In this document: piece after piece, positions 1-64,000 of the stretch
Layout of the letters: each line of letters starts with the position of its first letter
How positions within the stretch are numbered: the stretch's first letter is position 1
From: Deltaproteobacteria bacterium HGW-Deltaproteobacteria-19
GTDB taxonomy: Bacteria; Desulfobacterota; Syntrophia; Syntrophales; PHBD01
Length of the DNA: 64,000 nucleotides
Reading direction: 5' to 3'
Assembly (NCBI GenBank): GCA_002841865.1
Contig: PHBD01000012.1
Location: forward strand, 92,839 to 156,838
Made by a program: the position numbers and the translations under genes
The notes under the pieces: model-generated
Seen by the model: only the letters and a program-made list of their open reading frames with translations
What the model was told of the DNA's origin: nothing
The model's database searches: none

Positions 1-720
1 CTCACCTACTATGGCGTCCCGTTCTGGGCGGCCTTTCTGATGACCCTCGGGTTCGCCGCGTTACTGGGTGCGATCGTGGAATTCCTGTTCCTCCGGCCGG
101 CAAAGAATCCCAGCATCCTGGGGCTCATTGTCATCACCCTCGGCGCGGAGATGCTGCTCATGGGACTGGCGAGCTGGAAGTGGGGGGCGGAGCAGAAGGC
201 TTTCTCCCTGCCATGGTCCTACAGTTCGATCCACGAGCCCCTGCCGGGCGTCATTGTCAGCGACTGGGCCATCGCCGTTTTCCTGACCTCCGGCGTGATC
301 GTGACCCTCCTGTACGTCTTTTTCCGGTACACGCGGCTCGGGATTGCCATGCGGGCCACCCAGCAGAACCAGAACGCCGCCAAGATCATGGGCATCCGCA
401 CCGAGCGGGTGTTTACCTTTGCCTGGGGCCTCAGTTCCCTCATCGGGACGGTGGCGGCCATGTTCTTTGCCGCCCGTGCCACCCTGGACCCTTCCTTCAT
501 GATGGAGCCTTTCCTCCGGGCCTTCGCGGCGGCGGTCCTGGGAGGGCTGACGAGCATCCCCGGCGTCCTGGTGGGCGGCGAGATCCTGGGGCTGATCGAG
601 AACCTCTTCGGATACATGTGGCCCGAGTGGAAACCCATCGTCGCCTTTGTCATCATCGTGCTCGTCCTGTGCTTCCGCCCCAGCGGACTTTTTGCCCGGC
701 ATTTCGTGAAGAAGGTCTAG
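1..720 (+). CDS. livH: Branched-chain amino acid ABC transporter permease, LivH type (5' partial)
   Basis: Inner-membrane permease half of a HAAT-family importer for branched-chain amino acids or similar carboxylates. The frame is open from base 1, so the N-terminus lies outside the window; about 239 residues remain. Several hydrophobic helices are visible, with the family's conserved cytoplasmic loop (TRLGIAMRATQQNQNAAKIM), the segment AAVLGGLTSIPGVLVGG typical of LivH rather than LivM, and the usual C-terminal FRPSGLF. The next gene begins 1 bp after the stop, and the binding protein and both ATPases follow. No LivM is present in the window; it is presumably upstream. The transported substrate cannot be read from sequence, but the acyl-CoA synthetase ending the operon suggests an organic acid. 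Confidence 0.93.
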   Translation, partial: LTYYGVPFWAAFLMTLGFAALLGAIVEFLFLRPAKNPSILGLIVITLGAEMLLMGLASWKWGAEQKAFSLPWSYSSIHEPLPGVIVSDWAIAVFLTSGVIVTLLYVFFRYTRLGIAMRATQQNQNAAKIMGIRTERVFTFAWGLSSLIGTVAAMFFAARATLDPSFMMEPFLRAFAAAVLGGLTSIPGVLVGGEILGLIENLFGYMWPEWKPIVAFVIIVLVLCFRPSGLFARHFVKKV

Positions 721-721
721 G

Positions 722-1207
722 ATGAAGACGAATCGCACAGTGACGCGGCATCGGGCCGGAAGGTCGTGCGGGGGAGTGCTGCTCGGTGTCCTGCTGGCTA
801 TGGGAGTGCTTTGGGGGACAGTCGCCGACGCCGCGCCGGAGGGGCCGCCGGCCGATGAGGGCAGGGTCGTGGAGCGGGCCGCCCGGGCGTATCTGGAGGC
901 GGAAGTCCGGCGCGACTTCGAGGCCGTCTGGGCGATCCTGGCGCCCTCCTCGGTGTATTGCGAGACCCATGATTTTCAGGCGTACCGGGCGGAAGCGGAC
1001 CGTTCCCCGGTCCGTATCGAGCGGTTCAAGATCCTCCGGGTGGCGGACATCCGGCAGAATCACGACCCGAGGCGGTTCCCGAAGGTGGAGCGGTTCGCCG
1101 ACGTGGAGGTGGACCTGGTGCTTCTTGACACCGATACCGGAACCCGGACGGAGATAAACTACCGCTTCACGTTCATCCGTGAGGGGGGGAGGTGGTACAA
1201 GGGGTAG
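722..1207 (+). CDS. Small exported NTF2-like hypothetical protein
   Basis: 161 residues, starting 1 bp after the permease stop, so very likely co-transcribed. The N-terminus is basic and followed by a hydrophobic stretch (GVLLGVLLAMGVLWGTVADA), which reads as a signal peptide with cleavage near ADA-AP. The mature part (ERAARAYLEAEVRRDFEAVWAIL... then beta-rich ... EINYRFTFIREGGRWYKG) has the order and ending typical of NTF2-like/DUF4878-type cone folds. No catalytic residues can be named. Its position between permease and binding-protein genes is unusual; it might be a periplasmic accessory to the importer, which is inference only. Confidence 0.7.
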   Translation: MKTNRTVTRHRAGRSCGGVLLGVLLAMGVLWGTVADAAPEGPPADEGRVVERAARAYLEAEVRRDFEAVWAILAPSSVYCETHDFQAYRAEADRSPVRIERFKILRVADIRQNHDPRRFPKVERFADVEVDLVLLDTDTGTRTEINYRFTFIREGGRWYKG

Positions 1208-1305
1208 TCGTTCGTGACGGCCCTCGCGCCGTCCTTGTGTTCAGGCGTGGAAGTGCCCCGCAGGGGCAACATGTATTCGAACTCTTCAGAAAAAAGGAGG
1301 GTGCC

Positions 1306-2502
1306 ATGGGTTCGAAACGGTTCTGGATGGTTCTGGGAATGGTGGCCTGTGCGATGCTTATCCTGTCTCCGTCGGCCCTGGCAGCGAAGCCGGGCTTCGA
1401 CGACAGGGAGATCCGCATCGCCCAGTGGGGCCCGCAGACGGGTCCGGCGGCCCCTTGGGGGAACGTGGCCAGGGGAAGCCGGCTCCTGTTTAACCTGGTC
1501 AACGAGGAGGGGGGAATCCACGGCCGGAAGATCAAGTATTTCATCCGTGACGACCAGTACAACCCGGCCCAGACAGTCGCCGTGGTCAAGGACGTCGTGG
1601 AGCGTGAGGGGATCTTCGCTTTCGTGGGCGGAACCTCCGGGGCAAGCGGCCTGGCTGTCAAGAACTACCTGGCGGCCAACAAGGTAATCTGGGTCTCGCC
1701 TGCGACGAGCATCAAGGAATACGTCATGCCGGTGAACCCCTACATCTTCGCCACGATGCCTCTTTATGACGACGAGGCGAGCATTCTTACCAAGTATGTA
1801 GTGGAGAAGATGAAGCTGAAAAAGATCGGTATCCTCTACCAGAACGACCCCTATGGAAAGAACGGCCTGGAAGGGGTCAGGCAGCGCCTTGCTCATCTGA
1901 AAATGAAACCCGTTGCAGAGGTGTCAGTCGAGGCCGGGGAGAAGGACCTGACGTCCCAGATCATGAAGTTCAAAAATTCCGGAGCCGAGGTGGTCTATCT
2001 CCAGGTGAACCCGACATCGGCCGTCATCGCCCTCAAGACCGCCGCCGCAGTCGGCTTCAAGCCGCAGTGGGTGGCATCGTCGACGCTGTCGGACTATGCC
2101 CTGATGCACAAAATCACCGGCGGCCTGTGGGAAGGGGTTATCACGGGGGCCTTCACCGAGCCCGTCGATTCGGCCCAGCCCCTGATGGTGAAATACCGCG
2201 AGGCGGCCAAGAGGCTGGATCCGAAGGAACGATGGGCCCTGTTCTATCTCGGTGGAATCGTTTTCGCCGAGCCCCTCGTGGACGCCCTGAAGCGCACCGG
2301 CAAGAACCTGAGCACCGATGCGGTCCTGAAGGCCCTCAACTCGACAAAGAACTTCAAGGGAGTCGGCCCCACGCTCACCTGGACCCGATCCCAGCACCAG
2401 GGCGCTGATTCCATCCAGATCTGGCAGTGCGGCCCCAAAGGCAGCCTGAAGGTCCTTCAGGGATGGACGGCCAACGATCTGGCCAAATGGAAAAGGAAAT
2501 AA
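1306..2502 (+). CDS. livJ: Periplasmic branched-chain amino acid-type substrate-binding protein
   Basis: 398 residues; receptor of the HAAT importer. The ATG at 1306 is chosen because AAAGGAGG lies 5 bp upstream and a classic signal peptide follows (MGSKRFWMVLGMVACAMLIL, cleavage near ALA-AK); an upstream in-frame extension lacks these. The mature protein is a type I periplasmic-binding fold (Peripla_BP_6): IRIAQWGPQTGPAAPWG at the start, the strand KIKYFIRDDQYNPAQTVAVV, and an effector-pocket-like segment FAFVGGTSGASG. The length is usual for LivJ/LivK. The ligand could be leucine-like amino acids, short-chain acids or aromatic acids; related receptors in syntrophs are used for all of these. 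Confidence 0.93.
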   Translation: MGSKRFWMVLGMVACAMLILSPSALAAKPGFDDREIRIAQWGPQTGPAAPWGNVARGSRLLFNLVNEEGGIHGRKIKYFIRDDQYNPAQTVAVVKDVVEREGIFAFVGGTSGASGLAVKNYLAANKVIWVSPATSIKEYVMPVNPYIFATMPLYDDEASILTKYVVEKMKLKKIGILYQNDPYGKNGLEGVRQRLAHLKMKPVAEVSVEAGEKDLTSQIMKFKNSGAEVVYLQVNPTSAVIALKTAAAVGFKPQWVASSTLSDYALMHKITGGLWEGVITGAFTEPVDSAQPLMVKYREAAKRLDPKERWALFYLGGIVFAEPLVDALKRTGKNLSTDAVLKALNSTKNFKGVGPTLTWTRSQHQGADSIQIWQCGPKGSLKVLQGWTANDLAKWKRK

Positions 2503-2594
2503 GTCCAGCGACGGGGAAGGCTCCGGCCTTCCCCGGTTTCGTGGCACATCCGGCGGGATATCCGGATGACGTTCCACCGCCTTTCCTTGCGAGC

Positions 2595-3377
2595 ATGATC
2601 ATGGATCACTTCCGTGTGGAAAACCTGTCCATATCCTTTGGCGGCCTGAAGGCCGTCCACGAGGTGAGCTTCCGCGTCGAGGAGAACTTCATTTTCTCGA
2701 TCATCGGGCCCAACGGCTCAGGGAAGACGACCATCTTCAACCTGATCAGCGGCATCTACCGGCCCGACAGCGGGTCCGTCCTCCTGGAGGGGGAGAACCT
2801 GACGGGGCAGTCCCCGGACCGCATCGCCCGCCGGGGCATCGCCCGGACGTTCCAGAACATCGAACTATTCTCGAATGCGAGCGTGCTGGACAACCTGCTC
2901 CTGGGCCGGCATATCCACATGAAGACGGGGGTCTTTTCGGGGGCCTTCCTGTGGGGGCGACGATCCCGGGCGGCCCGGGAGGAAATCCGCAACCGGGAGT
3001 TCGTAGAGCGGATCATCGATTTCCTGGATCTGCAGTCCGTCCGGGACCTGCCGGTGGCGAGCCTGCCCTACGGCAAGCGGAAACTCGTGGAGCTCGGCCG
3101 GGCCTTGGCCCTGGAGCCGAAGCTGCTTCTCCTGGACGAGCCTTCGGCGGGCATGAACACGGAAGAAAAGGAGGACCTCAACCTCTGGATCCGTGACATC
3201 CGGGAGGACTACGGAGTGACGATCCTGTTGATCGAACACGACATGAACATGATCATGGGCATCTCCGACCGGATCATGGCCATCAACCATGGCCAGACCA
3301 TTATAGAGGGGAGCCCGCAGGAAATCCAGAACCACCCGGAGGTGATCCGGGCGTATCTGGGAGAGACCGATGCTTAG
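2595..3377 (+). CDS. livG: Branched-chain amino acid ABC transporter ATP-binding protein LivG
   Basis: About 260 residues; one of two ATPases energising the importer. Walker A GPNGSGKTT, a LivG-type signature (LPYGKRKLVELGRAL instead of LSGGQ), Walker B LLLLDEPSAGM and the switch His in LLIEHDMNMIM are all present. The C-terminal segment IIEGSPQEIQNHPEVIRAYLG is characteristic of LivG. The start is ambiguous: ATG at 2595 or 2601, neither with a strong ribosome site; the longer open frame upstream is non-homologous. The gene overlaps livF by 8 bp, which indicates translational coupling. Confidence 0.94.
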   Translation: MIMDHFRVENLSISFGGLKAVHEVSFRVEENFIFSIIGPNGSGKTTIFNLISGIYRPDSGSVLLEGENLTGQSPDRIARRGIARTFQNIELFSNASVLDNLLLGRHIHMKTGVFSGAFLWGRRSRAAREEIRNREFVERIIDFLDLQSVRDLPVASLPYGKRKLVELGRALALEPKLLLLDEPSAGMNTEEKEDLNLWIRDIREDYGVTILLIEHDMNMIMGISDRIMAINHGQTIIEGSPQEIQNHPEVIRAYLGETDA

Positions 3378-4152
3378 ACTCTCCAACGTCGAAACCTGGT
3401 ACGACCTGATCCGGGCCCTCCACGGGATCTCTTTCGAGGTCCGGGAAGGGCAGGTTGTTGCCCTCCTCGGCTCGAACGGTGCGGGGAAGTCGACGACCCT
3501 CAAGACGATCATGCGCCTGCTTTACGGACAAAAGAAGGAACAGCCCGAGAAGGGGACGGTGGAGTTCCACGGAGTCCGTATCGACCGGAAGGACCCCGAC
3601 AAAATTGTCCGGATGGGAATCAGCTACGTCCCCGAAGGGCGGGAGATCTTCCCGGAGCTGACGGTCCGGGAGAACATCCTGATGGGGGCTTATACGCGGA
3701 ATGACCGTCAGGCGATCCGCGAGGATGCGGAGCGGGTGCTCACGTATTTCCCCGTCCTCCGGGAGCGGCAGGTGCAACAGGCGGGCTACCTGAGCGGCGG
3801 CGAACAGCAGATGCTGGCCATCGGGCGGGCTCTCATGAGCCGGCCGAAGCTCCTGATGCTCGACGAACCGTCCCTGGGGCTCTCCCCGCTCCTGACGAAG
3901 GAGATCTTCCACATCATCCGGGACATCAACACGCGGGATGGAGTGACCATCCTGCTGGTAGAGCAGAATGTGCACATGGCCCTGCAATACTCGCAGTATG
4001 CCTACCTGATGGAGAACGGCCGGATCGTCCGGGCGGACCGACCGGAGGTCTTGAGGGAGGACGAGGATGTGAAGGAGTTCTATCTCGGCGTGGCCCGGGA
4101 GGCGTCTGTAAAGGGGTACAAGCGCTACCGGCGGAAGGTCAGGTTCCGATGA
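3370..4152 (+). CDS. livF: Branched-chain amino acid ABC transporter ATP-binding protein LivF
   Basis: 260 residues; partner ATPase of LivG. Walker A GSNGAGKSTT, signature YLSGGEQQMLAIGRAL, Walker B LMLDEPSLGLSP and the switch His-equivalent region LLVEQNVHMAL are visible. There is a short LivF-atypical C-terminal tail rich in basic residues (VKGYKRYRRKVRFR). The start lies inside the end of livG (8-bp overlap) and the stop shares ATGA with the acyl-CoA synthetase gene, so import and activation of the substrate appear translationally linked. Confidence 0.95.
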   Translation: MLRLSNVETWYDLIRALHGISFEVREGQVVALLGSNGAGKSTTLKTIMRLLYGQKKEQPEKGTVEFHGVRIDRKDPDKIVRMGISYVPEGREIFPELTVRENILMGAYTRNDRQAIREDAERVLTYFPVLRERQVQQAGYLSGGEQQMLAIGRALMSRPKLLMLDEPSLGLSPLLTKEIFHIIRDINTRDGVTILLVEQNVHMALQYSQYAYLMENGRIVRADRPEVLREDEDVKEFYLGVAREASVKGYKRYRRKVRFR

Positions 4153-5969
4153 ACGGACAGGTGGACGGCGTTATCGATACCCTGCCCAAGGCCCTGGCGG
4201 CCATCGCTGCAAGGCAGCCGCGGCGGACAGCCATGCGCCGGAAGGACCTGGGGATCTGGCGCGATCTTTCCTGGGACGAATACCTGCACCAGGTGAGACG
4301 GGTGGCCCTGGGGCTTCATTCCCTCGGCGTCCGCCGGGGGGACCGTGTGGCGATCATCGGGGAGAACCGGCCCGAGTGGCTCTACAGCGCCTTGGGGACC
4401 CTTGCCGCGGGTGGGACCTTTGTGGGGATCTATACGACGAATCCCGCCGCCGAGTGCGAGTACGTGGTGGGCCATTCGGAGGCCGTCGTTTACATCTGTG
4501 AGGATGAAGAGCAATTCGACAAGGCCCTGGTCTTTCGGGAGCGGACCCCCACGATCCGCAAGCTGGTCGTCTGGGACATGAAGGGACTCCGGCATTTCAA
4601 GGATCCCATGCTGATGAGCTTCGACGATCTCCTCCGGGAAGGAGAGCGCCTGGACAGGGAACAGCCGGATCTCCTGAACCGGCTTGTCGGGGAAGGAGGA
4701 GGCCGGGATACCGCAGGGATCATTTACACGTCCGGAACAACGGGGCCTCCGAAGGGGGCCATGCTGTCACACGAGGGATACCTGTGGGTGGGACGAAAAG
4801 CCGGCGAAATCTGCAGGGCCGTGGAGGAGGACGAGACCCTTTCCTTTCTGCCGCTGAACCACGTCTACGAGCAGATCTTCGACCTGATGGTCCACCTGAC
4901 CGTAGGGCACACGGTGAACTTCACGGAAAATACCGATACGGTCATGGCGGACATGCGGGAAGTCTCTCCGACCCTCTTCCACGCGGTGCCGCGCATCTGG
5001 GAGAAATACTACTCGGGCATTGTCCTCCGGATGGCCGACGCGACGCCGCTGAAGCGGGCTGCATATCAGGCCGCTGTGAGGATCGGCTCGCGTCACAACG
5101 AGGAGCTCCTTGCGGGAAGGAACCCGTCCTTCGTGCTGCGGCTGGCCTACGGACTGGCCTATTTCGCTGTCTTCCGGAAGCTGAAAGAGCGATTGGGTTT
5201 TGACCGGGTCAAGCTGGGTTTTTCCGGGGCCGCTCCCATCTCCCACAACATCCTCAAGTACTTCCAGGGCATCGGCATCCCCATCCGGGAAGGATACGGC
5301 ATGACGGAGACCACCGGAATCACGCACATGTCCGATGAGCGTCATTTCAAGCTGGGCACGGTGGGGAGGCCCCTTCCGGAAACCGACGTGAGGATTTCGG
5401 AGGATGGCGAGATCCTGGTCCGTCACCCGGGCATCTTTCTGGGATACTGGCGGGACGAAGAAAATACGCGGGAGGCGCTGCGGGACGGCTGGCTTTACAC
5501 CGGGGATGTGGGCGAGATCGACGACGAGGGTTATCTCCGAATCACGGATCGGAAGAAAGATCTGATCATTACGGCCGGAGGGAAGAATGTCGCACCCCAG
5601 TACATCGAGAACCTCCTGAAGTTTTCTCCTTACATCAACGATGCCGTGGTCATTGGTGACGGGCGGAAATACCTCGCGGCGATTATCGTTATCGACGAGG
5701 AGAATGTCGTGAAGTTTGCCCAGGACCAAAAAGTTTCCTATACGACCTTCGCCAGCCTTACACGGACACCGGAAGTGACGGCGCTGATTCAGGAGGAGAT
5801 CGACAAGGTGAACGCGCAGATGGCTCGCGTTGAAAATATCCGGAAGTTCAGAATACTGGACAAAAAGCTCTACACCGAGGACGGGGAAGTGACGCCGACC
5901 ATGAAGGTCAAACGAAAGGCGATCAATGCCCAGTTCGCCGATCTCATTGAGTCCATGTACGCCGAGTGA
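4149..5969 (+). CDS. Long-chain acyl-CoA synthetase (AMP-forming), FadD15-like
   Basis: 606 residues; activates a carboxylic acid to its CoA ester with ATP going to AMP and PPi. ANL-superfamily motifs: IIYTSGTTGPPKGAMLSH (A3, phosphate-binding), GYGMTETTGITHM (A5), YTGDVGEIDDEGYL (A7/A8) and ITDRKKDLIITAGGKNVAPQ (hinge and substrate region). The protein belongs with bacterial long-chain FadD/FAA1 proteins by length and by the C-terminal VENIRKFRIL...GEVTPTMKVKRKAI, which carries the A10 lysine. It overlaps livF by 4 bp (ATGA), so it is the last gene of the transport operon and probably traps the imported acid as CoA thioester. Chain-length preference is not readable. Confidence 0.93.
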   Translation: MNGQVDGVIDTLPKALAAIAARQPRRTAMRRKDLGIWRDLSWDEYLHQVRRVALGLHSLGVRRGDRVAIIGENRPEWLYSALGTLAAGGTFVGIYTTNPAAECEYVVGHSEAVVYICEDEEQFDKALVFRERTPTIRKLVVWDMKGLRHFKDPMLMSFDDLLREGERLDREQPDLLNRLVGEGGGRDTAGIIYTSGTTGPPKGAMLSHEGYLWVGRKAGEICRAVEEDETLSFLPLNHVYEQIFDLMVHLTVGHTVNFTENTDTVMADMREVSPTLFHAVPRIWEKYYSGIVLRMADATPLKRAAYQAAVRIGSRHNEELLAGRNPSFVLRLAYGLAYFAVFRKLKERLGFDRVKLGFSGAAPISHNILKYFQGIGIPIREGYGMTETTGITHMSDERHFKLGTVGRPLPETDVRISEDGEILVRHPGIFLGYWRDEENTREALRDGWLYTGDVGEIDDEGYLRITDRKKDLIITAGGKNVAPQYIENLLKFSPYINDAVVIGDGRKYLAAIIVIDEENVVKFAQDQKVSYTTFASLTRTPEVTALIQEEIDKVNAQMARVENIRKFRILDKKLYTEDGEVTPTMKVKRKAINAQFADLIESMYAE

Positions 5970-6326
5970 GGGCATGTCCCCCCCCGGGAAGACCTCCCTC
6001 CCTGTCGAAGAAAGCCCGGTCAATCGTACATAAATATTTGAAATCACTAAGCGAAAAAAACTGTTCCCGGGTCAAATTAAAGGGTTGAAATTTCATGACA
6101 AATCGGGTACAGGGACACCGTTGTTCTTCCGCTGTCCGTGACGGTAATTCGATGGATCTCTCCGGAGAACCGCATCCATCCGTTGATTTTTCAGTGGAAT
6201 CCAAGCCTTGGACAAGAGGTAGTATCGTGGTTCGGGTTTTGGAGGAGCGGGTCCGCCGGGGCGAATCTTTTCGGTAGCACCGCCTGTAATGCATCTATTT
6301 TTTTCACCACGTGAGAGGAGGGTAAC
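5970..6326. other. Intergenic region, no gene seen
   Basis: 357 bases between the acyl-CoA synthetase and the carboxyltransferase gene. A 61-codon open frame here (6095-6277) has no ribosome site and no recognisable protein character. The stretch beginning near 6106 (CGGGTACAGGGACACCG) resembles the ends of small dispersed repeats seen in related genomes, but no mirrored partner lies nearby. I could not place a convincing promoter, although one is expected for the downstream operon; the ribosome site GAGGAGGG is at 6315-6322. Confidence 0.4.
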
Positions 6327-8000
6327 ATGGCAGAAGAGAAGAAAAAATTGACAAGGGCCGAGAGACTCGAGGCCGAGAGGGAAAAAAATCTGCAGCATTG
6401 GCTCGCGCAGGATGAGATCCTGTTGAAGCACCGGGAGGAGGCCTACGACATCGGCGGCGCCAACCAGGTGGGCCGTTTGGCGAAGCAGGGCAAGAAACCG
6501 ATGCGCGATCTCATCACACTGCTGATCGATCCCGGAACGGAATTCTTCGAGCTGGGGCTCGACGCCGGTTACGACATCGGCAAGAAGCGCCTCTACGGCG
6601 GCGAGATCTACGAATCTGAAAAGCGCAGCCACATTCCCGGCGGCGGCGTCGTGACGGGCATCGGTACGGTCATGGGAAAAGACTGCATGATCTTTGCCAA
6701 CGAAAACCGCTACGCCGCGGGCACCTATTTCCCCATCACCCTGAAGAAGCACATGCGGGCCCAGGCGATCGCCGAACAGTGCGAACTGCCCTGCGTCTAC
6801 CTCACCGATTCGGGCGGTATCAACCTGCCTCTCCAGGTGGGATGCTTTGCCGACGACGGCCACTTCGGCAGCATGTTCTACAACATGTGCCGCATGTCCG
6901 CCAAGGGCATCCGGCAGTACACGCTTTCCACCGGCGGCAACACGGCGGGTGGTGCCTACATCGTCTACCTGGCCAGCGAATCCATCATGATCGAGAAGAT
7001 GGCTTACGCCTTCCTGGCGGGGCCCCCCATGGTCAAGTCGGCCATCGGTGAGACGGTTTCCATGGAAGACCTGGGTGGTGCTTACGTCCACACTCAGCAT
7101 TCCGGCGGCTGCGATCACTTTGTCCGCACGCAGGAAGAGGGGGTCGCGAAGCTCCGGGCCATGATGGAGTTCGAACCGACCTCGACGCTCTATATCGACC
7201 GCAGGGAGAACCGGGAGCCGAAGTTCGATTTCAAGGAGATGATGCGTGGCACCCCAACGGACACGTACCAGTACATCAACATCAAAGAGACGATCAAATG
7301 CCTCGCTGACGACAGCTATTTCTACGAGTACAAGCCCACCTACGGCCCCGGCCGCGGAGACTCCATCGTTGCCGGAAAGATGTGGATGAAGGGAATCCCG
7401 GTTGGTGTCATCGCCTCCAACGCCAGCGGCGTCATTTACATCGATGCGGCCCGGAAGGCGACGGAGTGGATGATCCGCTGCGGCAACTCGAAGCTTCCTG
7501 TCCTCTTCCTCCAGGGTTCCCCCGGCTACATGGTCGGCAAGGCCGAGGAATGGGGCGGCATCGGCAAGTACGGCTCCGACATGGTCCGGGCCTGCACCTG
7601 CCTCGATACCCCGAAGGTCACCTATGTCATCGGTCCCGACCACGGCGCCGCCAACTACGGCATGTGCGGCCGGGCCTTCAAGCCCCGCTTCGCCTTCACG
7701 AACATGCGGGGCCGCACGACCGTCATGTCCGGTGAGACAGCGGGCTTCATCGTTGAGACGGTTCGTCGCAAGAACATTGTCGATAAGGGCGAAACGGTGA
7801 ACGAGGAAGAAATGGCGGCTTTCCGAAAGATGATGCGCGACCGGTACGATGCCGAGGGTCATCCCTTCTACACCGGATCGCTCCTCTTCCACGACGGCGT
7901 GATTGCCTTCAGCGAGGCTCGGGACAAGATAACCCGTGCCTTCGAGGTCTCGTTGCGCGTGCCCATCAAGAAGTCTGATTGGGGCGACTTGAAGGTGTAA
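6327..8000 (+). CDS. Acyl-CoA carboxyltransferase (methylcrotonyl-CoA carboxylase beta / glutaconyl-CoA decarboxylase alpha-like)
   Basis: 557 residues; moves CO2 between an acyl-CoA and biotin. It has both crotonase-fold halves of the carboxyl_trans family: the N-half with LTDSGGINLPLQ and STGGNTAGGAYIVYLASE (oxyanion-hole glycines), the C-half with GVIASNASGVIYIDAARKATEWM and LFLQGSPGYMVGKAEEWGGIG. The highly charged N-terminal 40 residues are typical of this class. Neighbours (crotonase, HMG-CoA-lyase-like, free biotinyl domain) fit 3-methylcrotonyl-CoA carboxylase, but no biotin carboxylase is nearby, so a decarboxylase or a carboxylase borrowing AccC from elsewhere is equally possible. 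Ribosome site GAGGAGGG just upstream. Confidence 0.88.
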   Translation: MAEEKKKLTRAERLEAEREKNLQHWLAQDEILLKHREEAYDIGGANQVGRLAKQGKKPMRDLITLLIDPGTEFFELGLDAGYDIGKKRLYGGEIYESEKRSHIPGGGVVTGIGTVMGKDCMIFANENRYAAGTYFPITLKKHMRAQAIAEQCELPCVYLTDSGGINLPLQVGCFADDGHFGSMFYNMCRMSAKGIRQYTLSTGGNTAGGAYIVYLASESIMIEKMAYAFLAGPPMVKSAIGETVSMEDLGGAYVHTQHSGGCDHFVRTQEEGVAKLRAMMEFEPTSTLYIDRRENREPKFDFKEMMRGTPTDTYQYINIKETIKCLADDSYFYEYKPTYGPGRGDSIVAGKMWMKGIPVGVIASNASGVIYIDAARKATEWMIRCGNSKLPVLFLQGSPGYMVGKAEEWGGIGKYGSDMVRACTCLDTPKVTYVIGPDHGAANYGMCGRAFKPRFAFTNMRGRTTVMSGETAGFIVETVRRKNIVDKGETVNEEEMAAFRKMMRDRYDAEGHPFYTGSLLFHDGVIAFSEARDKITRAFEVSLRVPIKKSDWGDLKV

Positions 8001-8031
8001 TCCCGATCCGGGAAGAAGGGAGGATGAAAAT

Positions 8032-8832
8032 ATGGCAGATGTTTTGCTAAAAGAAAGAACCGAAGACGGCATCCTGATTCTGACCCTGAATCGGCCCGAT
8101 GCCATGAACTGCTTCAACACCGAGTTGCTGGCCGTGCTGGCGGACACGATCCGCGAGGCCAATTTTGATCTCGACCTGCGCTGCATCATCATCACCGGCG
8201 CTAAGGCCGGTGATGAGCCCAAGAAGTGGTCCTTTTCCACGGGTGCCGACCTGAAGGAGCGGAGGACCATGACCCAGGACCAGGTGCGACGGTTCATCTT
8301 CACGATTCGCAACACGTTCACGGCGGTGGAACAGGTTCGGGTCCCCGTCATCGCCGCCATCAACGGCTTTGCCTTCGGCGGCGGTACTGAAATAGCGCTG
8401 GCATGCGACATCCGCATCGCATCGTCCAACGTCCTGATGGGCCTGACGGAGACTTCCCTGGCCATCATCCCGGGAGCAGGCGGCACGCAGCGACTTCCCC
8501 GGATCGTGGGCATGGCGAAAGCGAAGGAACTGATCTTCACGGCCCGGCGGTTTGGTGCCCAGGTAGCCCTCGATATCGGGCTGGTGAGCAAGGTCGTGGA
8601 GCCCGACAAACTGATGGAGGCAGCTCTGGAACTGGCCCGGGAGATCGCCAAGAACGGTCCCATCGGAGTCGCTCAGGCAAAGTTCGCCATCAACTACGGC
8701 ACGGAGGCCAGTTTGGGTGTAGCCCTACCGCTGGAGTCCAAGGCCTATGAAGTGACCATTCCCACGAAAGACCGGCTGGAAGCGTTGGCGGCCTTCGCGG
8801 AGAAGCGGAAACCCGTTTTCAAGGGCGAGTAA
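8032..8832 (+). CDS. Enoyl-CoA hydratase, 3-methylglutaconyl-CoA hydratase-like
   Basis: 266 residues, a single crotonase domain. Motifs: oxyanion-hole AINGFAFGGGTEIALACD and catalytic-glutamate region LTETSLAIIPGAGGTQRLPR; the GGTE...LACD pattern is that of AUH-type 3-methylglutaconyl-CoA hydratases. This would hydrate the product of the upstream carboxyltransferase to HMG-CoA, which fits the lyase-like gene that follows. The start is supported by GGGAGGATG at 8018-8026. It begins 31 bp after the carboxyltransferase stop, so one operon is likely. Ordinary short-chain enoyl-CoA hydratase remains an alternative. Confidence 0.87.
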   Translation: MADVLLKERTEDGILILTLNRPDAMNCFNTELLAVLADTIREANFDLDLRCIIITGAKAGDEPKKWSFSTGADLKERRTMTQDQVRRFIFTIRNTFTAVEQVRVPVIAAINGFAFGGGTEIALACDIRIASSNVLMGLTETSLAIIPGAGGTQRLPRIVGMAKAKELIFTARRFGAQVALDIGLVSKVVEPDKLMEAALELAREIAKNGPIGVAQAKFAINYGTEASLGVALPLESKAYEVTIPTKDRLEALAAFAEKRKPVFKGE

Positions 8833-8947
8833 TCCATAGATCGGCGTCGTTCCTCTTCTCCGCTGCCGCCAAGGGAGGGATGGCGCCGATCATTCGGAAC
8901 CCGCAAAAAAAGAATAACGATCAAATCTGAGGAGGAGGGTAGTTTTT

Positions 8948-10141
8948 ATGGCGACAGAGTATGATTTCTGGAAAATTTTTCCCAGGATGCCCAAAAAGGT
9001 ATCCATCGGGGACATCACGATCCGCGACGGTTTCCAGCATTCCGAAAGGTTCGTTTCCACGGCCGCCAAGATTTTTTACGGGCAGGAGATGATCCTGGCC
9101 GGCTGCCGGGAACTGGAAGTGACCAACCTTGGCAGCCCGGAAGGGATCCCCCAGTTCAAGGATGCGGACGATGTCATGAAGGCCATGCGCAGCGACAGTT
9201 TCAAGAAGCGCGCCTCCCGAGCCGGGATCGACCTGGACAAGGACGTCGTCCTCACGGCCGTCAGCATTCGGGAGCCCGCTGTGGATCGGGCCATCAAGAT
9301 GAAGAAAGATGGGTACGGTCCCGACCGGATCCTGATGATGGTTTCCACGGATCCGGAGCATCATTTCGCCAATTCCGGGACCACACTTACCCAGTACTGG
9401 AAAGAGGCGGAGCGGTGTATCCAGAAGGCCCGGGATGCGGGGATCAAGATGGTCGGCACCGTCAGCACCATCTGGGGAAGCCCCATCAGTGGCGCCACGA
9501 AACTGGTAGACGCCGTGGAGTTCACCAAGCGCTGGTTCCAGATCGGCGCCCATGACATCGAGCATGCGGACCATGACGGATCGGCCAACGCAGCGGACGT
9601 CTATCGCTACTGCTCCATGATCCTTGATGCCATGCCGAATCCGGAAGGACACCTGCTTCATCTCCATGAGACGAAGAGAATCGCGTCATCTTCCATCCTG
9701 GCGTCACTGCAGGCAGGCTTCACGAGATTTGAGGGTACGCTGGGCGGCTTGGGTGGTCAGCCGGCCAATTTCCTGGATGATTGTCCCATCCGGGGCACCG
9801 GCGAGTACTACTATGACGATCCGCGCTTTGTCGGTCTGATCACGCTGGAAGATCTCCTGGTCCAGATCGATGAACTGGGCATCGAGCACGGCTACGACGT
9901 GGATCGCGTCCTCTGGCTGGGCAAGAAGATGGAGAAGACCATGAACATGAGGCTCCGCTCCGAGGCTATCTACAATGGCCGGACACAGAAGGCGGGGCAC
10001 ATGAAATTTGCGCGGCCGGGCCTGAAGAAGCTCATCGAAAAGGTTGGGGAGAAGCCGGGACAGAGTGTTCCGCCGGATTGGTCGGCGGAAGCGATCATTC
10101 CGGAGAAATGGGGTCCTGCGGATCCGATCTGGAAGAAGTAA
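8948..10141 (+). CDS. HMG-CoA lyase-like DRE-TIM metallolyase lacking the loop cysteine
   Basis: 397 residues, a pyruvate-carboxyltransferase/HMGL-like TIM barrel. Family motifs: ITIRDGFQ (catalytic Arg-Asp and first metal ligand, about residues 20-27), HIEHADHDG, metal-binding HLHET and the glycine-rich loop FEGTLGGLGGQP. In true HMG-CoA lyases the loop reads GLGGCP with a catalytic cysteine; here residue 271 is Gln. The C-terminus is about 90 residues longer than the usual bacterial enzyme (about 300 aa). Operon context predicts HMG-CoA cleavage to acetoacetate and acetyl-CoA, but the missing Cys argues for a variant mechanism or another substrate. Ribosome site AGGAGGAGGG upstream. Confidence 0.82.
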   Translation: MATEYDFWKIFPRMPKKVSIGDITIRDGFQHSERFVSTAAKIFYGQEMILAGCRELEVTNLGSPEGIPQFKDADDVMKAMRSDSFKKRASRAGIDLDKDVVLTAVSIREPAVDRAIKMKKDGYGPDRILMMVSTDPEHHFANSGTTLTQYWKEAERCIQKARDAGIKMVGTVSTIWGSPISGATKLVDAVEFTKRWFQIGAHDIEHADHDGSANAADVYRYCSMILDAMPNPEGHLLHLHETKRIASSSILASLQAGFTRFEGTLGGLGGQPANFLDDCPIRGTGEYYYDDPRFVGLITLEDLLVQIDELGIEHGYDVDRVLWLGKKMEKTMNMRLRSEAIYNGRTQKAGHMKFARPGLKKLIEKVGEKPGQSVPPDWSAEAIIPEKWGPADPIWKK

Positions 10142-10233
10142 TTTAAAAACGCTCAGGGGGAGGGGGAGCGGGATCGTTCCCCCTCTCGCCATAAGAAATC
10201 GTTCCTTATAAAATTCGTTGAGGAGGTAATCCC

Positions 10234-10449
10234 ATGGCAGTAGAAGTTGTGGCCCCGATGCCGGGGACCATTGCGGAAATTCTGGTGAGTGTCGGTGACG
10301 AAGTGAAGGCGGATGAGGAGCTTATCATCCTGGAAGCCATGAAGATGGAAAACCCCATCGTGGCCCCGGCAGACGGAAAGGTCTCCGAGATCAAGGTGGA
10401 GGAGAAGGACAAAGTCGACACCAACCAGGTCCTGATCGTTCTGGGGTAA
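10234..10449 (+). CDS. Stand-alone biotinyl (biotin carboxyl carrier) domain protein
   Basis: 71 residues, no more than one biotinyl/lipoyl hammerhead domain. The biotinylation motif ILEAMKMENPI has its target Lys at about residue 46, with flanking VAPMPGTI and VAPADGKVSEI half-motifs that mark the biotin rather than the lipoyl branch. It would carry CO2 for the upstream carboxyltransferase. Most carboxylases keep this domain fused to biotin carboxylase, and decarboxylase pumps fuse it to a Pro/Ala linker; here it is free and linkerless. It is the last gene of the operon, followed by a terminator at 10471. Ribosome site GAGGAGG precedes the ATG. Confidence 0.92.
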   Translation: MAVEVVAPMPGTIAEILVSVGDEVKADEELIILEAMKMENPIVAPADGKVSEIKVEEKDKVDTNQVLIVLG

Positions 10450-10470
10450 TCTTTGCCCTGAAAAAAATGG

Positions 10471-10518
10471 AAATCCCCCGGTCCGGAGATATGTACGGGC
10501 ACGGGGGATTTCTATTTT
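10471..10518 (+). terminator. Rho-independent terminator of the carboxyltransferase operon
   Basis: Perfect 10-bp stem AAATCCCCCG (10471-10480) with CGGGGGATTT (10502-10511), then CTATTTT. It sits 21 bp after the biotinyl-protein stop. Confidence 0.8.
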
Positions 10519-10642
10519 CAGGCTGTTGAAAAGCACTCCTCTACTGTGTTGCACTCATCCCGGACCATTCGACGTACCAAAGGGTACGCCTCATGGACCG
10601 GTATTTCGTGCGCCTCCCATCCAAGCGCTTCTGAACAGCCTG
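10519..10642. repeat. 124-bp imperfect palindromic element (MITE/REP-like)
   Basis: The outer ends CAGGCTGTTGAAAAGC (10519-10534) and the complement of GCGCTTCTGAACAGCCTG (10625-10642) match at 14 of 16 positions. Similarity continues inward to a central hairpin GTACC-AAA-GGGTAC around 10574-10587, flanked by CCGGACCAT and its near-complement ATGGACCGG. The whole element therefore reads as one long imperfect inverted repeat with no coding capacity. TTTTCAACAGCCTG-type ends are common in dispersed repeats of deltaproteobacteria (recalled, not searched). Confidence 0.65.
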
Positions 10643-10703
10643 AGGCGCTCGTTCGTTTACGGCGTTCCGAAAAACGTCCATCTGCTTCGTTTCTGAAATG
10701 TGA

Positions 10704-10736
10704 AAAGGGGGACAGTTCTCAAACCTGTCCCCCTTT
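10704..10736. terminator. GGGGACAG hairpin, probable bidirectional terminator / dispersed repeat
   Basis: A 12-bp perfect stem AAAGGGGGACAG (10704-10715) with CTGTCCCCCTTT (10725-10736) and a 9-nt loop. It stands between the plus-strand operon and the minus-strand gene ending at 10769. The sequence type is a familiar REP-like hairpin in this group of bacteria and may also end transcription from the minus strand. Confidence 0.65.
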
Positions 10737-10768
10737 CCCGTGTTGTTTTTTCCCCCAACATCACCGGA

Positions 10769-11161
10769 TCACTTGATCGGCCATTCGCCCCGTTCCTTCA
10801 GGACGTCCCGGTAAATCTCCAAGGCTTCATTGACGGCGGGCATGCCGGCGTAGGTCGCCACCTGGAAGAAGATCTCCGCCAGCTTCCGGGGATCGCAGCC
10901 AACATTCAGGGCGGCGTTGACATGCAATTTCAACTCGCCCGTGGCCCGAAGGGCCGCCAGCATGGCGCAGGCCGCCATCTGCCTCTCCGGCAGGGTCAGC
11001 ACCGTCCTGGAGTACAGGTTTCCCGTAATAAACCGGGAAAAGTCATTGGCCAGATCTTTGTCGTACTGGCGCCACATCAGGTACGGGGGATCCATCTTGA
11101 TCCCCTTGCCGAACAGCCTGGTGGCCGTCTCCTGGGTTTTCTTGTTGACGTCGTCGCTCAC
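10769..11161 (-). CDS. Carboxymuconolactone decarboxylase (CMD) family protein
   Basis: 130 residues, all-helical CMD fold. The core ERQMAACAMLAALRATGELKLHVNAALNVGC is typical of the PcaC/CMD branch, ending with GMPAVNEALEIYRDVLKERGE. The redox CxxC of AhpD is absent (single Cys residues only), so a peroxidase role is unlikely. Family members include 4-carboxymuconolactone decarboxylases and many uncharacterised stand-alone proteins; in an anaerobe the ring-cleavage role is doubtful. The ribosome-site region AAAGGAGAGGAAGCG is immediately upstream on the minus strand. It is separated by 140 bp from the deacetylase gene, possibly same operon. Confidence 0.85.
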   Translation of the reverse strand: MSDDVNKKTQETATRLFGKGIKMDPPYLMWRQYDKDLANDFSRFITGNLYSRTVLTLPERQMAACAMLAALRATGELKLHVNAALNVGCDPRKLAEIFFQVATYAGMPAVNEALEIYRDVLKERGEWPIK

Positions 11162-11301
11162 GCTTCCTCTCCTTTCTCCTTGAATGCAATTCCACCGGGT
11201 GCGGTAGCCCGGCTTTCATCCATGCCATTCTCCTGCTCCCGGCATGGGAACAGCATTGTGCTCCCTTCCGGTCCCCCCGGATACCCGTATCGCGGGAACA
11301 G

Positions 11302-12618
11302 CTATCTCGATTTTACCTGGAAATTGTCTTTGTCCCTGTCCTGGAGATAAACATGGGAGTACTGCTGGACGGGAATTTTCCCGTAAAATTCTTCACCCTC
11401 CCGGCGGCAGGTGGGACAGGCGTGGCGCGGAATGATGACGGCGTAGATCCGGTTTCCCGTGTCCGCCTGGGAGTCGATCAGGACGAGACCCCCGCAGTCC
11501 TCGCAGATGCGGACCGTTTCCTCCTGGTGCTCGGAGATGCCGTCCGTATCATAGTAGATGCCCTTTTGCCGGCGGGCATATCGCGAATCCCCGACCATTT
11601 TCTTTTTGAAGGAATATCGGTTTTTCCAGAGCTTGCGGATTTCTGCCACGTCCCGCTCGATTTTCCGCGTCAGTTCATCCGACTGGCGGAGGGACTCGGC
11701 GTTAAAATCGGGTTCCCGGACGGAATCGTAATCGAGGCCGGCCATGGCCAGGATGATGCCCATATTCACATAGGGCAGGGCCTTCTCGATGGAATACCCG
11801 CCCTCTAGAACGGCGATGTCGGGTGACAGCCGGTCGTTCAGAAGGGCGTATCCGCGGGCGCTGAAGCGCATGTTCGTGATCGGATCGCTATAGTGATTGT
11901 CCTGGCCGGCGGAATTGATGATCAGCTCAGGCTGGAAATCGTCCAGGATCGGCAGGATGGCATTTTCCAGGGTGTAAAGAAATCCCTCGTCGGATGTCCG
12001 GGGCGGCAGGGGGATGTTGATCGTGTAGCCGAGGGCGTTCGGTCCCCCCATTTCCTCCTGGAAGCCCGTGCCCGGATAGAGCGTTCGGCCGTCCTGGTGG
12101 ATGGAGATGCACAGGGTATCCGGGTCGTTCCAGTAGATGTCCTGGGTGCCGTCGCCGTGGTGGCAGTCGGTATCGACGATGGCGACTTTCCGGATGCCGT
12201 AATGCTTCCGGATGTATTCCACCATGACGGCCTCGATGTTGATGTTGCAGAATCCCCGGGCTCCGTGCACCACGAGCATGGCGTGATGGCCCGGCGGCCG
12301 GACGAGAGCGAAGGCATTGTCCACTTCCTTGCGGAGCACCTTGTCGGCTGCGGTGATGGCCCCGCCGGCGGAAATCAGGTGGGATTCGGTGATGACGGAG
12401 CGGGCGTCGGGAACGCAGATGTGGGCCCGGTTGATGTCCTCGACGGTGGCCATGCCCGGCTTGAACTCGATAATGTTTTCGAAATCCAGGAGTCCCTCTT
12501 CGAATACCTGGTCCTGCGTATAGAGGAGCCGTTCCTCCCGCTCCGGATGGGTGGGGGAAATGGCCCAATCGAAAGCGGGGAAAAAGATGAGCCCTGTCTT
12601 TCTCGGTTTCTTCGTCAT
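11302..12618 (-). CDS. Histone deacetylase-family amidohydrolase with C-terminal Zn-ribbon
   Basis: 438 residues. Zinc amidohydrolase of the arginase/deacetylase fold: VRPPGHHA (His111-His112), DTDCHHGDGTQ (ligands Asp151 and His153), SAGQDNHYSDP (third ligand Asp240) and the catalytic Tyr in LEGGYS (Tyr275) are all intact, so it should be active on an N-acetyl substrate such as an acetyl-lysine or acetyl-polyamine. Residues 280-360 are a charged linker, then a rare addition: two CxxC pairs, Cys372/375 and Cys401/404, which would form a zinc ribbon. The start overlaps the stop of the hydantoinase gene by 4 bp, so the two proteins are co-translated. The substrate is unknown. Confidence 0.9.
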   Translation of the reverse strand: MTKKPRKTGLIFFPAFDWAISPTHPEREERLLYTQDQVFEEGLLDFENIIEFKPGMATVEDINRAHICVPDARSVITESHLISAGGAITAADKVLRKEVDNAFALVRPPGHHAMLVVHGARGFCNINIEAVMVEYIRKHYGIRKVAIVDTDCHHGDGTQDIYWNDPDTLCISIHQDGRTLYPGTGFQEEMGGPNALGYTINIPLPPRTSDEGFLYTLENAILPILDDFQPELIINSAGQDNHYSDPITNMRFSARGYALLNDRLSPDIAVLEGGYSIEKALPYVNMGIILAMAGLDYDSVREPDFNAESLRQSDELTRKIERDVAEIRKLWKNRYSFKKKMVGDSRYARRQKGIYYDTDGISEHQEETVRICEDCGGLVLIDSQADTGNRIYAVIIPRHACPTCRREGEEFYGKIPVQQYSHVYLQDRDKDNFQVKSR

Positions 12619-14288
12619 GGCTTTCCCCCCGCGGCAAAGCCGGCGATCAGTCCCGGCTTGACCTGTACCTTCACGCGGATATTCTTCCCGGTCGTGTAGA
12701 ACTGCTTGACCATGTTGAATTCCATGTCTTCGATCACTTCGATCTCCAGGTCCTCTTCACGGGCTCCCATGCCCTTTACCTTTTCGCGCAGGCGATCCTG
12801 CCCGATCCGAATGGCATCCGCCTTGGTGAACCGAGCCGGAATGCTCTCCTGGTAACCATCTTCCGCGATGGTCAGGATCCGCTGTTCCGTGTCGGCCAGG
12901 AGCGTCATCTCGGCTGTAGTTCGGGCCAGTGCGGCGCCGATGGCATTGGCCACCTCCGCATGTTCGGGGATCTGTGCGGGGATACCCAGAAGTTCCGCAA
13001 GACGCGGAGCGATCGGTTCGGCGGGGCCTCCGACCACGAACAACGTCTTTGGGACCAGTTTCTTGCCTTCCAGCATTTCATGGATCGTATAGACAGGCTT
13101 GTTGTTGACTTCCTCGATCATGGACGTGACAGCCGCCGATATGATCCGGCAGGTTTCCTCGTGGACAGCCCGGGCTGCATCTTCGATTCCCATGCCCATC
13201 TGCCGGCCCACATCCTCCATGGCTTTTCGGGCCAGCGACGCGTCACCGATGCCGGTCAGACCAAGGACGATCATGGCGTCCGTTGGGGTCGGGCAGGGTC
13301 CTCCACAGGCGTATGCCGGTCCTTCCCGGACGGGACCGATCTGCAGGCCGCCGTCTGTGACGCTGATCCGGCTGTCGCCTCCCAAGCCGATGGATCTGGT
13401 CTTCAGCCCGCGAATCAGGGTTTTGTGGCCCTCAATGGTTACACCGAAGGGCTCCAGGAGCGGTACCCCGTCCGCGAAAAGGGCGATGTCGGTTGTGGTC
13501 CCGCCTATATCGAGGGCGACCGCATCCCGGCGGCAGCGGGCCATGCTGAGAATGCCCATGATGCTGGCAGCCGGGCCGGAGAGAATCGTCTGAACAGGGA
13601 ATTCACGCGAGTGCTCGATGTCGAAGGTTCCTCCGTCCGCTTTGAGGATATAGATTGGAACATTGATTCCCTGATCGCGCACAAAGCCCTGAATCTGCGA
13701 GATGAACGTGTTGTAGCGACGCCAGATCGACTCGTTGAGGTAGGTAGTTGCGATCCGTCGGGGAAAGTTCAGATGACCCGACAGGCGGTGGCCCATGGAC
13801 ACGTGTTGAAAGGATCCCTCCAGGAGATCCCGGACCGTCCCCTCCTGTTTCGGGTTCCGGGTGGAGAACTTGCCGACCACGCCGATTTGCTGGATTTCTT
13901 TTTCCCGAAACCGCCTCGATGCTTCAACGACTTCACCCGGATCGATGGCAGCCATTTCCGCACCGCGGTGGTTGGAATAACCGCGAATATGAACGCTGTC
14001 TTTCTGAACGGGAAGTAAAGAAGGAGGAAGTCCGGGACCGCTGATGAGGATCATGCCGACGCGGTCCGTTTTTTTCTGGACGATGGCGTTTGTGGAGAGG
14101 GTTGTGCTCAGGACGACACGCTCGAGCTTTTCCAGCTGTTCGTCTTTCAGAAGATCGGTCGTAACGGCCAGGAGGGAATTCAGCAGGTTTTTCTCGTCGG
14201 TTGGTACTTTTGTCTTGCGTTTGACGTGCAGGTTTTCGATCAGGACTGCATCTGTATGTGTCCCCCCGACATCGATGCCCAAGATCAT
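12615..14288 (-). CDS. Hydantoinase/oxoprolinase family protein
   Basis: 557 residues from ATG 14288, chosen because the family begins MILGIDVGGTHTDAVLI and a GGGGGG ribosome site lies just upstream; the 80-codon extension is not homologous. Two ASKHA-type phosphate-binding motifs appear, GIDVGGTHTDA at the N-terminus and ALDIGGTTTDIALF midway, plus GPAASIMGILSMA and VVGGPAEPIAPRLAELL. It corresponds to HyuA/acetone-carboxylase-beta-like ATPases but is shorter than hydantoinase A (about 680 aa). Such enzymes open cyclic amides or carboxylate ketones with ATP. No HyuB partner is present; its overlap with the deacetylase gene suggests joint action on an N-acylated compound. Confidence 0.88.
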   Translation of the reverse strand: MILGIDVGGTHTDAVLIENLHVKRKTKVPTDEKNLLNSLLAVTTDLLKDEQLEKLERVVLSTTLSTNAIVQKKTDRVGMILISGPGLPPSLLPVQKDSVHIRGYSNHRGAEMAAIDPGEVVEASRRFREKEIQQIGVVGKFSTRNPKQEGTVRDLLEGSFQHVSMGHRLSGHLNFPRRIATTYLNESIWRRYNTFISQIQGFVRDQGINVPIYILKADGGTFDIEHSREFPVQTILSGPAASIMGILSMARCRRDAVALDIGGTTTDIALFADGVPLLEPFGVTIEGHKTLIRGLKTRSIGLGGDSRISVTDGGLQIGPVREGPAYACGGPCPTPTDAMIVLGLTGIGDASLARKAMEDVGRQMGMGIEDAARAVHEETCRIISAAVTSMIEEVNNKPVYTIHEMLEGKKLVPKTLFVVGGPAEPIAPRLAELLGIPAQIPEHAEVANAIGAALARTTAEMTLLADTEQRILTIAEDGYQESIPARFTKADAIRIGQDRLREKVKGMGAREEDLEIEVIEDMEFNMVKQFYTTGKNIRVKVQVKPGLIAGFAAGGKP

Positions 14289-14353
14289 GAGATGCCCCCC
14301 CGGGGAGTGAGCCCCGCATTTCAGTTTCGGCTGTATATACCGATAAAATTGAC

Positions 14354-14381
14354 TTGACAAGGCAAAAAAAAAGCGTATCGT
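14354..14381 (+). promoter_or_regulatory. Sigma-70-type promoter for the lipoprotein gene
   Basis: TTGACA at 14354-14359, 16-bp spacer with an A-tract, and TATCGT at 14376-14381. The start of transcription would fall near 14388, about 67 nt before the lipoprotein ATG. It lies in the 166-bp gap between divergent genes. Confidence 0.6.
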
Positions 14382-14454
14382 TCGTGCCCAATGACCTGTG
14401 ACGATAAGGATCACAGAAAGATCAAAAGTCCTTAGAAAGGAGGTGAATAGGTAG

Positions 14455-14691
14455 ATGAAGAGGGTCTTCGCTATCGTTCTTTCCCTGCTATTCTGCGTGT
14501 CGTTATCCTTCGCAGTGGTTGGCTGCAAGAAGGCAGAAGAGCCGAAACCCGCAGAGGTGAAGCAGGCAGCCCCGGCTCCGGCCCCGGCTCCGGCCCCGGC
14601 TCCGGCCCCTGGTGCGGCTCCCGCAGCCCCTGGCGCGGCTCCCGCAGCCCCCGGCGCAGCTCCGGCAGCCCCGGCAGCTCCGGCAAAGTAG
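14455..14691 (+). CDS. Small Ala/Pro-rich lipoprotein
   Basis: 78 residues. A signal peptide MKRVFAIVLSLLFCVSLSFA leads to a lipobox-like AVVGC with the acylated Cys at residue 23 and KKAEE after it, indicating a membrane-anchored lipoprotein. The rest is low complexity: a (Ala-Pro)n run, then three copies of GAAPAAP, with almost no folded content. Such tails act as flexible extensions near the cell wall or outer membrane. Upstream sequence AAAGGAGGTGA is a strong ribosome site, though its spacing to the ATG is long. It is monocistronic: own promoter, and a strong terminator at 14719. Function unknown. Confidence 0.8.
   Translation: MKRVFAIVLSLLFCVSLSFAVVGCKKAEEPKPAEVKQAAPAPAPAPAPAPAPGAAPAAPGAAPAAPGAAPAAPAAPAK
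14572..14673 (+). repeat. In-frame tandem repeats encoding Ala-Pro tail
   Basis: From 14572 a 12-bp pattern GCTCCGGCCCCG repeats to 14610, followed by three 21-bp units (14611-14631, 14632-14652, 14653-14673), each encoding GAAPAAP. Unit sizes are multiples of three, so copy-number slippage would keep the frame. Confidence 0.85.
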
Positions 14692-14718
14692 TTTCCTCAG
14701 ATTAAGATTGAATAAGCG

Positions 14719-14755
14719 AACCGGGTATCCGCCCTGCGGATACCCGGTTTTGTTT
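14719..14755 (+). terminator. Strong rho-independent terminator after the lipoprotein gene
   Basis: 14-bp perfect stem AACCGGGTATCCGC (14719-14732) with GCGGATACCCGGTT (14736-14749), 3-nt loop, then TTGTTT. Confidence 0.9.
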
Positions 14756-14930
14756 GTGCGCCATCCCGAAGCCGAAGAGGCATGATCCACGTCTGCTTAT
14801 CGTCGGGGTCACATTTTTTCCTCCTTGTTTCCTTTCTTTTCCATATGGTAGTATCAGCACTCCGTAACTGGAGGGCGAATATGCCCGGATTCTGACAATA
14901 TGCCAATGAAGGAAGGAAGGAGGGAGCATC

Positions 14931-15311
14931 ATGTCCAACAGAACGACGGATTTCCTGGCGGGGCTGCTCATCGGTGGTCTCATCGGAGCCGCAGCGGGTA
15001 TTCTCTATGCCCCGAAGAGTGGTAAGGAGACAAGGGAGGATATTGGTCGGAAAACAGAAGAATGGATGGCCAAAGCGAAAGACGAGTATGAAGCTGCCGT
15101 AGAGCGAAGCAAGAAAATTTATGACGCCACAGTGAGCCGTTTGAAGTCCATCGAGGATGCGGCCAGGGAAAAAGCCGGCGACGTGGAAGGGAAAGTCTCT
15201 GAGCTGGCGGCACAGGGAAAGGCCAGCCTTCAGGATAATACCGGGCGGCTGAAAAGGGCCATCGATGCCGGCGTGGAGGCTTTCAAGGAAGAAAAGGGAA
15301 AAACCGCTTGA
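14931..15311 (+). CDS. YtxH domain-containing protein
   Basis: 126 residues. N-terminal YtxH domain: FLAGLLIGGLIGAAAGILYAPKSGKETREDI, one glycine-rich transmembrane helix followed by the conserved APKSGKETR turn. Residues 40-126 are a long charged amphipathic helix or coiled coil (KAKDEYEAAVERSKKIYDAT...). YtxH proteins are small membrane-anchored stress or envelope proteins of unknown mechanism. The DUF948 gene follows after 29 bp, a common pairing. Ribosome site GGAAGGGAGGGAG at 14911-14926. Confidence 0.88.
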   Translation: MSNRTTDFLAGLLIGGLIGAAAGILYAPKSGKETREDIGRKTEEWMAKAKDEYEAAVERSKKIYDATVSRLKSIEDAAREKAGDVEGKVSELAAQGKASLQDNTGRLKRAIDAGVEAFKEEKGKTA

Positions 15312-15340
15312 TCCGATAGAGCATCTGGAGCTTCACGAAA

Positions 15341-15781
15341 ATGCTGGAAATCAGTTTGGTCATCATTTGCGGTGCCTTTCTCCTGATTGTACTTTTTTCA
15401 ATTCCCTTCCTGCTTCAGATTTGGAAGGCGATGAAAAAAGTAACCCAATCCCTGGAAATCCTGAATCGGAGTCTGCCAGGGATTTTGAAGAATCTTGAAG
15501 AGACATCCGCGAATATCAACAGGTCAACCTTGATGGTCAGCGCCCAAGTGGAAGCGCTTGTCCTGTGTGTTCAGAAGTTCCAAGGAATCCTAACCGTTCT
15601 GGCGAATGTGGAATCGATTCTTCGCGGGCGCCTGAAACATCCGGTGGTTCGCTCGCTGTCGACTCTCATAGCGACAGCGAGGGGTGTGCAGACCTTTTGG
15701 AGAGTACTCCGCGCGCCGGAGGAAAGCCGATCACGCCGGGAATCTGCATTGCCCGAAGAGAGGCGCGGGCCAGGCATCTGA
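15341..15781 (+). CDS. DUF948 domain-containing membrane protein
   Basis: 146 residues. One N-terminal transmembrane helix (ISLVIICGAFLLIVLFSIPFLL) followed by a helical region (QIWKAMKKVTQSLEILNRSLPGILKNLEETSANINRS) that matches the DUF948 pattern of methyl-accepting-protein-like coiled coils. The C-terminal tail is basic and disordered. Pairing with YtxH is conserved in several phyla; function is unknown, presumably an envelope-anchored scaffold. Confidence 0.83.
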   Translation: MLEISLVIICGAFLLIVLFSIPFLLQIWKAMKKVTQSLEILNRSLPGILKNLEETSANINRSTLMVSAQVEALVLCVQKFQGILTVLANVESILRGRLKHPVVRSLSTLIATARGVQTFWRVLRAPEESRSRRESALPEERRGPGI

Positions 15782-15802
15782 TTTTTCATTCCGGATTATT
15801 CC

Positions 15803-16267
15803 ATGGCAAAAGTAACCTATGCTCCGGGAGCAGGCCGATCCAAGAGCCACATGGCGAAAAGCGGCGTGCCGTCGGGTCGCTCCCCGGAGGAACTTGTCCG
15901 GGAATTGAAAAGGGAGGCAGAGCGGACTCGGGATGAAGGGTATCGAGAGCGCTCCTTGGCCATCCATGGACTGGTCTGTGCCAAGTGCGGCCGATCCTTT
16001 GAGGCGGTCAACCGCCAGCTGCTCACGGTTCATCACCGGGACGGCAATCACCAAAACAATCCGGCCGATGGAAGCAACTGGGAAAACCTCTGCATCTACT
16101 GCCACGAGGACGCTCACAGCCGCGGGCTCCTTGGCGATTACCTGGAGGGAAATTCCGACGGCTCCGAGGCCGGACTGGTTTACAGGGATGAAGGGCAACC
16201 ATCCGCCGGGTCCTTCGGCCTCCTCGGGGACCGTCTGAAACAGGCCTTCCAGAAAACGAAAAAGTAA
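15803..16267 (+). CDS. HNH nuclease, YajD family
   Basis: 154 residues. Residues 45-100 form an HNH zinc-finger nuclease: CAKCGRSF (first Cys pair), LTVHHRDGNHQNN (catalytic HH and DGN) and NLCIYCHEDAHSR (second Cys pair and His). The order and spacing match the YajD group, small HNH proteins found singly in many proteobacteria and not tied to restriction. The N-terminal 20 residues and the tail after residue 110 are poorly conserved. It starts 21 bp after the DUF948 gene, so it may share the transcript. Confidence 0.87.
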   Translation: MAKVTYAPGAGRSKSHMAKSGVPSGRSPEELVRELKREAERTRDEGYRERSLAIHGLVCAKCGRSFEAVNRQLLTVHHRDGNHQNNPADGSNWENLCIYCHEDAHSRGLLGDYLEGNSDGSEAGLVYRDEGQPSAGSFGLLGDRLKQAFQKTKK

Positions 16268-16468
16268 GTCTCCGAAACTCGTTTTTTCTCCGCAACCGAT
16301 CAACATTCCTGAATAATCATTGATCATATTTCCTTGCTTCTCGAACCATCTTGTAGTATGTGCATCAACGTTCGGATGGCTTCAAAGCGTCCGGGCTTCC
16401 GCGTTTCTCTTCAATGAACGAGTTGTCCGGTACGAGCGAATAAAATCAAGAAAGGGAGGTAGGCTTCA

Positions 16469-17461
16469 GTGGACGTAATTGCACAAGGAAGCGGAAAGAT
16501 CTTCACGGATCCGGATGCGGACAAGGCGCGGGCATTCTTCCGCACCAAAAACCGCAAACTGGAAAGCAAGGTCATGACCGTGAAGGAAGCGGTCGAGAAA
16601 TTTACCAAAAACGGCGATTATCTTGTTTTGGGCGGTTTCGGAGCAAACAGGATCCCGGCAGCGGTGGCGCACGAGCTCCTTCGGCAGGGACGGAAGAATA
16701 TGGGCTTCGCTGGCCATACATCCACCCACGATTTTCAGATTCTCTGCGCCGGTGAAGTGTTCGACAAACTGGATGTGGCGTACATCGTCGGTCTGGAGGC
16801 CCGCGGTCTCTCTCCCAATGCCAGAAAGTACATGGAGAGCGGCAAGGTGGACGTAAGTGAGTGGACGAACTATTCGCTGTCCGTTCGCTTCAAGGCGGCA
16901 GCGGCCGGCGTTTCCTTCCATCCGGCCCGGAATGTCATGGGAACGGATACCTTCAAGTTCAGCGGCGGAAAAATCATTGCCTGTCCATTCACGGGAACGA
17001 AGTACATCGCCCAGCCGGCCATTTACCCGGATGTCGCGGCCATTCATGTCCATGAGGCCGACATTTACGGAAACTGCCGCGTCCGGGGCATCACCGTGTC
17101 GGACTTCGACGTGGCCCGGGCTGCCAAGCGGCTCATCATTACCTGCGAACGCCTGATCACCAATGACGAAATCCGGCGTGATCCAAGCCTGACGGTGATT
17201 CCCTACTGGTGCGTCGATGCGGTCTGCGAGGTTCCTTTCGGTAGCTATCCCGGAAACATGTATGGCGAATACTTCTCCGATGAAGACCATCTGCGGGAAT
17301 GGATGAAAGTCGAGCAGGATCCTGACGAGTTCAAGAAGTTCCTCGACAAGAACATTTACAGCTGCAAGGATCACTTCGACTACATCGACCGGAACGGCGG
17401 AATGCGGAAGATGCAGATGCTGCGCCAGAAGGAATTCATGTTCATCGGCGCCAGGTCTTAG
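16469..17461 (+). CDS. CoA-transferase subunit A, glutaconate CoA-transferase-like
   Basis: 330 residues; alpha subunit of a class I CoA-transferase. The start is GTG at 16469, with AGGGAGGT 8 bp upstream. Family features: VMTVKEAVEKFTKNGDYLVLGGFGANRIPAAVAHEL at the start of the NagB/RpiA/CoA-transferase fold, IACPFTGTKYIAQPAIYPDVAAIHVHEAD and ITCERLITNDEIR. It is longer than SCOT-type A subunits and closest in layout to GctA/IpdA. It would pair with the protein encoded 21 bp downstream. Possible substrates are glutaconate, acetoacetate or a ring-derived acid. Confidence 0.87.
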   Translation: MDVIAQGSGKIFTDPDADKARAFFRTKNRKLESKVMTVKEAVEKFTKNGDYLVLGGFGANRIPAAVAHELLRQGRKNMGFAGHTSTHDFQILCAGEVFDKLDVAYIVGLEARGLSPNARKYMESGKVDVSEWTNYSLSVRFKAAAAGVSFHPARNVMGTDTFKFSGGKIIACPFTGTKYIAQPAIYPDVAAIHVHEADIYGNCRVRGITVSDFDVARAAKRLIITCERLITNDEIRRDPSLTVIPYWCVDAVCEVPFGSYPGNMYGEYFSDEDHLREWMKVEQDPDEFKKFLDKNIYSCKDHFDYIDRNGGMRKMQMLRQKEFMFIGARS

Positions 17462-17482
17462 GGAAAGGAGGAAACAGAGCAA

Positions 17483-18253
17483 ATGGCTGATTACAATACA
17501 ATGGAATTGATGATCTGCACCGCCGCCCGTGAGCTGGAAGACGGTGCTTCGGTCGGCGTCGGTACAGGTGCACCCTGCGCGGCGGCGATGCTGTCCCAGA
17601 AAACGGGATCCCCCAACCTCACCATTCTGTTCGAGGCGGGCGGAGCAGCCCCCCTGATTCCCGAGATGCCCATCTCCGTGGGTGATTCCCGGACGACCTG
17701 GAAAGCCCTCATGGCCAGCGGCATGTGCGAGATCATGGAAACGGCCTGCCGTGGAATGCTGGACTACACCTTCCTCGGTGGCGCCCAGATCGACATGTAC
17801 GGAAACCTGAATTCCACGCGCATCGGGCCGGACCACCAGAAGCCGAAGGTCCGCTTCCCCGGGAGCGGCGGCGCCAACGATTTCGCTTCCTTCTGCTGGC
17901 GGATGATGGTCATGACCCCGCAGGATCCCAAGCGTTTCTCCGAGAAATGCTCTTTCATCACCACTCCCGGGTGGCTGGAAGGCGGCGATTCCCGGGCCAA
18001 GTCGGGTCTCCCCCTGGGAGCCGGACCCTATAAGATCATCACCAACATGGCGGTGATGGATTTCGAGCCCGAGTCCAAGCGGATGCGCATTGTTGCCGTC
18101 AATCCCGGCTATTCCGAGAAGGACGTGCAGGACAACTGCGGTTTTGAGCTTCTGAAGGCCAAGAAGATCATCGACAACCCGCCTCCTTCAGCGGAAGAGC
18201 TCCACATCCTCCGGGATGTCATCGATCCTTACCGTTACGTCATCGGACGGTAA
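17483..18253 (+). CDS. CoA-transferase subunit B, glutaconate CoA-transferase-like
   Basis: 256 residues; beta subunit, with the active-site glutamate in most family members. Here LTILFEAGGAAPLIP places Glu51 where the catalytic Glu54 of GctB lies, so true CoA transfer rather than IpdAB-type hydrolysis is likely. Other marks are VGVGTGAPCAAAML near the N-terminus and FLGGAQIDMYGNLNST, KPKVRFPGSGGANDFAS, the usual glycine-rich closing motifs. It forms an operon with the A subunit, ended by the terminator at 18290. The exact acid pair is not determinable. Confidence 0.88.
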   Translation: MADYNTMELMICTAARELEDGASVGVGTGAPCAAAMLSQKTGSPNLTILFEAGGAAPLIPEMPISVGDSRTTWKALMASGMCEIMETACRGMLDYTFLGGAQIDMYGNLNSTRIGPDHQKPKVRFPGSGGANDFASFCWRMMVMTPQDPKRFSEKCSFITTPGWLEGGDSRAKSGLPLGAGPYKIITNMAVMDFEPESKRMRIVAVNPGYSEKDVQDNCGFELLKAKKIIDNPPPSAEELHILRDVIDPYRYVIGR

Positions 18254-18289
18254 GCAGAGAAAAGATCTCGTAAAGCAGGAAGAGAATAC

Positions 18290-18326
18290 AAAGGGCCATG
18301 GCGGTGCGAACCGTCATGGCCCTTTT
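18290..18326 (+). terminator. Rho-independent terminator of the CoA-transferase operon
   Basis: Near-perfect 16-bp stem AAAGGGCCATGGCGGT (18290-18305) with ACCGTCATGGCCCTTT (18310-18325), loop GCGA, followed by T. It also precedes the end of the convergent gene at 18432. Confidence 0.85.
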
Positions 18327-18431
18327 GTCTGACGGAACCGGTAAGGATCGACCATAGGACGTTCAGCACCGGGATTCATCATTGTCGATGGTGATGGGAG
18401 GAGTTATCCAACTATTCGAGGGCGGACTCTC

Positions 18432-18632
18432 TCAGCGGCTGAGAATCCTGTGACTGTCCGCTCTGGTGACGGTTTTATCTCCGACGGACGTACCACAGAC
18501 GATGCAGGTATAATCGTATTTTTCGCCTTCCGACAGGACCAGAAGCAGCCGTTTTCTTACGGGTACGGCCTTTCGGCAGACGGGGCAGTAGAGCTGTGTC
18601 GCGTCGAAATCCCGGAATTGTTCCTTAGCCAT
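18432..18632 (-). CDS. Small Zn-ribbon protein
   Basis: 66 residues with two CxxC knuckles, LYCPVCRKA (Cys16/19) and YTCIVCGTS (Cys43/46), spaced as a zinc ribbon; between them lies a basic beta strand (PVRKRLLLVL). No partner domain. Such proteins may bind nucleic acid or modulate RNA polymerase, but no function can be assigned. It sits 24 bp downstream of nadE on the same strand, so it is the likely tail of the queD-folE2-nadE transcript. Confidence 0.72.
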   Translation of the reverse strand: MAKEQFRDFDATQLYCPVCRKAVPVRKRLLLVLSEGEKYDYTCIVCGTSVGDKTVTRADSHRILSR

Positions 18633-18656
18633 CGAGCGCGCATTTCCTCCGGGTTG

Positions 18657-20717
18657 TCATTCCATATCCGGTATGCACCGGACGTTTTCCAGCCATGCCG
18701 TCGCTTCGCTGTCGCTTGGCGCCCGGTAATCCCCCCGGGGAGACAGGGATCCTCCGGATCCCACCTTGGGGCTGTTGGGGATGCAGGATCGCTTGTATTG
18801 GCTCGTCTTGAAGAAGCGCTGGAGGTAGACAGTCAGCCACTTCTTGATTTCCCCGATGGAATAGTCGCTCTGTTTGTCCGGCGGCACATCGGGCCAGAGG
18901 CCCCGGTTCTTGTCCCTCCATGTACAGTAGGCCATGAAGGCCACTTTGGACGGCAGATAGCCATAACGGGTGATATAGAAAATGTTGAAGTCCTGTAGCT
19001 CGTAAGGACCTACAAACTCTTCGGTTTTCTGTGCCGGACCGCCGTTTTCTTCGCCGGGGACAAGTTCCGGGCTGATTTCCGTGTTCAGGATATCCAGCAG
19101 GATACTGCCGGTTTCCGGGGAGAACTGTTCTGATTGGGCCACCCATCGGATCAGGTACTGGATCAGCGTCTTGGGAACGCTGGCATTCACATTATAGTGG
19201 GACATGTGATCACCCACTCCGTAGGTGCACCATCCGAGGGCCAGTTCGCTCAGGTCCCCCGTTCCCACGACCATGGCGTCCCGCATGTTGGCGAGCCGGA
19301 AGAGATGGGATGTCCGTTCACCGGCCTGGATATTCTCGAAGGTCACATCGTAGACTTTCTTCCCCTCCGTAAAGGGGTGTCCGATATCCCGCAGCATCTG
19401 GAGGCAGCTGGGACGGATGTCTATCTCATTGGCCTCGACCCCGAGTGATTCCATTAGCTTGAGGGCATTCCGGTACGTCCTGCCGGTGGTTGCAAAGCCG
19501 GGCATCGTATAGGCCTTGATATTCGTCCGGGGAAGCTCCAGCAGGTCCATTGTCCGGGCCGCCACGATCAGAGCGTGGGTGGAGTCCAGTCCGCCGGAAA
19601 TCCCGATGACGACGTTCCTGATGCCGGAGGCCTTCAGGCGCTTGGCCAGTCCCTGGACCTGAATATTGTAGGCCTCGTAGCACCTCTGATCCCGTTTGCC
19701 AGGGTCCGCCGGGATATAGGGATAGCGGGCATAGGTTCGTTCCAGGAGGATTCGCCCCTCCGGCGCTTCCAGAGAGAATGGGATGGTTCGGAACTGTTGA
19801 ATGCGATCCCGGTTGGCCCTGGCGTTCTGTCCGAATGTCGTCATGCGCATCCGGTCCTGAACCAGGCGGTCCATATCCACGTCGGCAAAGATGATCTGGG
19901 GATTTCTCGCGAACCGCTCCGATTCCGCCAGCAGGTTTCCGTTTTCATGAATCATGGCGTGGCCGTCCCAGGCCAGGTCCGTTGTCGATTCCCCGGGGCC
20001 CGCCGCAGCATAGAGATAGGCGGCGATGCAGCGGGCGGACTGGTTGGCCGCCAGGCTCTGACGGTACTCGGCCTTGCCGATGGTGATGTTCGAAGCGGAG
20101 AGATTGCAGATCACCGTGGCGCCTGCCATGGCCGCATAACTGGAGGGAGGAACGGGAACCCACACGTCTTCGCAGAGTTCCGTGAAGAGTTGAACGTTCG
20201 GTGCATTGACGGCCCGGAACAGAAGGTCGGCGCCGAAGGGGATTCCTTCCTGACCGCAGAGATCCACTGTCCGGGAGACGGCCGTTTCCGCAGGGGCAAA
20301 CTGCCTGGCCTCGTAGAATTCGCGGTAGTTCGGAAGATAGGACTTGACGGCTACGCCCAGGATGCGGCCCCGATGGAGGACGATCCCGCAATTGAACAGG
20401 CGGCAGTCCACCCGCAGTGGCATCCCGACGACGATGATCGGCCGCAGCACCGCCGTTTCGTCCAGAACCCTCTGGAGGGCTGTCCGGGCACTCATGAGGA
20501 GCGCGTCCTGGTGGAAGAGGTCCTCGTTGGAATACGCCGTCATGCCCAGCTCGGGAAACAGGGCCAGAACTGCCTTGCCCTCATGGGCCTTGCGGGCCAT
20601 CTCGATGGTTTTCTCCGCATTGAAGGACGGATCGGCAACCTGAACCTCCGGAATGCAGACCGCCGTGCGAATAAAGCTATGCCGGTACAGGTTGAAGAAA
20701 GAATCTGGAGTCTCCAT
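18657..20717 (-). CDS. nadE: Glutamine-dependent NAD+ synthetase
   Basis: 686 residues from ATG 20717, preferred over an upstream in-frame ATG because GGAAGGA is correctly placed. It makes NAD from deamido-NAD, ATP and glutamine. The N-terminal nitrilase-type glutaminase has its triad: Glu56 ([10 protein letters not shown]), Lys125 ([13 protein letters not shown]) and Cys182 ([10 protein letters not shown]). The C-terminal synthetase has the PP-loop [14 protein letters not shown] and [10 protein letters not shown], and later [11 protein letters not shown]. Length matches the two-domain NadE of actinobacteria and deltaproteobacteria. It follows folE2 by 35 bp in one probable operon. Confidence 0.96.
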
Positions 20718-20752
20718 GTTTTCCTTCCGATCAGCGCCTGGATTGCCTTCCC

Positions 20753-21523
20753 TCAACCATCCTTCTCCAGGTATGCGTAGGCGCTGTGGTTGTGAATGCT
20801 CTCGAAATTCTCCGCTTCCACGCTGTACCAGGGGAAGTTGTCGATCCTGTTGAGTTGCATGGCCACATGACGGACCACGTCCTCCACGAACATCGGGTTT
20901 TCGTAAGCCTTCTCGGTCACGAATTTCTCATCCGGCCTCTTCAGGAGGGAGTACACCTCCCCGCTTCCCGATTCCTCCACGATCCGGATCAGGTCTTCAA
21001 TCCAGAAGAATTTCCGAAACCGCACCTTGACCGTCACCATGCTTCTCTGGTTGTGGGCGCCCCGATTGCTGATTTCTTTGGAGCATGGACAAACGGTATT
21101 CACGGGCACCACGACGGACACAAGAAAATCGGAGCGACCGCCGCCGTTCTGCCCGCAAAACGTGCAACGGTACTCCATCAGGCTCTTTGCCCCGGTTACC
21201 GGGGCTGTTTTCTCGATGAAGTAGGGAAAGGAGATCTCCATATGGGCCGATTCGGCCCGCAGTTTCTCCCGGACTTTTTCCAGGATGACGTGAAATGTCC
21301 GGATATTGATCTGCCCGCGGAACTCATTGAGGATTTCCACGAAGCGGCTCATGTGGGTGCCCTTGAAACGGTGCGGGAGATTGACATACATGCTGATGGT
21401 GGCATTCACCGACTGGGTGCCGAGGGCTTTGTCGAGGACGATGATGGGATACTTGATACCCTTGACGCCCACCTTCCGGATGTCGATCTTCCGATGATCC
21501 TGCTGGCTTTGAACGTCGATCAT
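20753..21523 (-). CDS. folE2: GTP cyclohydrolase FolE2
   Basis: 256 residues; converts GTP to dihydroneopterin triphosphate, the first step to folate and queuosine. Motifs of the type IB (metal-promiscuous) enzyme: [33 protein letters not shown] with the metal-binding Cys147 and flanking Cys145, and C-terminal [13 protein letters not shown]. An additional CTFC pair (Cys120/123) is visible. It overlaps queD by 4 bp. Together with QueD it supplies the queuosine precursor carboxy-tetrahydropterin. FolE2 is often used where zinc is limiting. Confidence 0.95.
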
Positions 21524-21909
21524 GAATGCCGCCGGTCTGCCCCGCTCTCATAAACGGCCCGGGCATCTTCCGATTCCCAGACGGTGACCCGGGAGACCCG
21601 GACCCGGTCCGAATCGATCCTGTCTGCGAGGTGGTCGTGAATCCATCTTGCCAGGTTTTCCGACGAGGGGTTGCTATCTGCAAAGAAATCCATTTCGTTG
21701 AGATGCCTGTGGTCCAGCATCTCCAGCGCCTCGTCCGTCCAGCGCTTGAGAAGCCGGAAGTCGACAAGCAGACCTTCCCCGTTCAGCGATTCCCCCGCCA
21801 CGGTCACCTCCACGCGGAAGTTATGCCCGTGCAACGATTCGCACTTTCCTCCGACATCCCGAAGGGTATGGGCAGCGGAAAACGAACGGTTGATGGTCAC
21901 TTCATACAT
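21520..21909 (-). CDS. queD: 6-carboxy-tetrahydropterin synthase QueD
   Basis: 129 residues; second step of queuosine biosynthesis, zinc-dependent. Zn ligands His14 (FSAAHTL), His27 and His29 (LHGHNF); catalytic Cys23 (KCESLHGHN), Asp66-His67 (LDHRHLN) and Glu112 (WESEDARAVY) are all in place. The Cys-x3-HGHN arrangement marks QueD rather than a mammalian-type PTPS. It is the first gene of the minus-strand operon with folE2 (ATGA overlap) and nadE; no preQ1 riboswitch was recognisable upstream. Confidence 0.94.
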   Translation of the reverse strand: MYEVTINRSFSAAHTLRDVGGKCESLHGHNFRVEVTVAGESLNGEGLLVDFRLLKRWTDEALEMLDHRHLNEMDFFADSNPSSENLARWIHDHLADRIDSDRVRVSRVTVWESEDARAVYESGADRRHS

Positions 21910-22432
21910 GGCCGGTCCTTCCCGGGGCGGTCTCCCTTTTGCGATCCCGAAACGCGGTTACCCACTGAAACCGTGATTCCGGAAGGGATGTTCGGGATCA
22001 TTACCGTAGATGGAATTTCCTTGTAAAGGAAAAGTTTGGTGATATCTGTAACATCGGTGTCTTAAGCGGATTCCGTTTGCGACGATTGTGATGCCGTATT
22101 CGTTCGGGGATATGAATTCATGATGCCGTGACCGGTTCAGGTGAATTTCCCCGGTGATCCGGAAAAAAGGCGGGTAATTTCCCCCGGAGCTGGGCACTCT
22201 TGACAGGATCACGCAAGACCCGCCAGGGAGAGTGCACCGCATTTCTTGAGCTTTGCGCCGATATGAGATGGAGTTGCTCTATTGGTATGTCCATTGCATA
22301 GTCATTTGCGTCCTTCAAAATTAACATAACAGACAGCATAGATGAAAAGGAGGTGGTAGGGGGGAGTCCGTTTGCAGTCATTCCATTCGGCATCAAGCAT
22401 GAACCAAAAAATTCAAGAAAAGGAGAAGTGAT
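21910..22432. other. 523-bp divergent intergenic region between queD and pilA
   Basis: No gene seen. It should hold the promoters of both neighbours. A small hairpin TTTCCTT-GTA-AAGGAAA is at 22016-22032. Near pilA there is a putative sigma-54 site (annotated separately) and a ribosome-like AAAAGGAGGT at 22345-22353 that precedes no gene. Confidence 0.5.
22362..22376 (+). promoter_or_regulatory. Putative sigma-54 (-24/-12) promoter of pilA
   Basis: GG at 22362-22363 and GC at 22374-22375 are separated by exactly 10 bp, with TTTGCA covering the -12 half and GGGGAG the -24 half. The -24 half is a poor match to TGGCAC. It would give a transcript start near 22387, about 46 nt before pilA. pilA genes of Geobacter and Myxococcus are sigma-54/PilR dependent, which supports but does not prove the call. 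Confidence 0.4.
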
Positions 22433-22801
22433 ATGCTGAAAGCGTTCCGCAAGAAGAATCAGAAAGGTTTCACACTGATCGAGCTCATGATCGTCATCGC
22501 GATCATCGGCATCCTGGCAGCCATTGCCATCCCGCAGTTTACTGCCTACCGGACCAGAGGTTATGAGGCGGCAGCCAAGGCGGATGCGAAGAATGCCTAC
22601 ACCGCAGCCCAGGCCCTGTTCTCCGACTCGCCCGCCGCCACCGCGGACATCGCGTCCCTGCAGTCCTACGGCTTCAAGTCCACGAACCTCGTCACCACGA
22701 CGGTCACCGCCGGGACCCAGTCCGGCCTGGGCCTCACGTCGGTTCACGCCAGCGGAGGCAGGACCTACACGGTCACCCCAGACGGCGCGATTTCACCCTG
22801 A
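22433..22801 (+). CDS. pilA: Type IV major pilin PilA
   Basis: 122 residues. A 12-residue basic prepilin leader ending in Gly (QKG) is followed by the class III N-terminus FTLIELMIVIAIIGILAAIA with Phe1 and Glu5, the sites of N-methylation and assembly. The mature protein is 110 residues; aromatics fall at 1, 24, 27, 32, 44, 51, 67, 69 and 100. There is no C-terminal disulfide loop. It is longer than the 61-residue Geobacter PilA and ends in a Thr/Ser-rich domain (STNLVTTTVTAGTQSGLGLT) suited to O-glycosylation. Ribosome site AAGGAGAAG; own terminator at 22822. Assembly genes pilB/C/M-Q are not in the window. Confidence 0.95.
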   Translation: MLKAFRKKNQKGFTLIELMIVIAIIGILAAIAIPQFTAYRTRGYEAAAKADAKNAYTAAQALFSDSPAATADIASLQSYGFKSTNLVTTTVTAGTQSGLGLTSVHASGGRTYTVTPDGAISP

Positions 22802-22821
22802 TGTAGCATCCACGTTCATGG

Positions 22822-22857
22822 AAAGGGGTAGGGCATTTGTCTTACCCCTTTTTTATT
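22822..22857 (+). terminator. Rho-independent terminator of pilA
   Basis: Stem AAAGGGGTA (22822-22830) with TACCCCTTT (22843-22851), then a T-rich tract. It separates pilA from the glycosyltransferase-like genes, so these are either expressed by read-through or from a promoter I could not see. Confidence 0.82.
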
Positions 22858-22879
22858 TCATTCCCGGATTTTCCCCGTC

Positions 22880-24610
22880 ATGCAGATATTCACGCGGAAA
22901 TCTCTGCCTCTCATCATTTGCCTTGTCCTGACGCTGGCCGTCGTGGCCGTTTACAGCCAGGTGCAGACCTTCAAGCTCGTACGATATGATGACACGGTCT
23001 ACGTGGCTGAAAATCAAAATGTTTTGGCCGGGTTGTCCTGGAAGGGCGTCCGGTGGGCCTTCTGGAATGACGAAGCGGGTTTCTGGCACCCCCTGACCTG
23101 GCTGTCCCTGATGGCGGATGCCCAGCTCTACGGGCTCTGGTCCGGGGGATATCACCGGACGAGTGCCCTCCTCCATCTGGGAAGCACCCTGCTTTTGTTT
23201 CTGTTTCTGTTCAAGGTAACGGGCGCTCCCCGGCGGAGCGCCGCCGTGGCGGCACTGTTCGCCCTTCATCCCCTCAATGTGGAGCCGGTGGCTTGGGTGG
23301 CGACGCGCAAGGACGTCCTCTCCATGTTCTTCGCTATGGCAACCCTGCTGGCCTATGGCGCCTATGCGAAGCGCCCCCACTGGCATCTTTACCTGGCGGT
23401 TTTCGTTCTCTATTTCCTGGGACTGATGGCCAAGCCCATGATCGTGACCCTGCCGTGTGCAATGCTCCTCCTGGATGTCTGGCCCCTCCGGCGACTGCGC
23501 CTGTTCCGGCCGGCCGGCCTTGCGAGTGAGGCTGATCAAGGATTCCCCGAGGTTCGGCTTCACAAGGTGCTTCTGGAAAAACTGCCTTTGCTCGTTCTCT
23601 CAGCGGCGGCCTCGCTCCTCGTCATCATAACGGAGCATAAAATCGGGGCACTTTCCTCCCTGGACGCCGTTCCCATGACCGTCCGGATTGCCAATGCCGT
23701 CGTGTCCTATGCCGTCTACCTCGGGAAGATGTTCTGGCCCGTCAACCTGGCCTTTTTCTATCCCCATCCTGCTGCGGTTTCCACGGGCCCGCTCCTCCTT
23801 TCCCTGGCCGTTCTGGCTGCCATCAGCGCTCTTGTCGTTTTCCGGGGCCGGCGTTTTCCCTATCTCCCGGTGGGTTGGCTGTGGTATCTGGGAACGCTGG
23901 TGCCGATGATCGGGCTGATCCAGGTGGGTCCCCATGCCTTGGCCGACCGCTACGCTTACCTGCCGATGATCGGAATGTATGTGGCGATTGTCTGGGGTGC
24001 TGTGGACTTGGCCCGGGGATGGAATATCCGGAAGCCGATTCTGCTTACGACCTGCATGGTCCTGGCCGCCGCCCTGGCCGTCGGCTCATGGCTTCAACTC
24101 CGGCACTGGCAGAACAGTTTTACCCTTTTCGAGCATGCCCTGCAGGTGACGGAAGGAAACTACATTGCTGAAAACAACCTCGGTCTGGCCTGGTATCACG
24201 AGGGGAAGATGGACAAGGCGCTGCCTCATTTCCGGGCGGCCCTGGCGATGAATCCGGAGTATTCCCTTGTCTACAGCAACCTGGGGTCGACACTGTTTCA
24301 GAAAGGGGAGTACCGGGAGGCGGAGAAGTATCTCCGCGAGGCGGTTCGCCGCTCTCCTTCCGAAGGCGGTTATCACCATAACCTGGCCAGTACCCTTTAT
24401 CAGCTTGGTTCTTATGGGGAGGCTGCCGTGCTGTATCGGGAGGCCCTTCGGCTGGGGCATGAAAAGGCGGACACCTACAGCGGGCTCGGGTCGGCCCTCC
24501 TGAAGCTCGGACAGCCGGAGGAGGCAGTGCGGATGTTCGGCAAGGCCCTCCAGATTGATCCCCACCATGGCCGGGCGCTCGAACAATGGAACCGGCTGAG
24601 GAAGCAATGA
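22880..24610 (+). CDS. TMTC/PMT-like GT-C membrane protein with C-terminal TPRs (copy 1)
   Basis: 576 residues. About ten transmembrane helices in residues 1-410, then tetratricopeptide repeats (IAENNLGLAWYHEGKMDKALPHFRAAL..., SLVYSNLGSTLFQKGEYREAEKYL...) to the end. GT-C signatures near the N-terminus: LVRYDDTVYV (acidic pair in the first extracytoplasmic loop), FWHPLTWLSLMADAQLYG, HPLNVEPVAWVATRKDVLSMFF and LGLMAKPMIVTLP. This is the layout of TMTC O-mannosyltransferases (DUF1736 plus TPR), which transfer lipid-linked sugar to proteins. It lies just after pilA and overlaps copy 2 by 4 bp. The acceptor is inferred, not shown. Confidence 0.87.
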   Translation: MQIFTRKSLPLIICLVLTLAVVAVYSQVQTFKLVRYDDTVYVAENQNVLAGLSWKGVRWAFWNDEAGFWHPLTWLSLMADAQLYGLWSGGYHRTSALLHLGSTLLLFLFLFKVTGAPRRSAAVAALFALHPLNVEPVAWVATRKDVLSMFFAMATLLAYGAYAKRPHWHLYLAVFVLYFLGLMAKPMIVTLPCAMLLLDVWPLRRLRLFRPAGLASEADQGFPEVRLHKVLLEKLPLLVLSAAASLLVIITEHKIGALSSLDAVPMTVRIANAVVSYAVYLGKMFWPVNLAFFYPHPAAVSTGPLLLSLAVLAAISALVVFRGRRFPYLPVGWLWYLGTLVPMIGLIQVGPHALADRYAYLPMIGMYVAIVWGAVDLARGWNIRKPILLTTCMVLAAALAVGSWLQLRHWQNSFTLFEHALQVTEGNYIAENNLGLAWYHEGKMDKALPHFRAALAMNPEYSLVYSNLGSTLFQKGEYREAEKYLREAVRRSPSEGGYHHNLASTLYQLGSYGEAAVLYREALRLGHEKADTYSGLGSALLKLGQPEEAVRMFGKALQIDPHHGRALEQWNRLRKQ

Positions 24611-26256
24611 GCGTTCCAGCCCAATTGCCGCATTGGAAGGCGTTGATCCTCATCGGGCTGGCGGTGCTGGTGCTGTTTTCCTTTTATGGCACATTCCAGA
24701 ACAATTTCATTCATTACGACGATCATGTCTATGTTACGGACAATCCACACGTGCGGGGGGGGCTATCGGGAGAGGGGATACGATGGGCCTTCACGGCGAC
24801 CGATGCGGGATTCTGGCATCCCCTGACGTGGCTTTCCCTCATGGCGGATGCCCAACTGTTCCGGCTCAATCCCGCCGGATACCATGGGACGAACCTTCTC
24901 CTTCATCTTCTGACGACAACGCTCCTGTTTCTCGTTCTATCCGGCATGTCGGGACAGGTCTGGCCCAGCGCCTTCGCAGCGGCCCTCTTCGGCGTCCATC
25001 CCCTCCAGGTAGAGCCGGTGGCCTGGGTGGCGGCCCGCAAGGACGTGCTCTGCGCGTTTTTCTGGGTCACCTCCATGTGGCTTTACGGCTGGTATGCCCT
25101 GCGGCCGGGCTTTCTTCGTTATGGGGCCCTGGCGGTGGTTTTTTCCATGGGCCTGATGGCAAAGCCCATGGTCGTGACTCTTCCCTTCATTCTCCTTCTC
25201 CTTGATGTCTGGCCGCTGAACCGCCTGTCATTCGGCGGCGGGAGTGAAATCTTCCTGCAGGGCGGCAGGCGGCACTTTCGATCTGTCACCTGGAAATCAG
25301 CGATCCTGGAGAAGGTTCCCCTGCTGGTAATGGCCGCGGGCGTCATCTCCGTCACATTCTTTGCCGAGGCCAAGGCGGGGGCCTTGAAGGCCCTGGACTC
25401 ATTTCCCCTTTCCGAGCGGGTCGGAAACGCCCTTGTCTCGTACGTGCGTTACCTGGGCAAGACACTCTGGCCGACGGACCTGTCCATCCACTATGCCCAT
25501 CCCGGAGGCTGGCCGCTGTGGATCATCGTCGGATCCGCCGTCCTCCTGACTGTGATCACGCTGGCGGTCCTGAAGGCATTCCGGAAACGTCCTTATCTGG
25601 TGACGGGCTGGTTCTGGTTCCTGTTCACCCTGCTTCCTGTCATCGGGATCGTGCAGATCGGCTCCCATGCCATGGCAGACCGTTATGCCTATCTCCCCTC
25701 CATCGGATTGTTTCTGATGGTTGCCTGGGGCGGAGCGGGTTGCGTGAAAAACAGGCTTCCTTCCCGCGCCCGTTTTCTCCCGGTTGCGGCCGTCCTGTCC
25801 CTGCTGGCGGCATTTGCGGTGGCCAGCAGAAACCAGGTGGCGTACTGGCAGGATGCCGTCTCTGTTTTCCGCCATGCCGCCCAGGTGGAGCCGAACAACG
25901 CCCTGGTGCAGAACAACCTGGGGGCTGCCCTGACCCGGGCCGGGAAAAGCGCCGATGCGGTCGGTCCTTTGCGGGAGGCCCTGAGAATCCGGCCGGATTA
26001 CGCGGAGGCGGCCTTCAACCTGGGGTCCGCACAGGCGGAGAAGGGGAATCGGGAAGAGGCACTCTTCTGGTACGACCGCGCCCTGGAACTCCATCCTGGT
26101 TTTGCGGAAGCCTATAACAACAAGGGGATCCTGGCCGCACAGAGCGGTCATTTCAGCGAAGCGGCCGAACTCTTCCGGCAAGCGCTGGAAATCCGGCCGG
26201 ACTACCGGGAGGCCCGGTCGAACTGGGAGAGGGTCATGGCGGAGCACCGGCGTTGA
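24607..26256 (+). CDS. TMTC/PMT-like GT-C membrane protein with C-terminal TPRs (copy 2)
   Basis: 549 residues from the ATG inside the ATGA overlap with copy 1; an upstream in-frame ATG would add seven residues. It has the same architecture: FIHYDDHVYVTDNPHV, FWHPLTWLSLMADAQLF, HPLQVEPVAWVAARKDVLCAFF and LMAKPMVVTLPF, multiple helices, then TPRs (NNALVQNNLGAALTRAGKSADAV..., FAEAYNNKGILAAQSGHFSEAA). It differs from copy 1 throughout, so it is an old duplication rather than a recent one. A 30-bp gap leads to the YfhO-like gene. Likely works at the same membrane face on a different sugar or acceptor. Confidence 0.87.
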   Translation: MSVPAQLPHWKALILIGLAVLVLFSFYGTFQNNFIHYDDHVYVTDNPHVRGGLSGEGIRWAFTATDAGFWHPLTWLSLMADAQLFRLNPAGYHGTNLLLHLLTTTLLFLVLSGMSGQVWPSAFAAALFGVHPLQVEPVAWVAARKDVLCAFFWVTSMWLYGWYALRPGFLRYGALAVVFSMGLMAKPMVVTLPFILLLLDVWPLNRLSFGGGSEIFLQGGRRHFRSVTWKSAILEKVPLLVMAAGVISVTFFAEAKAGALKALDSFPLSERVGNALVSYVRYLGKTLWPTDLSIHYAHPGGWPLWIIVGSAVLLTVITLAVLKAFRKRPYLVTGWFWFLFTLLPVIGIVQIGSHAMADRYAYLPSIGLFLMVAWGGAGCVKNRLPSRARFLPVAAVLSLLAAFAVASRNQVAYWQDAVSVFRHAAQVEPNNALVQNNLGAALTRAGKSADAVGPLREALRIRPDYAEAAFNLGSAQAEKGNREEALFWYDRALELHPGFAEAYNNKGILAAQSGHFSEAAELFRQALEIRPDYREARSNWERVMAEHRR

Positions 26257-26286
26257 CCGGTCCGTCCCGCCGGAGCGGATACTTGC

Positions 26287-28626
26287 ATGAATGAAACATC
26301 GAATCTACGTGGTGGTCTGTGGGAGGCCTTCTCATGGCGCCACGCATTGTTCGTCTTCCTTGTCCTGACAGGCGTCCTGTTTGCCGATGTCCTCTTCACG
26401 AGCGACGACGTCGTTCTCTCGGCAAAAGGCCTGGACCTCTATGCCGGCGAAATGTCGGGGCTGGAATTCCAGTTGCGGGAGCTGGCCCAGGGGAATCTGC
26501 CGCTTTGGAACCCCCACGTTTTTTCGGGGACACCGAACCTGTCCACGCCGCTCTATCCCTCCAGCCTTCTTGGCCTGGTGCTCCCGCTGGCCAAGGCCAT
26601 CAACTGGCAGATCGCGCTTCATGTCTTCCTGATCGGCTTTTCCATGTACCTCTGGGCATCCCGGCGGGGGCTGCATCCCCTGGCCTCGCTGGCGAGCGGC
26701 GTCATGGTCATGTTCTCCGGCTCCTTCTACCTGCATATATATGCGGGACATATGGGGAATCTGTTTGCCATGGCGTGGGTTCCACTGCTTTTTCTGATTG
26801 TGGACCGGATCCTGGATCGCCCCACTCCGGGTCTGGTGGCGGGCGGCGCCTTGGTTACGGCCCTGCAGATCCTTACCGGCCAGTACCAGTATGTCTACTA
26901 CACGGCACTGGCGGCCTCGGTCTATGTCGCCCTCCACATCCGCTTTGCGCCGGTAAAAGGGAAATGGAAGGCCCTTGGCGCCCTGTGCGGAATCCCGGCG
27001 GGAGCGATTGCCCTGAGCGCGTTCAGTCTTTTCCCAAGCCTGTCGGCAAGCGCGGAGAGCGTGCGCTCCGCGGGCGTTTCTTTCGAATTCGCATCCATGT
27101 TCAGCCTTCCGCCGGAAAATCTGCTGACCCTGGCGATCCCGTTCTTCTTCGGTGATATGACCTCGATCCCCTATTGGGGCCGCTGCTACCTCTGGGAGAT
27201 GTGCCTCTTCACCGGCGCCGCCGGGCTGGTGTTTGCGGTTTACGGGGCCGTCTGCGGCGAGACGGGCAAGCGACGTCATGCCCCGATGATGGTGCTCGTC
27301 ATGATGGTCCTGGCATTAGGCGTTCACACGCCTCTCTTTTCCATCCTGTACGAGTGGCTGCCCGGTTTCGGTTCTTTTCGCGGGACTTCGAAATTTGCCT
27401 TCCAGGCCGTTATCTTCATCGCCCTCCTGGCAGGGATCGGCCTCGATGGCCTGATCCGTCGGCGGGCGTTTCCCGGGACGGGAATCCTGCTGGTGTGCCT
27501 GACGGGTCTCGGCCTCCTGGCGGCTTCCCTCTGGCTGTTCCACGTCTCGTCAGCCGGAGCGGAGGTCGGACTCTGGACCCGACTGATACGGGGCATTGCC
27601 GGGACGGGGGAATCCTATCTCCCGGCGTCGCTGTATCAAAACCCTGCGATTGCGGCGCAGATGGCGGGATTCAGCGCCTGGAACGTCCTTGTGGCGGCGA
27701 TGGTCTTCCTGGCCGCAGCCCTCCTGATACGGATCACCAAGACAAGATTCCGGGCGGTCTATCTGCTGCTGATCCTGATCGTTCTGGAAGGCTTTGTCTT
27801 CGCCTGGATCAGCCGTCCGGTTTTTCACTACCGGGAGACGATGATCCCCGAATTCCGGAAATTCTACGCAGCCAGGCCCGGGGATTACCGGGTACTGAAC
27901 CTGGTGTTGCCCAATTCGGCCATGTCAACGGGGAGTCGCGATATCTGGGGGTACGGGCCGATGGTGCTGAAACGGTACGCCGAGTTCATGGCCGTTACCC
28001 AGCACGTTGATCCCGACAAGGCTTCAACCTACCTTCCCCTGCATTCGTACCATTCGCTCTGGGATCTTCTGCGTGTCCGTTACATTCTCATGCCGGCCGA
28101 AGAGGGAATGACCGTCCGGGAAATGGAAACCGGCGTTCCGAGGGTCCGACTGCTGACGGACTGGAAAGCGGCGAAGTCAAGGAACGAAGTGCTCACGCTC
28201 TTGACCGATCCCGCCTTCGATCCCGGGAAAACCGTCATCCTGGAGGAATCCCCAGGGTTCCCCGCTGGCTCTCCCCAGCCGGCAGGGAGCTGTTCCATCC
28301 GGGATGACGGCAGCGACCGCCGGGTGGTCAGGGCCAAAACGGACCGGGCGGCGATCCTGCTCATTGCGGAGAATTACAGCGCCGGCTGGCGCATCGAGCC
28401 GTTGGGGCAGCAACCACCGACACCCTACAGGATCATGCCCGCAGACCATACCCTGATGGCGGTTTCCCTGTCCCCGGGAGAGCACGCCTTTGCGGTTTGG
28501 TACCGGCCGCGCTCGTTTGTCGCGGGGGCGTGGATATCCGCGACGGCATGGATTCTTCTGGCCGGGTGGGCGACGGCAGCGGGAATCCGCCGCCTCCGCA
28601 AGGTGCGGGCGGGAGGAGGGGCGTGA
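26287..28626 (+). CDS. YfhO-family large membrane protein
   Basis: 779 residues with a dozen or more hydrophobic helices in the first 560 and a soluble C-terminal domain, ending in two more helices (AGAWISATAWILLAGWATAAG). The N-terminal loop LDLYAGEMSGLEFQLRELAQ followed by NLPLWNPHVFSGTPNLSTPLYP is the YfhO hallmark; YfhO proteins are GT-C-like glycosyltransferases, in Gram-positives decorating teichoic acid. The C-terminal region (RAKTDRAAILLIAENYSAGW...LSPGEHAFAVWYRP) is the typical YfhO beta domain. It sits between copies 2 and 3 of the TMTC-like genes and overlaps copy 3 by 1 nt, so one operon. Confidence 0.84.
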   Translation: MNETSNLRGGLWEAFSWRHALFVFLVLTGVLFADVLFTSDDVVLSAKGLDLYAGEMSGLEFQLRELAQGNLPLWNPHVFSGTPNLSTPLYPSSLLGLVLPLAKAINWQIALHVFLIGFSMYLWASRRGLHPLASLASGVMVMFSGSFYLHIYAGHMGNLFAMAWVPLLFLIVDRILDRPTPGLVAGGALVTALQILTGQYQYVYYTALAASVYVALHIRFAPVKGKWKALGALCGIPAGAIALSAFSLFPSLSASAESVRSAGVSFEFASMFSLPPENLLTLAIPFFFGDMTSIPYWGRCYLWEMCLFTGAAGLVFAVYGAVCGETGKRRHAPMMVLVMMVLALGVHTPLFSILYEWLPGFGSFRGTSKFAFQAVIFIALLAGIGLDGLIRRRAFPGTGILLVCLTGLGLLAASLWLFHVSSAGAEVGLWTRLIRGIAGTGESYLPASLYQNPAIAAQMAGFSAWNVLVAAMVFLAAALLIRITKTRFRAVYLLLILIVLEGFVFAWISRPVFHYRETMIPEFRKFYAARPGDYRVLNLVLPNSAMSTGSRDIWGYGPMVLKRYAEFMAVTQHVDPDKASTYLPLHSYHSLWDLLRVRYILMPAEEGMTVREMETGVPRVRLLTDWKAAKSRNEVLTLLTDPAFDPGKTVILEESPGFPAGSPQPAGSCSIRDDGSDRRVVRAKTDRAAILLIAENYSAGWRIEPLGQQPPTPYRIMPADHTLMAVSLSPGEHAFAVWYRPRSFVAGAWISATAWILLAGWATAAGIRRLRKVRAGGGA

Positions 28627-30305
28627 TGATTCGTCTCCGGGGTGGCGACGGGATTCATGGCGGATGGGTGGCCGGGAGGCAGACCGAGATCGTTCTGGCG
28701 CTGTCGCTTTTCCTCCTGGTCCTGATCGTTTTCGGCCAGACGGGTGGATTCGGCTTCATCCATTTTGACGACAACGTTTATGTGACCGGCAACGACCACG
28801 TCCGTTCCGGTCTGACCATACCGTCCATTGTGTGGGCCTTTTCGACCCTCGACGAGGGATTCTGGCACCCCCTGACGTGGCTTTCCCTGATGCTGGATGC
28901 CCAGCTCTTCGGCTCCTGGGCGGGCGGGTTCCACTGGACGAACGTCCTGCTCCACGGGCTGTCCGCGGTCATCCTCTTCCTGGCGCTGTGCCGCATGACC
29001 GATGCTCCCTGGCGGAGCGCCTTCGTGGCGGGCCTCTTCGCCGTTCACCCGCTCCATGTCGAGTCCGTGGTGTGGGTGGCCGAACGGAAGGATGTCCTCA
29101 GCGGCTTCTTCTGGATGACCGCCCTGGCGACCTATGCCTGGTATGCGCTCCGTCCCGGTCCCTGGCGGTACGGCCTGCTGGCGGTCCTGTATCTTCTCGG
29201 GCTGATGGCCAAGCCGATGATCGTGACCCTGCCATTTGTCCTCCTTCTCCTCGATGTCTGGCCCCTCAGGCGTGATGCGGTGCAGTTCGGAATCGTAGGG
29301 GTGAGGAAATTCAGCAGGGCCTCCTGGACGTGGCTGATCCTGGAAAAAATTCCCCTCCTGATACTGTCGGCGGGCTTTTCCGCCCTGGCCTATTGGGCTG
29401 AATTCCGGGCGGGGGCTCTCAGTCCCGGCGATTTCTACTCCTGGGCGGACCGGGTGGCGAATGCCCTGGTTTCGTACACGTCCTATCTCCATCTCCTGTT
29501 CTGGCCGGCGGGCCTGGCCCCTTTCTATCCGCATCCGGGCCAATGGCCGGGAGGACAGGTTCTCCTCTCCGGGATTGTCTTGGCGGCGATCACCATTGCC
29601 GTTTTTGTACTGGCGAGGCGTCATCCCTGGTTGGGCGTCGGCTGGCTCTGGTATCTGGGTGTCCTTGTGCCCGTGAGCGGGATTGTCCAGATCGGGAATA
29701 TCGCTATGGCGGACCGGTTTATGTACATCCCCCTGATCGGTCCGGCCGTCATGCTGGCCTGGGGCGTTCCGGACCTGCTGGGCCGTCCCGGTGCGGGCCG
29801 GAAGGCGGCGGTCCTGGCAGGCGTCCTACTCCTGTCGATATGCGCCATGCTTTCCTGGTATCAGACTTCATACTGGAAAAATACGGAGACGCTCTTTCGA
29901 CATACCCTGGAGGTGACACAAAAAAACTACAAGGCCCATCATGCCCTGGGGCTGGCTCTTCACGAACGGGGTCTCTCCGTCGAGGCGATCCGCCACCTCG
30001 GGATCTCCCTCGAACTGCGGGAGGATTCCCGGGCCCGCAACGACCTGGGTGTCGCGCTGATGGGTGCGGGCCGGTTCGGGGAGGCGGAAGCACAGTTCCG
30101 GAGGGCTGTTGCCCTTCGTCCCGCCACGGCAAAATACTGGAACAACCTTGGCGCCGCCGTGGCCTCGCAAGATCGGCCGTCCGAGGCGGTTTCCCTGTTC
30201 CGGGAGGCCCTCCGGCTTGCGCCCGATTACGGGGAAGCCCGGCGAAACCTGGAGCAGGCCATGGGCGTGCCGCCAGGAACTTCTCCCCCCATCCGTCGGA
30301 AATAA
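28626..30305 (+). CDS. TMTC/PMT-like GT-C membrane protein with C-terminal TPRs (copy 3)
   Basis: 559 residues from ATG 28626, which shares its A with the TGA of the YfhO-like gene; the longer in-frame extension upstream lies within that gene and is not homologous. Conserved blocks are FIHFDDNVYVTGNDHV, FWHPLTWLSLMLDAQLFG, HPLHVESVVWVAERKDVLSGFF and LGLMAKPMIVTLPF. TPRs occupy about the last 150 residues (KAHHALGLALHERGLSVEAIRHL..., ARNDLGVALMGAGRFGEAEAQF). It is the last gene of the operon. Three related but diverged GT-C proteins in a row suggest sequential or acceptor-specific glycosylation. Confidence 0.87.
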   Translation: MIRLRGGDGIHGGWVAGRQTEIVLALSLFLLVLIVFGQTGGFGFIHFDDNVYVTGNDHVRSGLTIPSIVWAFSTLDEGFWHPLTWLSLMLDAQLFGSWAGGFHWTNVLLHGLSAVILFLALCRMTDAPWRSAFVAGLFAVHPLHVESVVWVAERKDVLSGFFWMTALATYAWYALRPGPWRYGLLAVLYLLGLMAKPMIVTLPFVLLLLDVWPLRRDAVQFGIVGVRKFSRASWTWLILEKIPLLILSAGFSALAYWAEFRAGALSPGDFYSWADRVANALVSYTSYLHLLFWPAGLAPFYPHPGQWPGGQVLLSGIVLAAITIAVFVLARRHPWLGVGWLWYLGVLVPVSGIVQIGNIAMADRFMYIPLIGPAVMLAWGVPDLLGRPGAGRKAAVLAGVLLLSICAMLSWYQTSYWKNTETLFRHTLEVTQKNYKAHHALGLALHERGLSVEAIRHLGISLELREDSRARNDLGVALMGAGRFGEAEAQFRRAVALRPATAKYWNNLGAAVASQDRPSEAVSLFREALRLAPDYGEARRNLEQAMGVPPGTSPPIRRK

Positions 30306-30350
30306 CCCTGATTCTTTGTTTACACGGAGATTGAGAGGTGGTGAAACCGT

Positions 30351-30370
30351 CCGCATCCTTCCGGATGCGG
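30351..30370. other. Hairpin between convergent genes
   Basis: CCGCATCC-TTCC-GGATGCGG, perfect 8-bp stem, in the 148-bp gap between copy 3 and the convergent glycosyltransferase. No T-tract, so intrinsic termination is uncertain. Confidence 0.45.
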
Positions 30371-30453
30371 CAGCGTGCCGGGAGAACGATCCTTCCGGAG
30401 AAACGAAACGTTGGGAGCCGGCGCCCGGCGATGGAGGGAAGGCGATACCTCCT

Positions 30454-31701
30454 TCAGGAAGCGGTTTCGGACGCTTTGCGCCTCTCCGCAAGGCAGGCGA
30501 GGACCGTCCGGAGGACCTCCTCGACGGTGATGACCTGCATGCACCGGTTGTCGTTGCAGGGGGAGAACCGGTGGTTGAAGGCATTCACGCAGGGGCTGCA
30601 GGCCAGCTTCGCATATATTGTACGGGGACGTCCCCCGATGGCGCCGAAGAGGTGCGGGGTTTCCGGTCCGAAGAGGACAACGTTGTCGATGTCCGTCATG
30701 GAGGCGAAGTGGCCGGGACCGCTGTCGTTGGTCACCAGGACGTCGGCGAGGGTATACAGGACCAGGAGCTCCCGGAGCGTTGTCCTGCCGGCCAGCGTTA
30801 CGGCACGTCGGGATCCGATCCGGCTGCAGACCGCCTCCGCCGCCGCCGCCTCTGAAGGGGCGCCGGTGATGATCAACCGCACATCCGGTCTCTCCTCGAG
30901 AATCTTCCGTCCCAGGTCGATAAAGTTTTCCGTGGACCACTTCCGCAGGGGAAGAAGGTCGCCGGCGTTGGGATTCAGGAGGACCATCGGACCGCTTCCC
31001 GCCTCCCCCCAGATGTCCGCCAGTCGCTTCTCCAGCAGCCCGGTTTCCTCCTCGGTCGGCCGGAAACGGGGGGCCGTCACGGCAAGGTCCCCTTCCGGAA
31101 TCTTGGATAACGGGATCTCTCCCGGTGACCTTGCCAGCGCCTCCACCAGGAGCAGGTAAGCCTTGGCTGTGTGAAAGTACGGATTGTACTGAACCCGGTG
31201 GGTCATCAGGTCGCCGCGGTAGGGGGCCTCGCTGGTGAACCGATGCAGGCCCACCCGGCGTTCCGCGCCGGTGAGGAAGGAAATGATGGCCGAGGCGCGG
31301 GCAAAAAATTCGAGGTCCACCACCGCATCCATCCGAAGCCTCCGGACCCGGATCAGGGCGGAAAGGATGTCCCGGGAAAAGGTGAGAAAATCCCGGTTCC
31401 GGACGATCAGCACGTTTTCCGCGGGCAGGAGGTCCAGGATAAAAAGGATCTCCCGGTTTTCCTCAAACACCAGGAAATATACGTTTTCCCGGCCGACCTG
31501 CTCGATGGCCCGGTGAATGGCGCTGTACGCCAGGACGGTTGCCCCCTGCTCGATGAGCTTGATGAAGAGAATTTTCCGCATCGGGGAAGGCGATGAGGGG
31601 CGTGGTGTGAATGCATCCAGCAGGCGCCGCAGCGCTGTGAGGAAAAAACATATCCCCTTTCCCGTCCAAACATCGATGATCCGTATCGTTTCCGCTTTCA
31701 A
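30454..31701 (-). CDS. Glycosyltransferase family 9 (heptosyltransferase-like) protein
   Basis: About 415 residues; a GT-B enzyme of the ADP-heptose:LPS heptosyltransferase family. TTG at 31701 is chosen because AGGAG lies 7 bp upstream and the first residues (IRIIDVWTGKGICFFLTALRRLLDAF) match the usual membrane-associated N-terminus of deltaproteobacterial GT9 proteins; an in-frame GTG at 31746 is the alternative. Motifs: KILFIKLIEQGATVLAYSAI, VLLNPNAGDLLPLRKWSTENF, ITGAPSEAAAAEAV and VLVTNDSGPGHFASM (nucleotide-sugar site). The C-terminal CSPCVNAFNHRFSPCNDNRCM has five closely spaced cysteines. It probably adds a sugar to lipopolysaccharide or another glycan. Confidence 0.88.
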   Translation of the reverse strand: MKAETIRIIDVWTGKGICFFLTALRRLLDAFTPRPSSPSPMRKILFIKLIEQGATVLAYSAIHRAIEQVGRENVYFLVFEENREILFILDLLPAENVLIVRNRDFLTFSRDILSALIRVRRLRMDAVVDLEFFARASAIISFLTGAERRVGLHRFTSEAPYRGDLMTHRVQYNPYFHTAKAYLLLVEALARSPGEIPLSKIPEGDLAVTAPRFRPTEEETGLLEKRLADIWGEAGSGPMVLLNPNAGDLLPLRKWSTENFIDLGRKILEERPDVRLIITGAPSEAAAAEAVCSRIGSRRAVTLAGRTTLRELLVLYTLADVLVTNDSGPGHFASMTDIDNVVLFGPETPHLFGAIGGRPRTIYAKLACSPCVNAFNHRFSPCNDNRCMQVITVEEVLRTVLACLAERRKASETAS

Positions 31702-31811
31702 GACATCACTCCTGTCCGGGACCGGGGAGTAAGGCAAGGCCGACACCCCGGCGGCTGCTTGCGCCTTTCATAAGGGAATCCTTAAGGAAAAGCAATCGGG
31801 AACATTTTCTC

Positions 31812-31840
31812 TTGACAGCGTTTGGTGAATCGGGTAGACG
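31812..31840 (+). promoter_or_regulatory. Sigma-70 promoter of the tetR-family gene
   Basis: TTGACA at 31812-31817, 17-bp spacer, TAGACG at 31835-31840. The predicted start of transcription (near 31847) coincides with the first base of the palindromic operator. Confidence 0.65.
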
Positions 31841-31846
31841 TTCACC

Positions 31847-31865
31847 AACTGACCATCGGTCAGTT
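31847..31865. promoter_or_regulatory. Palindromic operator for the TetR-family regulator
   Basis: AACTGACC-ATC-GGTCAGTT, perfect 8-bp half-sites with a 3-bp centre, the size and pattern of fatty-acid-type TetR operators. Binding here would block the promoter directly upstream, so the gene is probably autoregulated together with the beta-oxidation genes that follow. Confidence 0.7.
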
Positions 31866-31866
31866 A

Positions 31867-31900
31867 ATGACTGTGATTCAGATCCATGACTTACAGTCAT
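31867..31900. other. Second inverted repeat in the tetR leader
   Basis: ATGACTGT (31867-31874) and ACAGTCAT (31893-31900) are perfect complements 18 bp apart, immediately after the operator and before the GTG start. It could be a second regulator half-site pair or a leader hairpin. Confidence 0.5.
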
Positions 31901-31919
31901 CCATCTCCGGGGAACAAAC

Positions 31920-32606
31920 GTGGGGCTTGAAGAGAGGAGAAGGCGGGAGAAGGAAAACCGGAGGGCGGCCATCCTCAGGGCGGCAAGAAAGCTCTTTTTC
32001 GAAAAAGGTTTCAAGCCGGTAACGGTAGAGAGCATCGCCCAGAAGGCCGAACTCAGCAAGGGTTCCATCTATCTGTACTTCAACAGCAAGGAGGAAATCT
32101 ACACGCAGATCCTCCTTAGCGATATCGAAAAGTTCCACAAAGGAATCGCCGATCTGTTCCGCACCGGGGAAACGGCGTCCGATCTTCTCGTCGAGTTAGC
32201 CAAAATCTACATCAATTTCTTCCTGGGCGACAAGGAGCTGTTCCGGATTCTCATGACCTTCATGCTCCATACGGAGCACATGAACCTTCCGGAAGAACTG
32301 AACCGCCACGTTGTCAAGACCACCAATAAAACCATCAGCGTCATCGAAAAAATCTTCCAGTACGGGGTTGACCGGGGAGAATTCCCTCCCACGATGAACC
32401 TCCGCCTGAACCGTGACGTCATATGGGGTCTTCTCAACGGAATCATTTCCCTTCACCTCTTCACCGGGTTTGAAGCCCGGAGGGAGGAGCGCATTCGTGC
32501 CACGGTCGAGGAGGGAATACGGGAGGTCATCCGTGGTCTGATTGCTCCGGAAGCAGGGGCGGAAGGCCCGATGAAGGCGGCTGCAGGCGGCAGGACAGAC
32601 CGGTAG
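31920..32606 (+). CDS. TetR/AcrR family transcriptional regulator
   Basis: 228 residues from a GTG start. N-terminal helix-turn-helix: ILRAARKLFFEKGFKPVTVESIAQKAELSKGSIYLYFNSKEEIY, with the canonical recognition helix KGSIYLYF. Residues 70-200 are the helical ligand-binding domain; its C-terminal part (RDVIWGLLNGIISLHLFTGF) resembles acyl-CoA-responsive members (TetR_C FadR-like). The beta-oxidation genes follow after 88 bp, so an acyl-CoA effector is probable. A promoter and a perfect palindrome lie upstream. It represses, most likely, until long-chain or substrate acyl-CoA is present. Confidence 0.92.
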   Translation: MGLEERRRREKENRRAAILRAARKLFFEKGFKPVTVESIAQKAELSKGSIYLYFNSKEEIYTQILLSDIEKFHKGIADLFRTGETASDLLVELAKIYINFFLGDKELFRILMTFMLHTEHMNLPEELNRHVVKTTNKTISVIEKIFQYGVDRGEFPPTMNLRLNRDVIWGLLNGIISLHLFTGFEARREERIRATVEEGIREVIRGLIAPEAGAEGPMKAAAGGRTDR

Positions 32607-32694
32607 AAGCGACGCCGAATCCGCTGGACTCACAGAGAGGCGGAAACGTAGGTTGTCTTCAGTAAACGTAACGGACATTTGGAAGGAGGTTGTT

Positions 32695-34551
32695 ATGAGC
32701 AAGCTGGTAAACGGGAGAGATCAGCATTTTGTCCTCTTTGAACAGTTGGGGATTGAAAAACTGTTCGCCACTGAGAAATTTTCCGCGTTCTCCAAGGATG
32801 ACATCATGATGATCATCAAGGAAGCGGAGAAGCTTTGTGCCAACGTAATCGAACCCACCTATAAGGATGGGGATCACGAAGGATGCACGTTCAAGGACGG
32901 CAAGGTCTACGTACCGAAGTGTTTTCACGAGGCCTACAAGAAATACAACGAGGGTGGCTGGCTCGCCATGATTCGTTCCCCCGAGGTTGGGGGGCAGGGG
33001 CTGCCCCATACGGTGGGCAATGCATGCGCCGAGTTGATCTCGGCGGCCAATTTCGCCTTCTGGATGTATCCCGGCCTGACCAACGGCGCCGCCGCCCTGA
33101 TCGATACGTTCGGGACGGAGGAGCAGAAGAACAAGTACATGTACAAGATGTACGAAGGCAAGTGGGGCGGCACGATGTGCCTCACCGAGCCCGGTGCGGG
33201 CAGCGATGTCGGTGCCCTGAAGACCAGCGCCAAGCGCCTGCCCGACGGCAAATACCTCATCACCGGGACGAAGTGCTTCATCTCCTGCGGGGATCACGAC
33301 CTGACGGACAACATCATTCACCCTGTCCTGGCGCGCATCGAAGGAGATCCCCCGGGGACGGCGGGCATTTCCATCTTCATCGTGCCCAAGTACAAGGTGA
33401 ACGACGACGGTTCGCTGGGCGAGTTCAACGATGTCAAAACGGGAAACATCGAACACAAGATGGGCATCAAGGGCAGTGCCACCTGCACGCTGAATTTCGG
33501 CGAGGACGGAAAGTGCATCGGCGAGCTCCTCGGCAAGGAGCGTGAAGGAATGCGGGTCATGTTCCAGATGATGAACGAGGCCCGGATGGAAGTGGGAATG
33601 CAGTCCCTGGGGCACGCCACGGCGGCTTTCGAGAGCGCCCTCGCCTACACCCGGGAACGCATCCAGATGACGCCCGTCTGGGAAATGAAGAACCCCGATG
33701 CCAAGGCCGTGCCGATCATCAAGCATCCTGACATCCGGCGGGACCTGATGTGGATGAAATCCTACGTGGAAGGGCTCCGGGCCCTGAATCTCTATGCATC
33801 CTTCTGCCTGGACATGTCCCATGTGACGGAGGGGGCGGAGTCCAAAAAGTGGTTCGGCATGCTGGAGCTCCTGACCCCGATCTGCAAGGCCTTCTCCTCC
33901 GACATCGCACTGATGGTCTGCTCCAAGGCCGTCGATGCCTACGGCGGATACGGCTACTGCAGCGAATATCCCGTGGAACAGTACATGCGGGACGTCAAGA
34001 TTGCAGCCATTTACGAGGGGACCAACGGGATCCAGGCCCTCGACCTGGTGGGCCGCAAGCTGGGCGCAAACAAGGGCGCAAACGTCATGAACCTGGCCGG
34101 TGAGATCATGGCAACCATCGGCAAGGCGAAGGCTTCCAAAGAGTTGCAGAAGTACGCCGGCAAGCTGGAAGAGGCGGGGAACGCCCTGATCGACCTGACC
34201 ATGGCCTTCGCCGGCTACGGCAAGAGCTCGAGCTTCCTGCTGCCCGTCCTGAACGCGTCCCCCTATCTGGAGATCTTCGGAGACGTGGTCCTGGGCTGGC
34301 TGCTCGTCCAGGCGGCGGTGATCGCGGATGAGAAGCTGAACGCCCTGTACGAGGCCAACGGCGCCGACAGCATCGGAAAGCAGCGCGCGCTGGTTCATAC
34401 GAATCCCGAAGTGGCCTTCTACCAGGGCAAGATCGCATCGGCAAAATTCTTCTCCGTGGAAATGCTCTCGACGGTCAAGACCCGCTGCGAACTCATCAAG
34501 GAAGGGGAGAAGGTGCCCATCGAGATCGCCGACGAGTGCTTCTCGGCGTAA
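32695..34551 (+). CDS. Acyl-CoA dehydrogenase, large (about 600 aa) type
   Basis: 618 residues from ATG 32695 with AAGGAGGT immediately upstream. FAD flavoenzyme oxidising acyl-CoA to enoyl-CoA. ACAD motifs: MCLTEPGAGSDVGALKTSA (FAD site), ITGTKCFISCGDHDL, YTRERIQMTPVWEM and VDAYGGYGYCSEYPVEQYMRD, with the catalytic base Glu441 in IYEGTNGIQALDLVGRK. The extra N- and C-terminal domains place it with the AidB/FadE5-like long acyl-CoA dehydrogenases common in syntrophs. It is first of three beta-oxidation genes (36-bp and 57-bp gaps). Electrons would leave via EtfAB, not encoded here. Confidence 0.94.
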   Translation: MSKLVNGRDQHFVLFEQLGIEKLFATEKFSAFSKDDIMMIIKEAEKLCANVIEPTYKDGDHEGCTFKDGKVYVPKCFHEAYKKYNEGGWLAMIRSPEVGGQGLPHTVGNACAELISAANFAFWMYPGLTNGAAALIDTFGTEEQKNKYMYKMYEGKWGGTMCLTEPGAGSDVGALKTSAKRLPDGKYLITGTKCFISCGDHDLTDNIIHPVLARIEGDPPGTAGISIFIVPKYKVNDDGSLGEFNDVKTGNIEHKMGIKGSATCTLNFGEDGKCIGELLGKEREGMRVMFQMMNEARMEVGMQSLGHATAAFESALAYTRERIQMTPVWEMKNPDAKAVPIIKHPDIRRDLMWMKSYVEGLRALNLYASFCLDMSHVTEGAESKKWFGMLELLTPICKAFSSDIALMVCSKAVDAYGGYGYCSEYPVEQYMRDVKIAAIYEGTNGIQALDLVGRKLGANKGANVMNLAGEIMATIGKAKASKELQKYAGKLEEAGNALIDLTMAFAGYGKSSSFLLPVLNASPYLEIFGDVVLGWLLVQAAVIADEKLNALYEANGADSIGKQRALVHTNPEVAFYQGKIASAKFFSVEMLSTVKTRCELIKEGEKVPIEIADECFSA

Positions 34552-34587
34552 CGATCCGCTCTACCGATTTTCACAAGGAGGAAAGAC

Positions 34588-37011
34588 ATGTCATATCAGA
34601 TCAAAAAAGCCGCTGTTCTGGGAGCCGGGGTCATGGGGGCCACCATCGCCGCCCACCTGACCAATGCGGGGATCGAGTGCTGTCTGCTCGACATCGTCCC
34701 CTTCGAGCTCACCGAAGCCGATAAAAAAGCCGGTTTGACCGAGAAGAGTCCTGCCTGGCGGAACCGCTTTGCCGCCAACGGGCTGGCCGGCGTCACGAAA
34801 TCCAAGCCGGCGAGTTTCTATTCCAAGAAAAACGCCTCCATGATCAAGATCGGCAACTTCGAGGACAACCTGAAGTGGCTGGCCGATGTGGACTGGGTCA
34901 TTGAAGTCGTCGTCGAAAACCTGAAGATCAAGCAGGACCTGTTCGCCAAGGTGGAGAAGATCGTGAAGCCGGGCTGTATCGTGACAACGAACACCTCGGG
35001 ACTTCCCATCAAGGACATCACCGCCAACTTCGGCAAAAAGCTGAAAGAGCACTTCCTGGGAACCCACTTCTTCAATCCCCCCCGGTACATGAAGCTCCTG
35101 GAGGTTATCCCCGGCAAGGAGACGAAGAAGGAAGTCGTCGAGTTCATGATCAAGTTCTGCGAGGAAGTCCTCGGGAAGGGCGTCGTAGTCTGCAAGGACG
35201 TCCCGAACTTCATCGGCAACCGCATCGGTGTCTTCGACATCTCCAACGCCATCACGCTGATGGTCCAGAAGGGCCTGAAGATCGAGGAAGTAGACGCCGT
35301 CATCGGCAAGGCCGTGGGTCGTCCCGGCACCGCTGTCTTCGGGACCCTGGACCTGGTCGGTCTCGATACGGGCTACCACGTCATGAAGAACCTCTATGCC
35401 GCCGTGCCCGACGATGAGTCCCGCGACCTCTTCATCCCCCCCGGCTTCATGGACAAGATGATGGAGAAGAAGTGGCTCGGCAACAAGACCAAGCAGGGCT
35501 TCTACAAGAAGACCAAGGACGCCAAGGGCAAGAAAGCCAAGCTGGTGCTGGACTACAGCACCCTCGATTACGTGGCGCCTACGAAACCGAAATTTGAATC
35601 CGTCAGTGCGGCCAAGAAGGCTTCCGACCTCGGCATCGCCGAATCGATGAAGATCGTCTTCGGCGGCAAGGACAAGGCCTCGGACCTGATCCGGGAATAC
35701 CTCTGCAACAACTTCATCTACGCCGTGAACCGGATTCCCGAGATCGCCGACCGGGTCGTGGAGATCGACAACGCCATGAAGTGGGGCTACAACCACGCCC
35801 TCGGACCCTTTGAGACGTGGGATGCAGTGGGCGTCCGCAATGCCGTGGACGTCATGAAGAAGCTCGGCAAGAAGGTGCCCAAGAAGATCGACGACATGCT
35901 CAAGGCGGGCTGCGAGTCCTTCTACGCCAAGAAGCCGGACGGCCTGTACTACTATGATTTCGCCAAGAAGGGCTACGTCAAGCTGGAGGACAACCCGAGG
36001 GTCATTCTCCTGCCCGCCCTGAAGGAGCAGAACAAGGTCGTCGCGGAGAACGCCTCCGCCAGCCTCATCGACATCGGCGACGGCGTGGCGTGCCTCGAGC
36101 TCCACACGAAGATGAACGCCGTGGACGACGGTGTGATCGAGATGATCAACAAGAGCTGCGACATCGTCGAGAAGGACTTCCTCGGCATGGTCGTGGGCAA
36201 CCACGATCCCCGGGCCTTCTCGGCCGGTGCAAACATCTTCAAGGTCCTCCTGGCCATTCAGCAGGGCGACTGGGACGTCCTGGAAGCGCTGGTTGCGAAT
36301 TTCCAGAACGCCAACATGAGGATGAAGTACCTTTCCAAGCCCGTTGTGACCGCCCCGGCCGGACTGGCCCTGGGCGGCGGCTGCGAGATCGCCATGCACG
36401 GCGCCCGCTGCCAGCCCTGCGGTGAGACCTACATGGGCCTCGTCGAAGTCGGCGTGGGCGTGATCCCCGCGGGCGGCGGATGCAAGGAAATCCTGGTCCG
36501 CGTTACCGAGGGTCTGCCCGACGGCGTCGTCGAAGCGGGCCTGAACCTGCAGTTCCACATGGCCAAGGCCTTCGAGAACATCGGGACGGCCAAGGTCGCC
36601 ACCAGCGCCATGGAGGCCATGGAGCTGGGGTACATCCGCAAGACCGAGAACATCAGCCTCAACCGGGATCAGCAGATCTGGGATGCCAAGCAGGTCGTTC
36701 TCGGCCTGTCCAAGTTCTACAAGCCGCCGCGGCCTGCACTCATCCCCGTGATGGGCGAGAACTTCCGCGGAATGGCCAACGGCGTCCTGTACAACATGCG
36801 CCACGGCAACTACGCCTCGGACTACGACGTCCACGTCGGCCGGAAGGTGGCCTACATCCTCTCCGGTGGCGACTGCAACGAAGGGACCTACGTGACGGAG
36901 CAGGAGATCCTGGATCTCGAAAAGGAAGCCTTCCTCTCCCTCTGCGGCGAGAAAAGGACCCAGGACCGGATCATGCACATGCTCTCCACGGGCAAGCCGC
37001 TCCGGAATTAG
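34588..37011 (+). CDS. 3-hydroxyacyl-CoA dehydrogenase / enoyl-CoA hydratase fusion, FadN-like
   Basis: 807 residues. The N-terminus is the dehydrogenase: NAD-binding VLGAGVMGATIAAHLTNAG, catalytic region GTHFFNPPRYMKLLEVIPG and KDVPNFIGNRIGVF, followed by the two C-terminal HCDH helices. The C-terminal third is a crotonase: KPVVTAPAGLALGGGCEIAM and YMGLVEVGVGVIPAGGG. The order dehydrogenase-then-hydratase is that of Bacillus FadN, the reverse of E. coli FadB. It catalyses both middle steps of beta-oxidation. Very Lys-rich in the central part. Thiolase follows in the same operon. Confidence 0.94.
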   Translation: MSYQIKKAAVLGAGVMGATIAAHLTNAGIECCLLDIVPFELTEADKKAGLTEKSPAWRNRFAANGLAGVTKSKPASFYSKKNASMIKIGNFEDNLKWLADVDWVIEVVVENLKIKQDLFAKVEKIVKPGCIVTTNTSGLPIKDITANFGKKLKEHFLGTHFFNPPRYMKLLEVIPGKETKKEVVEFMIKFCEEVLGKGVVVCKDVPNFIGNRIGVFDISNAITLMVQKGLKIEEVDAVIGKAVGRPGTAVFGTLDLVGLDTGYHVMKNLYAAVPDDESRDLFIPPGFMDKMMEKKWLGNKTKQGFYKKTKDAKGKKAKLVLDYSTLDYVAPTKPKFESVSAAKKASDLGIAESMKIVFGGKDKASDLIREYLCNNFIYAVNRIPEIADRVVEIDNAMKWGYNHALGPFETWDAVGVRNAVDVMKKLGKKVPKKIDDMLKAGCESFYAKKPDGLYYYDFAKKGYVKLEDNPRVILLPALKEQNKVVAENASASLIDIGDGVACLELHTKMNAVDDGVIEMINKSCDIVEKDFLGMVVGNHDPRAFSAGANIFKVLLAIQQGDWDVLEALVANFQNANMRMKYLSKPVVTAPAGLALGGGCEIAMHGARCQPCGETYMGLVEVGVGVIPAGGGCKEILVRVTEGLPDGVVEAGLNLQFHMAKAFENIGTAKVATSAMEAMELGYIRKTENISLNRDQQIWDAKQVVLGLSKFYKPPRPALIPVMGENFRGMANGVLYNMRHGNYASDYDVHVGRKVAYILSGGDCNEGTYVTEQEILDLEKEAFLSLCGEKRTQDRIMHMLSTGKPLRN

Positions 37012-37031
37012 AAGCAATTTCAACAAAGACG

Positions 37032-37047
37032 CGGGCGTACTCGCCCG
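37032..37047 (+). other. Intercistronic hairpin
   Basis: CGGGCG-TACT-CGCCCG in the 57-bp gap before the thiolase ATG; no T-tract. It might set relative expression or processing of the operon mRNA. Confidence 0.4.
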
Positions 37048-37068
37048 TGCATCCTAAGGAGGAATATC

Positions 37069-38265
37069 ATGACTGATGCTGTGATTGTTGAAGCGGTCAG
37101 AAGTCCTGGTGGACGTTATAAGAGGGGCGGCCTTGCCGCAACGAGAGGAGACGAGATCGGTTTCCAGGTGATCAAGGGCCTCATGGCGCGGGTACCCGCG
37201 GTGAAGCCGGAAGACGTGGACGACCTGATCGTCGGCTGCGCCTTCCCGGAGGCCGAGCAGGGCATGAACTACGGCCGGGTGCTCGCCATCGGCGCCGGAC
37301 TGCCGATCAGCGTGTCCGGCATGACCGTCAACCGTTTCTGCTCCTCGGGCGTGCAGGCCATTGCCGACGCCACGGCGAAGATCCGGGCCGGCTGGTCCGA
37401 GGTCATCATCGCGGGCGGCTGCGAAACCATGTCCCACATTCCCATGGGCGGCAGCATCTTCCGCCCGAATCCGGAGTGGAACTTCGACGGCGGCCAGCCC
37501 AACGTCTATGTTTCCATGGGCATCACCGCGGAGAACGTGGCGGTCAGCTACAATGTCTCCCGGGAAGACATGGACAAGATGGGCGTGGAGAGCAACCGCC
37601 GGGCTTACGAGGCCATCAAGGCCGGGAAATTCAAGGAAGAGATCATTCCCATCGAGGCCTTCAAGTACAAGAGGGACAAGAACGGGAAGCGGATCCGCGA
37701 TAAGGTCGTCTTCGATACGGACGACGGCGTGAGATGGCCCGTAAAGCTGGAAGACATGGCCAAGCTGAAATCGCCCTTCAAGGCGGGCGGAGTCATCACG
37801 GCGGCCAATGCCTCCCAGATGACCGATGGTGCGGCGTTCTCCCTGCTCATGACGGCCGAGAAGGCCAAGGAACTGGGGCTGAAGCCCCTGGCCCGGCTGG
37901 CCTATTATGCCGTGGCAGGCTGCAAGGCGGAGGAGATGGGCATGGGCCCGGCCTTCGCGATTCCCAAGGTCCTGAAGATGGCCGGTCTGACCCCGAAGGA
38001 CATCGACGTCTACGAGATCAACGAGGCCTTCGCCTCCCAGGCGATCGCATCCTGCCGTCTCATCGGGATCGAAGACCGGTATTGGGCCGGCGACATCAAC
38101 CCGAACGGCGGCGCCATCGCCCTGGGGCACCCCCTGGGAGCGACGGGCGGCAAGCTGACGGCCCAGCTGCTCCACGAGCTGAAGCGCCGGAAGGCCAAGC
38201 GGGGCATCGTCTCCATGTGCATCGGCGGCGGCATGGGAGCAGCCGCGATCTACGAGATGCTGTAA
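37069..38265 (+). CDS. Acetyl-CoA C-acyltransferase (3-ketoacyl-CoA thiolase)
   Basis: 398 residues; cleaves 3-ketoacyl-CoA to acetyl-CoA and a shortened acyl-CoA. Nucleophile Cys91 in VNRFCSSGVQAI, general base His354 in ALGHPLGATGG and second Cys384 in SMCIGGGMGAA; also EINEAFASQA, the NEAF motif. Length and motifs match FadA/FadI-type thiolases. Ribosome site AAGGAGGA at 37055-37062. It is last in the operon; a perfect palindrome and a terminator follow. Confidence 0.95.
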   Translation: MTDAVIVEAVRSPGGRYKRGGLAATRGDEIGFQVIKGLMARVPAVKPEDVDDLIVGCAFPEAEQGMNYGRVLAIGAGLPISVSGMTVNRFCSSGVQAIADATAKIRAGWSEVIIAGGCETMSHIPMGGSIFRPNPEWNFDGGQPNVYVSMGITAENVAVSYNVSREDMDKMGVESNRRAYEAIKAGKFKEEIIPIEAFKYKRDKNGKRIRDKVVFDTDDGVRWPVKLEDMAKLKSPFKAGGVITAANASQMTDGAAFSLLMTAEKAKELGLKPLARLAYYAVAGCKAEEMGMGPAFAIPKVLKMAGLTPKDIDVYEINEAFASQAIASCRLIGIEDRYWAGDINPNGGAIALGHPLGATGGKLTAQLLHELKRRKAKRGIVSMCIGGGMGAAAIYEML

Positions 38266-38291
38266 CCGTCAACCATTGTGTTTCCAACGGA

Positions 38292-38317
38292 GCGTCCCCT
38301 TCACGTGAAGGGGACGC
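38292..38317. repeat. 26-bp perfect palindrome after the thiolase gene
   Basis: The 26 bases are exactly self-complementary without a spacer; the central part is CCCCTTCACGTGAAGGGG. It lies 26 bp after the thiolase stop and before the terminator; no T-tract of its own. Confidence 0.85.
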
Positions 38318-38334
38318 GACCGGTGGCCTTATAA

Positions 38335-38371
38335 GAAAAGCCGCGGCCTCGTGCCGCGGCTTTTCTGTTTT
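38335..38371 (+). terminator. Rho-independent terminator of the beta-oxidation operon
   Basis: 13-bp perfect stem GAAAAGCCGCGGC (38335-38347) with GCCGCGGCTTTTC (38353-38365), then TGTTTTG. Confidence 0.88.
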
Positions 38372-38458
38372 GTCCCGGCCGCCCCTGTGTTATATCGCTC
38401 CTGTCGTCAGGGGCTGCAGGCCGGCGGTAATTCACGGAAGTTCGGGAGGAATCGAATC

Positions 38459-39280
38459 ATGAGAATCGGGTTTATCCAGACCAAGCCCGTTTTCGGCCAC
38501 GTCGAGGGGAACGTCGAGCGGGCCGTGAAGATGATCCACCGATGCGACGCGGACCTGATCGTCCTTCCCGAGCTGTTCAACACGGGATACCTCTTCACTT
38601 CCCGCGAGGAGGTCCGGGAGCTGTCCGAGACGGTTCCGAAAGGAAGGACGACGGAGGCCCTGCGGGAGGTCGCCGCGGAGCGGAACGTCCACATTGTGGC
38701 GGGTCTGATCGAGCGGAGCCGCCGGAAATATTACAATGCGGCCGTCCTGGTGTCTCCCGACGGCTCCGTGGAGACCTACCGGAAGATCCACCTCTTCCAC
38801 GAGGAGAAGCTCTGGTTCGACCCGGGCGACCGGCCCTTCACGGTTTACGACATCGGCTCCTGCCGGGTCGGGATCATGATCTGCTTCGACTGGTTCTTCC
38901 CCGAATCCATGCGCATCCTGGCCCTGAAAGGGGCCGACGTGGTGGCCCACTGCGCCAACCTCGTCATGCCCTTCTGCCAGGACGCCATGATCACCCGCTG
39001 CCTGGAAAACCGGCTCTACGCCGTGACGGCGAACCGCGTGGGATCGGAGAAGCGAGGCGGGAAGTTCTGCCTCTACACGGGCCGCAGCCAGATCACGGGT
39101 CCCCAGGCCAATCTCCTCTATCGGGCCGGAGCAGGCGAGGAAGAGATCGGGACCGCCGCGATCGACGTCGCTGCCGTCCGGGACAAGCGCCTGAACGCCC
39201 ACAATGTGCTCCTGGACGACCGCCGCATCGAGTTCTACAGCGACCTGACGGCCCCGGGGGCCGGTGCCGGGGACGCCTGA
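38459..39280 (+). CDS. Nitrilase-superfamily carbon-nitrogen hydrolase
   Basis: 273 residues from ATG 38459, with GGGAGGA upstream; an upstream in-frame ATG runs through the terminator and is rejected. The catalytic triad is complete: Glu38 (LPELFNTGY), Lys109 (YRKIHLFHEEKLWF) and Cys142 (GIMICFDWFFPES). The EKLWF and CFDWFFPE contexts suit omega-amidase/N-carbamoyl or aliphatic-amidase-like branches rather than a true nitrilase. The last 46 bp overlap, head-on, the end of the ADP-forming ligase gene. The substrate is unknown; it is probably independent of the beta-oxidation operon, being behind its terminator. Confidence 0.88.
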   Translation: MRIGFIQTKPVFGHVEGNVERAVKMIHRCDADLIVLPELFNTGYLFTSREEVRELSETVPKGRTTEALREVAAERNVHIVAGLIERSRRKYYNAAVLVSPDGSVETYRKIHLFHEEKLWFDPGDRPFTVYDIGSCRVGIMICFDWFFPESMRILALKGADVVAHCANLVMPFCQDAMITRCLENRLYAVTANRVGSEKRGGKFCLYTGRSQITGPQANLLYRAGAGEEEIGTAAIDVAAVRDKRLNAHNVLLDDRRIEFYSDLTAPGAGAGDA

Positions 39281-41319
39281 ATCTTCACGTCCACGGCGCA
39301 GCATCCCCGGCCCTCCCCGTAAACCAGGACCGGGTTCATGTCCAGGTTCCGGATCTCCGGGTGATCCACCAGGAGGCGTGAGACCGCGACAATCAGTTTC
39401 CGCAGGGCATCCAGGTCCGCCGGCGGCTCCCCCCGGAATCCCTTCAGCAGGGCTGCCCCCCGGGTCTCCCCGATCAGGGACCCCGCCTCCTCTTCGTTGA
39501 GCGGCGCCACCCGCAGGGCCACATCCCGCAGAACCTCCGTCAGGATCCCGCCGAGGCCGAACAGTACCAGCGGGCCGAATTCCCGGTCCTGCCTGCCTCC
39601 CACGATGACCTCCCGGCCCGGCGGCACCATTTTCTGCACCAGCCATGGGCCGGCCATTCCTTCCAGGGCCTCTTCCAGGGCCTGTTCATCCTCCAGGTTC
39701 AGCCGCACCCCGCCGGTCTCGGTCTTGTGGAGCACATCCGGGTCGGCCGTCTTCAGGGCGACGGGATAGCCCATGCCCCGCGCCGCTTCCACGATCTCCC
39801 GGCGATTCCCGGCGACAGCGAACGGCGGGTGGGGGATTCCGCAGGTAGCCAGGAGCGGGAAGGCCTCCTCCGGGGGCAGGAAGCGATCCTCCCCGTTCGG
39901 ATAAGCCTGCGGAACGCTGAAGAAAACGGTTTCCCGCGGCTGGCGATCGATCTCCTGCCGGCGCAGGTGAAAGCGGCGGGAGACCGCCAGGGCCGAGAGG
40001 GCCTGCCGGGCGTCCGAAAAGAGCGGGAGGCTGCAGGTCTGCTTCAGGGTAAAGTGAAATTTCCGGCTGGCGATCACGTAGATGACCACGGGCTTGTTGT
40101 AGCGCTCCTGCAGCTCCAGGGCGGAGCGGATGAGCGCCTGCGTCTCGGGGATGTGTGCGCTGTGCAGGTAGGTCAGGCCGAAGACCACGCCGTCCACGCC
40201 GGGCTCCTGGAGCGCCTTTTCGAGCACCTGGATATAAAAGCGCGTATCGAAGACATCTCCCAGGTCCAGGGGGTTCGTCATCCGGATGACCCCCGCCCGG
40301 GTTTCCCGGCGGATCGCGTCGTACACCGCATCGGAGTATTGGGCCAGGCGGAATCCGGCGCGGTGGACCGCGTCCGCCAGGACCACGCCTTGGCCGCCGG
40401 AGCGGCAGAGGACGCCGATGCGGTCGCCCGCCATGGGAGGCAGAAGGAAGGCCTTGAAGACCTCCATCATCTCGCCCAGGGTCTCCACCCGGTGCATCCC
40501 CGCCTGCCGAAAGGCGGCCTCGGCGACGTCGTCATCCCCCGCCAGCGCGGTCGTGTGGAATTTGGCGATTTCGCGGCTGGCCGGCGTCCGGTTGGCCTTG
40601 AGGACGACGATGGGCTTCCGGGCGGTCCGGGCGATCTCCAGGAGGCGGCGGCCGTCGGAGACATGCTCCAGGTAGAGGCCGATCATGCGGGTCTCCGGGT
40701 CGTCCAGGAAGAAGGAGAGGTAATCGCACTCGTTCAGGTCCAGCTTGTTGCCGATGCTGAGGACCTTGTTCAGGCCGATGTTCTCCAGCGTCAGCAGGCG
40801 GATGCTGTCCATCACGACACCGCCGCTCTGGGCGATGACGGAGGCGGGCCCTTTCATGACGGCCTCCGGCTCGACCGGGAAGAAGGGCAGGAGGAGGCCG
40901 TTGTCCAGGTTGACCGTGCCGATGCAGTTGGGGCCCATGAGGCGCATCCCGTAGCGGCGCAGAACCTCCCGGATCCGGTCTTCCAGGTCGCTCTTCTCCT
41001 CGTCATATTCGCTGAAGCCGGCGGCCTGGACGACGGCGAAGGACACGCCCTTCCGTCCGCAGTCCTCCAGGACCTGGAGAACTGATCGCGCCGGGATCAG
41101 GAGCACCGCCAGGTCGGGGGAGCCGTCGATCTCCTCGATGCTCCCGTGGATCGGCCGGCCGAGGTACGATCCTCCTTCCTTGCCGACCAGTTCCATCCGC
41201 CCGGTGAAGCGGAAGGTTTCGAGGTTCAGTGCCGTGAATTTGGCCAGGTTGCTGGGTGAGTCGGAGACTCCGTAGATCAGGACTCGCTCCGGGTAAAACA
41301 GCCGCGACAGTGGATGCAT
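39235..41319 (-). CDS. ADP-forming acyl-CoA ligase, fused alpha-beta (copy 1)
   Basis: 694 residues; NDP-forming acyl-CoA synthetase that conserves the thioester energy as ATP: acyl-CoA + ADP + Pi gives acid + ATP + CoA. The alpha part (residues 1-460) has a CoA-binding Rossmann domain, MGPNCIGTVN and the phosphohistidine His255 in FHTTALAGDDDVAEAAFRQAG. The beta part is an ATP-grasp domain (GYPVALKTADPDVLHKTETGGVRLNL; PPGREVIVGGRQDREFGPLVLFGLGG; LDMNPVL). Ribosome site GGAGGAGACG is strong. The loop FHTTALAG deviates from the usual SHTGALAG. Substrate may be acetate or a branched or aromatic acid. Confidence 0.92.
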   Translation of the reverse strand: MHPLSRLFYPERVLIYGVSDSPSNLAKFTALNLETFRFTGRMELVGKEGGSYLGRPIHGSIEEIDGSPDLAVLLIPARSVLQVLEDCGRKGVSFAVVQAAGFSEYDEEKSDLEDRIREVLRRYGMRLMGPNCIGTVNLDNGLLLPFFPVEPEAVMKGPASVIAQSGGVVMDSIRLLTLENIGLNKVLSIGNKLDLNECDYLSFFLDDPETRMIGLYLEHVSDGRRLLEIARTARKPIVVLKANRTPASREIAKFHTTALAGDDDVAEAAFRQAGMHRVETLGEMMEVFKAFLLPPMAGDRIGVLCRSGGQGVVLADAVHRAGFRLAQYSDAVYDAIRRETRAGVIRMTNPLDLGDVFDTRFYIQVLEKALQEPGVDGVVFGLTYLHSAHIPETQALIRSALELQERYNKPVVIYVIASRKFHFTLKQTCSLPLFSDARQALSALAVSRRFHLRRQEIDRQPRETVFFSVPQAYPNGEDRFLPPEEAFPLLATCGIPHPPFAVAGNRREIVEAARGMGYPVALKTADPDVLHKTETGGVRLNLEDEQALEEALEGMAGPWLVQKMVPPGREVIVGGRQDREFGPLVLFGLGGILTEVLRDVALRVAPLNEEEAGSLIGETRGAALLKGFRGEPPADLDALRKLIVAVSRLLVDHPEIRNLDMNPVLVYGEGRGCCAVDVKIQASPAPAPGAVRSL

Positions 41320-41340
41320 CGTCTCCTCCGTTTTTTTTCC

Positions 41341-41369
41341 TTGAAAAAAGAACCTCCTTGGATTACATA
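41341..41369 (+). promoter_or_regulatory. Likely promoter of tRNA-Val
   Basis: TTGAAA at 41341-41346, 17-bp spacer, TACATA at 41364-41369, 12 bp before the mature 5' end. The -10 match is weak, but no better site lies in the 62-bp gap. Confidence 0.4.
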
Positions 41370-41381
41370 CAACGCCCTCAC

Positions 41382-41456
41382 GGGCGGTTAACTCAGTGGG
41401 AGAGTGCTACCTTCACACGGTAGAAGTCACTGGTTCAAATCCAGTACCGCCTACCA
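41382..41456 (+). tRNA. tRNA-Val (anticodon CAC)
   Basis: A full cloverleaf of 75 nt with encoded CCA. Acceptor GGGCGGT pairs with ACCGCCT (one G-U), D-arm region TTAACTCAGTGGGAGAG, anticodon stem CTACC/GGTAG with loop TTCACAC, anticodon CAC at 41414-41416, and T-arm CTGGTTCAAATCCAG. CAC reads the GUG valine codon. A terminator follows directly. Its 3' end borders the accessory island, a usual integration site. Confidence 0.97.
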
Positions 41457-41464
41457 TGAACGCC

Positions 41465-41499
41465 AAGGGGTTACGGGTCATGCCGTAACCCCTTTTTTC
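41465..41499 (+). terminator. tRNA-Val terminator
   Basis: 12-bp stem AAGGGGTTACGG (41465-41476) with CCGTAACCCCTT (41483-41494), loop GTCATG, then TTTTC. Confidence 0.9.
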
Positions 41500-41723
41500 T
41501 TGCCTGACCATGGAGGAGCAACTGAACCTCTGTTAATCATTAGGAGATTCCGCCTCCCCAGATGCCGAAAGCAGAAGTGTTGTAGTACGAAACCGAACCG
41601 GCCATCATTTGCAACCGCTAGATTCTGCTACGTTAACCCGAAATGGGGTGTCAAACTCCGGGACCCGTGCCGGTTGCTGGTGAAAAGCCGCCCGGAAGTG
41701 TCTTGTAAGGTCTCTATACTTTG

Positions 41724-42836
41724 TTAATTCTCGGGCTTCGACCAGGCATATCTTGTCCGAAGTCCATTGTGCCACTGAGGCTTCAGATGACCATCGTGTT
41801 GCAATCGTCCTACGATGATACCCGGATCGATACTTATGGTCTGGGAAAACACACGGATCGTCTCTTCCCGGAAATCGCCGCCTGCAACGAATTTCTGGAA
41901 TGCTGCCGGTTGAATCAACGTGTCCGTGGCAAATGCATCCGCTTCTTTTTCTCGCTGGATGAATTCCGGATCATCATTTCCATCATTCTCAAAGATTATT
42001 TCCTGCCTGTCATGGAGTATGATGTGACCGAGTTCGTGAAAAAGGCTGAACCAGAAAATATCAGCCCAGGCTCCACGAATCGTGATCATCAGTACAACCT
42101 TGTCCCTCGACAATCTGAATGTTGCCCCATGCGCACCGGTACCTTTGAAGTGCGGACAGATTACCAATGCAATCCCGACTTTAGCCAACGTGTCAACCAG
42201 TCGGGTAGAGAATTCGGAAGGCTCATTCGTAGTCAGGCTCCTTATCTCTCCGATTACCCGGCGGAGAGAAGCCTTGTCAAAGGGACCGCAGGAAATCCCC
42301 TGTGCCTTAATCTCACCATAGCGAAGCCACGCCACCAATGCTTCCGGCGATTTGCACTGTCTCTTTGACATCCCCTGCCGAAATGCCGCTTGATAGCGAC
42401 GAACCTCAGGGACGGCACGGAGGGATGCCACGCCGAAGAATCGTTGCAGTTCAAGAACCTTGTCTTGAGGTCTGGTTTTCGCCTGCACGATCCCGACTTT
42501 GACAAGCTCGGAGTAGCAATATTGGGAGACCAGCCCGACCTCATTCTTCAGACGCTCTTCTTCCTCTTGCTCCTGTTGGCGGGCCAGCGTCAGGCGATAC
42601 TCGGAATCCAATCCGAGCCAAATGTGAGCGGGTACGCCCACAACCTTCTCAAGCTGAAGAGCCGTTTCTGCGGTGATTGCCTTCTCCCCTTTGAAGATCA
42701 AGCTTAGCTTGGTTGCCGGACGAGCCATCCGCCGAGCGAGTTCATCCTTCGACATCCCAAGCGATGCAATGACCTCCTCCAGGTACTCACCAGGAGGAAT
42801 GGCCAGATCGGAAGAGACTGCTTTTTCAATCATCAT
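41724..42836 (-). CDS. higA: HigA-type antitoxin with C-terminal ImmA/IrrE metallopeptidase domain
   Basis: 370 residues, much longer than simple HigA (about 100). Residues 12-80 are an XRE helix-turn-helix of the HigA/VapI type (PPGEYLEEVIASLGMSKDELARRM... IFKGEKAITAETALQLEKVVGVPAHIWLGL). The C-terminal half is a zinc peptidase domain with FHELGHIILHD (His267-Glu268, His271), the ImmA/IrrE/DUF955 motif, and a downstream EKEADAFA that supplies the third ligand. It neutralises and represses with HigB; the peptidase may cleave a regulator on stress. It overlaps the toxin gene by 11 bp. Two operator-like palindromes lie upstream. Confidence 0.9.
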   Translation of the reverse strand: MMIEKAVSSDLAIPPGEYLEEVIASLGMSKDELARRMARPATKLSLIFKGEKAITAETALQLEKVVGVPAHIWLGLDSEYRLTLARQQEQEEEERLKNEVGLVSQYCYSELVKVGIVQAKTRPQDKVLELQRFFGVASLRAVPEVRRYQAAFRQGMSKRQCKSPEALVAWLRYGEIKAQGISCGPFDKASLRRVIGEIRSLTTNEPSEFSTRLVDTLAKVGIALVICPHFKGTGAHGATFRLSRDKVVLMITIRGAWADIFWFSLFHELGHIILHDRQEIIFENDGNDDPEFIQREKEADAFATDTLIQPAAFQKFVAGGDFREETIRVFSQTISIDPGIIVGRLQHDGHLKPQWHNGLRTRYAWSKPEN

Positions 42837-43128
42837 AATGCTTGCTCACCTCCTCAATACACACGACTTCCAGGGTTTCCCCTTCCAGGGTAAAAATTAG
42901 CCGGTAGAAACCCGTTAGGTTGATTGCCCATTGACCAAGACGGTCCCCCTTGAGGGGGTGACAACGGAGGACGGGAAGTCGTTTCAGTTCGTCTATGTTC
43001 TTGGTTTGCTTGATGGTATTGATACGCAGGATGTACTTTCGCCCCACCTCGTTACCATAAGCGCGGCTGGCATTTTGAAAGCATTCGTATTGGCTTTGCA
43101 GTTTGCGTTTCCTGAACCGGATTTCCAA
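42826..43128 (-). CDS. higB: HigB-type RelE-fold toxin
   Basis: 100 residues from a TTG start at 43128; this start gives the standard HigB N-terminus (MEIRFRKRKL) and no ATG or GTG alternative fits. Family pattern: YGNEVGRKYILRINTIKQTKNIDELKRLP, HPLKGDRLGQWAINLTGFYRLIF and C-terminal EVVCIEEVSKHYDD, matching ribosome-dependent mRNA endonucleases. Catalytic His and basic residues (His57, Lys60, Arg62, and the terminal KHY) are present. It precedes its antitoxin, as in all higBA loci, with an 11-bp overlap. The TTG start would keep toxin expression low. Confidence 0.9.
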   Translation of the reverse strand: MEIRFRKRKLQSQYECFQNASRAYGNEVGRKYILRINTIKQTKNIDELKRLPVLRCHPLKGDRLGQWAINLTGFYRLIFTLEGETLEVVCIEEVSKHYDD

Positions 43129-43153
43129 GGAGAAGCTTTCTGTCCCGAGAGAA

Positions 43154-43170
43154 TTTACCCTACCGGTAAA
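43154..43170. promoter_or_regulatory. HigA operator candidate O1
   Basis: TTTACC-CTACC-GGTAAA, perfect 6-bp arms, sitting on the predicted start of transcription of higBA. Confidence 0.5.
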
Positions 43171-43172
43171 GA

Positions 43173-43201
43173 ATCCTATGCCGTGTCGATGGATATGTCA
43201 A
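43173..43201 (-). promoter_or_regulatory. Promoter of higBA
   Basis: On the minus strand TTGACA (43201-43196), 17-bp spacer, TAGGAT (43178-43173). The start of transcription would be near 43166, inside O1. Confidence 0.6.
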
Positions 43202-43210
43202 CTAATATTA

Positions 43211-43228
43211 TTTACCTTATGGGTGAAA
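43211..43228. promoter_or_regulatory. HigA operator candidate O2
   Basis: TTTACC-TTAT-GGGTGAAA, an imperfect copy of O1, lying between the higBA promoter and the promoter of the divergent restriction-modification gene. Confidence 0.45.
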
Positions 43229-43254
43229 TAATCGGTTGTTGACCTGATTCTCCC

Positions 43255-43283
43255 TTGACATGACAGCCACAAACCTGTTTATT
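43255..43283 (+). promoter_or_regulatory. Promoter of the restriction-modification gene
   Basis: TTGACA (43255-43260), 17-bp spacer, TTTATT (43278-43283); transcription would start about 22 nt before the ATG at 43312. Confidence 0.6.
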
Positions 43284-43311
43284 CCAAAGTCCTATCGGGG
43301 GGTTATATTTC

Positions 43312-46300
43312 ATGTCCATGGATGCGGTTGCGCGGTACCTGATCGAGGTAAACGAGATCCGCTGCACAGGATCGAATGTTCCTGAAACCTCCTTCTATCC
43401 CGCCTTATCCAACCTGTTCAACGAAATCGGGAAGAGCCTGTCTCCCAAAGTCCGCTGTGTGATCAACCTGAAGAACCGGGGAGCCGGTCTTCCAGACGGG
43501 GGCCTTTTCACGGCCGATCAGTTCAAAGGGAAGGGGCGTGGACCGAAGGATCCGGATGATCCATTCCCGGCACAAATCCCCGCCCGTGGCGCCCTGGAAG
43601 TAAAGCCCCCTTCGGATGACCTTGGGAACACCCTGGCAAGTGAGCAGGTTGAGCGATACTGGAAGGAGTACGGCCTTGTCCTGGTGACAAATCTCCGGTC
43701 CTTCTCGCTCGTCGGTAAAAGTCCCACCGGGCAACCGGCCATTCTTGAATCCTTCGCTCTGGCTGATACCGATGTGGAATTCTGGAAACTCGCCAGCCAC
43801 CCCAAGGCAACGGCGAACAGGTGTGGGGACAGGCTGACGGAATTTCTCCGCCGGGCGATGCTCTACAACGCTCCCCTGGCTTCTGCCCAGGACGTGGCGG
43901 CTCTGCTTGCCTCCTATGCCCGGGACGCCGCTTCAATCGTTGAAACGGCAGATCTCCCGGCACTCGGGGGACTGCGGTCAGCCCTGGAAGACGCCCTGGG
44001 GTTGAAGTTCGAGGGTGCCAAAGGAGAACATTTCTTCCGCTCCACCCTGGTGCAAACCCTGTTCTACGGGATCTTTTCCGCCTGGGTCCTCTGGGCACGG
44101 CGACAGCCGGACATGAAGGTGAAAGCCAAGACTTTTGGGGAACGCATAAAGGAATCCGCCGATCCGTACAAGGCGGACTCCAAGCAGTTTGATTGGCACC
44201 TTGCCGGGTGGCTTCTTCGGGTGCCCATGATCCGGGCTCTATTTGAACAGGTGGCTACACCGTCGAAGTTAGGACCCCTGGGGCTGACGGAAATTCTAGA
44301 CCGCACGACAGATGCATTGAACCGTGTTGACCGAGCCTCTTTCTTCGCCTCCTTTGATGCGGGGCAGGCTGTCCAATACTTCTATGAGCCCTTCCTACAG
44401 GCGTTTGACCCAGTTCTGAGAAAGGACCTGGGCGTCTGGTACACCCCTTCGGAGATTGTGGCGTATCAGGTTGAACGGGTGGATCGAGTCCTCCGCGAGG
44501 AATTGGATATCCCGGACGGCTTGGCTGATCCCCGCGTCTATGTCCTAGACCCTTGCTGCGGGACGGCAACCTATCTCCGCGCAGTCATCTTGCGGATCGC
44601 CAGGACTCTTGAGGAAAAGGGCTCTGACGCCCTCATGGCGCATGATCTGAAGAAGGCTGCCATGGATCGGGTCTTCGGTTTTGAGATCCTCCCGGCTCCT
44701 TTCGTCGTCTCCCACCTGCAACTGGGGCTGCTCCTGGACGAACTGGGCGCCCCTCTCAGTGAATCGAAAGCCGAACGTGTGGGCATTTATCTCACCAATG
44801 CATTGACGGGATGGGAGCCGCCGAAGGAGAAGCCGAAACAGATCATACTCCTGCCCGAACTGGCTGAAGAACGGGATGCCGCCGAGAAGGTGAAGCAGGA
44901 AAGACCGATCCTAGTCATCCTCGGCAATCCGCCCTACAACGGATTCGCGGGCATGGCCATGGACGAGGAGCGGGACCTTTCAAGCGCCTACCGAATAGCG
45001 AAGAAGGTTATGGCACCGCAAGGGCAAGGTCTGAACGATCTCTATGTCCGGTTCTTCCGCATGGCTGAACGTCGTATCGTGGAAAAGAACGGGCAAGGCA
45101 TCGTCTGTTTCATCTCAAACTACTCTTGGCTCGATGGCCTCTCTTTTACCGGCATGCGGGAACGCTATATGGACGTGTTCGATGAGATAGTCATCGATTG
45201 CCTGAACGGCGATAAGTACAAGACTGGTAAACTGACCCCCGAGGGGGCGCCTGATCCCAGCATCTTCTCGACCGAGTTTAACCGTGAAGGCATCCAGGTC
45301 GGCACGGCCATCGCCTTGCTTGTGAGAAACGAAAGACACGACCACTGCAATACCGTTCGCTTCCGCCAATTCTGGGGGAAGAACAAACGAACAGACTTGC
45401 TCGCCGACAAGGGTCAATATGAAGACGTGAAGCCGGTGCTGGAACTGGGGCTTTCGTTCCTGCCCGGCCAAGTCGCCGCTGCGTATGTAACGTGGCATCC
45501 GTTGCCGGAGTTGTTTCCGATCTCGTTGCCCGGCGTCAAGACCAGTCGAGATGATTTCTTGGTAGCTGTTGATCGTGCCGAACTGGACTGGCGTCTGGCT
45601 GACTACTTCAACCCTGACCTCAGCCATGAGGAGATCGCCCGGCGTTATCCGGAGGTGATGACCGACAGTGCGCGCTTTCAGTCAAGGATTGTGCGCGAGC
45701 ACTTGTTGAAGCGGGGCGGCCCGCTGACTAATAAGATTGTCCGTTTCTGCTACCGCCCCCTCGATGTACGCTGGCTTTATTGGGAGCCAGATACCGAGTT
45801 GCTTGACAGAAAGCGTAGCGACTACTTCCCGCAGGTATTTACGGGGAATGTCTTCCTTTGTGCCGTGCAGCAAAACCGGAAAGCGTTCGACCCGCCGGTC
45901 ATTACGGATACGCTAGCCTGTTTTCATACCATTGAGCGCGGCGCCAATCTGTTCCCCCTCCGCCTGCGATCTGTGGCAGGTGAGCAAGACCTCTTCGCTG
46001 CGGAGTCTGAAGTTCCGGCCTTACCACAGTCAAACCTGACGCCTGAGGCCAGGAAATACCTACAAACGCTTGGTCTTGAAGCAGAGACGCTGTTCTACCA
46101 TGTCGTAGCGGTGCTCCATGCCCCGGCCTACGGGCAGGAAAATACTGGTGCCCTACGCCAGGACTGGCCCCGGCTTCCTCTTCCCGCTGACAAGGATTTG
46201 CTTCTTTCCTCCGCTGCTCTCGGGCGACAGGTAGCGGCTCTCCTTGAAACAGAAAAGCCGGTCCCTGGTGTCACAGAAGGGAAGATCCCTGAAAACCTCC

Positions 46301-46698
46301 GGCAAGTGGCCGTCTTTGAGAAAATCGGCGGAGGGGTAGCAAAACCAGACGAGGGCGACCTTGACCTTACGGCGGGTTGGGGACATGCCGGAAAGGGCGG
46401 CATCACGATGCCGGGAAGAGGCCGGGTTGCTGATCATGGGGACACCCTGGATATTTACCTGAATGACCAATGCTGCTGGCGAAATGTCCCGAAGGCTGTC
46501 TGGACCTTCACCATCGGAGGCTATCAGGTCATCAAGAAATGGCTTTCTTACCGAGAAAAGACATTGCTCGGCCGGGGATTGACGATTGATGAAGTCCGAT
46601 ATGTGACTGAAATGGCACGACGGCTGAAGGCGATCACGAATCTTCAACCACCGTTGGATGAAAGCTACAGGAAGATTGCCGGAAACACATATCGGTGA
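43312..46698 (+). CDS. Single-chain type IIG / ISP-like restriction-modification enzyme
   Basis: 1128 residues. A PD-(D/E)XK-like nuclease motif at the N-terminus, Asp62 (GLPDGG) with Glu96-Val-Lys98 (GALEVKPP), then a gamma-type adenine-N6 methyltransferase: AdoMet motif DPCCGTATYL (Asp413) and catalytic NPPY at 539-542 (GNPPYNG). Preceding the core is VQYFYEPFLQAFDPVLRKDLGVWYTP, as in type ISP enzymes, and residues 700-1110 resemble the ISP target-recognition C-terminus (RFCYRPLDVRWLYWEPDTELLDRKR). No helicase domain is visible, so it is closer to a IIG enzyme. One polypeptide would both methylate and cut. Confidence 0.87.
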   Translation: MSMDAVARYLIEVNEIRCTGSNVPETSFYPALSNLFNEIGKSLSPKVRCVINLKNRGAGLPDGGLFTADQFKGKGRGPKDPDDPFPAQIPARGALEVKPPSDDLGNTLASEQVERYWKEYGLVLVTNLRSFSLVGKSPTGQPAILESFALADTDVEFWKLASHPKATANRCGDRLTEFLRRAMLYNAPLASAQDVAALLASYARDAASIVETADLPALGGLRSALEDALGLKFEGAKGEHFFRSTLVQTLFYGIFSAWVLWARRQPDMKVKAKTFGERIKESADPYKADSKQFDWHLAGWLLRVPMIRALFEQVATPSKLGPLGLTEILDRTTDALNRVDRASFFASFDAGQAVQYFYEPFLQAFDPVLRKDLGVWYTPSEIVAYQVERVDRVLREELDIPDGLADPRVYVLDPCCGTATYLRAVILRIARTLEEKGSDALMAHDLKKAAMDRVFGFEILPAPFVVSHLQLGLLLDELGAPLSESKAERVGIYLTNALTGWEPPKEKPKQIILLPELAEERDAAEKVKQERPILVILGNPPYNGFAGMAMDEERDLSSAYRIAKKVMAPQGQGLNDLYVRFFRMAERRIVEKNGQGIVCFISNYSWLDGLSFTGMRERYMDVFDEIVIDCLNGDKYKTGKLTPEGAPDPSIFSTEFNREGIQVGTAIALLVRNERHDHCNTVRFRQFWGKNKRTDLLADKGQYEDVKPVLELGLSFLPGQVAAAYVTWHPLPELFPISLPGVKTSRDDFLVAVDRAELDWRLADYFNPDLSHEEIARRYPEVMTDSARFQSRIVREHLLKRGGPLTNKIVRFCYRPLDVRWLYWEPDTELLDRKRSDYFPQVFTGNVFLCAVQQNRKAFDPPVITDTLACFHTIERGANLFPLRLRSVAGEQDLFAAESEVPALPQSNLTPEARKYLQTLGLEAETLFYHVVAVLHAPAYGQENTGALRQDWPRLPLPADKDLLLSSAALGRQVAALLETEKPVPGVTEGKIPENLRQVAVFEKIGGGVAKPDEGDLDLTAGWGHAGKGGITMPGRGRVADHGDTLDIYLNDQCCWRNVPKAVWTFTIGGYQVIKKWLSYREKTLLGRGLTIDEVRYVTEMARRLKAITNLQPPLDESYRKIAGNTYR

Positions 46699-46711
46699 AA
46701 TTAGAGTTGCT

Positions 46712-46843
46712 ATGTTCTTCCGCTGTTCCCCGAAAGCCCGGCAGGTCCTTGGCCTGAAGGATTATGACCTGATCGTTGAGTCTGGTCAGGATGCCAAGAG
46801 TTTCGACGTGTGGTACTACCACATGATCGTTTCGGATCATTAA
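46712..46843 (+). pseudogene. Truncated DUF6933-like fragment
   Basis: A 43-codon frame begins MFFRCSPKARQVLGLKDYDL and reaches WYYHMIVSDH before a stop. This resembles the start of DUF6933 proteins (FRCTxKAxxxL...DWYANLI), which continue for another hundred or more residues absent here. No ribosome site is obvious. It directly follows the restriction-modification gene; most likely a remnant left at an insertion boundary, since AT-rich sequence starts just after it. Confidence 0.4.
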
Positions 46844-46891
46844 CTCTGCCGCCAGAAATACTTAATAATTTTTAAAATGGAGAGAATATCG

Positions 46892-47356
46892 ATGAAAACA
46901 AGGGTTGTCTTGGGCTTTTTTTATATATGTTTCTTTTGTTTACTTGTTACACAGGCATGGTCAGATAATGTTCTGAATTCTGATTCAGATTATAGCATAA
47001 AAATAGCTGTTACAATCAATGAAGACGACTTCATTATGGGAAAATTGGAATACTCCAATAACACACTGCAATTAGTTGTATTCAATCCAATTGGCGGCAT
47101 TGTTCATGTTGAACCCTATCTCTTTGTAGTTAGTAATAAAATGATTATTTCAAAAAATATACACAGAATTAAATGCCGTCCTCTTAATGATAAATGTGGA
47201 AGATCTGAGATTACAGGAGTTATTGATTTTAGCAATGAGCTAAAACCAAGAATACGTTTAGTTAATGCAAGTGGGCATACTTACGTCAGTAATATGTTAG
47301 AAAACGGTAAAAGATATCACATGAAGTTTATACCAAATGTTTGGTTAGGACATTAA
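46892..47356 (+). CDS. AT-rich small exported protein of unknown function
   Basis: 154 residues. ATG 46892 is preferred over 46877 because GGAGAG lies 7 bp upstream. The N-terminus MKTRVVLGFFYICFFCLLVT is a signal peptide with cleavage probably after AWS-D. The mature domain is beta-rich (IKIAVTINEDDFIMGKLEYSNNTLQLVVFNPIGG...), with a Cys pair in HRIKCRPLNDKCGRSE; no family recognised. Base composition is strongly AT, unlike everything before it. Only 14 bp separate it from the SEC-C nuclease gene, so they form a pair. Confidence 0.7.
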   Translation: MKTRVVLGFFYICFFCLLVTQAWSDNVLNSDSDYSIKIAVTINEDDFIMGKLEYSNNTLQLVVFNPIGGIVHVEPYLFVVSNKMIISKNIHRIKCRPLNDKCGRSEITGVIDFSNELKPRIRLVNASGHTYVSNMLENGKRYHMKFIPNVWLGH

Positions 47357-47370
47357 TTATAGAGAAGAGT

Positions 47371-49272
47371 ATGACTAAAATCGGACGAAATGATCCCTGT
47401 CCTTGCGGGAGCGGTAAAAAATACAAAAAGTGCTGCTTAACTAAGTCGCATGATAATAGATATTATTCGGATATATCTAGCATATTGCACAGAAGGTGTA
47501 TTCATGAACACTTAATTACTGAAGAACGCACAACAATAAATTTTTCACATGTATATAATGAGTATTGCAGGATGAATGGATTTACAGATATTGAAAATTT
47601 GCAGGTAGACGATCATTTTTTACATAATCTACTGAGATTTATTGAAGGAATGATAATTGATATTTGCGCAGTCTACTCAGCATATGAGTTGTTCTTTTGG
47701 TATCGACGAATTAAACCAATAAACAGATATTACAATCGGTCAGTATATAATTATCACGAACTCATGAAGCAAAGCATGTTTATGTATGGTAACAAGCGCG
47801 ACGTGTTCAAAATGAATACTGTTGGCAGTCAAGATGGATTTGCTCCCACATATATATGTAATATCCCAAGCGCAGATGCTTATACCTGCAAAATTCCTCA
47901 TGAAGTGGTTAACATATTGTCAGATATCTACAAACTTGAATCAGTTTGTTTCTACTATATATATGTCTGTAATTGCTGCCGGATATTCAATAAGGGTGGC
48001 TCGTATTCTACTGATAAAACTTGCGGCTTCACTATTCAAGCAACGAATAGTGACATCGATTTCTTAATTAATTATTACGATAAGCGGTCTAAAAGTCATT
48101 CACTACTTACTAATGTTGGTTCTTTTTCAAATGAGTCAGCGAATGTCGAAGGTGAACTGATTCTTCCGTTTCTTCATCACAATTTCGATTCAAAACGGCA
48201 AATAGAATTAAATAATGTAACTTTTGAATCAGATTACGACACATTCAATTTTTTAATTAGTGCAATTAATCTATTTGACTATTACGAATTTACGCGGAAA
48301 TTCAATCCAATATTTTTCTCAAAATACAATTGTTACATTGAAGATATTTTATCAATTATCCTTTATTTTTCACAATCGTTGGCTGTAAATATTTCCCCCC
48401 TCTTTGTTAAGAATGATAATTCTGACGACAGAAAAAACTTAGTCGCTATAAACACCATGCAACGAGCTTATACAATAATTGAAGATTCAGAAAATAACAG
48501 AAGAGAGTATGTGGCTGAATTTAAAAAGACACATGCCTTTTTCTTTCCGCATTTAAAGGAGGCCAGTACAAAGAATTTGTTAAATGCCTACGATCATCTT
48601 TTTTTTAAAATAGGGAATTATGATTCGTTAGAAACAGAACTGCTAAAAGGATTTTTGTTCTGCAAGATTACAAAAGATATAATCGTTGTAGATTACACTG
48701 AATTTATCCCGGTTTTACAAAGTATTCTCGCACCACTATCATCAGTTGATGGCGAATTTGGCAATATTATTTCCGCTGATTTAGAATTGAAGGTAAATGA
48801 GAAAATAATTAAGCTCTATGGTACGGACGCGGCTCATTTAAGAGGCGAAATAAAGAATAATAATGGCGAAAAAAGGGAGATTGATGCTCCACTTATAATT
48901 GATAATTATTTGTTCATTATAGAATGTAAATCTTTAAGTGTCTCCGAGGGCTCTATTATCGGGACAAGAGGCGCAGTTGAATTTCGTAAGAATAAGATCA
49001 AGGGATATCTAACTGAAGTGGAAGCAAAGGCAGATTTCATTATGAATAACGAAGGGCGACTAAATAAGACAATCCCTTCTTCAGTTAAATACATAGTTCC
49101 GGTAGTAATTACATCCTTTCCCGAATATATATGGGAAAAGACGGAAAATCTATTTATTACTGATGACATAAGCAGAGTTCTCACAATTAATGAGTTGGAT
49201 ATAATTAAGTCGGTTACATCATTTGATAAAATAAAGAACAGGACATTTGTCAGGAAATTGAAAAATGTATAG
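47371..49272 (+). CDS. SEC-C motif protein with C-terminal PD-(D/E)XK nuclease-like domain
   Basis: 633 residues from ATG 47371. Residues 4-22 are a SEC-C zinc motif (IGRNDPCPCGSGKKYKKCC). About 470 residues of helical, Tyr/Phe/Asn-rich sequence follow with no recognised family, including a CNCC cluster (YVCNCCRIF). The last 160 residues look like a restriction-type endonuclease fold: an early Glu in GEFGNIISADLELKV, then Glu503-Ile-Asp505 and IIECKS (Glu518, Lys520), then a strand-helix pattern VKYIVPVVITSFPEYIWE. Codon use is AT-rich like its upstream partner and unlike the host. Probable defence or mobile-element protein; target unknown. Confidence 0.75.
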   Translation: MTKIGRNDPCPCGSGKKYKKCCLTKSHDNRYYSDISSILHRRCIHEHLITEERTTINFSHVYNEYCRMNGFTDIENLQVDDHFLHNLLRFIEGMIIDICAVYSAYELFFWYRRIKPINRYYNRSVYNYHELMKQSMFMYGNKRDVFKMNTVGSQDGFAPTYICNIPSADAYTCKIPHEVVNILSDIYKLESVCFYYIYVCNCCRIFNKGGSYSTDKTCGFTIQATNSDIDFLINYYDKRSKSHSLLTNVGSFSNESANVEGELILPFLHHNFDSKRQIELNNVTFESDYDTFNFLISAINLFDYYEFTRKFNPIFFSKYNCYIEDILSIILYFSQSLAVNISPLFVKNDNSDDRKNLVAINTMQRAYTIIEDSENNRREYVAEFKKTHAFFFPHLKEASTKNLLNAYDHLFFKIGNYDSLETELLKGFLFCKITKDIIVVDYTEFIPVLQSILAPLSSVDGEFGNIISADLELKVNEKIIKLYGTDAAHLRGEIKNNNGEKREIDAPLIIDNYLFIIECKSLSVSEGSIIGTRGAVEFRKNKIKGYLTEVEAKADFIMNNEGRLNKTIPSSVKYIVPVVITSFPEYIWEKTENLFITDDISRVLTINELDIIKSVTSFDKIKNRTFVRKLKNV

Positions 49273-49575
49273 CGACATAATGAACATAACTCTGATACGG
49301 TCATATCTCATACAATTGTCGTCGCATGCGAGAGAATGCAACAAGTTTAACCCTCATGTATAATGAACATATTCAGCACGAATTCTGGTTCAAGCCCTAA
49401 AACCGCCAATGCGTGATATGTAAAAGTTAGGATCTTCCCGAACAGTTGTTTGCTGAAAAAAGTGACATGGGAGGAAGACCTTTCAGCAGTGGGATTCCTT
49501 TTACTCCGGTGCCGCTTTTTCAAAAATTCTGCAAAAGTCTTCCATTCCCTCCGCATCGGGACGGGATGTTTCCTT
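49273..49575. other. Island right border, no gene seen
   Basis: 303 bases in which AT-rich composition gives way to the GC-rich host sequence near 49440. No transposase or integrase is visible. The stretch CTGGTTCAA (49385-49393) followed by ACCGCC (49402-49407) partly recalls the tRNA-Val 3' end but differs by an indel. Confidence 0.4.
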
Positions 49576-51756
49576 CTACCCCGCCCCTCCCGTCTTCGCA
49601 TCGAGGATGATGCGACAGTCGGCGACCGTCGCTCCCTCTTTTTCCCCATGGACCAGCAGGGGGTTGATGTCCAGCTCCCGGATCTCAGGGTGCCGGACCG
49701 CCATGTCGGAAAGGCTAACCAGGATCCGCTCCACCGCCTCGATATCCGCCCTGGGGCGCCTGCGGAAACCCGTCAGGAGCTTGTAGCCGCGGATTTCGTG
49801 GATCATCCGGTGGGCTTCGTCGCGGTCTATGGGGGCCAGGCGGAAGACGACGTCCCGGAAGACCTCGACAAAGATGCCGCCCAGCCCGAACATGATCAGG
49901 GGTCCGGCGGAATAGCGCTGCACTCCGATGATGACCTCCTCTCCCCGGCCGGCCATTTTCTGGACCAGGATGCCGCGGATTCTCGCTTCCGGGTTGTAGG
50001 CCTTTGCGCCCTCGACGATGCGCGTGTACGCATCCGCCGCCTCTTCCCGGCTCCCGATCCCCAGTACGACTCCGCCCGCGTCGGATTTGTGGATGATTTC
50101 ATCCGACACGACCTTCATGACGACGGGGAATCCCATCTCCGACGCGATGTCCGCGGCGTTTGACGCGCTGTCCGAGAGCCTGGTCGGCAGGACGGGGAAC
50201 CCGTAGCAGCCCAGGAGGTCGAGCCCCTCGATTTCACTCAGGTAAGTCCTGCCGGATGCCAGGTTGTCGCGGATGATCCGGGAGGCCCTTTCCGTGTCGT
50301 GGCAGATCGGTGTCGTCGGCAGGCGTTCGCGATTGAGCCAGTTGGCGTATTTGAACAGGGCGGCGAAGGCCTTGGCGGTGTTTTCCGGGAATCGATAAAC
50401 GGGATAGCCGTGTTCCTGGAGGAACTTCACCCCGGCGGAGACGTCTATGATGCCCATGAAGCAGCAGAGGATGGGCTTGGCCGACCGCCGGGCGACCCGG
50501 ACGATGGCCTCCGCGGTGCCCAGGGAGTCGGTCATGGACTGGGGGGTCAGGATGACCAGCGCGCCATCCACGCCGGGGTCGTTGATGACGGCCCGCAGGG
50601 CGTTTTCATATCGCTCCTGGGTAGCGTCCCCGATGACATCGACGGGATTGTGGATGTTTGCGGTCTGAGGGAGATGCCGGGCGAGCTCGTCCACCGTCTC
50701 CTGCTGGAATTGCGCAAGCTCGAGATCGGAGGAAACCGTCATGTCGGTGGCCATGATGCCGGGGCCCCCCGCGTTGGTGATGATCGCCACGCGCCGCCCC
50801 GCGGGAAGCTTCCGCATCGTTTTGCCCAGGCTGCTCTCCTGCTTGTAGGTGAAGGCGTTGGCGTAGTCGAAGAGCTCGTCAATCGTGTCCGCGCGGATGA
50901 TGCCCGACTGCTTGAAGATCGCCTCATAGACGGCCTCGGAGCCGGCGAGGGCTCCGGTGTGGGACGCCGCGGCCTGGGCCCCGGCGCGGGTTCGTCCCGA
51001 CTTGATGACCAGGATCGGCGTGGGGTGCCTCCCCATGGTGATCTCCCGGGCCGCCTCGATGAACTCCGACCCCCTCCGCAACTCCTCGATGTACAGCATG
51101 ATGACGGACGTGTCCGGGTCCCCGTGCAGGTAGCGCAGCAGGTCCAGTTCGTCCACGTCGGCCTTGTTGCCGATGGAGATGAACTTGGAGAACCCGAAAT
51201 CCCGGTCGGCCGCAAAATCCAGGACGGCCGTGCACAGGGCGCCGCTCTGGGAGATGAAGGAGATGCGGCCCGCCGCCGGCATCCGGGCCGAGAAGCTGGC
51301 GTTCAGCCGGATCGATGATACGGGATTGATCACCCCGAGGCAGTTCGGTCCGATGACACGCACTCCCGCCTCGCGGCAGATGGCGACGATCTGGTTCTCA
51401 ATCGCCAGCCCTTCTCCGCCCACCTCCCGGAAGCCTGCGGAGACGATGATGATTCCGTGAACGCCTTTTTCGACGGCCTCCTGGACGGCCTTGAGCGTAT
51501 GCCGGGGCGGCAGGACGAGGATCGCCAGATCGACGGGGTCTGGGATGTCGCCGATCACGGGGAAGGATTTGACGCTGAGAATGGACTTCACCCGGGGATT
51601 GACGGGAAAAAGAGTTCCCTGGTATCCGCCCTTGAGGATGTTCGCGAAGATGTCATGGCCGACTTTTCCTACTTCGGAGGAGGCGCCGATGACGGCAATG
51701 GATTTGGGCCAGAATATGGCATCGAGATTTTCAAACGGTCGTTTTCTCTCGTCCAT
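49576..51756 (-). CDS. ADP-forming acyl-CoA ligase, fused alpha-beta (copy 2)
   Basis: 726 residues. The alpha part begins FWPKSIAVIGASSEVGKVGHDI (CoA-binding), has VRVIGPNCLGVINP and the phosphohistidine His266 within AAASHTGALAGSEAVYEAIFKQSG, the standard motif. The beta ATP-grasp part has GFPVVMKVVSDEIIHKSDAGGVVLGI and GEEVIIGVQRYSAGPLIMFGLGG, ending REIRELDINPLLVHGEKEG. It converts acetyl-CoA or another acyl-CoA to the free acid with ATP formation, the main energy-conserving step for acetogenic syntrophs. Paralogue of the ligase at 39235, but with a canonical active site. Ribosome site GGGAGGT; likely monocistronic. Confidence 0.94.
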   Translation of the reverse strand: MDERKRPFENLDAIFWPKSIAVIGASSEVGKVGHDIFANILKGGYQGTLFPVNPRVKSILSVKSFPVIGDIPDPVDLAILVLPPRHTLKAVQEAVEKGVHGIIIVSAGFREVGGEGLAIENQIVAICREAGVRVIGPNCLGVINPVSSIRLNASFSARMPAAGRISFISQSGALCTAVLDFAADRDFGFSKFISIGNKADVDELDLLRYLHGDPDTSVIMLYIEELRRGSEFIEAAREITMGRHPTPILVIKSGRTRAGAQAAASHTGALAGSEAVYEAIFKQSGIIRADTIDELFDYANAFTYKQESSLGKTMRKLPAGRRVAIITNAGGPGIMATDMTVSSDLELAQFQQETVDELARHLPQTANIHNPVDVIGDATQERYENALRAVINDPGVDGALVILTPQSMTDSLGTAEAIVRVARRSAKPILCCFMGIIDVSAGVKFLQEHGYPVYRFPENTAKAFAALFKYANWLNRERLPTTPICHDTERASRIIRDNLASGRTYLSEIEGLDLLGCYGFPVLPTRLSDSASNAADIASEMGFPVVMKVVSDEIIHKSDAGGVVLGIGSREEAADAYTRIVEGAKAYNPEARIRGILVQKMAGRGEEVIIGVQRYSAGPLIMFGLGGIFVEVFRDVVFRLAPIDRDEAHRMIHEIRGYKLLTGFRRRPRADIEAVERILVSLSDMAVRHPEIRELDINPLLVHGEKEGATVADCRIILDAKTGGAG

Positions 51757-52138
51757 CGATGTTTACCTCCCTTCGGAATGACGAAAAAAGCTGCCCCGCC
51801 GTTTGGGGAAAGGCACGGGCATGATTGCCCTGTTCTCCGCCGGGGGCATCCGCCGGGCGAAGATGCCCGCAAGGCCTTCCCGACGGAATTCCTCGTCGTC
51901 GGAGGTATTTTAACCACACTCAACTTCCATCTGCAACCACGACGACGGTCCGGCGGTCGGGGTGAGGGGCATGCCGCCGGCCGGCCGCCGTCCATGGAGC
52001 GGGATCGCTCATTGGAAAAAAGGGGTGTCTCTGGTATAAAAAAAGAGCATGATATTGAAACGCTGCGGTTGCAGAGGAATCCGGATATTACACGTTGGAG
52101 GACGGACGGCTGTGATGCCCTGAGCGGAGGGATGGAAA
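51757..52138. other. 382-bp divergent intergenic region
   Basis: Between the ligase and the acetyl-CoA hydrolase genes. It holds the strong promoter at 52012-52040 for the hydrolase gene and otherwise no gene. A hairpin GGGCATC...GATGCCC lies near 51845-51869. The promoter of the ligase gene was not identified. Confidence 0.5.
52012..52040 (+). promoter_or_regulatory. Sigma-70 promoter of the acetyl-CoA hydrolase/GNAT gene
   Basis: TTGGAA (52012-52017), 17-bp spacer, TATAAA (52035-52040), giving a leader of about 90 nt before the ATG at 52139. Confidence 0.72.
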
Positions 52139-54019
52139 ATGGCGGATCCGATTATGGGGTGGCGTGAGCGCTACCCGGAGAAGTTTGTCTCGGAAGAGGA
52201 AATCTTCGGCAAGATCCATCGCGGGGACGTCATTTTCGTGGGAACGGCCTGCGGCGAGCCCCAGTACCTGGTGCGCTGCTTGACGGATTACGCGAGTGCC
52301 CACCCCAAGGCTTTCTTCGATGCCGAAATCCTGCACGTCATGACCCTCGGCGTTGCGCCCTATGCGGACGAGAAGTTCAAACAGAATTTCCGGCTCAATT
52401 CCTTTTTCGTCGGCGACAGCACGCGGAACGCAATCAGCCGGGGTGCGGCGGATTACACGCCGGTGTTCCTGTCTCGACTTCCCCGCCTCTTCTACAAAGG
52501 ACTGGTCCATCTCGATGTGGCCCTGATCCAGGTCTCGCCGCCGGACAAGCACGGATATGTGAGCCTCGGCGTCAGCGTGGACATCGTCAAAGCGGCGGTC
52601 GAGTGCGCAGCCCTGGTCATCGCCCAGACCAACCACCTCATGCCGCGGACACACGGGGACAGCCTGCTCCATCTCGACAAAATAAACTTCGTTGTCGACC
52701 ATGACGAACCCCTGCTCGAGTATTCACCCAAGACGGATACCCGCATCAGCCCGCGGATCGGCCAGTTTGTCGCCCGGTTGGTGGAAGACGGAGACACGGT
52801 CCAGGTCGGCTATGGACACATCACGAATGCCATTCTCGCCAACCTGACCGAAAAGAAGGATCTGGGGGTCCATAGTGAACTCCTCAACGACGGGATCGTA
52901 AGCCTGATGAAGGCGGGAGTGATCAACAACACGAAAAAGAAAATCGACCGCGGAAAGACCGTCGCCACTTTCTGCATGGGATGCAACGATACCTATGCCT
53001 TCATCGACGACAATCCGGCTATCGAATTCCGCACGATTGACTATACGAACAATCCCCTCACCATCGCCCGGCAGGAGCACATGGTGGCCATCAACAGCGC
53101 CCTGGAGATCGACCTGACGGGGCAGGCAACGGCCGAATCCATAGGCAAGACCTTTTACAGCGGCGTTGGTGGACAGGCTGATTTCATGAGGGGGGCGGCC
53201 CTGTCCCCCCGGGGCAAGAGCATCCTGACGATTCCGTCGACGGCGGACGACGAGGCGAAGTCCCGCATTGTTCCCTACCTGACCGAGGGTGCCGGCACGA
53301 CCCTGATTCGGGCGGACATCGAATATGTCGTCACGGAGTACGGGATCGCCTATCTCCAGGGGAAGAACGTGCGGGAACGGGCCATGGCCCTCATCTCCAT
53401 TGCCCATCCGAAATTCCAGTCCTGGCTGATTGAAGAGGGGAGAAAGGCGGGCCTCCTTTATCGGGACCAGGCGTTTATTCCCGGACAGCAGGGCATGTAC
53501 CCTGAAGAATGGGAGACATTCCGCACGACGAAGACAGGGATGCGCATTTTCTTCCGCCCGATCAAGATCAGTGATGAATCCCTGTTGAAAGACTTCATCT
53601 ACTCCCTGTCCGACCAGAGCATGTACCGCCGGTTTATTTCGGTCCGCAAGGACATGCCCCACGAAAGGCTGCAGGAGATGGTCGTGATCGACTATACGCA
53701 GGAGACAGCCATCCTGGCCATTGTCGGGTCCGAAGAAAACGAACAGATCGTCGGCGTGGGTCGCTATTTCATTGACCCGACCAATCACACGGCCGAAGCT
53801 GCTTTTGCCGTACGTGATGACTATCAGTATCGTGGCATCGGTTCCGAGCTATTGTCTTATCTGACCTACCTCGCCAAAAGGCAGGGGTTGCTCGGTTTTA
53901 CGGCTGAGGTTCTGGCTGAGAACGAACCGATGATGCACGTGTTTGAAAAGGGAGGATTTACCATGGAAAAGCGCAACCTGGCCGGCGTATTTGAACTGAA
54001 GATGTCCTTCAGGGACTGA
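52139..54019 (+). CDS. Acetyl-CoA hydrolase/transferase fused to a GNAT acetyltransferase domain
   Basis: 626 residues. Residues 1-440 are a class I CoA-transferase of the acetyl-CoA hydrolase/4-hydroxybutyrate CoA-transferase family (IQVSPPDKHGYVSLGVSVD, FYSGVGGQADFMRGA, and the Glu in IEYVVTEYGIAYLQGKNVRERA). Residues 475-626 form a GNAT domain (MRIFFRPIKISDESLLKDFIYSLS ... YQYRGIGSELLSYLTYLAKRQGLLG, the acetyl-CoA pyrophosphate loop). The fusion joins acetyl-CoA turnover to protein or small-molecule acetylation; it may acetylate neighbouring CoA ligases. Ribosome site GGAGG. Not in an operon with its divergent ligase but functionally close. Confidence 0.9.
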   Translation: MADPIMGWRERYPEKFVSEEEIFGKIHRGDVIFVGTACGEPQYLVRCLTDYASAHPKAFFDAEILHVMTLGVAPYADEKFKQNFRLNSFFVGDSTRNAISRGAADYTPVFLSRLPRLFYKGLVHLDVALIQVSPPDKHGYVSLGVSVDIVKAAVECAALVIAQTNHLMPRTHGDSLLHLDKINFVVDHDEPLLEYSPKTDTRISPRIGQFVARLVEDGDTVQVGYGHITNAILANLTEKKDLGVHSELLNDGIVSLMKAGVINNTKKKIDRGKTVATFCMGCNDTYAFIDDNPAIEFRTIDYTNNPLTIARQEHMVAINSALEIDLTGQATAESIGKTFYSGVGGQADFMRGAALSPRGKSILTIPSTADDEAKSRIVPYLTEGAGTTLIRADIEYVVTEYGIAYLQGKNVRERAMALISIAHPKFQSWLIEEGRKAGLLYRDQAFIPGQQGMYPEEWETFRTTKTGMRIFFRPIKISDESLLKDFIYSLSDQSMYRRFISVRKDMPHERLQEMVVIDYTQETAILAIVGSEENEQIVGVGRYFIDPTNHTAEAAFAVRDDYQYRGIGSELLSYLTYLAKRQGLLGFTAEVLAENEPMMHVFEKGGFTMEKRNLAGVFELKMSFRD

Positions 54020-54199
54020 CAGGTCTGTGGGAAGGGACAAGCCATGGCTGTTCTCTGGGGTGCTGTGAGCAGTGCACTGTGGCCTCTGCCTTCACGTCGG
54101 GAGGACTTCCTAACCGATGTTCTGCAGTCGAAATTTCTCGTAATCGATTCGTTCTCCTGAAAGGGCGAATGATAGGAACATAATGCAGGAGGTGACAGG

Positions 54200-55240
54200 A
54201 TGAAAAGGATCGTCGTCGCGTCGATGGCGGAGAGTGACGGGAAGACGAGCATGATCGTCGGGATCGCCAAAGCGATGGGAAAGAAGATCGGATATTTAAA
54301 GCCTTTCGGCCATCGACTGTTCTACCGCAAGAAGCGGCTTTGGGATTATGATGCCGCCTTGATCACAAAGATCTTCCGGCTGGAGGAAAAGCCGGAGGAC
54401 ATCACGGTCGGGTTTCATCATGCCAAGCTCGGTTACCTGATAGACGAGGAGACGGCCCGGGAAAGATTTCAGGAGATCCTGAACCGGATCTCATCGAGCT
54501 ATGAATATCTCTTCGTCGAAGGGGGAAAGGGCCTGACGTACGGTCTCTCAATCCATCTGGACCCCCTTTCCGTGAGGCGTTATCTGAACGGAACGCTCCT
54601 TTTCGTATTGAATGGTGCCGGAGAAGATGGAGGAATGGATGATCTGCTGGCCCTGCAGAAATATCTTTCGAACGCCGAAGGTGCCTTCGCCGGGATTATC
54701 ATAAATAAAATCAAAGATATGGATGATTATCGCGAGGTGTTTCTGCCGCGCATCAAAAGTACGGGCATTCCGGTGCTGGGCATGGTCCCTTACCGAATCG
54801 AACTCGACTGCCTGTCGGCCCATCATCTCGCGGACCGCCTCTTCGCCAAGGTCCTCTCCGGCGAGGAGCATCTCAACCGGTCCATTGAAAACATACTTGT
54901 AATGCCCACGGATCTTTCCGATGCCAGAGAACACCCTCTCTTTTCATCGCCGGGCAAGCTGGTTATAACAAGCGGCGACAGATCCGATCTCATTGCCGCC
55001 GCTCTGGATGGAGACACATCCTGCGTTTTACTCACCGGGAGTATCAAGCCACCGGCAGATCTTATGACCAGGGCTCAAGACCTGGGCATACCCATGCTTC
55101 TCGTATCCATGGACCTTGTTTCCGCTGCAAAGAAGATTGATCAGATAGAGCCCCTGCTTGTAGCGGACGATCCGGTCAGGATCAGCCTTCTGGAAGATCT
55201 CGTCCGAAAAAATGTCCGGATGGAAGCCCTTCTTTCGTGA
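54200..55240 (+). CDS. DRTGG-domain P-loop protein (phosphotransacetylase N-terminal-like)
   Basis: 346 residues. The N-terminal BioD/CobQ-like P-loop is ASMAESDGKTSMIVGIAKAM with later EYLFVEGGKGLTYG; the C-terminal 120 residues match the DRTGG domain (NILVMPTDLSDAREHPLFSSPGKLVITSGDRSDLIAAALDGDTSCVLLTGSIKPPADLM). This is the regulatory N-half of long phosphotransacetylases without the catalytic half. Such proteins occur next to acetyl-CoA synthetases in archaea and deltaproteobacteria and probably sense nucleotides or acyl-CoA. The ribosome site AGGAGGTGACAGG is good. It is convergent with the kinase-like gene beyond a shared terminator. Confidence 0.85.
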   Translation: MKRIVVASMAESDGKTSMIVGIAKAMGKKIGYLKPFGHRLFYRKKRLWDYDAALITKIFRLEEKPEDITVGFHHAKLGYLIDEETARERFQEILNRISSSYEYLFVEGGKGLTYGLSIHLDPLSVRRYLNGTLLFVLNGAGEDGGMDDLLALQKYLSNAEGAFAGIIINKIKDMDDYREVFLPRIKSTGIPVLGMVPYRIELDCLSAHHLADRLFAKVLSGEEHLNRSIENILVMPTDLSDAREHPLFSSPGKLVITSGDRSDLIAAALDGDTSCVLLTGSIKPPADLMTRAQDLGIPMLLVSMDLVSAAKKIDQIEPLLVADDPVRISLLEDLVRKNVRMEALLS

Positions 55241-55315
55241 GACGCATGTGCGAATGGATGTGCCGGGCCCTTTCCCGGGCATCTTGACAGGATATTTTGC
55301 AGCGCTGAAAAATAG

Positions 55316-55360
55316 AAAAGCCTTCCCGCTTTGCCAAGTCGATTCGGGAAGGCTTTTTTT
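55316..55360. terminator. Bidirectional terminator between convergent genes
   Basis: 13-bp stem AAAAGCCTTCCCG (55316-55328) with CGGGAAGGCTTTT (55345-55357), followed by T on both strands. It serves the DRTGG gene and the kinase-like gene. Confidence 0.88.
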
Positions 55361-55378
55361 GCAGGGTTGAAGCCCGTT

Positions 55379-56089
55379 CTATCGTTTCATCTTGTCGATG
55401 GAGAAATTGTACCAGTTGCGGTTGTTGAAAGCCTCCGTGATGATGCCCGTGGCGACAGGGACACTGCAGTTTTCTGTGTTGATCACCAGGTCGTAATTCA
55501 TGGGATCCATCATGTCCGCATGGAAATACCGGCGGATGAATGCCCTGCGGTCCGATTCCGTCCTCATGACATTCCGTTTGGCCTCGTCTGCTGAGACGCT
55601 GTAAGCGTCCACCACGTTCTGGATTCTCTTCTCCATGGGAGCCACGACCAGCACGCGAAGGCATACCTCTTTGGGCAGGATGTAACTGGCTCCCCTGCCA
55701 AGAATCACGGCATGGCCATGGGCGCCGATGGCGCTGATTACGCGGATCAGCTGCTCGATGTATTCATACGGCCATACCTGGCGCTCAGACGACAGGAATG
55801 CCAGCCATTCCTTGACGATGCTGATGTCCTGTTCGTCGAGACTGGCGATAACCTTTTTGCTGGCTTTTGTGTTCTTGGCGATTTCTTCGATGATTTCCTG
55901 GTCGAAGGCGTCAATCTTCAAGTCCTTGGAGAGCTGTTTCGCGATCTTCGAGGCATTTGCGCCCGGCAGGCGTGAAATGGTGATCACCGGACGGATCGGT
56001 TTTTTGTACTTCTTTTTCTGGTCTACCTGCCACCGCTTGATCTGTTTTTCGATGATCTTGTCCAATGTTTCATCAGGATAGGTACCCAT
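55379..56089 (-). CDS. Cytidylate kinase-like family protein
   Basis: 236 residues from ATG 56089, chosen because AAGGAGG precedes it; the 38-codon extension is unconserved. The P-loop region is degenerate: VITISRLPGANASKIAKQLSKDL replaces the classical GxxGxGKS, as usual for the Cytidylate_kin2 family. Other family marks are IDAFDQEIIEEIAKN, AVILGRGASYIL and LRVLVVAPMEKRIQNV, and the lid RTESDRRAFIRRYFHADMMDPMNYDLVINTEN. Members are often next to two-component or CBS genes and are of unknown substrate. Its own promoter lies at 56160-56188. Confidence 0.87.
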   Translation of the reverse strand: MGTYPDETLDKIIEKQIKRWQVDQKKKYKKPIRPVITISRLPGANASKIAKQLSKDLKIDAFDQEIIEEIAKNTKASKKVIASLDEQDISIVKEWLAFLSSERQVWPYEYIEQLIRVISAIGAHGHAVILGRGASYILPKEVCLRVLVVAPMEKRIQNVVDAYSVSADEAKRNVMRTESDRRAFIRRYFHADMMDPMNYDLVINTENCSVPVATGIITEAFNNRNWYNFSIDKMKR

Positions 56090-56159
56090 TGCAATATAAC
56101 CTCCTTGTCCGTTCCCAAGATAGGTCCAAGGTGACTCAATCTCTATCGGACCGACATGA

Positions 56160-56188
56160 TTTATATAGACGCCGCCTTTCTTAATCAA
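56160..56188 (-). promoter_or_regulatory. Promoter of the cytidylate kinase-like gene
   Basis: Minus strand TTGATT (56188-56183), 17-bp spacer, TATAAA (56165-56160). Transcription would start near 56153, about 64 nt before the chosen ATG, which supports the shorter start. Confidence 0.68.
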
Positions 56189-56289
56189 GTGAAAAAGAGG
56201 CAAGGGCGGGTTGTGATCGAATCAACCGGGCTCGGTGTTTAAGGCTGGAATGGATTCAAATAGAGTGTGAGCACCCTGTCAGGGGAGCA

Positions 56290-57663
56290 TCATATCCCCT
56301 TCCTCAGGTTGTACTTGATCATTTTGAGCTGCAGACCCTTACGGCTCATTCCCAGCTCCCGGGCTGCCCGTGTCACGTTGTTTCCGCAGGCCTCCAGGAC
56401 TGTGAGGATCATCTGCCGCTCGATCTCCTCGGACTGTTCCTTGATGAGTTTTTTGATCGGTTCCCGCTGCTCCCCGCGTCCTGAAGCCATGGCCTCATGG
56501 GCCACTGATTTCATCTCCGGCGGGAGGTTTTCCACGGTCAGGCAATCTTTCGAGGCCATGAGTACGAGCCGCTCCAGGACATTTTCCATCTCCCGCACGT
56601 TTCCAGGCCAGTCGTAGCGGCGGAAGATCTCCAGCAGCTCCCGGTCCGCCCCCTGAACGGTCCGCTCGAACTTCCGGTTGAACTTCTGGATGAGGAAGTC
56701 GACCAGGGCGGGCATGTCCTCCCGTCGTTCCCGGAGCGGCGGGATCCAGATCGGGAAGACGTTCAGCCGGTAGTACAGGTCCTCCCGGAAACGGCCCTCC
56801 TTCACCTCCTGCTGGAGATTCCGGTTCGTCGCGGCGATCATCCGGACGTCCACCTTGATCGTCCGGAGTCCCCCCACCCGCTCGAACTCCTGTTCCTGGA
56901 TGACCCGCAGGATCTTGACCTGCATGTCCCGGGAGAGCTCGCCGATTTCGTCCAGGAAAAGGGTCCCCTTGTGGGCCAGTTCGAACCGTCCGGGCTTGCT
57001 CAACACGGCACCGGTGAAAGCGCCTTTTTCATGACCGAAGAGCTCGCTCTCCATGAGGTTTTCCGGGATGGCGGCGCAGTTGATCTTCAGAAAGGGGTTG
57101 TTCTTGCGGGGGCTGTTGAGGTGTACCGCCTGGGCGGCCAGCTCCTTTCCCGTTCCGGTTTCTCCCGTGATCAGGACCGTTGTCGTCGTCGGGGCGACAC
57201 GGCGGATCGTCTCGAACAGCTCCGTCATGGCCTCCCCCTTGCCGACAATGCCGCCATGATCCATTTCACCCGGACCGGGTACGACCTCGCTGTCGTCAAG
57301 GGTCTTCGTCTGGATCGCTTTCCGGACGACATTCTTGATTTCGTCCTGCTCGAAGGGTTTTGTGATGTAATCGAAAGCCCCCTTCTTGAGGGCGTCCACC
57401 GCCGTCGCGATCGTGCCGTAGGCGGTGATCATGATGACCGGGAGGGCGGGCCAATCCTGCCGGATCGCGTCGAGAAGGGCCATTCCGTCCAGTTTCGGCA
57501 TTTTCAGGTCCGAGATGACCGCCGAGACCTCTTCTTTCTTGAGGACCTTCAACGCCTCGAGACCGTCCGCTGCCAGGAGGACCTCAAGACCCTCCTTCCG
57601 CAGCATGGCCTGCAGGACCAGCCGCATGTTCAGTTCGTCGTCCACCACGAGAATTCTATGCAT
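56290..57663 (-). CDS. Sigma-54-dependent response regulator, NtrC family
   Basis: 457 residues. Receiver domain with phospho-Asp52 (VISDLKMPKLDG) and Lys in ITKPFEQDE; AAA+ domain with Walker A GETGTGKE, the sigma-54 contact loop GAFTGA, and Walker B GTLFLDEIGEL; C-terminal Fis-type helix-turn-helix (NNVTRAARELGMSRKGLQLKMIKYNL). It activates sigma-54 promoters when phosphorylated by the kinase encoded upstream (85-bp gap). Targets unknown; the sigma-54-like site before pilA is one candidate but belongs more naturally to PilR. Confidence 0.96.
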   Translation of the reverse strand: MHRILVVDDELNMRLVLQAMLRKEGLEVLLAADGLEALKVLKKEEVSAVISDLKMPKLDGMALLDAIRQDWPALPVIMITAYGTIATAVDALKKGAFDYITKPFEQDEIKNVVRKAIQTKTLDDSEVVPGPGEMDHGGIVGKGEAMTELFETIRRVAPTTTTVLITGETGTGKELAAQAVHLNSPRKNNPFLKINCAAIPENLMESELFGHEKGAFTGAVLSKPGRFELAHKGTLFLDEIGELSRDMQVKILRVIQEQEFERVGGLRTIKVDVRMIAATNRNLQQEVKEGRFREDLYYRLNVFPIWIPPLRERREDMPALVDFLIQKFNRKFERTVQGADRELLEIFRRYDWPGNVREMENVLERLVLMASKDCLTVENLPPEMKSVAHEAMASGRGEQREPIKKLIKEQSEEIERQMILTVLEACGNNVTRAARELGMSRKGLQLKMIKYNLRKGI

Positions 57664-57748
57664 TGCAAAACCTTTCTGATCGGTCGGCCGGACGGTGAAT
57701 GCCCGCCTGCACGCCGCTATGGGTAATCGGCGTCGGGGACTCCTGGAG

Positions 57749-59272
57749 TCAAGACGGAAGGCCGACCCGAATGATAAAGATGCTTCCTCGGCCCGGGAGA
57801 GACTTGGCCCGGATATGGCCGCCGTGCCCGCGCATGATCCGCTGGCTGATGGCCAGCCCCAGGCCGACGCCCCGCTCCTTCGTCGTAAAGAAGGGCTTGA
57901 AGATGTTTTTCATATCCTCCCGGCGGATCCCCGGTCCCGTATCACGGATGGTGATGGCCACCGTGTCTCCCCCGTCGCTCTCGATCCTGCGGGTGCGCAG
58001 CATCAGCGTGCCCCCCTCCGGCATGGCCTCGATGGCGTTCATGGCAATGTTGAGGATGACCTGGATAAGCTGTTCCGGGTCGGCATTGACCGCCGGCAGC
58101 TCGGAACGGAGGTCCGTCTGGATGGCGATCTTTTCAGACAGGATGTTGGCCCGGATGATGTCCACGGCCCGCTCGACGACCCGGTTGATGTCCCGGGGTT
58201 TCAGGTCGGGTTGATAGGGACGGGCGAAATTCAGGAATTGCGACACGACCCGGTTCAGCCGGTTCACTTCCTCGATAATGACGTCCACCAGCTTCCGGTT
58301 TTCCTCCGAAGTGACTTCGGAACGGAGATACTGAGCGGCGCCCTTGATGGACCCCAGGGGGTTCCGGATCTCATGGGCGAAGACGGGGGCCATCTCTTCC
58401 AGGAGGAGGGACTTTTCCCGCTCAAGCTTTTCGTCGAAGGCGAAGAGGGACCGCAGAAGCTCCCGGCTGTCCGGAAACAGGAGCGTCAGGAGTTTCTTCA
58501 GGATCTCCCGGAGGGGTTCGATGGCGATGACGATGAGGAAACTGGCCACCATCAGGTGCGTGAAAGGCGGGGTCGTTTCCCCGGCGAAAAGCCGGAGGAT
58601 CGCCCAGGCCATCAGGGTGGCCGTGACCGTGATGATTGCCAGGAACAGGGTCCTTGCCATGATCTCCCTGAGCTCGGCCATCTGGGGATGTGTGACGAAC
58701 ATCAGGACGAAGTAGAGCAAGGTGGCGATGAAGATGTTGGACAAGGGCGGAAAGGCACCATGGAGGTGCTGGAACAGATCGGCCAGGCTGAGGAGAAATG
58801 CGGCCGTGCAGGCCAGCGTGAGGTAGAGAAACCGCTTCTTTTCCGATCCCGCGGCGCGGCGGGCGGTATACAGGATCAGGGCCGCCAGGCAGACCAGCAG
58901 GATTCCGATGACGTAGATCTCCAGAGCCAGGGTGAAGGAAAAGCGCTCCCGGAAGGGTGTGAAGGATGCCGCGCCGAGGGCGATGCTGACGAGCGCCGTC
59001 ACGGCTGCGTCCCTCCGGCGGAGGACGTGGCGGTCTTTTACGAGGTTCTGGAAGAAGGCCACCGTGAGCGGAGGGATTCCCAGGAGCCCCAGAAGGGACA
59101 TCGATCCCCAGAATCCGGCCGGAACCACCGTTCCGAAGAACTGCCCTCCCTTGTGGAGGAAAACGGCGAAGCACAGGGCCGCATACGACAGAAGGATCGG
59201 CCCCCTGTCTCTCCGCAGAAGGATGGAGACGCTGATGATGAGCGAAACGGCTGCCAGAGTGAATATTTCCAT
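57749..59272 (-). CDS. Membrane sensor histidine kinase
   Basis: 507 residues from ATG 59272; ATG 59305 would add 11 residues (no strong ribosome site for either). About eight transmembrane helices in the first 230 residues form an integral sensor without a recognisable periplasmic domain. The HisKA box VFAHEIRNPLGSIKGAAQYL carries His300; the HATPase has N (NIAMNAIEAM), G1 (DTGPGI) and G2 (GVGLGLAI) boxes. It is co-transcribed with the sigma-54 response regulator, a NtrB-like pairing. The integral membrane sensor suggests a lipophilic or membrane-state signal. Confidence 0.92.
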   Translation of the reverse strand: MEIFTLAAVSLIISVSILLRRDRGPILLSYAALCFAVFLHKGGQFFGTVVPAGFWGSMSLLGLLGIPPLTVAFFQNLVKDRHVLRRRDAAVTALVSIALGAASFTPFRERFSFTLALEIYVIGILLVCLAALILYTARRAAGSEKKRFLYLTLACTAAFLLSLADLFQHLHGAFPPLSNIFIATLLYFVLMFVTHPQMAELREIMARTLFLAIITVTATLMAWAILRLFAGETTPPFTHLMVASFLIVIAIEPLREILKKLLTLLFPDSRELLRSLFAFDEKLEREKSLLLEEMAPVFAHEIRNPLGSIKGAAQYLRSEVTSEENRKLVDVIIEEVNRLNRVVSQFLNFARPYQPDLKPRDINRVVERAVDIIRANILSEKIAIQTDLRSELPAVNADPEQLIQVILNIAMNAIEAMPEGGTLMLRTRRIESDGGDTVAITIRDTGPGIRREDMKNIFKPFFTTKERGVGLGLAISQRIMRGHGGHIRAKSLPGRGSIFIIRVGLPS

Positions 59273-59404
59273 AGTCGCAGGGATACCCGCCGGGGAGCCC
59301 GGCATTCGGGATCATGATAGGGGCAAATGGGGGAAGACGTCAAGGCGGAGGACAAAAACGCCTGCTTTTGCGGGCTGCCGTAACGTCCGGTCCGTGATGA
59401 TGAA

Positions 59405-59479
59405 AAACGATACCCTGCCATTGCCGTGGGAAGGAGACGCCCGGGAGAGGCGCATTTACTGGCAATGACAGGGTCGTTT
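59405..59479 (-). terminator. Long imperfect terminator hairpin of the small unknown gene
   Basis: AAACGATACCCTGCCATTGCC (59405-59425, one bulge) is complementary to GGCAATGACAGGGTCGTTT (59461-59479), with a GC-rich inner loop. Read on the minus strand it ends CGTTTTTC, just after the stop of the gene at 59486. Confidence 0.68.
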
Positions 59480-59485
59480 GTGTGC

Positions 59486-59851
59486 TCAGGCCCTCTCGGT
59501 GTTCTCGCCCGGAATGGCGTACCGGAAGCAGCTGTCGTCCTTATAAAACAGGCTGAATCGCTCCATCTTCCTGGGTACTGCGGGTTTCGGAGCCCGGACC
59601 TTCATCTGAATCGGCATCATGCGCAGTTCCATATCCCCGAAATAGAGGTTCTCCAGGCTGAACCAGCCGTACATGACGGGGCCTTCACCGTCTTCCACTC
59701 CCTGGCTGTCGGCCCGCCACAGCTGTTCGAGATTCGTGTTGGCCTCCGCGTAGTAGAAAACACCGTCCCTCTCCTGCCTGGGGGCAATCTCCTCTTGTTT
59801 CCTGGCCGGCATGACCGCTGCTGTGCTCTTTGCTGTCCTTCTCTTTCTCAT
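59486..59851 (-). CDS. Conserved-looking small protein of unknown function
   Basis: 121 residues from ATG 59851, with GAAGGAGGG placed correctly; a longer frame upstream is not believable. The first 35 residues are basic and Ala-rich (MRKRRTAKSTAAVMPARKQ), perhaps disordered. The rest (DGVFYYAEANTNLEQLWRADSQG..., GWFSLENLYFGDMELRMMPIQMKVRAPKPAVPRKMERFSLF) is a compact mixed fold with no cysteine motif other than one Cys. I recognise no family. It has its own terminator and lies between the kinase and the lipid operon without clear ties to either. Confidence 0.68.
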   Translation of the reverse strand: MRKRRTAKSTAAVMPARKQEEIAPRQERDGVFYYAEANTNLEQLWRADSQGVEDGEGPVMYGWFSLENLYFGDMELRMMPIQMKVRAPKPAVPRKMERFSLFYKDDSCFRYAIPGENTERA

Positions 59852-60330
59852 GGCACCCTCCTTCGGATGAAGCATTGTTTGCAAGATGAAATAAATCCCT
59901 TTGCCTTTTCCCGTACAGGATCCGTGCCAATCCCCCCGCTGTTCCCGCTGTTTTGTAACTGTCGGTATTGCCGGGAGTATCCGTGTCCAGCGGGCGCGGG
60001 GCCCGCTGATTCCACCCCGGGCGGTGCGTAAAACATTACGCAGTGCGTAGCGGCGTGCGCAGACCGGGAACAACTGGAAGAAGGCTCCCGGAGCACCCGA
60101 AATCCTTGGTTTTCGGCTGATGATCCGGCCGGATATCCGGAATCGCCAAGCAGCCGGTCGAGGGGGAAAGGAATAACCGGCCCTGCCCATGTTTTCGTCC
60201 TGCTGATTTCCTGCCGGATATATCCTTTGTGAGAACGGCTTGTTCGCCACCGCCGCCGGAGACTGCAAGCCGCAGTGGCATGGATGGTGCTTTGAGGGCG
60301 CTCAAATCCGTTCGGATGGAGGTTGCAGAG
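59852..60330. other. 479-bp divergent intergenic region with several hairpins
   Basis: No gene seen. Two clear inverted repeats: CAGCGGGC...GCCCGCTG (59988-60008) and TGCGTAA-AACA-TTACGCA (60025-60042). The second could be an operator for the fabD operon. No obvious -35/-10 pair was found. Confidence 0.45.
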
Positions 60331-61308
60331 ATGCGAAAACCATGCATCGCCGTCGTATTTCCCGGGCAGGGGTGCCAGCGGCCAGGTATGGGCAGGGATT
60401 TTCATGAGGCCTACGCCGTCAGTCGCCAGGCTTACGAAGAGGCGTCGGAGGCCCTGGGGTGGGATGTGGCGGCCCTTTGTTTTGCCGACGATGAGAGGAT
60501 TCACCGGACGGAGTACACCCAGCCCTGCATCCTGACGACGGAGACGGCCATGTTTCGGGCCTTCCGCGAGATGACCGGCCTGGACCCCGCCCTCTTCGCC
60601 GGCCACAGCCTTGGCGAGTTCACGGCCCTCGTGGCGGCGGGCGTGCTCTCCCTGTCCGACGCCGTCCGGATCGTCCAGGAGCGGGGCCGGCTTATGCAGG
60701 AGGCCGTTCCGGAGGGCGGCGCCATGGTGGCCGTGATCGCGGGCTCTCTCGATCCCGAGGCCGTCCGGAGGGACCTGGAAGGACTCCCGGTGGATGTGGC
60801 GAACGTGAATTCCCCCCGGCAGATTGTTCTCAGCGGGCTGAAGGAGGGTGTCGATGAAGCCGTCGCACGCCTGCGGAAGTCACTGAGCGAGGGCGAAGGG
60901 TGCCGTTTTGTTCCCCTGACGGTCAGCGCTCCCTTTCACAGCCGGTTCATGAAATCTGCGGAGGCCCCCCTCGAGGGCACCCTTCGGGAAGCCCGGCCGC
61001 GGATGGTTCCGGATGCAGCGCCTCGGGTGGCGTCGAACGCCTGTGGCGGCTTTCATGAGTCCTGCGGCGACTCCGTGATCCGGAACCTTGTCCGGCAGGT
61101 AAGCGAAACGGTCCGATGGGTGGACAACATGCAGGCCGTGGCGTCCCGGGCGGAGTCGATTTTCGAGATCGGGCCGGGGAGGCCGCTCCGCGATTTCTTC
61201 CGGGCCCTGGATGTCGACTGCATGTCCGTTTCCACGCTTTCGGCCGCCCGGAGGCTCTGCAGTGCGGAGGAGGGCGCCTCCCGCCTTCAGCACGTCGCGA
61301 TGTCATAA
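60331..61308 (+). CDS. ACP S-malonyltransferase-like acyltransferase
   Basis: 325 residues from ATG 60331, with GGAGG 8 bp upstream. Malonyl-CoA:ACP transacylase fold: VVFPGQGCQRPGMGRDF, nucleophile Ser93 in GHSLGEFTAL, oxyanion Gln in TQPCILTTE and catalytic His203 in SAPFHSRFM. Arg in QERGRLMQEAVPEG suits a malonyl-type carboxylate. It resembles FabD and also trans-acting AT domains of polyketide synthases. It heads an operon with an acyl-CoA dehydrogenase, a KAS III and a FabA-like dehydratase, so it may be specific to a secondary lipid pathway, not housekeeping FabD. Confidence 0.88.
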   Translation: MRKPCIAVVFPGQGCQRPGMGRDFHEAYAVSRQAYEEASEALGWDVAALCFADDERIHRTEYTQPCILTTETAMFRAFREMTGLDPALFAGHSLGEFTALVAAGVLSLSDAVRIVQERGRLMQEAVPEGGAMVAVIAGSLDPEAVRRDLEGLPVDVANVNSPRQIVLSGLKEGVDEAVARLRKSLSEGEGCRFVPLTVSAPFHSRFMKSAEAPLEGTLREARPRMVPDAAPRVASNACGGFHESCGDSVIRNLVRQVSETVRWVDNMQAVASRAESIFEIGPGRPLRDFFRALDVDCMSVSTLSAARRLCSAEEGASRLQHVAMS

Positions 61309-61348
61309 AGCCGGGCAACCGGAAGAACAGAAATCATGAAGGAGAAAC

Positions 61349-62545
61349 ATGGACTTCAACCTTGACGACCGCCAGCAGATGCTCGTGGAATCCGTCCGCC
61401 GCTTCGTCCGGAGCGAGATCACCCCGGGGATCCTGCACCGGGAGAGGGAAGACGCCTTTCCCTGGGATATCATCCGCAAAATCTGGAACATGGGCATCAT
61501 GAACCTGACCGTTCCCCCGTCCGTCGGGGGAAACGGCGTGGACATCCTCACAAGCGCCCTCATCATCCGCGAGCTTGCCTGCGGCGACGCGGGCATCGCA
61601 ACGTCGGCCATGTGCAATGACCTGGCCAATGCCGTCATCGCCTTTCACGGGAACCCGGAGCAGCAGGAACGCTTTCTCGGACCCTTCGTCGCGGCGCCCC
61701 TCCTGGCCTCCTTCTGTCTCACGGAGCCCGGCGCCGGGTCGGACAACTCGGCCATGACGACGTTCATCCGCAAGGAAGAAAACGGCAGCTACCGCCTCAA
61801 CGGTACCAAGTGCTTCATCACCAACGCGTCCTTCGCCGCTCAGTTCACGGTCTTCTGCAAGCTGGAGAAGCCGGCGGGGCGTTTTCTCTCCTGCGTGATC
61901 GTTCCGGTCCCGGAGGCGCCGGGGGAAGGGGACGGCAAGGCGCCGGAGCAGCGGGTGATCGACCTTCCGGGAGGTGGCCGCGTCACCGTCGGCAAGCCCG
62001 AGGACAAGCTGGGGATCCGCCTGTCCAACACCGCTTCCGTGACCTTCGAGGACGTGATCGTCCGGCCGGACCAGGTCATCGGGGACCGGAGGCTCGGCTT
62101 TTCCTACATCGTCGACGTCCTGGACTACGCCCGCCCGATGGTGGCCGCCATCGCCCTCGGCACGGCGCGCCGCGCCCTCGATCTGACCTTGGCTTACACG
62201 CGGGAGCGCAAGCAGTTCGGAAGCCGCATCTGCGACCTCCCCGTGGCCCGGGAGACCCTGGTGGCCATGTGGAAGAAGACGGAGCTGGCGGAGCTGGCCC
62301 TCCTGAAGGCGGCCGCAAAAATCCAGGAGCAGGCGTCCGACAGGGGACTCTATGCCTCTCTGGCAAAGAACACCGCAGCGGAGGCAGCCCTCTATTGCTC
62401 CGCGGAGGGGCTGCACCTGCACGGAGGCTACGGGTTCACGAACGATTACGAGATCGCCAAACTCGCCCGGGACGCACACATCCTCGACATCTACGAGGGC
62501 GTCCGGGAGGTGCAGCACATGATCATGGGCCGGGAGATCGTCTGA
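61349..62545 (+). CDS. Acyl-CoA dehydrogenase (in lipid-biosynthesis context)
   Basis: 398 residues, standard short ACAD: FCLTEPGAGSDNSAM (FAD site), LNGTKCFITNASFA, YTRERKQFG, HGGYGFTNDYEIAKLARDAHILDI and the catalytic base Glu383 in IYEGVREVQ. Length is usual. It stands between the malonyltransferase (40-bp gap) and the KAS III gene (1-nt overlap). In such settings ACADs introduce a double bond into acyl-ACP or carrier-bound chains, as in antibiotic pathways. A catabolic role cannot be excluded. Confidence 0.92.
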   Translation: MDFNLDDRQQMLVESVRRFVRSEITPGILHREREDAFPWDIIRKIWNMGIMNLTVPPSVGGNGVDILTSALIIRELACGDAGIATSAMCNDLANAVIAFHGNPEQQERFLGPFVAAPLLASFCLTEPGAGSDNSAMTTFIRKEENGSYRLNGTKCFITNASFAAQFTVFCKLEKPAGRFLSCVIVPVPEAPGEGDGKAPEQRVIDLPGGGRVTVGKPEDKLGIRLSNTASVTFEDVIVRPDQVIGDRRLGFSYIVDVLDYARPMVAAIALGTARRALDLTLAYTRERKQFGSRICDLPVARETLVAMWKKTELAELALLKAAAKIQEQASDRGLYASLAKNTAAEAALYCSAEGLHLHGGYGFTNDYEIAKLARDAHILDIYEGVREVQHMIMGREIV

Positions 62546-63540
62546 TGCCTCTGTATCTGCACGGCCTGGGGCACTTCCACCCGGAGAACGAGATCACCAA
62601 CCGTTTCCTGGAGGAACTGGACATCGGCACCACGGAGGAGTGGATCCTGGAGCGGGTGGGGATCCGCTCAAGGCGCACGGTCCTGCCTCTCGACTACATC
62701 CGCAACACGAAGAACCGGGACATCCGGGAGGCCTACGAGGCCAGTCCCTATGGAAACACCCGGACGGGAGCCCTGGCGGCCCGGATGGCCGTCGAGCGGG
62801 CAGGGATCGCTCCCGGGGACATCGGCCTGGTCATCTCCGGCGGCTCCGCTCCGGACAGCCTGACCCCGGCGGAGGCGGCGACCATTGCCGGCGAACTGGG
62901 GATCGACGCCCCCTGTTTCGACCTCAATTCCGCCTGCACAAGCTTCGGCATGCAGGTGGCCTTCGTCTCCCGCATGAACCCGGAGCATCTTCCCGACTTC
63001 ATCCTCCTGGTCAATCCGGAGAACCTGACGCGCTCCATCGACTACTCGGATCGGGCGTCGGCGGTGCTCTTCGGCGACGGGAGTGCCGCCGCCGTACTTT
63101 CCGCCTCCGTGCCGTCCGGGATCGCCATCTCAGGCTGCGAAGCGTTCTCGAAGCCGTCAGCCTGTGAAAAGGTGTCGATTCGCCGCACAGGCTACTTTAC
63201 TCAGGACGGAAATGCCGTCCAGGGATTCGCCATCCGCAGGACCACGGAGTCCCTCCAGGGCTTCCGCCGGGAAGGTGTAGAAAACGGGGGCCGGCTGCTC
63301 TTTGTCGGCCACCAGGCCAACCTGGGGATGCTGCAGAGCGTCTGTGCCCGGGCGGGCATCGGGGAGGCCGGTCACTGGCACAACGTGGAGCATTTCGGAA
63401 ACACCGGTGCCGCCGGGGCGCCGTCCGTTCTCAGCCAGCGGTGGGGCGACCTGCGTCCGGGGGATCGGGTGGCCGTGGCGCTGGTGGGGGCCGGCCTGAC
63501 CTGGACCTCCATGGAACTGAACGTGAGGAGTTCGGCATGA
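62545..63540 (+). CDS. 3-oxoacyl-ACP synthase III-like protein (KAS III)
   Basis: 331 residues from ATG 62545, sharing an A with the upstream TGA. Catalytic triad of FabH: Cys131 (NSACTSFGMQ), His256 (VGHQANLGML) and Asn286 (HFGNTGAAGAPS). Residues 40-60 (VGIRSRRTVLPLDYIRNTKN) are longer and more charged than in FabH, resembling family members that use unusual starter units. It condenses an acyl-CoA starter with malonyl-ACP. It is overlapped by the FabA-like gene (ATGA). Confidence 0.9.
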   Translation: MPLYLHGLGHFHPENEITNRFLEELDIGTTEEWILERVGIRSRRTVLPLDYIRNTKNRDIREAYEASPYGNTRTGALAARMAVERAGIAPGDIGLVISGGSAPDSLTPAEAATIAGELGIDAPCFDLNSACTSFGMQVAFVSRMNPEHLPDFILLVNPENLTRSIDYSDRASAVLFGDGSAAAVLSASVPSGIAISGCEAFSKPSACEKVSIRRTGYFTQDGNAVQGFAIRRTTESLQGFRREGVENGGRLLFVGHQANLGMLQSVCARAGIGEAGHWHNVEHFGNTGAAGAPSVLSQRWGDLRPGDRVAVALVGAGLTWTSMELNVRSSA

Positions 63541-64000
63541 CCTATCAGGAATTCACGGGGCGCGGCCGGTTCGACCTGGAGCACCTGCTCGCCTTTGCCC
63601 ACGGCAATCTCGTGGAGGATGCCCCTGCCGGATTCGACGCCCGCCTGCCGGCGCCGCCGTTCCTCATGGCGGACCGCATCCTCTCGATCGACGGAGACGG
63701 CCGGAGGGGCCGTATCGTGGCGGAGCAGGACATCCGCCCGGACGCCTGGTACTTCCAGTGTCACTTCCGGAACGACCCGGTGCAGCCGGGCTGCCTTTGC
63801 GTGGACGCGATCTGGCAGCTCCTGGGATTCTTCTGCGTCTGGCGGGGAGGACTGGGTTCGGGTCGGGCGCTGGGGTGCGGCGAGATTGATTTCAGTGGCC
63901 AGATCCGCCCTTACAACCGAGTGGTCCGCTATGAAATTGATGTGAAGCGCTTTTCCCGGCTCAGGGAATCGGAGTCGTGCATCGTCATCGGCGATGGCGT
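63537..64000 (+). CDS. FabA-like 3-hydroxyacyl-ACP dehydratase (3' partial)
   Basis: About 154 residues visible before the window ends. Hot-dog fold dehydratase: FQCHFRNDPVQPGCLCVDAIWQLLGFF carries catalytic His76 and Asp90, spaced 14 apart as in FabA (His70/Asp84). N-terminal FLMADRILSIDGDG is the standard motif. The 4-bp overlap with the KAS III gene implies coupled translation. FabA-type enzymes dehydrate and can isomerise 2-trans to 3-cis decenoyl chains, giving unsaturated lipid. Confidence 0.92.
   Translation, partial: MTYQEFTGRGRFDLEHLLAFAHGNLVEDAPAGFDARLPAPPFLMADRILSIDGDGRRGRIVAEQDIRPDAWYFQCHFRNDPVQPGCLCVDAIWQLLGFFCVWRGGLGSGRALGCGEIDFSGQIRPYNRVVRYEIDVKRFSRLRESESCIVIGDG

Follow-up and report, generated by a model that had tools for sequence, protein, structure and literature searches.

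Two overlapping genes on the reverse strand are the subject of this report, and they lie within the window, i.e., the whole 64,000-nucleotide stretch of DNA that was analyzed: a gene for a HyuA-type protein and, directly downstream, a gene for an HDAC-fold zinc deacylase (Table 1). The initial annotation had placed both open reading frames at these positions and had described a 4-bp overlap between them, and both statements hold, the overlap being read directly from the sequence as ATGA. The pair is not a chance arrangement, because the tail cysteines of the deacylase are invariant in 81 homologues and both genes recur in more than 100 genomes. Just upstream of the HyuA gene and divergent from it is a short ORF (window 14456–14692, forward strand), the product of which resembles a lipoprotein and contains a proline-alanine repeat. 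Furthermore, the pair is flanked by carboxyltransferase, crotonase, HMG-CoA-lyase-like, and CoA-transferase genes (window 6327–10141 and 16469–18253, forward strand), an acyl-CoA gene set common to only some of the Syntrophales relatives (6 of 15 Syntrophales loci).

Table 1. Positions in the window of the gene pair and its associated features.
Feature	Position	Strand	Description
Deacylase ORF	11302..12618	−	438 aa, HDAC-fold zinc deacylase, PF00850 E 3.3e-65
HyuA-type ASKHA protein ORF	12615..14288	−	557 aa, PF01968 E 3.6e-48 and PF05378 E 3e-26
ATGA stop/start overlap of the HyuA and deacylase genes	12615..12618	−	stop 12615–12617, start 12616–12618
Four-cysteine C-terminal tail of the deacylase	11302..11586	−	residues 345–438, CxxC at 372–375 and 401–404
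Carboxymuconolactone-decarboxylase (CMD)-fold gene	10769..11161	−	PF02627; third gene of the cluster, Syntrophales only

Features of the Two Proteins

The catalytic core of the deacylase spans approximately residues 5–336 and is closest to bacterial HdaH and Kdac1, and the PF00850 profile scores over the cut-off. Residues H111, H112, D151, H153, D240, and Y275 (in the motif LEGGY) are present and are invariant in 81 of 81 aligned homologues; H111 and H112 are taken to be the His-His pair of HDACs, D151, H153, and D240 the zinc ligands, and Y275 the catalytic tyrosine. With all these active-site residues in place, the deacetylase appears to be catalytically complete, as had initially been proposed. 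The AlphaFold model (pLDDT 88.8) gives VIA Z scores of approximately 40 to HdaH (a solved structure) and Kdac1, and only the core was matched when the whole deacylase was compared. Residues 11–40 (the L1 loop) contain 16 invariant columns among 81 rows, yet their mean pLDDT is 51–66 when the protein is modelled alone; this pattern is as expected of a partner-dependent loop, for which the model is an indication rather than a proof. At the gatekeeper position, I247, the window protein reads DPIT; DPIT/PIT is found in 69 of 81 homologues, and Ile, Leu, or Val in 81 of 81. According to the available text of a survey of bacterial deacylases (PMC11532494), the gatekeeper of HDAC10 is a glutamate (PEG), and bacterial polyamine deacetylases (ApaH) carry PIS. 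A further hallmark of the acetylpolyamine deacetylases is an active site restricted by dimer formation.

The tail cysteines (C372–C375 and C401–C404) are invariant in the 81 aligned homologues and vary little in a second alignment of 33 sequences with greater divergence, so that the two added CxxC pairs reported for this protein are both present and conserved. No Pfam family matches the tail over the cut-off, the best weak matches being DnaJ_CXXCXGXG and Zn_ribbon_TFIIB; the two pairs are predicted to bind zinc. The window genome carries three other HDAC-fold genes besides that of the pair.

The model of the HyuA-type protein (pLDDT 90.1) gives VIA Z scores of 29.3 to residues 6–619 of the caprolactamase CapA and 28.7 to ApcA; the comparison with CapA has an rmsd of 5.3 over 521 aligned residues, and the last ~75 residues of CapA have no equivalent in the window protein, which shows distant sequence similarity to CapA and to N-methylhydantoinase. 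Both phosphate motifs, DxGGTxTD (D6–D13) and DxGGT (D260), are kept, and D11, D295, and D302 of CapA correspond to D6, D260, and D267. On the other hand, N269 of CapA aligns with L236, and none of the 77 family members has GxxPGP, the adenosine motif found in CapA; compared with six canonical HyuA proteins from the same phylum, the region has a five-residue deletion. Conserved in its place are K216, D218 (ADGG in 71 of 77), and D305 (GGDS in 76 of 77). Sinorhizobium and Azoarcus have solitary HyuA-type proteins that also contain GGDS. Because GxxPGP is absent and N269 is replaced by L236, the protein may no longer use ATP or phosphorylate a substrate, and nucleotide use by the HyuA-type protein is, judged by its motifs, uncertain. 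In the earlier description of this protein as a hydantoinase-family ATPase, ATPase activity is a prediction from fold and motifs. The HyuA gene of the pair is the only PF01968 gene in the window genome, and no HyuB gene (PF02538) was found there.

Occurrence, Linkage, and Neighboring Genes

Among 60 relatives, including the window genome itself, a deacylase orthologue is present in 39 and a HyuA orthologue in 41, and HyuA lies directly upstream of the deacylase in 39 of 39; apart from the window genome, 38 of 59 relatives have deacylase orthologues that are 70–96% identical. Two draft genomes of more than 400 contigs each depart from the pairing: G008, in which an intact HyuA is accompanied only by a 61-residue piece of the deacylase tail on another contig, and G033, which lacks the deacylase and has a fragment of HyuA. 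The single contig of G035 (3,179,300 bases) carries both genes. Of the 41 order members that have a pair-type HyuA, 2 carry HyuB and 39 lack it, and PF02538 is carried by 4 of the 60 relatives overall.

When 395 genomes from the phylum were sampled (threshold E 1e-60), each gene was found in 113 genomes and both in 112, where 32 would be expected, the observed co-occurrence being inflated by shared ancestry. In the apparent deacylase-only genome (G512), HyuA was recovered at E 3.7e-51 by a weaker search; in the apparent HyuA-only genome (G385), HyuA runs off the contig end on the deacylase side. As read by eye from the coordinates (G417 was joined over a contig break by a later search), the pair is adjacent in 98 of 113 genomes, and both genes are present but unlinked in 14, which belong to two lineages: ten genomes come from genus g116 and four from family f100. 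The strongest argument for a joint function is that both genes persist even where they are unlinked; together with their sharing by 112 of 113 genomes, this strongly supports the joint operation suggested in the initial annotation, and the pair very probably works as one unit.

The pairing is widespread, being found in many anaerobes, rather than peculiar to the window genome. When the best 80 of at least 587 relatives were kept in a named scan, many of them metagenome bins, HyuA was directly upstream of the deacylase in 79 of the 80 loci, in at least three phyla. The carriers among these best 80 of at least 587 include Syntrophales, Desulfobacterales, Syntrophobacterales, and Desulfarculales; Herminiimonas, Oxalobacter, Oxalicibacterium, and Herbaspirillum of the Oxalobacteraceae; a Xanthobacteraceae bacterium; and, in the Firmicutes, Thermanaeromonas and two others. 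The deacylase at L224:9001-10308 is the sole HyuA-less locus in the same best 80 of at least 587, with EpmA still downstream. Pairwise distances of HyuA and the deacylase correlate with r 0.90 over 77 pairs, relatedness being included in this value, and the best of 500 permutations gives 0.10. Three pattern matches on viral contigs include no relative; plasmids yielded one generic HDAC and no deacylase orthologue, and 24 plasmid records have a distant HyuA.

The genes that follow the pair differ among clades. In 19 of 30 Syntrophales-type loci, that of the window among them, the deacylase is followed by a homologue of the CMD-fold gene. In 21 of 81 loci, from Desulfobacterales and allies, the next gene is instead EpmA (EF-P lysine ligase); these loci, between L183 and L225, carry it as an apparent third operon gene, and L197:10323-11300 overlaps the deacylase by 4 bp. 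RlmN, an rRNA/tRNA methyltransferase, takes that position in 10 of 81 loci (L180, L184, L194, L201, L209, L211, L213, L218, L226, and L230). Two different translation-related genes thus fill one slot in two clades, and their common service to translation may be a hint. No third gene is conserved around the pair outside single clades, and, because the neighbors differ by clade, the pair looks like a self-contained module rather than a piece of one fixed pathway.

Three links to known pathways were tested, and none of these pathways is required. EF-P lysylation is not required: among 80 hand-chosen genomes (family cut-off 286.9), EpmA scores over the cut-off in 30 of the 40 genomes that have the pair and in 24 of the 40 that lack it, which leaves 10 pair-bearing genomes without it; the borderline pair-lacking genome G303, scoring 285.7, was counted as absent, and G155, with EpmA in two pieces, as present. 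Replacement of 5-oxoprolinase does not fit either, as PxpA (PF03746) is found in 90 of 395 genomes, 30 of them shared with the pair, where 25.7 are expected, and the window genome has PxpA. Finally, nspC is found in 95 of 395 genomes of the phylum and is enriched with the deacylase (47 deacylase-bearing genomes, 27 expected), yet it is absent from the window genome and from 66 of 113 deacylase-bearing genomes, so that the carboxyspermidine pathway is not required. In several genomes of genus g116, carboxynorspermidine synthase, nspC, or both lie close to the unlinked deacylase.

Possible Function of the Pair

In the caprolactamase CapAB, CapA is the ATP subunit held to phosphorylate the amide and CapB is the zinc hydrolase, according to the available text of PMC8453981. 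Since HyuB is missing from the window genome, the HyuA-type protein there would be offered an HDAC-type zinc hydrolase instead of CapB. The pair is tentatively read, with somewhat less than even confidence, as an obligate two-protein amide-hydrolyzing module in which an HDAC-type hydrolase replaces HyuB. The two proteins would associate, probably docking through the L1 loop and the four-cysteine tail of the deacylase. With the help of a nucleotide, the HyuA-type subunit would activate the substrate by phosphorylation or gate it, and hydrolysis, the task of HyuB/CapB in the lactamases of the family, would fall to the HDAC-type zinc subunit. Because the neighborhoods vary among clades, the substrate is more probably an amide or acyl-amine that occurs in many cell types than one catabolic compound. 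HDACs cleave acyl-lysine without a need for ATP, and the need for energy is therefore not obvious. The loss of GxxPGP and of an equivalent of N269, the 14 genomes with unlinked genes, the two drafts in which the pairing is broken (G008 and G033), and the HyuA-less locus L224 also count against this reading. That the HDAC replaced HyuB in a nucleotide-coupled deacylase, with hydrolysis activated by substrate phosphorylation or powered by the actin-fold ATPase, is conceivable but doubtful.

The main rival explanation, possible though rather unlikely, is a protein lysine deacylase that erases marks left by reactive acyl-CoA, with HyuA as a nucleotide-sensing on/off subunit that does not touch the substrate. 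A precedent is seen in Bacillus subtilis, in which the Ap4A-binding protein AcuB inhibits its HDAC-like partner AcuC (PMC13039410). AcuC–AcuB resembles the present pair in that an HDAC-like enzyme is coupled to a protein that binds a nucleotide, as the HyuA-type protein may; it differs in that AcuB has CBS and ACT domains and no ASKHA fold. The lysine deacylases Kdac1 and HdaH are the closest folds of the modelled deacylase, I247 differs from the glutamate gatekeeper of HDAC10 as described in the accessible part of PMC11532494, and loss of the adenosine motif could suit a sensor better than a kinase. In Syntrophus aciditrophicus, of the same order, acyl-lysine marks derived from acyl-CoA intermediates are reported to be abundant, whereas the deacylases named in the available text of that report are sirtuins, not HDACs (PMC9676460). 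Acyl-CoA enzymes are neighbors of the pair in the window, but few relatives share them, as noted above. A regulator would, furthermore, be dispensable in principle, yet the deacylase is almost never found without HyuA.

Less probable still is that HyuA and the deacylase perform successive steps, without a complex, on acylated polyamines or a related small amine. This improbable reading draws on the enrichment of nspC with the deacylase, the neighborhoods in g116, and PIT in 69 of 81 homologues set against the PIS that the available text of PMC11532494 gives for bacterial polyamine deacetylases. However, the linkage to the nspC region is confined to that one genus and is absent in G228, nspC is missing from the window genome and more than half of the deacylase-bearing genomes, and the sequence of the deacylase scores higher to HdaH/Kdac1 than to ApaH.

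The reading of the initial annotation amounts to breakdown by the pair of hydantoins, N-acylated cyclic amides, or amino-acid derivatives, for which the family names and the distant similarity to CapA and N-methylhydantoinase speak. This substrate class received no specific support and is very unlikely: HyuB, on which characterized lactamases of the hydantoinase family depend, is missing, GxxPGP is absent in all 77 family members and the diagnostic motifs are unlike those of the six canonical HyuA proteins, the third gene around the pair changes between clades, and PxpA is not replaced, showing no anticorrelation with the pair. Finally, it is scarcely credible that the two genes merely travel together with no functional link, since, for all the inflation of the co-occurrence figures by shared ancestry, both persist in the 14 genomes, from two lineages, in which they lie apart, and their order is held in at least three phyla among the best 80 of at least 587 relatives.

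Relation to Known Systems

HDACs and HyuA proteins are both already known. A literature search, with most subscription journals outside its reach, found no description of the HyuA–HDAC pair as a conserved module; the main text of the bacterial deacylase survey (PMC11532494) contains neither "hydantoinase" nor "Desulfo", and the main text of a paper on mutant fitness in D. vulgaris (PMC10102598) contains neither "deacetylase" nor "oxoprolinase". In the usual view, HDACs are energy-independent hydrolases and HyuA-type subunits partner HyuB. The near-universal HyuA–HDAC pairing points to an enzyme, or a regulated form of deacylase, that has gone unrecognized in syntrophs and sulfate reducers, for which heavy protein acylation is reported in the available text of PMC9676460. 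Activity, complex formation, and nucleotide use are directly testable because the genes are of ordinary size.

CapAB, 5-oxoprolinase, HyuAB, and the acetone/acetophenone carboxylases, which combine an ASKHA and a metal subunit, share with the pair the HyuA fold and both phosphate motifs. In CapAB and HyuAB, the zinc hydrolase partner is encoded next door, as in the pair; the partner in the pair is, by contrast, of the HDAC fold and not HyuB/CapB, and its HyuA lacks GxxPGP and has a shorter C-terminus. HdaH, which forms part of cluster 1 in the survey according to its available text (PMC11532494), and Kdac1 share the catalytic core and all active-site residues (Z ~40), whereas the window deacylase adds the four-cysteine tail, the conserved loop FPAFDW...THPEREERLLYTxDQ, and the HyuA-type partner. 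On pBcl1 of [Bacillus] caldolyticus (L254:94-5548), a HyuA-type gene overlaps the gene of another non-HyuB partner, which is annotated as DUF917 and not as an HDAC, its HyuA being 28.6% identical to that of the window; the replacement of HyuB by DUF917 beside HyuA-type proteins is apparently another exchange of partners.
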